The translations under genes were made by a program, and so were the position numbers. Shown piece by piece: positions 1 to 33,359 of a stretch of 33,359 nucleotides of DNA (position 1 is its first letter; every line of letters starts with the position of its first letter). This stretch comes from an uncultured Chloracidobacterium sp. Its GTDB lineage: Bacteria > Acidobacteriota > Blastocatellia > Chloracidobacteriales > Chloracidobacteriaceae. The notes beneath the pieces are model-generated. The model did not search any database and had not been told where the DNA came from. It saw only the letters and a list, made by a program, of their open reading frames with translations. Location: positions 1 to 33,359 of the forward strand of contig CALCKX010000090.1 in the NCBI GenBank assembly GCA_937966115.1, in the 5' to 3' direction.

Positions 1-411
1 GAGGGAAGCGACGCGCCAACCTATTGCGCCGGTCGGGGCGGCTATCGCCTGCTGATCAGCTACAGCGCCTGGGCTGCCGATATTTTTGTGGAATCGCGCG
101 ACGGGCGATTTTCCTCTCTTGTCGCCGGCGGGCAAGCGCCGAATTACGACCGCGAGAAAGGGCGCAAAATCGAGTGGCGTCTCGCCAACGGGAAGCCGTT
201 CGCCGTGATTGCGCGAGCGTTTGAATACTCTGTCGGCGAGGACGGCGCGCCGGACTTTTCCCGGAAAGTCGTCGAGAAGCTGGTCGTTAAGGGCCTTGCC
301 GGCTTTGAGCACATTGACGCTGCCGTTGACGCCCGAACGACACCTAATGCCAATGCCCGCGCCCGCCAACTGGCGGACGAAGGCTATGACCGGAGAGCGG
401 CGTCCCGATGA
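1..411 (+). CDS. C-terminal part of an unknown protein
   Basis: The frame is open from the first base of the window to a TGA at 409-411, so the gene starts upstream. The visible 136 residues are hydrophilic, with one Cys and mixed charge, and end in an Arg-rich tail. I recognise no family. The stop overlaps the next start as ATGA at 408-411, which indicates an operon and probable translational coupling with the ComEC-type hydrolase. An ATG-like restart inside the frame (GTG at 88) exists, but the reading frame upstream of it is equally protein-like, so I treat the gene as cut by the window edge rather than as a short ORF. Confidence 0.6.
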   Translation, partial: EGSDAPTYCAGRGGYRLLISYSAWAADIFVESRDGRFSSLVAGGQAPNYDREKGRKIEWRLANGKPFAVIARAFEYSVGEDGAPDFSRKVVEKLVVKGLAGFEHIDAAVDARTTPNANARARQLADEGYDRRAASR

Positions 412-1424
412 GCGCTGGTCGAGGTCGTCGCTCGGCGCCGGGCGGGCGGCGCGGCTGCTTGCCGATGATCATCGCCGGCATCGCCGGCATTGCCGTCGCG
501 CTCTGGCTCCTCTGGCAGTTTCGCGACAAGCTCGCGCCGCCGCCCGCTCTGACGGGCAAGGTTCTCTACGTCCACGCGATTGACGTGGGGCAAGGCGACA
601 GCTACTTGATTGTCACGCCGGAGCGCAAGACGGTGCTCGTGGATGCCGGTCTTGCGGAAAGCGGGCCGCGCATCGTCGCGTCCTTGCGCCGGCTTGACAT
701 CCGCGAGCTTGACTTGGCAGTGGCGACGCATCCCCATGCCGACCACATTGGCGGCATGGGCTACGTGCTGGAAGCCGTCAAAGTCAAAAACTTCCTCGAC
801 AGCGGGCAGGAGCACACGACACTGACTTACCGCCGGATGCTAGAAGCCGTCAAAATGCATGTCGGGCGACTGACGGTAGCCCAGGCGGGACAGAAGTTCA
901 ATCTCGACAACGGCATCACGCTTTCCGTCCTCGGGCCGCGGCAGCCCTGGCTGCAAAATGTCTCGGGCAGCGACCTCAACGCCAACTCGGTCGTGCTGCG
1001 CTTGGATTACGGCAATTTCTCCATGCTTTTCACTGGCGACGCCGAAGACGAAACCGAGGCGCGCCTGCTCTCCGATCAGGCGCCGCTCGATGTCAAGACG
1101 CTGAAGGTCGCCCATCACGGCTCGCGGCACTCGACCAAGGAGCCGTTCCTGCGCGCGGCCAAGCCGGAAATCGCCATCATTTCCTGCGGCGCCAACAACC
1201 GCTATGGCCACCCCACGCAAGCGACGCTCGACCGGCTGCGGCGCGCCGGGGCGAAAGTCTATCGCACCGACCTGCACGGCGACATCGCCATTGCCAGCAA
1301 TGGCGTCGAAAGCGTTGTCACGACCGCGCGCCAAGCGTCGGACGCCGAGATCTGGCGCGGGCGGCGGCCCGAATCGGCCAGCGATTCCGGCGACGAGATG
1401 CCTGACCGGCGCTCCGGCCGCTGA
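408..1424 (+). CDS. Membrane-anchored ComEC/Rec2-type metallo-beta-lactamase-fold protein
   Basis: A 338-residue protein. One hydrophobic segment lies at about residues 20-38 after a basic N-terminus (inside-positive), so the catalytic domain should face the periplasm. The rest is a metallo-beta-lactamase fold: the IDVGQGDS strand near 58-65, the metal motif HPHADH at 108-113, an FTGDAE motif, an AHHGS motif and a GHPT motif near the end. The DVGQGDS/AHHGS combination is typical of the soluble hydrolase domain of the DNA-uptake protein ComEC. The ComEC pore (Competence domain, many membrane helices) is absent, so this is a stand-alone version. Substrate is unknown; a phosphodiester (nuclease or phosphodiesterase) is plausible from the family. 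It starts in the ATGA overlap with the preceding gene and converges on the next gene with a 31-bp gap. Confidence 0.85.
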   Translation: MSAGRGRRSAPGGRRGCLPMIIAGIAGIAVALWLLWQFRDKLAPPPALTGKVLYVHAIDVGQGDSYLIVTPERKTVLVDAGLAESGPRIVASLRRLDIRELDLAVATHPHADHIGGMGYVLEAVKVKNFLDSGQEHTTLTYRRMLEAVKMHVGRLTVAQAGQKFNLDNGITLSVLGPRQPWLQNVSGSDLNANSVVLRLDYGNFSMLFTGDAEDETEARLLSDQAPLDVKTLKVAHHGSRHSTKEPFLRAAKPEIAIISCGANNRYGHPTQATLDRLRRAGAKVYRTDLHGDIAIASNGVESVVTTARQASDAEIWRGRRPESASDSGDEMPDRRSGR

Positions 1425-1455
1425 CGCCTCGGAAGCCCGGCGCTGACCAAGCCCA

Positions 1456-3348
1456 TTAGGGCGCGGCGGCCGGCGCTGGCTGGCGCGCGGCGGCGCGCGC
1501 GGCGCGCGCTGGCGCAAAGTCGGGGTCGAGGCGCAGCGCCGCCTCGAAAGCCTCTTCCGCTGCGGCGCGGCGGCCGCGCTTGAGCAAGACCGCGCCAAGG
1601 TTGAACCGAATGGCGGCGCTGTCCGCCCCCAGCGCCAGGGCCTCGCGCAACAGCGCCTCCGCGTCGGCCAGGCGGCCCAGCGTCACATAGGCGATGGCGC
1701 AACTGATGACGCTTGGCGCGTCGCTCGGCCCATAGCGGCGCGCCTCGGCAATCTGCTCCAGCGCGCCGGCCGCGTCCTGGCGCAGGGCGAGCGTCCGGGC
1801 GTAGAGCGCATGCGCCAGGGCCCAGTCGGCATCCGTCGGGACAACCTCCGGCGGCTTGACGGCCATCATCCGCTCCAAAGCCGCCTGCGCTTCCTCGACC
1901 CGCCCCTGACGCAAGTCGAGCTGCGCCAGCCCCAGCAAGGCGACGAAGAAACGCGGCTCCAGCGCCAGCGCCTGCGCGTAATAGCGCCGCGCTCGGTCGG
2001 GATCGTCCGCCTGGACGGCGTTGGCCAGCAGCGCGTAGGGCAGCGGATGCTGCGGGTCGGTCTCCATAAAGCGCGAAAACAAGGCGCGGTCGTTTCGCCA
2101 GTCGAGGTTGCGGCGCGCCGCGCCATAGGCATAGCTCGCCAGGAGCGCGACGCCAAGCGCGACGCTCGCCGCCGGTCGCCACCGAGCGGCGGACGACCGC
2201 GGCGCGGCGCCCAGCTTGACCAAAGCCCACCCTAGCGCGATGGCGTACGATACGGACGGCACGTAGAGCCACCGCTCGCCAATGGGCGTCCAGAGCGGAA
2301 CCGCCACGTTGCTGACCAGCGCCAGCGAGATGAGCCAGAAGCCGACGGCAAAGGTCAGCAGCGGCCGGCGGCGAGCGGCGGCGGCGGCCCCGGCCAGCAG
2401 CCCGATCATCAGCAACGCCCCAGCCAGGTTTCGCCAGCCCCAGGTCGGCGTCAGGACAAGGTTGCGGGCGTCATACCAGGGCTTGAGGGGAAAGCCTAAA
2501 AAGACCAGGCGGTACCACTCCAGCGACACGCCCGACATAGCGACCGCTCGCTCCCAGAGCGTCTGGTCATACAGCGGGTTGCCGGAAAGCGCCCCCGCGG
2601 GACGAAAGCCCTGCCCGCTCGCGGCGCGCAGCCAGGCGTAAAGCGGCAACGGAAGCAGCAGCCACAGACAGGGCTGCGTCACGCGCCGCCAGGCCAACCA
2701 TCCGTCGCGCCCGATGCGCCGGCGCGCGCGCAGCGTTTCCGCCAGCCACAGCCCGGCCGGCAGCGCGACCATGTTTTCCTTTGACAGGATGGCCGCCAAG
2801 TAAGCTCCCGCCGCCAGCGCCCGCCAGCCCCCGCCAGCGCCCGGCGACCGTCGCGCCTGAATCCAGCTCCGCCACATCAGGGCGCCAAAAAACATGCCCA
2901 GCAGCTCAGCGCGGCCGACGATGTTTGCCACGGCTTCGGCGTGCACCGGGTGAACGGCGAAGATCAGCGCCGCGAGCGCGCTTGTCGCGGGCGCGACCCG
3001 ATAAGCGCGCAGCAGGTAAAACAGCCAGCCGACGTTGCACGCATGGAGAATGAGGTTGGTCAGGTGATAGCCCGCCGGGCGCAGTCCCCACAGGGCATAG
3101 TCCGCGGCCAGGGTGAGGGCGAACAGCGGGCGGTAATTGCTCAGCCCGGCCTGCCGGTGGTCCCAGTATCCGCTCAGCCATAGGCGCGGCAGGTCGGCGA
3201 GCGACCGGATGGCCGGGTTGTGGACGATGATTGGGGTATCGTCGTACGCGAAGCCGTTCGCGAGGGCGTTGGCGTACGTGAGCGCCGCCAGCCCAATCGC
3301 CAGCCCCCCAAGGACGCGCGGGCGGTTGGCGAGCTTTATCACGGTCAA
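1456..3348 (-). CDS. TMTC-like multi-pass membrane protein with C-terminal TPR repeats
   Basis: A 630-residue protein. The N-terminal two thirds are multi-pass membrane, with short conserved blocks: NGFAYDD near residue 31, NYRPL near 91, HPVHAEAV near 133, GRAELL near 144 and LSKEN near 188. These are the signature blocks of the TMTC/PMT-like glycosyltransferase clan (GT-C fold; the acidic pair after the first helix is the usual catalytic region). From about residue 420 it becomes a string of TPR units with the usual A-x-Y/L-xx-A periodicity. Known relatives (TMTC proteins) add mannose to Ser/Thr; the bacterial substrate is unknown. Translation probably starts at TTG 3348, because a purine-rich GAGGGGG stands a few bases upstream; GTG at 3342 is the alternative. 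The gene is not in an obvious operon. Confidence 0.8.
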   Translation of the reverse strand: MTVIKLANRPRVLGGLAIGLAALTYANALANGFAYDDTPIIVHNPAIRSLADLPRLWLSGYWDHRQAGLSNYRPLFALTLAADYALWGLRPAGYHLTNLILHACNVGWLFYLLRAYRVAPATSALAALIFAVHPVHAEAVANIVGRAELLGMFFGALMWRSWIQARRSPGAGGGWRALAAGAYLAAILSKENMVALPAGLWLAETLRARRRIGRDGWLAWRRVTQPCLWLLLPLPLYAWLRAASGQGFRPAGALSGNPLYDQTLWERAVAMSGVSLEWYRLVFLGFPLKPWYDARNLVLTPTWGWRNLAGALLMIGLLAGAAAAARRRPLLTFAVGFWLISLALVSNVAVPLWTPIGERWLYVPSVSYAIALGWALVKLGAAPRSSAARWRPAASVALGVALLASYAYGAARRNLDWRNDRALFSRFMETDPQHPLPYALLANAVQADDPDRARRYYAQALALEPRFFVALLGLAQLDLRQGRVEEAQAALERMMAVKPPEVVPTDADWALAHALYARTLALRQDAAGALEQIAEARRYGPSDAPSVISCAIAYVTLGRLADAEALLREALALGADSAAIRFNLGAVLLKRGRRAAAEEAFEAALRLDPDFAPARAARAAARQPAPAAAP

Positions 3349-3503
3349 TATGGCCCCCTCTTGGCTAGCGTAACCGAGTCCGCCTGAGCGCGCCGCGCCG
3401 GGCGCTGCGCGAGCGCGAATTGCCTCGCGCGCGCGGCGCGCACTAAGCTCCGCCCGGCATCGGCTGGAACATCCCTGGCGCGAGAGAACTGAAACAAACC
3501 TTC

Positions 3504-3749
3504 ATGAAGCCTGTCATCTGCACCTTTTGCAACTCAGAAATCTACACCTACGCTGGTCCCGAGCCGGTAGAGCTCAAAGCGGCGCACTTCAAGCCAACCC
3601 GCCCCGACTGGCCCGCGCCAAAGTCGGGCGACCCGATGTTTTGCCCGGTGTGCGGCAGCCGCTTCGTTGGCGTTTCCGTGCAAAACAAGCAGCTTCGGAT
3701 GGCGGTCAGCTCGGAGTACGCCGGCTCAGGCAACGTCGGCAAGCTCTAG
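3504..3749 (+). CDS. Small zinc-ribbon protein
   Basis: An 81-residue protein with two CxxC pairs, CTFC at residues 6-9 and CPVC at 47-50, about 38 residues apart. That spacing fits one zinc-ribbon/knuckle. There is no signal peptide or membrane helix, so it is probably cytoplasmic. I recognise no specific family. It is divergent from the TMTC-like gene (155-bp gap) and its last 24 bases overlap the tail of the convergent Nudix-hydrolase gene. There is no strong ribosome binding site before the ATG. The paired CxxC motifs in one frame support a real gene over a chance ORF. Confidence 0.6.
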   Translation: MKPVICTFCNSEIYTYAGPEPVELKAAHFKPTRPDWPAPKSGDPMFCPVCGSRFVGVSVQNKQLRMAVSSEYAGSGNVGKL

Positions 3750-5300
3750 GCGGCCATCGTTGCGCCAGCGCGCCTTCCCTTCGCGCGTCAGCTTGATAAG
3801 GTGCGCTCGCACCGACCGCGCGGCCAATGGATGCAGGGCGGGCGGCGTGTCGGCGTAAACGGCCGCCACCAAGTCTGGCACGGTGGAGGCGCCGTCCCGC
3901 AGCGCCGCGATGATCTGCGCCTCGCGCTGTCGGCGATGGGCGAGGTAGCCTTCGATGACGGCGCGCGGCTCCGTCAGCGCCGGCCCGTGACCGCCGGCAA
4001 TCGCCCGGATGGGCAAGCCAAGCAACCGCTGGAGCGAGTCCAGGTAATCCGCCATATCGCCCTCATCCGGATCGATGAGGACGCTGCCCAAGCCAACCAC
4101 CAGGTCGCCGCTGAACAGCGTGCCGGTGGCTTCCTCGAAAAAGCACAGGTGCCCGCGCGCATGGCCCGGCGTAAAGATGGCGCGCAGCCGCCAGCCCGGC
4201 CACGTCGCCGGCCACTGCGCGCCAAGCGACGCGGCCGCCAGCTCGCAGGACAACTCGCAGGACAGATCGCAGGCGTCGCCATCCATCAGCCGCCGCGAAA
4301 CCGAAATTTGGCCGCGCAGCAGCTCGGCCGTGATGGGATGCGCCGCGACCGGCGCGTTCCAGCGCCGACTCAAGTGCGCGACGCCCCCGACGTGATCGGG
4401 ATGATGGTGCGTGAGCCAGATTTCCCGAATCCGCGCCCCGGTCTGGCTGGCAAGTCGCGTCAGGTAGGCGTCCAGCCGCGCCTGCTCGTCGGGATAGGGC
4501 GAGGCCGGGTCAATGACGATCAGCTCGCGGTCGCCGACCAAGTAGCAGTTCGTGTGGGTGGCCGGCGGCAGCGTCGGCGTTCGCGTCGGGAACGCGACGA
4601 TGCCGGGCGCCAGCTCGATGAACTCCGGCGGCTCGCCGCGGGCGGCCGGGTGATCGTGAAACAACGCGCGCAATCGGTCGAAATCGGCTTGCCGCGCCGC
4701 GCCTTCGGCGGTCCAGCGGAACAAGCTGCGAACGCTGTGCAGCGTGGGCGGCACCAGCCGGATGTCGCCGCGCGCCCAGGCGCCCAGCGCTTCAGAGGGC
4801 GTCATCCAGCTTCCATCCACCATTTCCGCGGGCCAGAGCCGCGGCTCCTGGCGGTCATCCAGCTCGCTGACGAAGAAGGTCGTGTCGTAGCGCCGCGGCG
4901 CGCCGGCCGGCGTCACCCACCGGCCGGCCGGCAGGAACTGTCGAGCGTCAATTCGGAGATCGAAGCGAGCGCAAACCTCGGCAAAGGTCACGCGCCCAGC
5001 CATGAGATCGGCCCGCGCGGCCAGTCGCGTCTCGGTCTCCGTCAGCCGACTCTCGGCCAGCACGATCCCGGCTTCTTCGAAGACCTCGCGAACGGCGCAG
5101 ACGCACTGGGCCGCATGCTCGGCGTCGGTCGCATGCCGGACCGGAATGCGGCTATCCTCAGGGTCGCGGCGACCGCCAAGAAACGCATGGTAGCCGCCGA
5201 GAAACGGCGTCGCCTCCGCCCGCCGCGCCCAGAAAAAGCGCCAGTCCCCGGTCGCGTCCCGACGAAGCAAGATCACTGCCGATGCATACTTGGGAGCCAT
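3726..5300 (-). CDS. Nudix hydrolase fused to a metallo-beta-lactamase-fold hydrolase
   Basis: A 524-residue protein if started at ATG 5300; ATGs at 5309 and 5321 are alternatives, and longer reading frames upstream run through the opposite gene. Residues 5-200 are a Nudix domain with the REVFEEAG core at 71-78. The preceding Gly is separated by a long insert, as in the NUDT7/8/19 group that acts on CoA derivatives. Residues about 225-450 are a metallo-beta-lactamase domain with the metal motif HHHPDH at 298-303, followed by an FTPGHARGH strand and SGD motif, as in LACTB2-type hydrolases. A small winged-helix-like tail follows. The sequence supports a two-domain enzyme; the substrate pairing (acyl-CoA/nucleotide plus thioester or RNA) is inference. 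Its 5' end is head-to-head, almost without a gap, with the secreted protein gene. Confidence 0.85.
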   Translation of the reverse strand: MAPKYASAVILLRRDATGDWRFFWARRAEATPFLGGYHAFLGGRRDPEDSRIPVRHATDAEHAAQCVCAVREVFEEAGIVLAESRLTETETRLAARADLMAGRVTFAEVCARFDLRIDARQFLPAGRWVTPAGAPRRYDTTFFVSELDDRQEPRLWPAEMVDGSWMTPSEALGAWARGDIRLVPPTLHSVRSLFRWTAEGAARQADFDRLRALFHDHPAARGEPPEFIELAPGIVAFPTRTPTLPPATHTNCYLVGDRELIVIDPASPYPDEQARLDAYLTRLASQTGARIREIWLTHHHPDHVGGVAHLSRRWNAPVAAHPITAELLRGQISVSRRLMDGDACDLSCELSCELAAASLGAQWPATWPGWRLRAIFTPGHARGHLCFFEEATGTLFSGDLVVGLGSVLIDPDEGDMADYLDSLQRLLGLPIRAIAGGHGPALTEPRAVIEGYLAHRRQREAQIIAALRDGASTVPDLVAAVYADTPPALHPLAARSVRAHLIKLTREGKARWRNDGRLELADVA

Positions 5301-5307
5301 GGTTGTC

Positions 5308-6453
5308 ATGATGAAGCGCATTCGGCGCGCGCCGCGCCAACCCGCACGATACACCTTCCGCGCGCGAAACGTCACGCGCCGCCGGACGCTTTTTCTCCTC
5401 GCCTGGGCGATGACGCTGTCGGTCGCGGGCCAGGCGGCGTCCGGCGACCGGTTTTCCGTCGCCGTGTTGCCGCCGCGCCTAACGGACGAGGTCGGCGGCG
5501 TCTCGCCGGAGATGGTCTTGACCGCGCTCGAGGCGGCGCTCGCCCGCGCCAGGCTGACCGTCTTGCCGCGCGCGCAAGTCGTTTCCGCGCTCCCGCCAGG
5601 CGACCCGCTCGACTTCAACCCAACCTGCGCCGAAGCCCGCGCGCTCGGCGCGCGCGTCGGGAGCGAGGGCTACCTGCTCGCGACGCTGCAGCGGGGCGAG
5701 CGCAGCGCGACCAGCCGCCAGACCGTCGTGGGCGGGACGCTCCGCCTCTTCGCAATTGAAACCCGCGCCGGCCAGCTCATCGCCAGCGAGCACGCGGATT
5801 TCACGGAAGACCAGCGCGGCTTTCCAGCCGCCATCGCGCCCTTCCTGGAGGCAGCCGCGACGCGCTTCAGCGCGCAGTGGCGAGCGGCCCGGGAGCGGCT
5901 CGCGGCCCAGGCCGGACAGCCGGACCCTTGCCCGGCGGCGCTGGACCTGCGCGCCGGAGAACTGCCGCCCCAGGCGACGCCGCCGGTTCCGCTGACGCGC
6001 CCCCGGCCAGAGCCGACCGCCGCCGCTCGCGCGGCCGGCGTCGCCGTCACAGTGAGCGCCGAAGTCTGTGTGACGGCGCAGGGCGAGGTCAGCGCGGTGG
6101 AGATTGTCCGCTGGGCCGGCTACGGGCTGGAGGCGGCGGTCGAGGCGGCGCTGCGCGCGACCCGGTTCAAGCCGGCGACGCGAAACGGAAAGCCAGTCTC
6201 CGCCCGGTTTCTGGCGGACTTCAACTTTCGCCCGCCGCCTTCGTCCTCCCGCCCGGCCCGGGAATGCCCTATGCCGCTTGCGAGCCGCCGGCTTCAGGCA
6301 GCAGGGCGCGAATGGCGCGGACGACCCGCTGCACGTCGGCTTCGTCCTCAAAAGCCAGCATCACCAGCTCATATCCGGTGTAAATGCACGCCAGCCCGTT
6401 GCCAAATAGCCAGACCGTCTCCAGCGCCGGGTTGCCGCCCAGCACGATGCTGA
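5308..6453 (+). CDS. Secreted/periplasmic protein with TonB-C-like domain
   Basis: Probably starts at ATGATG 5308, because GGGAG stands 11 bases upstream (5292-5296). A basic stretch followed by a hydrophobic segment (about residues 27-45, ending near AASG) is a likely signal peptide or anchor. A first domain (about 48-165) resembles periplasmic proteins that open with an FSVAVLPPR-like strand. After a Pro-rich linker (about 220-245), residues 245-312 match the TonB C-terminal fold: VCVTAQGEVSAVEIV, then a helix, then FKPA, then FNFRPP. That fold normally contacts outer-membrane partners. The conserved part ends near base 6240, yet no stop occurs until 6451, giving a 70-residue Arg/Pro-rich tail that overlaps the convergent gene by 185 bases. 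The tail may be real read-out or due to a sequence error. Confidence 0.65.
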   Translation: MMKRIRRAPRQPARYTFRARNVTRRRTLFLLAWAMTLSVAGQAASGDRFSVAVLPPRLTDEVGGVSPEMVLTALEAALARARLTVLPRAQVVSALPPGDPLDFNPTCAEARALGARVGSEGYLLATLQRGERSATSRQTVVGGTLRLFAIETRAGQLIASEHADFTEDQRGFPAAIAPFLEAAATRFSAQWRAARERLAAQAGQPDPCPAALDLRAGELPPQATPPVPLTRPRPEPTAAARAAGVAVTVSAEVCVTAQGEVSAVEIVRWAGYGLEAAVEAALRATRFKPATRNGKPVSARFLADFNFRPPPSSSRPARECPMPLASRRLQAAGREWRGRPAARRLRPQKPASPAHIRCKCTPARCQIARPSPAPGCRPARC

Positions 6454-7423
6454 TCGGAAAGCCGACAATGCGCCCGGGCGAGAAGATTTCCGCCCAGAGC
6501 GCCGTCCCCAGGGCGACGTTGAACGCCCCCAGCAGCGGCGCGCCGACATAGCGCGTCGCCTTGCGCTGAAAGGCGACGCGCGCCCGGGCCGCCTCGTCCA
6601 GCTTGCCCTCGGCGACCAGCTTTTCCTGCTCGCGGAGAAAGCCGATGTAGCCTTCCGCCAGCCGCTTCGCGCCATAAGCGGCCAGCCCGCTGTGAAACAG
6701 CCAGTGCCGCGACTGTCCCAGAACGACCCGGTCGAATCCGGGAAAGGACGCGCCCAGCCGGAAGCCGAGCAGCAGCGACAAGCCCATCAGCGCCGACGCG
6801 CCGGGATTGGCCACCGCCCACTCGCGCGCCTTGCGATAGCCGTCCCGCGCTTCCACCGTCGCGTGAAAAGCTCGCGCGCCGAAATCGTAGGCTTCCTCGG
6901 CCCGCGCATAGTAGTCGCGCGCGGTTTCGCGGACGGCGTCAAACGCCTCGCCGGCGCGCTCGACGACTTCCGAGGCCTTTTCGCTCCCGGCGCGCAGCGT
7001 GTCCCCGCCGACTTCCGCCACCTTGTCGGCCACTTTTTCCGCCGCCCGCTTGAGGCTTTCGGTGACGTGGTGCTTTTCGTCGAGATGCTTGAACTCGTCG
7101 CGCACGGTCTCGACCGTTTCCGTCACCTTGTCCGTCACCTCCTGCGCGCCGGGCAGGCGCTCCGCCATTTCCTCGACGGCATCCCGCACTTCCTGGACGA
7201 CTTCCCGAACCACTTCCGGGGCGCTCTCCGCCGCCCGCTGCACGCCTGAAGACAGCCGACTGGTCGTCCGCCGAACCTCTTCCGCAAGCTTCTCGGTCTG
7301 CTCAACCGTTTTCTCGACGGTTTTCTCGATGGTTTCCGACAGGCCCAACTGCTCGTCCACTTCCTGAGCCTTGCGCTGAATTTTGCGTCGCCACTCGCTG
7401 AAGCGATCAAAATAATCCGCCAT
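6269..7423 (-). CDS. Amphipathic-helix (LEA/apolipoprotein-like) membrane protein, unknown function
   Basis: A 384-residue protein. The start at ATG 7423 is chosen because a strong AGGGAGG lies six bases upstream; an upstream ATG at 7468 overlaps the previous stop. Residues about 10-200 are a long charged helix rich in repeating TVEKTVEQTEKL / VTDKVTETVETV-like 11-residue patterns, as in LEA proteins, apolipoproteins and other amphipathic membrane-binding coils. Residues about 205-365 contain several hydrophobic segments with Gly and aromatics, so the C-terminus is membrane embedded. I do not recognise the family. It closes a run of envelope genes (lipoprotein, secreted Ig-like protein) and may shape or shield membrane, which is inference. 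Its 3' end overlaps the convergent TonB-C-like gene by 185 bases. Confidence 0.75.
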   Translation of the reverse strand: MADYFDRFSEWRRKIQRKAQEVDEQLGLSETIEKTVEKTVEQTEKLAEEVRRTTSRLSSGVQRAAESAPEVVREVVQEVRDAVEEMAERLPGAQEVTDKVTETVETVRDEFKHLDEKHHVTESLKRAAEKVADKVAEVGGDTLRAGSEKASEVVERAGEAFDAVRETARDYYARAEEAYDFGARAFHATVEARDGYRKAREWAVANPGASALMGLSLLLGFRLGASFPGFDRVVLGQSRHWLFHSGLAAYGAKRLAEGYIGFLREQEKLVAEGKLDEAARARVAFQRKATRYVGAPLLGAFNVALGTALWAEIFSPGRIVGFPISIVLGGNPALETVWLFGNGLACIYTGYELVMLAFEDEADVQRVVRAIRALLPEAGGSQAA

Positions 7424-7467
7424 GACGCGCCTCCCTTTCCGACCGCCCAGCGGGACGGCCTTCGCCA

Positions 7468-8127
7468 TCAACGCCTAAACATCACGGCCGTGACCTGCAA
7501 GGCGACAGCCTGATTTTCCGCTCCGCGCAACTCCACCTTCTCATCGGTAATTTTGAGCGAAAAGCCGCTTGCCGCCGCCACGCTCATTTCATTGCCAACC
7601 GGCAGCCGGACGGTCAAGGACGGCGCTCGCTCGCAGCCAAACGCGCAGGAAAGCGTATCGCCGCCTTTCGTTATGAGCGCCTTGCGGTCGCCGCAGGGCA
7701 GCTCGAGCTTGTTTTTACGATACTTGACGAGCGCTCGCGCCGGCTCGACCGTCGCCGTCAGGCTGTCTCGCAGAACCGGCTGAAAAGCCGTGTGAAAGTA
7801 CTTTTCCCGGTAGTCCGGGTGACTGAAAATCAGCTCGAACTCGCGCAGCTCACGCCCGTCTGGCACCTGGATGGCGTAGTAGCCCTCGGCGTCGGTCAGC
7901 GTTTTGTAGTCGTTGTACTTCGTCCGCACATTCACTTGCGCGTTTGCCAGCGGGCGCTTGGCCTGAGACTCCACGACCCGCCCGCGCACGGTCAGCGCGC
8001 TGGCGGCCACCGAAAACTGCGCCCCAGCCGCCTGCGGCCACGGCGCCATCATCAGCCCCAACCCCGCCGCCAGCCCATATCCCAGGCGTTTCATCACTCG
8101 CAGGCGTTGCATAGATTGCGCTTTCAC
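7468..8127 (-). CDS. Secreted protein with carboxypeptidase-regulatory-like (Ig-fold) domain
   Basis: A 219-residue protein. A basic start and hydrophobic core followed by AAGAQ (about residues 14-37) form a clear signal peptide. Residues 46-125 are a carboxypeptidase-regulatory-like beta-sandwich: VRGRVVESQAKRPLANAQVNV, then TDAEGYYAIQVPDG, the usual hallmark. The rest is beta-rich with two Cys close together (CAFGC), which may form a disulfide. The GTG start at 8127 overlaps the stop of the lipoprotein gene as GTGA, indicating coupling; ATG 8112 and ATG 8094 are alternatives that keep the signal peptide. The domain is a non-catalytic binding or scaffold module in many envelope proteins; the partner is unknown. 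Confidence 0.75.
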   Translation of the reverse strand: MKAQSMQRLRVMKRLGYGLAAGLGLMMAPWPQAAGAQFSVAASALTVRGRVVESQAKRPLANAQVNVRTKYNDYKTLTDAEGYYAIQVPDGRELREFELIFSHPDYREKYFHTAFQPVLRDSLTATVEPARALVKYRKNKLELPCGDRKALITKGGDTLSCAFGCERAPSLTVRLPVGNEMSVAAASGFSLKITDEKVELRGAENQAVALQVTAVMFRR

Positions 8128-8822
8128 TCCTCCGTCGCCGGCGACGTTACCACATCCGACGCGGGCAGTTCGATGCGCGCCGCGCGCCGCGCGCCGGCCA
8201 GCCGCAGCTCGATTTCAAGCGACATATCGCCGATGGGCTGATCGCGGCGCGGGCGCGGCGTCTCGAAAAACAGAAAGCCCTCCGCCCGCTCGCCCGGCGC
8301 GAGCGCGCCCGTCGCGGGAAACAGCAACCCATCGTACTGGGCGCGAAACGTCCGATAGCCGTCCACGCTGTAGGCGCGAATGCCGTAGGCTTTCATCAGC
8401 CGCTTCTCGGATTGCCGGCCTGACAGCCGCCGCCACGTCTGACCGCTCGCGTCGCGCAACCGAAAGCGCGCCGACTTCAGGTCAATCGCCGCCGAGCGGC
8501 CGGCGAGCCAGACATAAACCGGCAACAGGCCAGCCGTCAGATGATTGGCGTCGAAGCGATCCACGAGCTCGTTGCCATCGCGGAAGACGCGCGCGCGAAC
8601 GTCGTAGTCGGCTTCGGCAATGGCGACCGCCTGCGCGCCGGAGATGGGCGCTTCCGCCCTGGGGCGAACCCGGAACGGCTCGCGGGCGCAAGCCGCCGTC
8701 AGCAGCAGCGCCGCCAGGCCGAGGGTCCGCCAGCGCCGCCGCCCAGGCGCGGCGCGGACAGGCGCTTCGACCGGCCATGCCTCGACCGGCAGTTCAAGGT
8801 TGGAGCGCGACCCACGCGCCAT
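8124..8822 (-). CDS. Probable lipoprotein, unknown function
   Basis: A 232-residue protein. After a long charged N-region, a hydrophobic stretch at residues 34-44 ends in LLLTAAC, with Cys45 as the possible lipid-anchored residue. Thr at -3 makes the lipobox weaker than usual. The mature part (about 46-232) looks like a beta-rich globular domain with a PRPRRDQPIGDMSLEIEL-type last strand. I recognise no family. The ATG at 8822 lies 29 bases inside the end of cobS, and its own stop overlaps the next start, so cobS, this gene and the next are probably translated from one message. No ribosome binding site is evident before the ATG, consistent with coupling. Confidence 0.65.
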   Translation of the reverse strand: MARGSRSNLELPVEAWPVEAPVRAAPGRRRWRTLGLAALLLTAACAREPFRVRPRAEAPISGAQAVAIAEADYDVRARVFRDGNELVDRFDANHLTAGLLPVYVWLAGRSAAIDLKSARFRLRDASGQTWRRLSGRQSEKRLMKAYGIRAYSVDGYRTFRAQYDGLLFPATGALAPGERAEGFLFFETPRPRRDQPIGDMSLEIELRLAGARRAARIELPASDVVTSPATEE

Positions 8823-9489
8823 AGGTCAGAATCTCGCAGGCTTGGCTGACAAACCCCAAGGCGTCGCCGGTGACGCCGCCCAGCCGCTGTTGAAAATAGC
8901 GCCCCGCCAGCAGCGTCAGCGTCGCCGCCAGCGCCAGCGCCACGCTTCCCATCCATCCGCCGACGCCCAGCGTCACGCCGCCGCCCATCAGCGCCGCCCC
9001 AAAGACATGTCGGGCGCGCAGAAACTCGATGAAGCGCCCTTTGCCGCCTTCCGCCCGCGCGTAGGGCAGTTGCCACGCGAGCCAGACAATCGTCAGGCGC
9101 GCCAGACAAGGCGCGACAATGAGCGCCTGACAGAGGGCTTCGACGCTGCGAAAGCTTTTGAGCGCGACAAACTGCGCCAAAACCGCCAGCAGCAGGGCCA
9201 ACGCCCCGAACGTCCCGATGCGCGGGTCTTTCATGATGGCCAGGCGCTGTTCGCGCGACCAGCCCCCGCCAAGGGCGTCCACCGTATCGGCGAAACCGTC
9301 GTAATGCAAGGCGCCGGTGACCAGCGCGCCGCTGGCGATCAGCAAAACGGCCACCGCTTCCGGCGCGGCGTAGCCCTGCAGCGCCAGCGCGCAGCCCGCC
9401 TGAAAAAGACCGAGCAGGGCGCCGACCAGCGGGAAATAGACCATCGCCGCCGCCAGCGTCGGCGCGTCCGGCTGGACCCAGTCCGGCAC
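8794..9489 (-). CDS. cobS: Adenosylcobinamide-GDP ribazoletransferase (cobalamin synthase)
   Basis: An integral membrane enzyme that joins adenosylcobinamide-GDP and alpha-ribazole (or its phosphate) to give adenosylcobalamin, the last assembly step of B12. The family motif HYDGFADTVDALGGG is near residue 62, and GGVTGDALG appears near the end, with several hydrophobic helices between. The first ordinary start codon in frame is GTG 9489. However, typical CobS N-terminal sequence (LRRFLAATAFLTRLPVP) is readable upstream to about 9534, where only a CTG exists. So the protein either starts at a rare codon, or the sequence holds a frameshift, or it lost its first helix. No other cobalamin biosynthesis gene is visible, which suggests a salvage role. 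It overlaps the 3' extension of mutS2. Confidence 0.9.
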   Translation of the reverse strand: MPDWVQPDAPTLAAAMVYFPLVGALLGLFQAGCALALQGYAAPEAVAVLLIASGALVTGALHYDGFADTVDALGGGWSREQRLAIMKDPRIGTFGALALLLAVLAQFVALKSFRSVEALCQALIVAPCLARLTIVWLAWQLPYARAEGGKGRFIEFLRARHVFGAALMGGGVTLGVGGWMGSVALALAATLTLLAGRYFQQRLGGVTGDALGFVSQACEILTYGAWVALQP

Positions 9490-12017
9490 GGGCAGGCGCG
9501 TGAGAAACGCCGTCGCCGCCAGGAAACGCCGCAGCGCGGTCGCGAGCGCGCTCGGGCGCGCGCACCTGGGCGCAGGCTCACGATGGTTGCGCCATCGCCG
9601 CCGTGTCGCCGGTCGGCGCGCGCGAATCCGGCGACGTGGGGGTGATTGGCGAGCAACGCCTCCACCGCGCGCCGCAGCGCGCCCGTGCCGATGCCGTGAA
9701 TGATCCGCGCTTCGGTCAGCCCAGCCAGCGTGGCGCGGTCGAGGTAGCGGTCGAGTTCCTCGGCGGCCTCATCCGTGGTCAGCCCAATCAGATTGATTTC
9801 CGGATTCACCTGGCCGGTCGCCGTGACCTCGTGCATCGCCGTCAGCATTTGCCGCGCTGGCGGCGGCCCCGCCGGGCTCGCCTTCGGCGCGGGCGGCAGC
9901 TTGCCCAAGCTGGCGGCCGGAACCTTCAAGCGCAGCGCGCCGCTCGTCACCGTCACCTCCTCGCCGGAAATGGCCTCGACCTGCCCTAGCGTGCCAAAGG
10001 CCGTCCGCACGCGGTCGCCGGGACGCAACTCGGCCGCCGACGCAACCGGTTGCGCGGCGAGCGCCGCCGCCGCCCGATGCGCCGACTTCGTCTTCGGCGG
10101 AAGCGTCAGGGGCGGCGGCCCCGCCGGCGTCGCTTCCGGCGCCGACCGCTGGGCGCTCGCGAGCGCCGCCGCCGCTTCGCGGGCGGCTTCCCGCCGCAGG
10201 CGCTCGCGGTTTTCCGTCAGGGCGATGCGCTCCAGCAGCGGCGCGAGCCGCGCCTCGAAGTCAGTCGCCAGCCGCTGCGCGCGGGCCTCGAAGTCGGCTT
10301 GGCGAGCGCGCTCGCGGGCGGCGAACGCTTCCTCGAGCTGGGCATACCGCCCCGCCAGCGCCTCCCGCTCCTCGTCCAGCGCTGCCGCCGCGTCGCGCGC
10401 CTCCGCAAGGCGGCGCTCGAGTTCCGCCACGTAACGCCCCAGCGCGGCATCGCGGTCGCCAAGGCAGTTTCGGGCCTGCTCGATGATGCTCTCCGGCAGC
10501 CCCAGCCGCCGCGCAATCGCCAGCCCGCTCGAGCTTCCGACCGCGCCCAGCTGCAACTGGTAGGTCGGCGTCAGGGTTTCCATGTCAAAGGACACCGCCG
10601 CGCTCACGACGCCGGGCGTCGAATCGGCGTAGGCCTTGAGCGCATTGAAGTGCGTGGTGGCGATGACATACGCCCCGCGCGCTCGAAAATGCTCGACGAG
10701 CGCCTGCGCGAGCGCGGCGCCTTCATCCGGGTCGGTTCCCGTGCCGACTTCGTCAAGCAGCGCGAGGGCCGGCAAGCGGAGCTCGGCGGCAATGCTGACC
10801 AGCTTGGCGATGTGCGAGGAAAAGGTCGAAAGATTGGCCGCGAGCGACTGGTGATCGCCAATATCGGCGCGCACTTGCGCCAGCGCCGGCAACTCGGCGG
10901 CGCGCGCCGGCACATGCAGCCCGGCCTGCATCATCAGCGCGCACAGGCCCGCCGTCTTGAGCGCGACGGTCTTGCCGCCGGCGTTGGCCCCGCTCACGAT
11001 TAGCGCCCGCCGCTCCGCGTCGAGCGTGAAGCTCAGCGGCGCGACCTCCCGCCCCTCCGCCTGAAGCGCCAGCAGGAGCAGCGGATGCCGGGCCTCGACG
11101 AGCTGAAACCGCCCGGTCTCCGACACGACCGGCTCGACGGCGCGGAGGCGCTCGGCCAGCCGCGCCTTGGCCAGGATGAGGTCGAGGCCCGCGATGGCGG
11201 CGATCAGCGCGGCGATCGCTTCCCGCCGCTCGCGCAGCGCGCCCGACGCTTCGCGCAGCAGGCGGGCGACCTCGGCCTCGGCCAGTTCCTGCAAGCGGGC
11301 AAGCTCATTGTTGAGCGGAATCGCCTCGAGCGGCTCGATGAACGCCGTCAGGCCGCTGCTTGAAAGCCCATGGATGACGCCGGCGACCTTGCCGCGCTGA
11401 TCGTCGCGCACCGGGACGACAAACCGCCCATTGCGCTGCGTGACGACGTCATCTGAAAACGCGCCTTCGAGGTCGCGGCGCTCGAGCAAGCGCTCCAGCT
11501 TACGTCGCAAGCGCTCGCGCTGAGCGCGCTGCTCGGCCCGCAGGCGCTGGAGCTCCGGGCTAGCGCTCTCGTCGAGCTGCCCGTCCGGGCCGACGACGCG
11601 GCGCGCGCGCGCCAGCGCGTCGCGCAGGTCGGGAATGGCATCCGCCAGGGCGACCAGCTTCGGGAATCGCTCCCGCTGCGGCCGCAGCGTCGCCCGAACT
11701 TGCAGGCCGGCGTCAATCACCCGCGCCAAAATGTGAATGTCCGCCACGTCCAGCGTCGCGTTTTCGGCGCGCAGGCGGTCCAGCGCGGGACGCGCGTCCG
11801 GCAACTCGCCAATCCCGAAGCCGCCCTGCTCGACGAGCGCCTGCCGCGCTTCGGTCGTCAGCCGCAACTGATGCCGAATCTCGGCCGCCTGCGCCGTCGG
11901 CATCAGCTCGCGCGCCAGCTCCCGCCCATAGGGCGTGCGCGCCGCGTGCGCCAGGCAGGCGCGCGCGGCGTCAAACTCCAGCGTCTCGAAATCCGCGATG
12001 AAAACTCCTTCAGCCAT
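9339..12017 (-). CDS. mutS2: MutS2 endonuclease/ATPase with Smr domain
   Basis: An 892-residue reading from ATG 12017, chosen because family similarity starts there; upstream sequence in frame is Arg/Pro-rich. Residues 1-330 form the core and clamp. Walker A GANAGGKT is at 343-350, Walker B LLDEVGTGTDPDE at 421-432, and a long coiled coil runs at about 500-620. A KOW-like beta segment (RVRTAFGTLGQV) follows, then a Smr domain at about 735-810 with HGIGTG. MutS2 acts on branched DNA and on collided ribosomes. The Smr motif normally written LDLRG reads INLIG here, so the Smr nuclease may be weakened. Family sequence ends at residue 817 (base 9567) with IVSLRP; the frame then stays open for 75 Arg-rich codons inside cobS. 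EI lies 118 bases upstream. Confidence 0.92.
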   Translation of the reverse strand: MAEGVFIADFETLEFDAARACLAHAARTPYGRELARELMPTAQAAEIRHQLRLTTEARQALVEQGGFGIGELPDARPALDRLRAENATLDVADIHILARVIDAGLQVRATLRPQRERFPKLVALADAIPDLRDALARARRVVGPDGQLDESASPELQRLRAEQRAQRERLRRKLERLLERRDLEGAFSDDVVTQRNGRFVVPVRDDQRGKVAGVIHGLSSSGLTAFIEPLEAIPLNNELARLQELAEAEVARLLREASGALRERREAIAALIAAIAGLDLILAKARLAERLRAVEPVVSETGRFQLVEARHPLLLLALQAEGREVAPLSFTLDAERRALIVSGANAGGKTVALKTAGLCALMMQAGLHVPARAAELPALAQVRADIGDHQSLAANLSTFSSHIAKLVSIAAELRLPALALLDEVGTGTDPDEGAALAQALVEHFRARGAYVIATTHFNALKAYADSTPGVVSAAVSFDMETLTPTYQLQLGAVGSSSGLAIARRLGLPESIIEQARNCLGDRDAALGRYVAELERRLAEARDAAAALDEEREALAGRYAQLEEAFAARERARQADFEARAQRLATDFEARLAPLLERIALTENRERLRREAAREAAAALASAQRSAPEATPAGPPPLTLPPKTKSAHRAAAALAAQPVASAAELRPGDRVRTAFGTLGQVEAISGEEVTVTSGALRLKVPAASLGKLPPAPKASPAGPPPARQMLTAMHEVTATGQVNPEINLIGLTTDEAAEELDRYLDRATLAGLTEARIIHGIGTGALRRAVEALLANHPHVAGFARADRRHGGDGATIVSLRPGARARARSRPRCGVSWRRRRFSRACPCRTGSSRTRRRWRRRWSISRWSAPCSVFFRRAARWRCRATPRRKRWPFC

Positions 12018-12135
12018 CGTCCTGACCGCTCCAAGCCTTGCCGCCCGCGGCGCGGCGGTTGCCGCCGGCGGACTTCTGACGAAAACGCGCCGGTCTGTCA
12101 ACTCGCCCGGGCTTGGCGGGCGCCGCCAGGGGCGC

Positions 12136-13893
12136 TCACCGCTCGAGGCGCGACTGGTCAAGGTAGGTCGCGGCGCAGGCTTCGACGGCGCGGGCGGTGT
12201 CGAGGGTCAGGGCTTGCGCGACAAACCGCTCGGCATCCTTGACCCGCAGGTTGCGCAAAGCGGACTTGAGGCTGGGCAGGGCCGCCGGCGACAGGCTGAA
12301 GCGGCGAATGCCGAGCCCCAGCAGGGCGAAGGCGCACGCCGGCTGGGCCGCCATTTCGCCGCACATAGTCAGCGACTTGTTCGCCGCCCGGGCCGCGGCG
12401 ACAATCAGGCTGAAGCTCGCCAGCACCGCCGGATGGAGCGGCTGCTGCAAATAGCTGACGCGCTCATTGCCCCGGTCGCTGGCCAGCAGGTACTGCACCA
12501 GGTCATTGCTGCCAATCGAGAGAAAATCGCTTTCCCGCGCCAGGCGGTCGGCAATCAGGACGGCGGCCGGCACTTCGATCATCGCGCCCAGCTCGACGCG
12601 CTTGGCCGCCGCGCCCGTCAGGCCCAGCTCCCGGCATACGGCGTCGAGCAGCGCGCGCGCCGCCTGTAACTCGCTCAGACAGGTCACGCGCGGGAGCAGT
12701 ATGCGCGCCCGACCGACTTCGGTCGCCCGAGCGATGGCGCGAAGCTGGCTCCGGGCGACGCTTTCATTGGCAAGCCACCAGCGCGCGCCGTGGAGGCCCA
12801 GGGCGGGGTTCGCCTCCGCGACGCGGGCGTCGCTCGGCAGCGTGTCGCTGCTGAAGTCGAAGACGCGAATCGTCGCGACCTGATCGGGCGAGGCGGCGAT
12901 GACCGCCCGGTAGGCGGCGCATTGGCTCTCCTCATCGGGAACGCCATCGGCCTCGCTGGAAAGGATGAACTCCGACCGAAAAAGCCCGATGCTTTGCGCC
13001 CCGCATCGCTCGACCGCCGGCAGCTCGGACTGAATCTCGATATTGGCCAGCAAGTGACAGACGACCCCATCGCGGGTCACCGCCGGCAAGCGGGCGGAGG
13101 CGAGGCCATCGCGGCGCAGACGCTGCTCGGCGGCGCGGCGGCCAAGATACACGGTCTGGGTGGCGCGGCGCGGGTGTAGAATCACTTCCCCTTGCGACCC
13201 GTCCACGATGCAGGGCGCTCCCTCGACCGCTCGGTCGAGCGCCTCGCGCGCGCCGAACACGGCCGGGACGCCCAGGCTCCGCGCGATGATCGCGGCATGC
13301 GTCGTGACGCCGCCGGCATCCGTGACAATGCCGCTGAAGTTGGTCGGATTCATTTCGGCCAGCAGGGTCGGCAGAATGTCGTCGGCAAAGAGCGTCGAGG
13401 GCGCGTCGAGCGTCGGCAGGCGCATCGGCTGCCCGGAAAGCATGGCGATGAGCCGCTGCCCGACATCGCGGATGTCGTCGCGCCGCTGGCGCAAATAGTC
13501 ATCCTGAAGCTGCTCGAACGAGTCGAGCAGCGACTCGACCGCCTGCTTGACCGCCCACTCGGCATTGATGCGGCGCTGCCGAATGTTGTCTTCGATAGCC
13601 TGCGTCAAAATCGCGTCATCGAGCATGAGGATGTACGGGTCGAGCAGGTAGGCCGAGCCCTGGCCAGCTTGCTCCCGAAAGTGCCGCTTGACGCTCTCCA
13701 AATGCCGCCGCGCCTTCTGCATGGCGCGCTTGACGCGCTCGATTTCAAGCGTGACGCGGTGCGGCAAGACATTGATGAAGAGCGGCGGTCGGCTCTGGGG
13801 GACAAGCCGGACGACGCGCCCGAAGCCGACGCCGGGCGAAGCGGGCAAGCCGGCGAAGCGGACTTCCGTTTCGGTCAGCGGGCTAGAAGACAT
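12136..13893 (-). CDS. ptsI: PTS enzyme I (phosphoenolpyruvate-protein phosphotransferase), partly degenerate
   Basis: A 585-residue cytoplasmic protein that takes phosphate from PEP and passes it to HPr. The start at ATG 13893 has AGGAG seven bases upstream. The phospho-histidine motif GGVTTHAAIIARS places His199 as the active residue. GLFRSEF, MIEVPAA, IGSNDLVQYLLASDRGN and MCGEMA (active Cys) are present, so the PEP pocket looks usable. Two otherwise conserved stretches deviate: the RTLDIGGDK region reads RVFDFSSDT, and the NPxLGxRAIR region reads NPALGLHGAR. Length is normal. The gene overlaps the end of ptsH by 11 bases, so the two are coupled. It lacks GAF or other sensory domains, so it is not PtsP. 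Confidence 0.9.
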   Translation of the reverse strand: MSSSPLTETEVRFAGLPASPGVGFGRVVRLVPQSRPPLFINVLPHRVTLEIERVKRAMQKARRHLESVKRHFREQAGQGSAYLLDPYILMLDDAILTQAIEDNIRQRRINAEWAVKQAVESLLDSFEQLQDDYLRQRRDDIRDVGQRLIAMLSGQPMRLPTLDAPSTLFADDILPTLLAEMNPTNFSGIVTDAGGVTTHAAIIARSLGVPAVFGAREALDRAVEGAPCIVDGSQGEVILHPRRATQTVYLGRRAAEQRLRRDGLASARLPAVTRDGVVCHLLANIEIQSELPAVERCGAQSIGLFRSEFILSSEADGVPDEESQCAAYRAVIAASPDQVATIRVFDFSSDTLPSDARVAEANPALGLHGARWWLANESVARSQLRAIARATEVGRARILLPRVTCLSELQAARALLDAVCRELGLTGAAAKRVELGAMIEVPAAVLIADRLARESDFLSIGSNDLVQYLLASDRGNERVSYLQQPLHPAVLASFSLIVAAARAANKSLTMCGEMAAQPACAFALLGLGIRRFSLSPAALPSLKSALRNLRVKDAERFVAQALTLDTARAVEACAATYLDQSRLER

Positions 13894-14167
13894 TGGATGG
13901 CTCCTGAGCTTCGGCAAACAGCGCCGCGACCGCCGCCAGCGCCGCCGCCTCGTCCTCGCCCTCGGCGCGAAGGACAAGCGACGCGCCCTGCGCAGCCGCC
14001 AAAAACATGACGCTCAAGATGCTGCCGGCGTCCACAAACGTCGCGTCATCCGCCCGGCGTATGAGCACTCGGCTCTTGAACTGATTGACAACTGTGACCA
14101 GGCGCGCCGACGGCCGCGCATGCAGCCCCAGCGGATTGACAACCGTGACAAGACGTTCGAGTGGCAT
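13883..14167 (-). CDS. ptsH: HPr phosphocarrier protein
   Basis: A 94-residue protein from ATG 14167; a TTG six bases earlier is in frame but less likely. It has the GLHARPS motif with the phospho-accepting His16, and a GSILSVMFLAA motif whose Ser49 corresponds to the regulatory Ser46 of Gram-positive HPr. Keeping that serine suggests that an HPr kinase exists elsewhere in the genome. HPr relays phosphate between EI and the EIIA encoded just upstream. Its stop lies inside the start of ptsI. The spacing from the EIIA gene is 54 bases with no evident terminator, so the three form one transcription unit. Confidence 0.93.
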   Translation of the reverse strand: MPLERLVTVVNPLGLHARPSARLVTVVNQFKSRVLIRRADDATFVDAGSILSVMFLAAAQGASLVLRAEGEDEAAALAAVAALFAEAQEPSNVF

Positions 14168-14221
14168 CGGCAAGTCCAGCGATGACGCGCGCGGGGACGC
14201 GAAACGTCCGGGAAATCAGAG

Positions 14222-14635
14222 CTAATTGGCTCGCGGCTGAACCAGCTCGCTCGCCAGGTGAATGTTTTTACGCCCTTGCTCGGTAACGCACCGGGCGACA
14301 TCGAGCAGATCCCAGTCGGCTGGCGCGGTGGCCAGCTTGATGACCATAGGCAAGTTGACGCCGGTGACAATCTCGACTCGCGTTGGCCCGGCGTAGGCCA
14401 TGACCAAGTTGGTCGGCGTGCCTCCGAACAGGTCGGTGAGCAGCAGCACGCCGGCGCCCCGGTCCGCCTGGGCGATGGCGCGCTCGATCAGCCCGCGCGC
14501 CGTGTCAACGTCATCATGCCAGTCAATCGAGACGGCGCGCACATGACTCATATCGCCGACAATCATCTCGGCGGCGTGCAGCAACTCCAGGGCCAGTTGT
14601 CCGTGCGTAATGATGACGCTCCCAACGCGGGGCAT
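14222..14635 (-). CDS. PTS EIIA, mannose/fructose family
   Basis: A 137-residue protein of the EIIA-Man type. The motif VIITHGQLA puts the phospho-accepting His at residue 11. LLLTDLFGGTPTN (about 64-76) and VEIVTGVNLPMVI (about 86-98) are diagnostic of the fold. No IIB, IIC or IID permease gene is present here, so it probably serves regulation rather than sugar uptake, as in other bacteria with incomplete PTS. It is the first gene of the EIIA-HPr-EI run. A probable promoter and leader lie in the 151 bases upstream. Confidence 0.92.
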   Translation of the reverse strand: MPRVGSVIITHGQLALELLHAAEMIVGDMSHVRAVSIDWHDDVDTARGLIERAIAQADRGAGVLLLTDLFGGTPTNLVMAYAGPTRVEIVTGVNLPMVIKLATAPADWDLLDVARCVTEQGRKNIHLASELVQPRAN

Positions 14636-14701
14636 GGCTGAAAGGTCCTGTCTTTTTCGAGGAATATCGCCGGCGCGGAAGCGTGGCCGGCCAAGCCTGC
14701 G

Positions 14702-14750
14702 ATAACGCGCCCCGCGCCAGTCAGGACCGCGTTATGAGCGCCTGACTATA
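14702..14750 (-). promoter_or_regulatory. Probable promoter and leader inverted repeat of the PTS operon
   Basis: On the minus strand a TATAGT (complement of 14745-14750) looks like a -10 box, without a clear -35. Just downstream, ATAACGCG (14702-14709) and CGCGTTAT (14728-14735) form a perfect 8-bp inverted repeat with an 18-bp gap. It would sit near the start of the transcript, as an operator or a leader hairpin. It has no T tract, so it is not an obvious terminator for the upstream HEAT-repeat gene. Confidence 0.4.
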
Positions 14751-14786
14751 ACATAGCCGCCCGCCGCTTGACGAGGAGCGCCCTGC

Positions 14787-17471
14787 CTAGCGCGGGTCTT
14801 CCGGGGCTTCCTCCAGCGCCTGCGCGGCGCGCTCATCCGACTGGCGCCCCAGACCCTGCCGCGCCGCCCGACGGACGAGCGGCGACGGATCGCGCAAGGC
14901 GTCGAGCAGGAGCGGGAGCGCGTCGGGCTGTCCATCCTCGCCTAGCCGCTGAAGCAGGAGCGCCCGCACCGCCGCATCGCTTTCCGCGACCGCCCGGCGC
15001 AACACGGCGCGACCAGCTTCGCCGCAAGCCAGCAGCGCGTCGATCAGCTCATCCGGCGCCACCGCGAAGCCTCCCGCCCGCCGCGCCAGCAAGGGCGACA
15101 ACGCCGCCGCGTCGCCAATGTGACCGAGCGCCTCCAGGGCGGCCGAGCGGACCTGCGCGTCGGCGTCGGCGAGCGCCTCGCGCAGCAGATCGCGGCTTTC
15201 CTGGTCGGGCGGCAGCCCGCCCAGCGCGCGCAGCGCGTCGGCCCGCAGGCGCGGGTTTTTCGACCGGGCGCGCTTCGCGAGGCCGGCGCGCGCCGCTTCG
15301 CCAAACTCGGCAATCGCCCGCGTCAGCCACCACCGCGCCGGGAAGCGGGTTTCCTCGTCGAGCTGTCGCAACAGCGCGTCGAGCGTGTCGGCGTCCCGGT
15401 AGGACCGCAACAGCGCCGCCGCCACGGCGCGCCCGGCCGGGTCGGGCGACCCGAGGCGACGCAGGAGCTCGGCGCGGGCCGACTCCGGCGCGAGGCCTTG
15501 CAAAACCGCGTAGGCGCCATACCAGCCGCGCTGCCCGCGCTGGTCCAGCGCGGCGAGCAAGGCGGGCGGCGCGGCGCCCAGCTTCAGCAACGCCTGTCGC
15601 GCATAGAACCGCGTCAGCGCCGAGGCGTCGTTGAGCGCGTCGGCCAGCGCCGGCGGAATGCGCGGATCATCCCACTCGCCAAGGCGCTGCGCGACCGCCG
15701 CCCGCACCCGCCAATCCGGGCGCTGAAGCGCCGCCAGCAGCGGCGCGACCGCCGCCGGCGACTTCATCTTGGCCAGAGCCTGAACCGTCGCGCCGACGAG
15801 CGCGGCATCCGCGTCGCGCAGCAGCGGCAGCAGGGCGGACGCGGCGCGCTCGCCGCCAATATCGCCCAGCGCGCTCGCGGCCTGTAGGCGCAGCGCCGGC
15901 TCGCGGCCATGCAGCAGGGCCGTCAGCGCCGGCACGGCTTCCGGCCGCCGCAGCCGACCCAGCGCTCCCGCGGCCGCCAAGCGAACGGCGAGCGGCTCGG
16001 ACTCCCGGAGACAAGCCGTCAGCCGCGGCAGCGGGGCCGCGTCGCCGAGTCGCCCCAACAGTCGCAGCGACTCGACGCGCAGCGCCGCGTTGGGCGAATC
16101 GAGGTTGGCCGCCAAGCGCTCCGGGGTCATCCCGAGGCGCGCCAGCGTCGCCGCGGCCGCGGCGCGCAGCGCCGGGTCATCGTCCTCCAGCGCCCCGAGC
16201 AGCGGCTCGACGGCGCGGGCGTCGCCCAGCCGCCCCAAAGCCTCGATTGCGGCTTGTCGCGCCTCCCTATCCCCGGCCGCCAACGCCTGACGCAGGATTT
16301 CAAAGGCGGCGGCCTCGCCCAGCTGCCCAAGCTGCAGCGCGATCTCTACCCGGGCCAGCGGCGGCAGGCCGGGGGCGGCCAGCCGAGCCGTCAGCGCCTC
16401 CGGCGTGACACCCATTCCCTCCAGCGCCTGCTCAATGGCCGGCGCCCGCGATTGGCGCGCCGCCAGCAACGCCGCCACAGCCGCGTCGCGGTCGAGCGAT
16501 TTCAAGACAGCCAGATAGACGGCTTGCGCCGGCGGCGGCGGATTGGCCTTCAAGCGCGCAACCACGGCGTCCGCGGCGGCCTGGGCGGGATGCGCGCGCA
16601 ACCCCTCCAGCAGAGCGTCCCGCGCCGCGGCTTCCGCCCGCAACAGGGCGTCCAGGGTTTCCGGCAGCGGCGCTTGCGCGCCCAGCGCGGCCCAGGCGCG
16701 GGCCGCGGCAAGCTGCTGCGGCGACGCTGCCGACCGTAGCGCCGCCGCCAGGATGCCGGTCGCCCGCGGGTCGGGCCGGAGCGCCCAATCCGCGACGAGC
16801 TGGCGCTGCGTCTCGGCATCCAGGCGAGCGAAATCCGCGATGACGCGCGCCCCAGCCGACTGGTCGCCCGCCCGATAGCGGGCCAGCGCGATGTCGCGGT
16901 CGAGTTCCGCGTCGTCACCCGCCCAGTCGGCGAGCCGGGCGACTAGCGCGGCCAGCCGCAAGCGCCCGATCTGGCGCGCCACGAGCCGCTTCTCATCCAG
17001 CGTCAGCGGCTTTTCAAGCGCGCGGGCGAGAATCGGCGCGACCTGCGCGCCGTCGAAGCCCGCCAGGGCGGACAGGGCGGTCAGGCGCAACACGCCGGCC
17101 TCGCCTTCGGCGGCCCGCGCTGCCAGCGGGAATCCGGCGGGGTCGCCAATCTGACCGAGCGCCGCGATGATGCGCGCCTGATTATCCCAGTCTTCCGCGT
17201 CAAAGCGCGCCGCGAGCGCCGGAGCCGCCGCCGCGCAGCGCCGCTCCCCGAGCGCCTGAATGGCGCGCGCCCGGACGCGCCAGTGGCTATCGTCAAGCGC
17301 CGCCAGCAGCTCCGGAGCGCAACCGGTTGCGGCGGCCAGCGCCGCCTCCCGCCGCGGCCAGTCCTCGCGTTCCGGCGGCGCCTGGGCGAGGGCTGCCCCC
17401 GATAGCCACAGGGCGAGCGCGGCGACTAGCCAGGCGACGCGGCGCCAGTCGCGCCGGCGCGGGTCACGCAT
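14787..17471 (-). CDS. Large secreted HEAT-repeat protein
   Basis: An 894-residue protein from ATG 17471. It has a signal peptide: basic residues, then a hydrophobic core, then GAALAQA at about 23-30. Almost all of the rest is HEAT-like repeats of roughly 31 residues with the pattern DxDxxVRxxAxxALGxLGDxxAxxxLxxAL. Such alpha-solenoids serve as protein-binding scaffolds; no catalytic domain is visible. With the signal peptide, it should work in the periplasm or at the outer membrane. The start overlaps the end of the LolC/E-like permease gene by eight bases, so the two are coupled and may share one function. The partner and role are unknown. Because all frames are GC-rich, the opposite strand also carries long open frames here, which I regard as shadows. 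Confidence 0.88.
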   Translation of the reverse strand: MRDPRRRDWRRVAWLVAALALWLSGAALAQAPPEREDWPRREAALAAATGCAPELLAALDDSHWRVRARAIQALGERRCAAAAPALAARFDAEDWDNQARIIAALGQIGDPAGFPLAARAAEGEAGVLRLTALSALAGFDGAQVAPILARALEKPLTLDEKRLVARQIGRLRLAALVARLADWAGDDAELDRDIALARYRAGDQSAGARVIADFARLDAETQRQLVADWALRPDPRATGILAAALRSAASPQQLAAARAWAALGAQAPLPETLDALLRAEAAARDALLEGLRAHPAQAAADAVVARLKANPPPPAQAVYLAVLKSLDRDAAVAALLAARQSRAPAIEQALEGMGVTPEALTARLAAPGLPPLARVEIALQLGQLGEAAAFEILRQALAAGDREARQAAIEALGRLGDARAVEPLLGALEDDDPALRAAAAATLARLGMTPERLAANLDSPNAALRVESLRLLGRLGDAAPLPRLTACLRESEPLAVRLAAAGALGRLRRPEAVPALTALLHGREPALRLQAASALGDIGGERAASALLPLLRDADAALVGATVQALAKMKSPAAVAPLLAALQRPDWRVRAAVAQRLGEWDDPRIPPALADALNDASALTRFYARQALLKLGAAPPALLAALDQRGQRGWYGAYAVLQGLAPESARAELLRRLGSPDPAGRAVAAALLRSYRDADTLDALLRQLDEETRFPARWWLTRAIAEFGEAARAGLAKRARSKNPRLRADALRALGGLPPDQESRDLLREALADADAQVRSAALEALGHIGDAAALSPLLARRAGGFAVAPDELIDALLACGEAGRAVLRRAVAESDAAVRALLLQRLGEDGQPDALPLLLDALRDPSPLVRRAARQGLGRQSDERAAQALEEAPEDPR

Positions 17472-18711
17472 GGCGCAGCCCATCCGCCGGATTGAGCCGG
17501 GCAGCCTGCCAGGCCGGGTAAATCGTCGCCAGCAAGCTGATGCCGAGCGCCACGCCCAGCACCGTCGCCGTATCCAGGGCTGAAAAGCGAAACGGCACCG
17601 AAGCGATGGAGTAAATCCGCTCATCGAGCTGAATCAAGGCGTAGCGGTCGCAGATCACCGCCGTCGCCGCGCCCAGCGCGCCGCCCAAGAGCGCGCCCAA
17701 CAAGCCAATCGCCAGCCCCTGGGCCAGGAAGATCAACAGAATCGCGCGGGGCGTGGCGCCCATCGCCAACAGGATCGCGATGTCGCGGCGCTTTTCCGTC
17801 ACCAGCAACACCAGCGTCGTCACAATGTTGAGCGCCGCCACCAGGATGACCAGCCCAATCACCACGGCGAAGGCCAGCCGCTGAAGGTTGAGCGCGGCGA
17901 AGGCAGGACGATTGAGCGTCGCCCAGTCTTCAACCACATAGTCCGCGCCGAGCTGGGCGCGCAGCGCCGCGCCGACCGCCGGGTAGGCGCGCGGGTCGTC
18001 GAGCATCACCTGGATCACGGTCGCCGGCGACGCTTCGCCGGTCAGCCGCCGCGCGGCGTCAAGCGAAATGTAAGCCCACGCCGAGTCGTACTCGTACAGC
18101 CCCGACTCGAAAAAGCCCGCGACGCGAAAGGCGTAGGTCATCGGCAGCCGCCCAAAGGGCGACAGCTCCCCGCCCGCTTGCGGCGCGAGCGCCTCGACCC
18201 GGTCGCCGACGCGCAGCTCAGCCGCTTGGGCGAGACGCTTGCCCAGCAGAATGCCATCCAGCTCGACGCCATCCGCGGCGCGGGTCGGCGCGAGATCGGC
18301 CAGGCGACTGCCGGCGCACAGCGTCCGCGTCGCTTCGAGCGCTTCCGGCGCCTCGGTCAAGTCAATCGCCTTCAAGACCGCCGCGGCCGACCGACCGCCG
18401 CTCGACAGCAGCGCCTCGCGGTAGGTCGTCGCCGTCGCCGACCGCGCGCCCGGCGTCCGCAGAATCCGGGCCTTGAGCGCGGCCGGGTCCTCGAGCGCCC
18501 CGCCGCCCCGGCGTAGCACATTGAGATGGGCCGTCCCGGCCAGAATTTTCGCCTGGAGCTCGGCTTCCATGCCGCTTTGGAAGGCGAGGACGGCGGTCAG
18601 CGCCCAGACGCCAACCGCAATGCCCAGCGTCGCCAGCGCCGATACGATGGAGAGCGCGGCCCGCCGCCGCGCGCGAATGTAACGCTGCGCGATGAACCAC
18701 GCATACCCCAT
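17464..18711 (-). CDS. LolC/LolE-type ABC transporter permease
   Basis: A 415-residue membrane protein. The N-terminal helix is at about 18-45, a large periplasmic domain at about 50-260, and three further helices at about 268-295, 315-345 and 372-402. It starts with WFIAQRYIRARRR and has VTEKRRDIAILLAMGATPRAI before the third helix, both typical of the LolC/E family that extracts lipoproteins from the inner membrane. The matching ATPase (LolD) is not adjacent. Genes on either side, a TPR protein and a secreted HEAT protein, are in the same direction and the latter overlaps it. The permease may therefore work in a dedicated envelope process with an ATPase encoded elsewhere. Confidence 0.88.
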   Translation of the reverse strand: MGYAWFIAQRYIRARRRAALSIVSALATLGIAVGVWALTAVLAFQSGMEAELQAKILAGTAHLNVLRRGGGALEDPAALKARILRTPGARSATATTYREALLSSGGRSAAAVLKAIDLTEAPEALEATRTLCAGSRLADLAPTRAADGVELDGILLGKRLAQAAELRVGDRVEALAPQAGGELSPFGRLPMTYAFRVAGFFESGLYEYDSAWAYISLDAARRLTGEASPATVIQVMLDDPRAYPAVGAALRAQLGADYVVEDWATLNRPAFAALNLQRLAFAVVIGLVILVAALNIVTTLVLLVTEKRRDIAILLAMGATPRAILLIFLAQGLAIGLLGALLGGALGAATAVICDRYALIQLDERIYSIASVPFRFSALDTATVLGVALGISLLATIYPAWQAARLNPADGLRHA

Positions 18712-18794
18712 GCCGCCCTCATCCTGCCGCCCCCATCCGCCCCAGCCCAGCGCCCCGCGCCGCCGGGCGACCGCGTTTCGGCGACGGCGCCCGG

Positions 18795-20822
18795 CTACTT
18801 CGTTTCAGCGGTTTGCTCGCGCCGCAGCTTCGCCTCGATGCGGTTGATTTCCTCCAGGTCGGTCGCCAGGCTGCGGGCCAGCTTCCACTGCCGGCGGGCG
18901 CCTTCCAGGTCGCCCAGGCGCTCCAGCACGTCGCCCAAATGATCATTGAGCGTGGCGTTGCGCCGGTCATAGCTCAGCGCCTGCTCGATGTACTGCTTGG
19001 CCAGATCGAGACGATTCTGCCTGAAATAAACCCAGCCCAAGCTGTCGAGAAACGAGCTGTTGGTCGGCTCGATGTTGACCGCCCGCTGCACGAGCTGGAG
19101 GGCCTCGTCCAGCCGCTCGTTGCGCTCCGCCAGAAAGTAGCCCAGGTTGTTGAGCGCCGTCGGGTTGTCCGGATCCAGCGCCAGGGCCGCGCGCAGGAGC
19201 TGCTCCGACTCGGCATACTGCTTGCGGCGCTCCAGAATCGAGCTCAGGGTGACGAGGTAGGCGATGTTTTTCTTGTCGTAACTGACTGCCTGGCGCGCCG
19301 ACCGCTCGGCGTCCTCGAAGCGGTTGGCGTCGCTCAGCACGATGGCTTTCATCTGCGCTACTTCGCCGGCGTCGTCAGCTTCCTCGGAAAGCTTTTTCAG
19401 CTCCTTCATCGCCTGGTCAACCTGCCCCAGCCGGGACAGCGATTGGGCTTCCAGGTACACGAACTGCCGCTCGCCGGGGAAGCGCTGGCGCGCCGCGCGC
19501 GCCGCCTTGAGCGCCTCTTCATGCTTGCCCTCGCCGCGCAACCCCTCGATGACGAGCAAATCCGCCAGCGTGCTTTCCGGCCCGAGCAGTTGCCGCATGC
19601 GCTCATACGTCGCCCGCTCGCGCTCCGGCTTTCCGGCGGCTTTGTAGGCGGCGGCGATGCGCATCAGGATCAGTTCGGCGCGCTCGCGCTGACTCTCGCT
19701 CACGGAATTGTCGGGATTGGACACGCTCCGCAGCGCGGCTTCATAGGTCGCGACGGCCTCGTCCAGGCGCCCAAGCTCGACGAGCGTTTCCGCCAGGGCA
19801 TACTGCTGCGCCAGCGTCTCGGTGACATCCTGCCCCGCCAGCGCCTGCCGCAGCGTGCTGACCGCCTCCTCGCGGCGGCCGCTCCGGCGCTGCGATTGGG
19901 CCAGAATCGAGAGCGCCTCCGGCTGATTCGGGCGCTCGGCCAAAATGCGCTTGACCTGCGCCTCCGCCTCGGCGTACCGCCCGCCGCGCATGAGCGCTTC
20001 GGCATAGCTCAGGATGAGCCGCAGGTTGTTGCCGTTTTCTTCCAACAGCTCCTTGAGAACCTCGATGGCCTCGGTCGTCTGCCCCGAATAGAGCAGCGCC
20101 TGCGAAAGCTGATAGCCCCACTGCGGATTCTCGCCGCTCAGGAGATACGCCTGGCGGGCCGTGTCGGCCGCGTCCCGATAGCGCCGCTTCCGAAAATACA
20201 GCTCCGTCGCGGCGGCGAACTCTTCCGGCCCGCCTTGGTTCGCGCCAATCAGCTTGGCATAGGCGGACAGGGCGTTTTCGGTATCGTTCAAGTCGCGGTA
20301 GAGCCGCCCCAGCAGCCGGTGCACGTCGAGGTTGAGCGCGTCCAGCTTGGCCACGACCTCGAAGGCGGCCACGGCCTCGCGCGCCTTCTCGCGATTGAGC
20401 GAAGCGCCAAGCGCCTGGGCATACAGCAACCGCCCCAGCAGCCAGTGCGCCATGGCGTCCTCCGCATCCAGCGCCACGGCCTGGCGGGCGTGAAGCTCCG
20501 CTTCGCGCAAGTTTCGCCCCTCGAGATAGAGGTTCCCCAGCTCGACGTGCGCCGCCGCCGCGCCCGGGTCAAGCTCCAGCGCTTCCTTGAAAGCCGCGAT
20601 GGCGTTGAGCGGATCCGCCTGCGCGATGTAGCGCCGCGCTTGAAGGAACTTCTCATAGGCCCTGAGACGCTGCTCGCGTGACAAGGGGGCCGGCGCGCCA
20701 GCGGCGGGCGATTTGACCGGCGCCGACTTGGGCGATTGTTGCGGAGCCGCCGGCGCCGTCATCGAGCTGACGGCGATCAAGCAACCCGAAAGCCATAGGA
20801 CGCGGTAGGGAACTGACTTCAT
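18795..20822 (-). CDS. Secreted or membrane-anchored TPR protein
   Basis: A 675-residue protein from ATG 20822, with GGAG seven bases upstream. The hydrophobic segment near residues 7-25 with AAPQQ after it is a likely signal peptide or anchor. A Pro/Ala-rich linker (about 27-47) leads into about 16 TPR units, including the well-kept pair ALNNLGYFLAERNERLDEAL and FLDSLGWVYFRQNRLDLA. This pattern is found in proteins at the cell envelope that act as docking scaffolds. It precedes the LolC/E-type permease (83-bp gap) and is the first gene of the TPR-permease-HEAT run. I do not know its specific partner. Confidence 0.87.
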   Translation of the reverse strand: MKSVPYRVLWLSGCLIAVSSMTAPAAPQQSPKSAPVKSPAAGAPAPLSREQRLRAYEKFLQARRYIAQADPLNAIAAFKEALELDPGAAAAHVELGNLYLEGRNLREAELHARQAVALDAEDAMAHWLLGRLLYAQALGASLNREKAREAVAAFEVVAKLDALNLDVHRLLGRLYRDLNDTENALSAYAKLIGANQGGPEEFAAATELYFRKRRYRDAADTARQAYLLSGENPQWGYQLSQALLYSGQTTEAIEVLKELLEENGNNLRLILSYAEALMRGGRYAEAEAQVKRILAERPNQPEALSILAQSQRRSGRREEAVSTLRQALAGQDVTETLAQQYALAETLVELGRLDEAVATYEAALRSVSNPDNSVSESQRERAELILMRIAAAYKAAGKPERERATYERMRQLLGPESTLADLLVIEGLRGEGKHEEALKAARAARQRFPGERQFVYLEAQSLSRLGQVDQAMKELKKLSEEADDAGEVAQMKAIVLSDANRFEDAERSARQAVSYDKKNIAYLVTLSSILERRKQYAESEQLLRAALALDPDNPTALNNLGYFLAERNERLDEALQLVQRAVNIEPTNSSFLDSLGWVYFRQNRLDLAKQYIEQALSYDRRNATLNDHLGDVLERLGDLEGARRQWKLARSLATDLEEINRIEAKLRREQTAETK

Positions 20823-20896
20823 GGTGAAGCTCCAAGGGGTCGCAGCCAAGGAAAAGCGCGCCAGACTGAGCTGTGCTGGCAAGGGCGCGCGATGGG

Positions 20897-20902
20897 TTAT
20901 AA
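20897..20902 (-). promoter_or_regulatory. Possible -10 element of the TPR-permease-HEAT operon
   Basis: The 168 bases between the regulator gene and the TPR gene contain, on the minus strand, TTATAA (AT-rich island in otherwise GC-rich sequence). No good -35 stands 17 bases upstream, so this is a weak call. I see nothing else in this gap. Confidence 0.25.
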
Positions 20903-20990
20903 ATCTAGCCGACTTGGCGCGGCATGGGAATGCTCTCGGCGCAGCTCGCCAGCGCCCCAAGCGCCTCCGCGCAAGACGCCCGCGCATCCG

Positions 20991-21974
20991 CTACGGGGCC
21001 GACTCCGCGGCGGGCGGCGGCGCGGAAGCCGCGCCCGCCGACGGAAACTCGCGCCGGATGTACTCGACGAAGTCCGTCAAGCCGCCGGCGTGAAAGTCAT
21101 GGATGAAAATGCTGTGCACCTGGGGGTCGGCGAAAGCCGCCCCGCCAATCACAACGCGGGCCCCGCGCTGCCGCGCCGTCCGGTAAAAGCGCCCGTAGTC
21201 GCGCCGCAAGCGCTCCAGGTCATGGACGATAGTCGCCGAAATGCAAACCAGTTGCGGCGAAAACCGCTCTACCGCGTCGGCAAAGGAAAACAGCGGCGTG
21301 TTTGGGCCGAGCGAGACCGCCCGCCAGCCTTCGGCCTCCAGCGTCTCGATGACCATTTGCAGCGCGATTTCGTGCAAGTCGCCCTCTGGACAGCCGCACA
21401 AAGCCACGCGCCCCTGCGCTGGCGCGCGTGGCAGCCGGCGATGGAGTTGCTCCGTCGCCGCCAGCGTCACCTGCGAGGCCAAGTGCTCTTCCCAAATGTT
21501 GAGCTCCCCGCGTCGCCAGCGCTCGCCAATCAGGTGCAGCGCCGGCGTCAGGATGCGCTCCTTCGACTCGATGGCCGAGATCCCGCTCTGCCACGCCCGC
21601 TCTAGCAAGGCCGCGCCAGCCGCCTCGTCCCCGGCCACGGCAGCCTCGTAATAAAGCGCCTGCAACCGCGACCAGTCGCGACTCGCCAACGCCAAATCAA
21701 GCGCCAAGTCGAGTCGCGCCCCGTCCGGCGGCGCGCCCCCCTGATCGGCGCTCGCGTCAGAGCGCAGCAGCCCGCCGCTTCGCTGAAAGTCGAGCAAAGC
21801 CTGCAGGGTGAAGCGCCGGTGCCCGCCGGGCGTCCGAAGACAAGCCAGCGCCCCGCTGTCGCTCCAGCGCTTCACCGATGACTCGCTGACCGCCCACATC
21901 CGGGCAACCTCGGCCGTGGAATAGGTTCGACCCTGACTTGAGATGGGCGACGCGGGGCGTTTTGAACGAGGCAC
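20991..21974 (-). CDS. CarH-like regulator: BldC/MerR-type helix-turn-helix plus adenosylcobalamin-binding domain
   Basis: A 327-residue protein from GTG 21974; a TTG at 22067 would add 31 residues but would run over operator-like repeats. Residues about 16-65 are a winged helix-turn-helix of the excisionase/BldC/MerR kind (YSTAEVARMWAVSESSVKRW ... TPGGHRRF). Residues 90-175 are the helical cap and 188-300 the Rossmann-like B12 fold. The B12 residues match Thermus CarH in spacing: Trp153 eleven residues before the Glu163-His164 pair (CarH Trp131, Glu141-His142). Asp199-x-His201 supplies the lower cobalt ligand, and VVIGG comes later. CarH-type proteins repress carotenoid genes in the dark and release DNA when light breaks the Co-C bond. 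The divergent isoprenoid operon and nearby carotenoid gene agree with that role; light control itself is inferred. Confidence 0.85.
   Translation of the reverse strand: MPRSKRPASPISSQGRTYSTAEVARMWAVSESSVKRWSDSGALACLRTPGGHRRFTLQALLDFQRSGGLLRSDASADQGGAPPDGARLDLALDLALASRDWSRLQALYYEAAVAGDEAAGAALLERAWQSGISAIESKERILTPALHLIGERWRRGELNIWEEHLASQVTLAATEQLHRRLPRAPAQGRVALCGCPEGDLHEIALQMVIETLEAEGWRAVSLGPNTPLFSFADAVERFSPQLVCISATIVHDLERLRRDYGRFYRTARQRGARVVIGGAAFADPQVHSIFIHDFHAGGLTDFVEYIRREFPSAGAASAPPPAAESAP
21958..21968 (+). repeat. Operator-like motif, copy 1 (CGTTTTGAACG)
   Basis: An 11-base motif differing by one base from the copy at 22009-22019. It overlaps the first codons of the regulator gene if GTG 21974 is the start. 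It belongs to the set of three YGTTTTGARCG copies within 235 bases of each other. It could be an autoregulatory site, but it is also coding, so it is the weakest of the three. Confidence 0.35.
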
Positions 21975-22004
21975 GAGAGGATGACCTAGTCTCGACGTAA
22001 AGAA

Positions 22005-22022
22005 TGAGCGTTTTGAGCGTTT
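22005..22022 (+). promoter_or_regulatory. Tandem 9-bp direct repeat, probable operator of the CarH-like regulator
   Basis: TGAGCGTTT occurs twice head to tail without a gap (22005-22013 and 22014-22022). It lies just upstream of the regulator's GTG start. A TTGACA-like -35 for the minus strand sits at 22087-22092. Direct, not inverted, repeats are what CarH and BldC-type proteins are known to bind. This makes it a good candidate for autoregulation. Confidence 0.5.
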
Positions 22023-22170
22023 CAAGAGAGCCAAATCCACTCTAAGCCACCCAGCATGCCAGGTCAAGTCTTTACCAACGCTTTCCTGTCAACTATCTAA
22101 CTGCCTATTTTGCAGAGCTTAGCCGCAAAGCCGCCGCGCCGCCGCGCAAGCCGCGAAAAAAATCCATCAA

Positions 22171-22204
22171 TTGACTTGACTGTTTTGAGCGTTTTTCATA
22201 AGCT
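22171..22204 (+). promoter_or_regulatory. Probable promoter with operator in the spacer, facing the repeat elements and isoprenoid operon
   Basis: TTGACT at 22176-22181 is followed 17 bases later by TAAGCT (22199-22204), a modest -35/-10 pair; a second TTGACT begins at 22171. The spacer region holds TGACTGTTT (22177-22185) directly followed by TGAGCGTTT (22186-22194), the same tandem 9-bp layout as at 22005-22022, with two changes in the first half. A repressor bound here would cover the -35 and spacer. The transcript would run rightward through both structured repeats. Confidence 0.45.
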
Positions 22205-22254
22205 CTCCAACGTAAGCTAGCCGCCCACGCCGGCGCGACTGGCGACGATATTTG

Positions 22255-22357
22255 AGAGCTTGGCGCGCATCGCTCTTGTTTGGAGGCTTGGAACGACGAC
22301 TCCGGGGGGAGTTTTCAAGTCTCTCGACGCTTGGGGGGTTGTGGTGCGCGTCAAAAC
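22255..22357 (+). repeat. Structured direct repeat, copy A (candidate RNA element)
   Basis: A 103-base segment repeated at 22448-22550 with only two differences. As plus-strand RNA it can fold into a closed domain: TTGGCGCGCA (22260-22269) pairs with TGCGCGTCAA (22345-22354) over ten pairs, one G-U. Inside, CTTGGAA (22287-22293) pairs with TTTCAAG (22313-22319), and ACTCC (22299-22303) with GGAGT (22308-22312) around a GGGG loop. AGAGC/GCTCT at the 5' end could form a competing hairpin. Weaker similarity to copy B continues to about 22381. Open frames through it change amino acids at both differences, so I do not regard it as coding. Confidence 0.75.
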
Positions 22358-22447
22358 TTCGGTCATCGGCGAATCGCCGACGCCGGTCAGGCCGGGGACG
22401 CGGCGTCCCAGTCGGGCACGCGCCCGCCGGAGCCGGCCTTGACATGT
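22358..22447. other. Spacer between the two structured repeats, with hairpins
   Basis: The spacer carries several GC-rich inverted repeats: TCGGCGA/TCGCCGA around 22367-22381, GGGACG-CGG-CGTCCC around 22395-22409, and CGGGCACGCGCCCG around 22413-22426. A TTGACA at 22439-22444 stands just before copy B but lacks a convincing -10. I see no gene here. Confidence 0.45.
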
Positions 22448-22550
22448 AGAGCTTGGCGCGCATCGCTCTTGTTTGGAGGCTTGGAACGACGACTCCGGGG
22501 GGAGTTTTCAGGTCTCTCGACGCTTGGGGGGTTGCGGTGCGCGTCAAAAC
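22448..22550 (+). repeat. Structured direct repeat, copy B (candidate RNA element)
   Basis: This is the second copy of the element at 22255-22357, offset by exactly 193 bases. The two differences are A to G at 22511 and T to C at 22535. The first falls in the middle helix and turns a U-A pair into U-G, so pairing is kept; the second is outside the predicted helices. Sequence after 22550 resembles copy A for about 24 more bases with eight differences. The sharp drop of similarity after base 22550 shows that the conserved unit ends where the outer helix ends. Confidence 0.75.
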
Positions 22551-22666
22551 CTTGGTTGGCGGCGAATGGTCGACCGAGCCGAGGCTGGCGCGACGCGCCA
22601 AGCGCGCCCGCCAGCGAGTCGGCAGCCCGCTCGGCTAGCCTCGCCGCGGCGGCGCTTGGCTTGCGC
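22551..22666. other. Non-coding stretch with GC-rich inverted repeats
   Basis: This continues the 769-base non-coding region (21975-22743). It holds TGGCGC-GAC-GCGCCA (22586-22600) and flanking CCGAGGCT/AGCCTCG arms that could extend it into a longer stem. I see no protein-coding signal. Confidence 0.35.
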
Positions 22667-22697
22667 AACTCGCTTTGCATAACTCGCTTCGTATAGG
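22667..22697 (+). promoter_or_regulatory. Direct repeats and -10 element before the TPR-polyprenyl synthase operon
   Basis: AACTCGCTT occurs at 22667-22675 and 22681-22689 (14-base period). TATAGG follows at 22692-22697 as a -10-like box. The position of the -35 (about 22669-22674) falls in the first repeat and does not match the consensus, so an activator or a repressor site is likely. Confidence 0.4.
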
Positions 22698-22698
22698 A

Positions 22699-22718
22699 TG
22701 CGGGACCGCGTTCCCGCA
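22699..22718 (+). promoter_or_regulatory. Leader hairpin before the TPR gene
   Basis: TGCGGGA (22699-22705) and TCCCGCA (22712-22718) form a perfect 7-bp hairpin with a six-base loop. It lies just after the -10-like TATAGG and 25 bases before the ATG at 22744. It could stabilise the message or be a protein site. It has no T tract. Confidence 0.35.
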
Positions 22719-22743
22719 GCGCCAGTAGCACAAAGGCACTCTC

Positions 22744-23316
22744 ATGACATCATTCAAGCTTCGAGTCGTGACGGCGGCGACGCGCTTCGCCCTGCGCTAT
22801 CCGCGTCTGACCTGGCGGGTGGCGCAGCGCATAGCTCCGCTGGCAGCCTGGGCGATGCGCCAGTTTCGGCGCTTGCGCCCGGCGCCGGAGGAGCAGGCGT
22901 TGCGGCAGCTGGCGCGCGAGCTGGCGCAGGCGACCGCCGGGAGCGAGACCGACTGGCAAGATGTGTACGCGCTGGGCGAGCTGTGCATCCGCCAGCGCGC
23001 CTATGCGGAAGCCGCCCGGCACTTCCAGCGCATCACGGCGGCCGAAGCTGGCGATCGCGAGCTTCGGCGCTCAGCCGCCTCGTGGCTGGGGCGGGCGCTC
23101 GAATACGCCGGCGACATTCCCGGCGCGCAGGCGGCTTACCGCAACTATCTGCGCGACTTTCCCGAAGTGAGCGGCTTCGAGCGGCAGCGCCTCGAGCGCC
23201 GCTTGGCTGACTTAGGCGTATCGCCGGCCCTGCCTGGCGAGGCGCCCCCCCTGGCGACAGTCACGCCGGCTGGCGACCGTCCAAGCCGACTTCCCGCCAG
23301 GAGACAAAAGCTATGA
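22744..23316 (+). CDS. TPR-type protein coupled to polyprenyl synthase
   Basis: A 190-residue protein with an AAAGG ribosome binding site eight bases before ATG 22744. Residues 1-45 are basic, aromatic and amphipathic (RYPRLTWRVAQRIAPLAAWAMRQFRR), which may bind membrane. Residues about 70-150 contain two to three TPR-like helix pairs (VYALGELCIRQRAYAEAARHFQ, then ASWLGRALEYAGDIPGAQAAY). The tail is Pro-rich. The stop overlaps the next start as ATGATGA, so it is co-translated with the prenyl synthase and may position it at the membrane; that is inference. I recognise no named family. Confidence 0.75.
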   Translation: MTSFKLRVVTAATRFALRYPRLTWRVAQRIAPLAAWAMRQFRRLRPAPEEQALRQLARELAQATAGSETDWQDVYALGELCIRQRAYAEAARHFQRITAAEAGDRELRRSAASWLGRALEYAGDIPGAQAAYRNYLRDFPEVSGFERQRLERRLADLGVSPALPGEAPPLATVTPAGDRPSRLPARRQKL

Positions 23317-24368
23317 TGACCCTGCCCGCCAATGCGGCGACAACTAAAAATGGACTGTCGGTCAGCCCCGTCGGAGCGACCGTGCCGGTCGCCTTTCGGC
23401 CGCTCGCGGAGCGGGCGCAAGCGATTGCCAAAGTTATTGACGCCGCGATTGCGCGGGACTTGGACGAGGTGACGCAGCCGGAGCTGCGCCAGGCCGCGAC
23501 CTATCTCTTCGAGGGCAAGGGCAAGCGGCTGCGGCCATTCTTGGTCATCACGACGGCTGAGGCCGCCGGCGGCGACTTTGAAGACGCCATCCCGCCGGCG
23601 CTGGCGGTCGAGTACCTGCACAACTTGTCGCTCATCCACGACGACATGATGGACGGCAGCGCGGAGCGCCATGCGCAGCCCACGCTGCACACGCGCTTCG
23701 GGCTGGGACTTTCCCTGTTGGTTGGGGACCTGCTCTACGCCAAAGCCGTCGAGCAAGCCTCGCGCATTCGTCGCCACGCGCTGCAAATGGTCCATGTCCT
23801 GGGCGAAACCGCCAAGCAGATGTGCTTTGGCCAGTTCGACGACCTGAGCTTCGAGCGGCGACTCGACCTCGATATTGACGACTACCTGCGCATGGCGTCG
23901 CGCAAGACCTCCGCTCTCTATCGCGCGAGTTGCATTTTCGGCATGCTCGCCGCCGACGCCGACCCCGACCGCCTCGCCGCCATGGCAAGCTTCGGGGAAA
24001 AAATCGGCACGGCGTTTCAAATCTGGGATGACGTGCTTGACCTGCAAGCTGACCCGCTGCGCCTGGGCAAGCCCGTCGGGCTTGACATTCAGGACGGTAA
24101 AAAGACGCTGATCGTCATTCATTTTCTCAAGCACGCCCGCCCGACGGCGCGCAAGCGCTTCCTTGAGCTGCTCGGGAAGCGCGACCTCAACGGCGAGCTG
24201 CAAGAGGCGATTGCGCTGCTCGAGGAAGCTGGCTCGATTGCCTTCGCCCGCGACTTGGCGACCGAATATCTCGTCGAAGCCAAGCGCCACCTGGCCGTTC
24301 TGCCGGCCAACCCGCAGCGGGCGCTGCTGGACTCGTACGCCGACTTCATGCTGCAACGGCGGCACTAG
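23313..24368 (+). CDS. Polyprenyl (geranylgeranyl/long-chain) diphosphate synthase
   Basis: A 351-residue trans-prenyltransferase that lengthens an allylic diphosphate with isopentenyl diphosphate. It has the first Asp-rich motif DDMMD at 110-114, the second DDVLD at 239-243, GKGKRLRP at 68-75 for IPP binding, and QDGKKT after the second motif. The product length cannot be read safely: there is no bulky aromatic block just before the first motif, which argues against a strict farnesyl synthase. Carotenoid, quinone or undecaprenyl-type precursors are possible. The first 25 residues are poorly conserved. The gene converges on the AtpI-like gene. Its position beside a CarH-like regulator suggests carotenoid supply. 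Confidence 0.92.
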   Translation: MMTLPANAATTKNGLSVSPVGATVPVAFRPLAERAQAIAKVIDAAIARDLDEVTQPELRQAATYLFEGKGKRLRPFLVITTAEAAGGDFEDAIPPALAVEYLHNLSLIHDDMMDGSAERHAQPTLHTRFGLGLSLLVGDLLYAKAVEQASRIRRHALQMVHVLGETAKQMCFGQFDDLSFERRLDLDIDDYLRMASRKTSALYRASCIFGMLAADADPDRLAAMASFGEKIGTAFQIWDDVLDLQADPLRLGKPVGLDIQDGKKTLIVIHFLKHARPTARKRFLELLGKRDLNGELQEAIALLEEAGSIAFARDLATEYLVEAKRHLAVLPANPQRALLDSYADFMLQRRH

Positions 24369-24480
24369 ACCGTCCGGCTGCAGGGACTCGACGGCGGCGC
24401 GGGCCGCGTGGCGCCGGACGCTTTCGGTCGCGGGCTGCTTCGGCCGCCGCTCGTGGCCGCTCGCCGCGCCAAGGCGCCCC

Positions 24481-24711
24481 CTAGCCGAACTGTCGCCACA
24501 GGCGATACAGCAGCCGCCCGCCGCTGACCAGCCCGGCCACGCCAAGCAGCGCGAAGCACAGTGGCGTCGTTTGCAGCCGCCAGTCGAGCCAATAGCCGAC
24601 GACAAACGGCCCGACCAGCGTCAGGGGCATGCTCAGCGCGAGCCCGGCGGACGCGAGCATGCGGGCGGGCGTCGCTGCGTCTTCGGTTTTCGAGTCGTCG
24701 GGCGGCCGCAT
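24481..24711 (-). CDS. AtpI/AtpZ-like small membrane protein
   Basis: A 76-residue protein with two hydrophobic helices (about 22-42 and 50-68), the motif GPFVVGYWLD between them, and a basic end. This layout fits the AtpZ/AtpI family that is normally encoded next to the F0F1 ATP synthase genes and helps c-ring assembly or Mg uptake. Here no atp gene follows; the next gene is convergent. The ATG lies 23 bases after the 3' end of tRNA-Ser, so the two are probably transcribed together. Confidence 0.75.
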   Translation of the reverse strand: MRPPDDSKTEDAATPARMLASAGLALSMPLTLVGPFVVGYWLDWRLQTTPLCFALLGVAGLVSGGRLLYRLWRQFG

Positions 24712-24733
24712 GAGATTAGCGGAGGGCGGAAGA

Positions 24734-24819
<86 letters not shown>

Positions 24820-24835
24820 GCGCGCAAGGCGGCTG

Positions 24836-24865
24836 ACTATAGCCCGCCGCCCGCGGCGGCGACAA
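24836..24865 (-). promoter_or_regulatory. Promoter of tRNA-Ser
   Basis: On the minus strand TTGTCG (24860-24865) and TATAGT (24836-24841) are 18 bases apart and end 16 bases before the tRNA 5' end. This is a good housekeeping promoter and probably also drives the AtpI-like gene. Confidence 0.6.
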
Positions 24866-24978
24866 GGTCGCGCCGGCGAAGTTGCGCTACAATCGGCGCG
24901 ACTTTTCGTTGGAAACCATCATTCAAGCGAAGCTTTGGCCCAGCGAAGCTTCAGCGGGCTATCGAAGGGGAAGGCGCC

Positions 24979-25284
24979 ATGGCTCAGGATGAACGGAATC
25001 GCTTTGAGTACCGGATTGGCGACGAAGTTTCGTTTGCCGCCGGGCACGGGATGCAATACGGCGAAATCGCACGCATTGTCACCCCCGGGCCCGACGGCGC
25101 GGTTGAAATCCTGTGGGAGGACGGTCGGCGGGAAATCAAAAAAACGCGCGACCGCGCCATTCGCCTGGTGCGGCGGGCGAGCGGCGCGAGCGAGATGGAC
25201 GAGCATCGCGGCGGGCGGCGACGCGGCTTCGACAACGAAATTTCCGAAGTGCGGCGGGGCGACGCCCGCCGGCGGCACGGATGA
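24979..25284 (+). CDS. Small basic protein with SH3-like beta segment
   Basis: A 101-residue protein. AAGGGGAAGG stands just before ATG 24979, a strong ribosome binding site. A TACAAT -10-like box is at 24888-24893. Residues 10-62 look like a small beta-barrel (FEYRIGDEVSFAAG, then YGEIARIV, then EILWEDGRREIKK), as in KOW/SH3-like domains. The last 35 residues are Arg-rich and probably disordered. I do not recognise a named family. The stop overlaps the miaA start as ATGA, so the two are coupled. Nucleic-acid binding is a reasonable guess from the fold and charge only. Confidence 0.7.
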   Translation: MAQDERNRFEYRIGDEVSFAAGHGMQYGEIARIVTPGPDGAVEILWEDGRREIKKTRDRAIRLVRRASGASEMDEHRGGRRRGFDNEISEVRRGDARRRHG

Positions 25285-26261
25285 CGCCGCGCCCGATTCC
25301 GGTCATCGTTGGCCCGACCTGCTCCGGGAAAAGCGACCTTGGGCTGGCGGTCGCGCGCGCGCTGGATGGCGAAATCATCAACCTGGACTCTATCCAGGTC
25401 TATCGCGGCCTCGATGTCGCCACGGCCAAGGCTTCCCGCGCCGCTCGCGCCGAAACGCCGCATCATCTCATCGATGTCGCGTCGCCGACCGAACACTACA
25501 CCGCCGGTCGTTACGCCCGCGAAGCGGCGGCCTGCCTGGCGGATGTCGAGGCGCGCGGGCGGACAGCCGTCCTCGTCGGCGGCACGGGGCTTTACCTCGA
25601 CGCCCTGCGCGGCCGCCTCTTCGCCGACGACGCGCCAACCGACCTGGGTCGCCGCCGCCGCTTGCAGGCGATCCGCGACCGGCGCGGCGCGGCTTGGCTG
25701 CACCGGATGCTCGCCCGTCTCGATCCGGCCACGGCCGCCCGCCTGCGCCCCAATGACTGGTCGCGCGTCATGCGCGCGCTGGAAGTCTTTTTTCAGTCCC
25801 AGCGGCCACTGGCGGAGCGGCAGCGCGATTTGCCCCCGCCGCCCGACTTTGTCGCCCGGATGCGGATCATGGTTTTGTCGCCGCCGCGCGCGGCCCTCTA
25901 CGCCCGGATCAACGCCCGCGTCGAGGCAATGGTCGCCGCCGGGCTGCTCGACGAGATTCAGGGCTTGCTGGCGGCGGGCGTCCCGCTGGACGCGGAGGCG
26001 TTTCAGGCGCACGGCTATCGGCGCTTCATCGAGTATCTGCGCGGCGAGCGGGCCTATGCGTCAGCCGTCGAGCAAATGAAAACCGATACGCGCCGCTACG
26101 CCAAGCGGCAGCTTTCGTGGTGGCGACGCGAGCCGATGGCCGAATGGTTCCACGGCTTCGGCAGCGAGCCCGAAACGCAGGCGCAGGTCATCGCGGCGCT
26201 GCGCCGTCCGGCGCCCAATCCGGCGCGCGCCCTTCCGGGCGACGAAACCGCCTCGGTATAG
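25281..26261 (+). CDS. miaA: tRNA dimethylallyltransferase
   Basis: A 326-residue enzyme that adds dimethylallyl to A37 of tRNAs reading U-starting codons, including the tRNA-Ser encoded just upstream. It starts at ATG 25281 in an ATGA overlap. The P-loop GPTCSGKSDL is at about 9-18 (Cys in place of the usual Ala). LDSIQVYRGLDVATAK, GGTGLYLDAL and TRRYAKRQLSWWRR are family hallmarks. Length is normal. It uses dimethylallyl diphosphate, linking it with isoprenoid metabolism. Confidence 0.95.
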   Translation: MTPRPIPVIVGPTCSGKSDLGLAVARALDGEIINLDSIQVYRGLDVATAKASRAARAETPHHLIDVASPTEHYTAGRYAREAAACLADVEARGRTAVLVGGTGLYLDALRGRLFADDAPTDLGRRRRLQAIRDRRGAAWLHRMLARLDPATAARLRPNDWSRVMRALEVFFQSQRPLAERQRDLPPPPDFVARMRIMVLSPPRAALYARINARVEAMVAAGLLDEIQGLLAAGVPLDAEAFQAHGYRRFIEYLRGERAYASAVEQMKTDTRRYAKRQLSWWRREPMAEWFHGFGSEPETQAQVIAALRRPAPNPARALPGDETASV

Positions 26262-26269
26262 TTGCAGGC

Positions 26270-27889
26270 ATGGGCGCTCAGGATGTCGCCAAAAAAATCT
26301 TGGAATGCGACGTGGCGGTCATCGGCGCGGGCGTGGCGGGACTGACGGCCGCCGCCTTGCTGCAACGCGACGGCTACCAGACGCTACTGCTCGAAGCCCA
26401 TGACAAGGCGGGCGGCTGCGCGGGCTATTTCTTTCACAAGGGCTACAACTTTGATGCCGGAGCGACCGTCCTGATGGGGCTTGACCGGGCGGGGCTGCAT
26501 ACGCAGACCTTCGAGCGACTGGGCGCGCCGCTGCCGGAAAGCGCGCTGATTCGGCGCGTCCCGGCGCGCCTGCCCGACCGGACGGTGAATATTGACCACG
26601 ACCAGGCGGCCTGGGCGCGCGAGCGCGTCGAGCGTTTTGCCCGCGACGCCGCCGAAGCTGAGCGGCTGCGCGCCTTCTGGCGGCTCATTGACCGGACGGC
26701 GGACGTCATGTGGGCGGCGACGGCGAAGCTCCCCTCCCTGCCGCTGCGCGGCTGGCGCGACATCGCGGCGAACCTGCGCCTTGTCTCGCCAGGCTTTGCG
26801 GGCGTCGCGCCCTACCTTTTTTCCACCATCGGCGACGCGTTGCGTCGTCACCAACTGCATGAGAATGCGCCGCTGCGGGCGTTTCTCGACGGGCTGCTGC
26901 TCATCACCGCGCAGGAAACCGCTGACCGCGCCCCGTTCCTCAACGGCGCGGCCGGGCTGGACATTTATCGGCATGGCATTCGCCGGGCGCGGGGCGGCAT
27001 GAAAGCCTTTATCAAGGCGCACGTGGAAGCGTTTCGCGCGTGGGGCGGCGTTTTGAAGCTGCGCCAGCGCGTGACGCGCATCGCGCCGCAGCGCGGGGGC
27101 GGCTATCTGATCGAGACCGAGCGGGGCTTGATCGCCCGCGCGCCGCGCGTTGTCGCGAACCTGCCGATCTGGAACCTGCCGGGACTGGTCGAGGCGGACT
27201 TGTCGGCGCGGCTCGCCCGCCCGCTTGAAAAGGCCGGAACGGGCTGGGGCGCGTTTACGCTCTATCTGGGCGTCCGGGCCGAGGTCATTCCCGATGACGC
27301 GCCGCTCAATCATCAGGTTTTGCTGCGCTATGGCGAATCCTTCGCGGACGGCAACAGCGCGTTTCTGAGCCTGAGCGAGCCAGACGACCGCGCGAGCGCG
27401 CCGCCGGGCCGCCGGACGCTCAACGTTTCGACGCATACCGAGGTTGACGGCTGGTGGCGCGCCAGCCCGGAAGCCTACGCCGCCCGGCGGGCGGAGGTGA
27501 CGGAGCGCCTATTGACCGCGGTCGAGCGCGTCTTTCCCAACATCCGCGACGGCATCGAGTGTTTGCTCCCGGGGACGCCCGTGACGTTTGCCCGCTACAC
27601 GGGCCGCGCGCGCGGAATGGTCGGCGGGCTGCGGACAACGCTCTGGAACAGCAACCTGTTCGGCATTGGCGCGCGCGACGCGGGGCTGCCAAATTTTTGG
27701 CTCGTGGGCGATACGGTCTTTCCCGGCCAGGGCACGCCGGCCTGCGCGCTGTCGGGCATCAACGCCTGGCGCGACATCACCGGCCACTGGGCGCTTCAGT
27801 CGCCGCCAGCGCGCGAGCGGGCGCCGGCCGTGAAATCCGCCGTGAAACCCGCGCCGCTCAAGCCGCCGCTGGCGCGGCCAGCCCCCTGA
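26270..27889 (+). CDS. Phytoene-desaturase/carotenoid-isomerase-like FAD oxidoreductase
   Basis: A 539-residue flavoprotein starting at ATG 26270, eight bases after miaA. The N-terminus AVIGAGVAGLTAAALL with Glu42 is an FAD-binding Rossmann fold, followed by GGCAGYFFHKGYNFDAGAT, typical of the CrtI/CrtD/CrtISO/RetSat group. The C-terminal VGDTVFPGQGTPACALSG (from about residue 479) is the conserved end motif of the CrtISO/CrtD branch. It should act on a carotenoid or related polyene at the membrane; whether it desaturates, isomerises or saturates cannot be told. A 30-residue Ala/Pro/Lys tail follows the domain. The CarH-like regulator and prenyl synthase are within 6 kb. Confidence 0.85.
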   Translation: MGAQDVAKKILECDVAVIGAGVAGLTAAALLQRDGYQTLLLEAHDKAGGCAGYFFHKGYNFDAGATVLMGLDRAGLHTQTFERLGAPLPESALIRRVPARLPDRTVNIDHDQAAWARERVERFARDAAEAERLRAFWRLIDRTADVMWAATAKLPSLPLRGWRDIAANLRLVSPGFAGVAPYLFSTIGDALRRHQLHENAPLRAFLDGLLLITAQETADRAPFLNGAAGLDIYRHGIRRARGGMKAFIKAHVEAFRAWGGVLKLRQRVTRIAPQRGGGYLIETERGLIARAPRVVANLPIWNLPGLVEADLSARLARPLEKAGTGWGAFTLYLGVRAEVIPDDAPLNHQVLLRYGESFADGNSAFLSLSEPDDRASAPPGRRTLNVSTHTEVDGWWRASPEAYAARRAEVTERLLTAVERVFPNIRDGIECLLPGTPVTFARYTGRARGMVGGLRTTLWNSNLFGIGARDAGLPNFWLVGDTVFPGQGTPACALSGINAWRDITGHWALQSPPARERAPAVKSAVKPAPLKPPLARPAP

Positions 27890-27936
27890 CGCGCCCGACC
27901 ACGGCTGGGGGCGGAAGCTCGCCGCCCTCCGGCGCG

Positions 27937-29412
27937 TCATTCGCTCAAGTGGCGGGCGACGTTGACGCGGTAGGCCAGCGCGGCCGGCAACAACCCCATC
28001 AGCGCCCCAAGCAACAGCGTGCCGACAACGACGGCCGCTTCAAACGGAACGTAGCCCGTCAGCCAGCTCGGCCCGATTTCCAGGCGCGTCCACGTCCACG
28101 GCGCGAGCGGCAAGCCGCTCAGGAATTTGAGCGTCGCCCCGGCCGTCGCCAGCAGCGCGTGGCCCAGCCAGACCCCGACCAGCCCGCCCAGCGCGGCCGT
28201 CACGGCGGCTTCCCACAGCAGCCAGGCGAAAACCGTTCGCCGGCGCGCGCCCAGCGCCCTCAGAACGGCCACTTCGCGCCGCCGCTCCGCCAGCGAGTTG
28301 TAAATCGCCACCAGCACCGACACCGCCGCGACCGCCACCACGAGTAGCGAGACCAGCAACAGCGCCCGGTCAACCGTCCCGACGATGGCGAACAGCTTTT
28401 GGACCTCGACGCCTGGCAGCGCCGCCTGCGCGTCCTTGCCCTTGTTGATTTCCCGGTGCAGGAGGAACAAGTAACCGGGCGAGCGCAGCTTCACGATGAC
28501 CGAAGTCACTTCAGCGATCTCGCTCGCCGGCGCGGCGGGCGGCGAAAGCGGCGCGGCCGGCGCGGATGGGGCTGACGCGGATGGCGCTTCCGGCGGCGCG
28601 CCGGCCGGTTCCTGGCGGCGGTGACGATGCCCATGGCGATGGCCGCGTTCGTCGCCATGGGCGTCCGGCTTGGCGTCCGGCCTGGCGTCTGGCTTGGCGG
28701 GCGACTCTGGCTCCGCGCCAAGCGCGTTGAGCTGATCGAGTAAGCTTTGGCTCGTCTGGCTCGCGTTGGCGGCGTCGCGGTGGATTTCATCCACGCTGCC
28801 AAGCGAAATGAAGATCACGCGGTCGAGCGGCGTGCCGGTTTCGCGCAGGACGCCCACGACCGTGAACGGCGCATCCTCGTGCTCTTCGGCGGCGGCGGTA
28901 TCCTCCACGCCATGCCGCGCGACAAAAGTCTGCCCCAGCCCAAGCTTCGCCTCGCGGGCGACGACGCTCCCAATCACGGCTTCGTAATCGCCCGCAAACG
29001 CCCGTCCCTGCGCGACGGCGACTGGCTGGCCGTCCTTGAGCTTGACCAGGGTGAAATACTCCGGCTCGGTTCCGACCAGCCGAAAGCCGCGGTAGTTATC
29101 GCCCAGCGCCAGCGGCACGGCGTAGGCGACGCGGTCATCGGCTTTGAGCTTGCGGTAGTAGTCATACGGGATGTTGCCCACCGGCGCATCGAGGTGAAAG
29201 ACCGTGTTGAGCACCAGTTGAAGCGGCGACCCCTTCGCGCCGACGACAAGCTCGTACGATGCCGCCACGTTGTCGAAGCTCGCCCGCGCCTGCTGGCGCA
29301 GGGCCGTGATGGCGGTCACCAGCGCCACGCCCAGCGCGATGGAGAGCGCGGTCAGACAGGTCGAGAGCCAGCGTTGGCGCAGGTTGCGATAGATGACCGT
29401 GAGCGTCTGCAT
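27937..29412 (-). CDS. MacB-like ABC transporter permease with His-rich loop (probable metal-linked)
   Basis: A 491-residue membrane protein with one N-terminal helix (about 15-38), a large periplasmic domain and three C-terminal helices (about 348-372, 398-425 and 455-480). The block YELVVGAKGSPLQLVLNTVFHL (about 53-74) is typical of the permease group that in Pseudomonas lies in the Zur-controlled PA4063-4066 zinc cluster. A loop at about 236-300 is Asp/Pro-rich and contains HGDERGHRHGHRHRR (252-266), a probable metal-binding site. It is paired with the ATPase gene 19 bases upstream and lies divergent from a CobW/G3E GTPase gene. A zinc-related role is inferred from family and His content. 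Confidence 0.83.
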   Translation of the reverse strand: MQTLTVIYRNLRQRWLSTCLTALSIALGVALVTAITALRQQARASFDNVAASYELVVGAKGSPLQLVLNTVFHLDAPVGNIPYDYYRKLKADDRVAYAVPLALGDNYRGFRLVGTEPEYFTLVKLKDGQPVAVAQGRAFAGDYEAVIGSVVAREAKLGLGQTFVARHGVEDTAAAEEHEDAPFTVVGVLRETGTPLDRVIFISLGSVDEIHRDAANASQTSQSLLDQLNALGAEPESPAKPDARPDAKPDAHGDERGHRHGHRHRRQEPAGAPPEAPSASAPSAPAAPLSPPAAPASEIAEVTSVIVKLRSPGYLFLLHREINKGKDAQAALPGVEVQKLFAIVGTVDRALLLVSLLVVAVAAVSVLVAIYNSLAERRREVAVLRALGARRRTVFAWLLWEAAVTAALGGLVGVWLGHALLATAGATLKFLSGLPLAPWTWTRLEIGPSWLTGYVPFEAAVVVGTLLLGALMGLLPAALAYRVNVARHLSE

Positions 29413-29431
29413 GTCCGGTTCGGGTCGCCGC

Positions 29432-30097
29432 CTAGTTGGCGCGGTTGATGTCGGAAAGGCGCAGGGCGGTCGGGAAACGCCGCGCGACGGCGTCGTCGTG
29501 CGTGACGACGATGAGCGCCGCGCCGATTTCCGCGCACAGCTTTTGCATCAGGTCCAGCGCGGCGTCGCGGTTGCGGGCGTCGAGCGCGCTAGTCGGCTCA
29601 TCCGCCAGCACCAGCTTCGGGCGATTCGCCAGCGCGCGAGCGATGCCGACGCGCTGCTGCTGACCGGCGGAAAGCTGGCGCGGGAAGTAGCGCGCGCGGT
29701 CGCGCAGCCCGACCTTTTCCAGCAAAGCCTGCGCCTGCGCCGCGCCGGCGCGGTTGGCGGCGAACTTCATCCCCAACGCCACGTTTTCCAGCGCCGTAAA
29801 GGCTGGCAGCAGGTGGATGCTCTGAAATACATAGCCAATGTGGGCGGCGCGAAAGCGGTCGCGGCGCGCCTCGTCAAGGCGCGCGATGTCGGTGTCGTCG
29901 AGGCGGACCTCGCCCTCGTCCGGCGCGACAATCCCGGCGATGACGTTGAGCAGCGTGGTCTTACCCGACCCGCTCGCGCCGACGAGCGCGAGCTGCTCGC
30001 CAGCGCCGACCGTCCAACTCGGCACGTCGAGCACGCGGGACGGCGGCTCGCCGGCGGGGCTGGGGTAATCCAATCGAAGGTTGCGCAGATGGAGCAT
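29432..30097 (-). CDS. ABC transporter ATPase (LolD/MacB type)
   Basis: A 221-residue ATPase from ATG 30097; a TTG at 30121 would add eight residues. Walker A GASGSGKT is at 40-47, the Q-loop FQS at 91-93, the signature LSAGQQQR at 142-149 and Walker B LVLADEP at 162-168. The switch His lies in VTHD. It is the partner of the His-rich permease immediately downstream. Its upstream region is shared with the divergent G3E GTPase gene. Confidence 0.92.
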   Translation of the reverse strand: MLHLRNLRLDYPSPAGEPPSRVLDVPSWTVGAGEQLALVGASGSGKTTLLNVIAGIVAPDEGEVRLDDTDIARLDEARRDRFRAAHIGYVFQSIHLLPAFTALENVALGMKFAANRAGAAQAQALLEKVGLRDRARYFPRQLSAGQQQRVGIARALANRPKLVLADEPTSALDARNRDAALDLMQKLCAEIGAALIVVTHDDAVARRFPTALRLSDINRAN

Positions 30098-30134
30098 GCC
30101 GGTTGCCGAAGCCGACGCCAACGCGCCGGCGCTG

Positions 30135-30175
30135 GTTGCGGCTAGGAGTATTCCTAACTACAGTCAAGCCGCAAC
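30135..30175. promoter_or_regulatory. Nested palindrome in the shared ABC transporter / G3E GTPase promoter region
   Basis: GTTGCGGCT (30135-30143) and AGCCGCAAC (30167-30175) are perfect 9-bp inverted arms. Inside, TAGGA-GTAT-TCCTA (30143-30156) is a second palindrome. For the minus strand, TTGACT (30162-30167) could be the -35 of the ABC operon, with the inner palindrome in the spacer. For the plus strand, the -35 position before the TATAGG at 30189-30194 falls on the right arm. One metal-responsive repressor could thus control both sides. Confidence 0.5.
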
Positions 30176-30289
30176 GCAATCTACTCGATATAGGAACGGG
30201 CGCGAAAGCCGGCCGTTCCCGAATTGCGCGTTTTTTGCGCCAAATCCTTTCAGAGCGCGCTCTTTTCAGAGCGGGCGAGGTATAGAGCT

Positions 30290-31642
30290 ATGTCGCGAGA
30301 AACTACGGCGGAGCGCGTGCCGGTCACGGTGCTGACGGGCTTTCTGGGGGCTGGGAAAACCACGCTGCTGAACCGATTGCTAACCGAGCAGCACGGCAAG
30401 CGGATTGCCGTCATCGAAAACGAGTTCGGCGAAGTCGGCGTGGACAACGAGCTGGTCATTGACGCCGAAGAGGAAATCTTCGAGATGAACAACGGGTGCA
30501 TCTGCTGCACCGTCCGGGGCGATCTCATCCGCATTCTTGGCAGCCTGATGAAGCGCAAGGACAAGTTTGACTACATCCTGGTCGAGACGACCGGGATGGC
30601 CGATCCGGGTCCCGTGGCGCAGACTTTCTTCGCGGATGACGAAGTCCAGAGCAAGACGCGCCTGGATGGCATCGTGACGCTCGTGGATGCCAAGCACATC
30701 TGGGAGCATTTCGACGCCAACGAGGTCAAGGAGCAAATCGCCTTCGCCGACGTGATCCTCCTCAACAAGACCGACTTGGTTGACGCCGAGACGCTCGACC
30801 AACTGGAGCGACGCATCCGCGCCATGAACTCGACGGCGAGGATTTTGCGCACCCAGCAGTCGAACGTCCCGGCGGATGCCCTGCTCGACATTGGCGCGTT
30901 TGACCTGAGCCGGGCGCTGGCGGTGGACCCGCAGTTTCTGGAGCCGGAGTACCCGTTTGAGTATGGCGGCGTCTATGAGCTGACGGCCGGGCGGCACGAG
31001 CTGGTCCTGCAGCCCGGACCCGACCCGACCCTGGACGCCGCGCTGTTGCCCGTGCCGGATGGCGCGGAGGATGGCTTGGCGGCGACGGTCAACCGGGCGA
31101 TTGTGACGTTTTCGGACGACCCGGACCTTGTCACGCAGGGCGGCATCATCGCGCCCGGCGAGCGATTGCAGCGGCTGTGCCTGGAAGCCGCCGGCCCGAC
31201 GACCTTCGCAGTCGAGATTGAACGGGATGGGCGGTACGCGCTGTTTACCCAACACCGCCCCGACGAGTTCGCGGCGGCGCTCCGCCGCGACGGCGGCGAG
31301 GTCGCGCCGACGACCTGCCGCGACTACAAGCCCGATCACGAACACGATGAAGAAGTGTCATCGGTCGGGATCACGACGCCGGGCGATCTCGACCCGAGGA
31401 AGCTCAATGCGTGGCTGGGCGACTTGCTCCAAAGCAAGGGAGCGGACATCTTTCGGATGAAGGGCGTTTTGAGCATCGCGGGCGATCCGCGCCGGTTTGT
31501 GTTTCAGGGCGTCCACATGATTTTCGACGGTCGCCCTGACCGCGAATGGGGCGCCGAGCCGCGCCACAACGCCCTGGTCTTCATCGGGCGCAACCTCAAC
31601 CGGGCGGCGCTGGAGGCGAACTTCCAGGCGTGCCTGGCGTAG
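30290..31642 (+). CDS. CobW/G3E-family GTPase (zinc-type metal chaperone)
   Basis: A 450-residue GTPase starting at ATG 30290, nine bases after [14 protein letters not shown] (17-24) is the Walker A motif, [10 protein letters not shown] the switch I region, and [12 protein letters not shown] (Cys70-x-Cys72-Cys73) the metal motif of the family. NKTDL gives guanine specificity. The C-terminal CobW domain follows, with a short His/Asp stretch PDHEHDEE before FRMKGVLSI. The layout matches ZigA/ZNG1-type zinc chaperones rather than HypB or UreG. Upstream, TTTCAGAGCG is repeated directly at 30248-30257 and 30264-30273, possibly a regulator site. It is divergent from the His-rich ABC transporter. 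Confidence 0.9.
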
Positions 31643-31682
31643 CCGGAGAAAATCCGCGCCAGCGCCCCCGCGGCGGCCCGCG

Positions 31683-32753
31683 CTAGGCTGGCGCGCCGAT
31701 CGCATCGTCGGGCGAGGCGGCTTCCCAGCCGCGAACCGCCTCGCGCTCGCTCAAGCCCAGAAACTCGACGGCGTTTTTCCAGAGCAAGCGCGCCCGATCC
31801 GCGGCGGAAAACTCGTCAACCGAGCAGATGAGCTTGCCTGGCTCATCCTCGCCCAGCGGAAAGGGATAATCGCTGCCAAGCATCACCTGCGTCATTCCGA
31901 AAACCTTCACGACATAGCGCAGGGCGTCAGCGTCATGGACAAGCGAATCCACGTAGATTTGCGGCAGGTACGTGCGCGGCGGCTGGCTGATGTTGACCTG
32001 GCACAGGTCGGGGCGCGCCGCCCAGCCCTTCGTGATGCGCCCGAGCGTGAAGGGAAAGGCGCCGCCGCCATGCGCGAAGCAGCAGCGCAGGCGCGGAAAC
32101 CGCTCGAAAACGCCGCCGAAAATCATCGAGCAAATCGCCAGCGAGGTTTCCGCCGGCATCCCCACCAGCCACGGGAGAAAGTAATTCGGCATCCGCTCCC
32201 GCCCAACCATTTCCCACGGATGGACAAACAGCGCCGCGCCCAGCTCGGCCGCCCGTTGAAAAAACGGCAACAGCTCCGCCGCGTCGAGGTTCCAGTCGTT
32301 GACGTGCGTGCCGATCTCGACGCCGGCAAAGCCAAGCTCGCGGACGCACCGCTCCAGCTCGCGGGCGGCCAGCTCTGGCGACTGCATCGGCAGCGTTCCC
32401 AGCCCAACAAAATAGGACGGATGCCGAGCGACGACTTCCGCGATGTGGTCGTTCAAGAAGCGCGCCAGGTCGTAGGCGTCCTGCGGCTTGGCCCAGTAGC
32501 TAAACATCACCGGCACGGTTGAGAGCGCCTGCATCGTCACGCCCTGCGCCTGACAGTCGCGAATGCGCGCTTCGGGATGCCAGCAGTTTTCCTGCACTTC
32601 GCGGAAGAAGCGGTCGTCAATCATGATGCGCGCGCAGGCGGTGTTGACAGGCTCCAGCCGCGGAAAGCCAGGGTAGCCATACTTGTCGCGCAGACTCTCC
32701 CAGCGCGGCGGCAAAATGTGCGTGTGCAGGTCGAGCTTGCAGAGAGAACCCAC
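31683..32753 (-). CDS. ACMSD-like amidohydrolase (aminocarboxymuconate-semialdehyde decarboxylase)
   Basis: A 356-residue cytoplasmic metal enzyme from GTG 32753; a TTG at 32798 lies too near a likely -10 (TATAAG, minus strand, 32813-32818). The residues known in human ACMSD all recur with a constant +4 shift: His10 and His12 (HTH), Arg51, His178 (FVHPW), His228 (AHGGG) and Asp295 (LGSDYPF). Blocks such as STVPVMFSYWAKP, GLGTLPMQ and WLVGMPAETS are typical. It should decarboxylate 2-amino-3-carboxymuconate semialdehyde in tryptophan or 2-nitrobenzoate-type catabolism. No other pathway gene is in the window. It converges on the CobW-like gene with 40 bases between. Confidence 0.9.
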   Translation of the reverse strand: MGSLCKLDLHTHILPPRWESLRDKYGYPGFPRLEPVNTACARIMIDDRFFREVQENCWHPEARIRDCQAQGVTMQALSTVPVMFSYWAKPQDAYDLARFLNDHIAEVVARHPSYFVGLGTLPMQSPELAARELERCVRELGFAGVEIGTHVNDWNLDAAELLPFFQRAAELGAALFVHPWEMVGRERMPNYFLPWLVGMPAETSLAICSMIFGGVFERFPRLRCCFAHGGGAFPFTLGRITKGWAARPDLCQVNISQPPRTYLPQIYVDSLVHDADALRYVVKVFGMTQVMLGSDYPFPLGEDEPGKLICSVDEFSAADRARLLWKNAVEFLGLSEREAVRGWEAASPDDAIGAPA

Positions 32754-33072
32754 GGCGGACGGTCGGCTTTGCGGAAGAAGTGAAACCGGCGGAGCCAAAG
32801 CGGCTGAGGCGGCTTATAGCGCAGCCGCGCCAGGGCAAGCCAGGGCGCCCCCTGCCTGCGGCCAGGCAGCCCGCCCAGCTTACTGGCGCTCCCCTGGCTT
32901 GTCGCCCCCCCTCAGCGGCGCTTCGCCGTCGCCCCGGACACGAGCGAATATCCCGGAAGCGCGGCTTCGAGGGCGTCTTTCCGCGTAAGAATCCGTTTGT
33001 TCCGCGCCGTATCCACTCAGCCGCCCTCCGCCGCTCCTGGTCGCGTCGCGCTCCCGCGCGTCTCGCGCCGGC
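32754..33072. other. Intergenic region with a hairpin
   Basis: About 320 bases without a recognisable gene. CTGCCTG-CGGC-CAGGCAG (32852-32869) is a perfect 7-bp hairpin. It has no T tract on either side, so a terminator is only possible. The -10-like TATAAG for the ACMSD-like gene is at 32813-32818 on the minus strand. Open frames here are short and show no protein pattern. Confidence 0.4.
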
Positions 33073-33359
33073 TCAGCGACCGCGGCGATGTCGCGCCAAG
33101 AACGACCAAATGACTTCCGTGGCTTGAATATCCAGACACTGGTTGCCGACCAGGCGCGGAGCCTTGGGCGCGTTCCCGCCGGGTATCTGATGCCCGCCGC
33201 CCAGCAGGGCGTAGAGGGCGACTTCCGGCTCGGCGTTGGACGCTTTCCACCGGCGAACTTCAACCCGACACCCATCATTCGGCGCCAGGTCGGGAAGCCG
33301 CTCGACAGTCGGCCGGTCCGGCAAGCGGGCGGCCGTCCGCCAGAACTCGACCGTTGCCT
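33073..33359 (-). CDS. C-terminal part of a PHB-depolymerase/feruloyl-esterase-type hydrolase
   Basis: The frame is open to the window end, so the start lies outside; 94 residues are visible. VEFWRTAA, then DGCRVEVRRW, then VALYALLGGGHQIPGG, then a final DIQATEVIWSFLARH match the C-terminus of secreted alpha/beta hydrolases of the PHB depolymerase (LpqC/esterase) family. GGGH holds the catalytic His. Asp and Ser of the triad and the signal peptide are outside the window. The normal family reads GGGHTWPGG; here QI replaces TW. Confidence 0.75.
   Translation of the reverse strand, partial: ATVEFWRTAARLPDRPTVERLPDLAPNDGCRVEVRRWKASNAEPEVALYALLGGGHQIPGGNAPKAPRLVGNQCLDIQATEVIWSFLARHRRGR

Follow-up and report, generated by a model that had tools for sequence, protein, structure and literature searches.

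Genes and features at the locus

The window, which is the whole stretch of 33,359 nt that was analysed, belongs to an assembly of 2.8 Mb that is 85% complete. The region of interest lies between a regulator gene and an isoprenoid gene, where a preliminary description had placed two nearly identical structured elements. The neighbours are as that description named them. The regulator has a B12-binding domain in addition to its MerR-type domain, and a polyprenyl synthase gene follows a small gene whose TPR match is weak. The features of the locus are listed below, and the relatives that were compared with the window are designated by G numbers (genomes) and L numbers (loci).

20991..21974, minus strand: B12-binding MerR-type regulator, ortholog of CtMerR (PDB 8JBS/8JBT), likely start GTG 21974
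22005..22023, plus strand: operator-like tandem 9-bp repeat TGAGCGTTTTGAGCGTTTC, directly upstream of the regulator start, in 10/10 family genomes
22176..22204, plus strand: promoter-like sequence P1 (TTGACT, 17 nt, TAAGCT), exact pattern at the locus in 9/10 genomes
22177-22195: second operator-like tandem repeat, within the P1 spacer
22210..22252, plus strand: 5' domain of the putative transcript with its putative start, a variable hairpin in single-sequence folds only
22255..22357, plus strand: structured RNA element, copy 1 (repeat, fold, model matches, covariation)
22260-22273/22341-22354: outer helix of copy 1
22282-22292/22314-22324: middle helix of copy 1
22298-22303/22308-22313: apical helix of copy 1
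22304..22307, plus strand: apical GGGG loop in TCCGGGGGGA, copy 1, invariant in 12/12 rows
22327..22338, plus strand: internal-loop motif ACGCTTGGGGGG, copy 1, first 11 letters invariant in 12/12 rows
22366..22380, plus strand: small hairpin 3' of copy 1 (TCGGCG-AAT-CGCCGA), found by eye
22448..22550, plus strand: structured RNA element, copy 2, tandem duplicate
22520..22531, plus strand: internal-loop motif, copy 2
22694..22700, plus strand: TAGGATG, -10-like box, possible separate promoter of the TPR/GGPPS genes, in 10/10 genomes
22744..23316, plus strand: small protein gene, weak TPR match below the Pfam cut-off
23313..24368, plus strand: polyprenyl (geranylgeranyl-type) diphosphate synthase gene

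The regulator matched PDB 8JBS with an E-value of 2.3e-159, and the protein of G001 matched it with an E-value of 1.7e-191. By sequence, the regulator of the window is the ortholog of the green-light photoreceptor CtMerR (WP_157850694; PDB 8JBS, 8JBT), which is very close to the G001 protein. Its sequence is that of an AdoCbl-binding MerR regulator as found in CarH/LitR regulons, with a match to the NCBIfam model TransRegCarH that stays below the cut-off (73 of 400 bits). The Wx9EH motif of CarH-type photoreceptors, given in the excerpt of PMC8156234, is present in the window's regulator with the same spacing when judged by eye. The available part of PMC11796333 reports that CtMerR binds AdoCbl and describes a light response of the cobalamin domain. 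The same part states that the DNA-binding domain of CtMerR is merely 25% identical to that of TtCarH and suggests an alternative DNA site, and it names no operator or target.

The open reading frame listed for the regulator extends to 22067 (20991-22067, minus strand), and its start is probably 93 nt too early. GTG 21974 is the likely start because of homology and because chain 8JBS opens with MPRSK at that codon. With this start, the first operator-like repeat falls outside the coding region. Regulator relatives at E 1e-30 were identified in 23 of 396 genomes of the phylum, and 17 of these genomes are outside the family. A large TPR-repeat gene (18795-20987, minus strand) is codirectional with the regulator and lies behind it. 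TPR matches were also observed about 1 kb behind regulator relatives in L124, L127, and L128, which may reflect an old neighbourhood or just the commonness of TPR repeats.

Two copies of a conserved structured RNA

Both 103-nt copies are present as described, differ at two bases, and start 193 nt apart. Ungapped extension yields a 127-nt pair (93%) in which the mismatches lie mostly outside the 103-nt unit. The plus strands of the copies fold with energies of -48.2 and -49.3 kcal/mol (z of -4.1 and -3.8), and 0/200 dinucleotide shuffles were equally low. Each copy takes a single closed form: the outer helix has 14 bp, the middle helix has about 11 bp, the apical hairpin is CUCC-GGGG-GGAG, and ACGCUUGGGGGG is a stretch of the 3' side. 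The outer helix is thus longer than the 10 bp that had been proposed, as it joins 22260-22273 with 22341-22354. One of the two differences between the copies had been described as falling in a helix and keeping its pair, which is correct (in the middle helix, U-A becomes U-G). The second difference is likewise helical, as G-U is changed to G-C in the outer helix and the pair is kept. In a fold of 395 nt that spans the tandem, copy 1 and copy 2 are also able to pair with each other, which is expected of identical copies in tandem.

The apical motif UCCGGGGGGA and the internal motif ACGCUUGGGGG are G-rich and invariant in 12/12 rows of the alignment, which represent four genera. A switch between the 5' AGAGC and GCTCT had been suggested and did not hold up among relatives. 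The letters on the 5' side are not constant within the genus, the GCTCT side is short by two bases in G006, and the pairing is missing in G007 and G009. The earlier view that the copies are not coding is supported by short indels (1 and 2 nt) in G008 and G006, which disrupt the reading frame. Over 10 units, one plus-strand frame is open in 9/10, another plus-strand frame in 7/10, and one minus-strand frame in 9/10, which is within expectation for G+C-rich DNA of this length (104 nt).

A covariance model (R1) was built on nine copies that belong to the genus plus the one of G008, with G007 and G009 left out. The model recovers the copies of G007 and G009 with E-values of 3e-9 and 1.8e-10. The outer helix in these two other genera has a different sequence and keeps its pairing (G009, 17 bp; G007, 15 bp and one mismatch). 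In the 12-row alignment (A7), 97.9% of the cells pair. A count by strand gives 361 of 368 cells paired on the plus strand, 72 of them as G-U, and only 290 that would pair on the minus strand. Changes on both sides of a pair account for 12 cells over 7 pairs, compared with shuffle means of 2.1 and 1.9 and 0/500 shuffles as high; the alignment was fitted to the structure, and this covariation comes mainly from the two divergent genera plus G008. When the helices are slid out of register, 34-56% of the cells pair versus 97.9%. The measure of further pair types is reached by 57/500 shuffles. G007, G009, and G008 acquire the same shape when folded singly, with z of -4.0, -6.3, and -6.1. The minus strands of G007 and G009 also beat their shuffles (z of -4.9 and -3.9) but are less stable. 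The compensatory changes fit an RNA on one strand, as do the 72 G-U cells among the 361, which are unpaired on the minus strand. The compensatory changes that the preliminary description had named as a check were found, in relatives and upstream of the same genes. The helices are conserved and carry such changes, as is typical of structured noncoding RNAs.

The Rfam 15 scan gave no RNA match to the element in the window (only tRNA elsewhere), in G007, or in G009, which agrees with the earlier statement that its sequence matches no class that could be named. When matches up to E 10 were admitted, three were obtained (13.4, 12.7, and 12.7 bits), all far below the gathering thresholds. A conserved structured RNA that belongs to no class in Rfam 15 is supported by these results. 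The RNA is also unreported in the titles and opening parts of abstracts on small or noncoding RNAs, riboswitches, and RNA-seq in Chloracidobacterium and on RNA motifs in Acidobacteria (for the latter, among 20 of the 28 papers).

Some hairpins near the element were noticed by eye. Several relatives have GTCGG..CCGAC hairpins that resemble the one at 22366..22380. The closing letters of the hairpin at 22211-22252 vary and remain complementary in several genomes of the genus (e.g., UGAGCn..nGCUCA), which suggests a second, less conserved RNA domain.

All 10 Chloracidobacteriaceae genomes that were examined carry the RNA by model R1, between the regulator and the GGPPS gene. The tandem arrangement does not belong to the design; it is found in two of them (the window's genome and G002), and the remaining eight have a single copy. 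In the window's genome the good matches are limited to the two copies, and the remaining matches are of 15-27 nt with E 0.08 or worse. BLASTN against 98 genomes gave strong matches in the window's own genome, in 6/6 other genomes of the genus, and in G008, and a weak match in G007. The RNA of G009 was missed by BLASTN, yet it is present beside its regulator. At E 0.1, the BLASTN search matched 23 genomes, comprising nine family members and 14 others with short matches (E 0.001-0.08) that were counted as chance.

Model R1 matched 10 of 162 genomes of the class, all from the family. A second model (R2) matched 8 of 396 genomes of the phylum at E 0.01, comprising six from the family plus G198 and G203, whose matches (E 0.007 and 0.009) were counted as chance. 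Both of these scans scored few candidates per genome and give rough E-values, so that distant relatives can escape them. Among 17 chosen genomes, R2 matched only the three family members included. In G005, R1 gave a further weak match (E 0.0036) that R2 did not recover at E 0.1. An unfiltered scan of 14 loci with regulator relatives in other families gave 16 matches up to E 5, and these were also counted as chance (best E 0.01). The exact core pattern was found in four contigs of a species-level genome collection that may omit records near the window. Their titles name Chloracidobacterium (one), Blastocatellia (two), and Actinomycetota with 'Acidobacteria' in the scaffold name (one). The best reading is that the RNA is structured, noncoding, new, and specific to Chloracidobacteriaceae. 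It would add a new conserved RNA family to Acidobacteriota.

The promoter-like sequence P1 and the operator-like repeats

A promoter-like sequence of the form TTGACy GnTTTGnnCGTTTT nnn TAnnnT with 17-nt spacing is located about 100-130 nt upstream of the RNA core. With up to two mismatches, this P1 pattern gave 10 matches in 9/10 genomes, and its reversed controls gave 0 matches. Nine of the matches are exact and lie at the RNA locus, and the remaining one, in G003, adjoins the regulator. The spacer of G005 contains one extra base, which is why this genome has no match. At the level of sequence, the RNA has a promoter of its own as a free-standing small RNA would.

The P1 spacer is conserved beyond the needs of a promoter. 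A near copy of it, with tandem 9-bp repeats, adjoins the regulator start in 10/10 genomes. The two sites are 133-178 bp apart from start to start, and there are a few weaker sites (1-2 mismatches) between or beside them. The tandem form TGNNYGNTTTGNNCGTTTY has 25 exact matches in the 10 genomes, and 20 of these are the two intergenic sites of each genome. The other five are in G001 (two, both within open reading frames), G004 (two), and G008 (one), and the reversed pattern has three matches. Since the two patterns take their letters from these sites, finding them there is by construction, and the information lies in their rarity elsewhere.

The repeat comparison covered 9 of the 14 fetched loci of regulator relatives. 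Independently of the sites from which the patterns came, the relatives in family f4 (31-37% identical) have the 9-bp repeat upstream in 6/6 loci with at most two mismatches (none in three loci, one in two, and two in one), and the repeat is missing upstream of the relatives in 3/3 loci checked from more distant families. A stricter scan of all 14 loci gave matches only in L126, L128, and L129. In L126 and L128, a second repeat immediately follows a promoter-like sequence (TTGACA-18-TAGTAT or TAAGAT) and precedes a gene that, as read from the letters, encodes a secreted fasciclin-like protein. The repeat and the regulator travel together, which supports the identity of the repeats as operators that the regulator would bind.

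CarH operators consist of 11-bp direct repeats of the form nAnnTnnACAn according to the excerpt of PMC8156234, and those of the window differ from them with a period of 9 bp and the type TTTGnnCGT. This difference may reflect a different geometry between tetramer and DNA in CtMerR-type regulators. L125 and L127, which are loci of family f4, also have the repeat at a promoter-like sequence, at a distance of about 100-260 nt upstream from the regulator relatives, and a hairpin with a T run was noticed by eye within about 100 nt after it. These two loci look as if a very short RNA is made where L126 and L128 have the fasciclin-like gene.

A proposed light-controlled small RNA and its alternatives

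The RNA could be a short transcript of its own or the leader of the genes behind it. A scan for terminators behind the RNA found hairpins with T-rich sequence after them that beat shuffled sequences in five of the 10 genomes (G001, G003, G004, G006, and G008), where 0 to 2 of 60 shuffles score as high. The scan is not clearly above its 60 shuffles in the window (38), G002 (23), G005 (10), and G007 (7), and it found none in G009. In G007 and G009 the outer helix is followed directly by UUUUUUU (U7) and UAUUUU, respectively, and these U-runs are uncredited because the scan disallows the large loop of the outer helix. TAGGATG, which was chosen by eye before counting, precedes the next gene in 10/10 genomes and is contained in 0-4 of 200 shuffles per genome. 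A leader is less likely because of the promoter-like sequence of the RNA, the terminator-like hairpins in 5/10 genomes, and TAGGATG in 10/10, and a separate short transcript is favoured as roughly twice as likely.

The preliminary description had likened the elements to tandem riboswitches in a leader or to small RNA sponges. Relatives have the RNA upstream of the same genes, and a leader or riboswitch appears less likely than a free-standing RNA. If the RNA acts in cis as the leader of the TPR/GGPPS operon, its closed outer helix would be, or would control, an attenuator; perhaps the RNA would be a riboswitch or a protein-binding site, with isoprenoid synthesis tuned on top of the light-controlled promoter. 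We consider this unlikely, and it is still the alternative to be taken most seriously. In favour of a leader, the RNA is on the same strand and upstream of the isoprenoid gene in 10/10 genomes, U-rich sequence follows the outer helix without a break in G007 and G009, a clear terminator is lacking in the window, G002, and G005, and the invariant internal and apical loops could form a binding pocket. Against it, a conserved -10-like box directly precedes the next gene, and nothing conserved was noticed, short of a systematic search, that would undo the terminator-like hairpins. The alternative AGAGC/GCTCT pairing is also not conserved, and the gene that comes next is not the same throughout (TPR in the genus and G008; GGPPS, with no TPR match, in G007 and G009).

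The reading that we favour, with slightly more confidence than doubt, is a new free-standing RNA with its own promoter that is repressed in the dark by a B12 photoreceptor of the CtMerR type. The RNA would be transcribed rightward from the sigma-70-type promoter P1 (22176-22204). The divergently encoded photoreceptor most likely binds the tandem 9-bp repeats in P1 and those before its own gene. In the dark, an AdoCbl-bound tetramer would sit on both repeat sites and block both, and in green light it would dissociate, so that the RNA and the regulator would be made. Light probably switches the RNA on because the RNA promoter shares its type of repeat with the control region of the sensor gene. 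The product most likely stands alone as a small RNA, with a length of about 160-230 nt in the single-copy relatives. Its two invariant G-rich motifs, held by the covarying closed helix, would probably bind a protein or another RNA.

An isoprenoid synthase neighbour and a light-responsive regulator suggest a role in a pigment or photo-oxidative response. The RNA is not strictly tied to photosynthesis because G007 and G009, where the search found no BchH, carry it as well (G008 has a fragment below the cut-off only). Hfq is present in 10/10 genomes. A search for exact 11-mer complements of the internal motif gave no conserved target in nine genomes (G008 excluded). One antisense site of the internal loop is common to G001 and G004 only, and the other sites differ.

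The RNA might instead act as a sponge that sequesters an RNA-binding protein on its G-rich motifs, of which each unit has two, much as CsrB/RsmZ reportedly titrate CsrA. The invariance of both motifs in 12/12 rows from four genera and the doubling of the unit in two genomes would suit such a role. The GGA triplets are in or at helices and not in open loops, and 8/10 genomes have a single copy, which makes a sponge improbable. The preliminary description had also raised a dispersed repeat. A mobile or dispersed (REP-like) repeat or a DNA-level element is suggested by the near-identical tandem copies and their stable inverted-repeat character, and it can be dismissed almost entirely since the genome has just two copies, one fixed locus is kept in all 10 family genomes, and the compensatory changes and G-U pairs fit an RNA from one strand. 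C. thermophilum B is one of the entries of a REP sequence table in PMC12306157.

The favoured light-controlled small RNA can be compared with known systems. B12 photoreceptors are known for their direct control of carotenoid genes. CarH/LitR regulons of Thermus, Myxococcus, and Bacillus are similar to the window in having a regulator with MerR-type DNA-binding and AdoCbl-binding domains, tandem direct-repeat operators at a sigma-70-type promoter, and an isoprenoid gene nearby. They differ in that the conserved divergent target in the window would be a noncoding RNA. The titles and opening parts of abstracts in the CarH/LitR literature contain no case of a B12 photoreceptor that controls a noncoding RNA. 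It is tentatively proposed, with doubt slightly outweighing belief, that a light-switched noncoding RNA of a new structural class is the main conserved output of the B12 photoreceptor, next to the photoreceptor's own gene, and would relay light to isoprenoid or stress metabolism in Chloracidobacteriaceae; in family f4, which belongs to the same class of bacteria, this kind of putative operator faces the fasciclin-like gene. CtMerR, a structurally characterised light sensor, would thereby gain a concrete candidate operator and target.

PcrZ of Rhodobacter and PsrR1 of cyanobacteria are reportedly small RNAs linked to light or photosynthesis. The proposed RNA resembles them as a light-linked small RNA of phototrophs, with no match in a comparison made only via Rfam. 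It differs from them in its proposed control by a B12 photoreceptor and in its presence in the two genomes without a BchH match. PrrF1 and PrrF2 are said to be near-identical tandem small RNA copies under one regulator. The locus differs from theirs in its regulator and in that no separate promoter of copy 2 was noticed, and its tandem form occurs in two of the 10 genomes.
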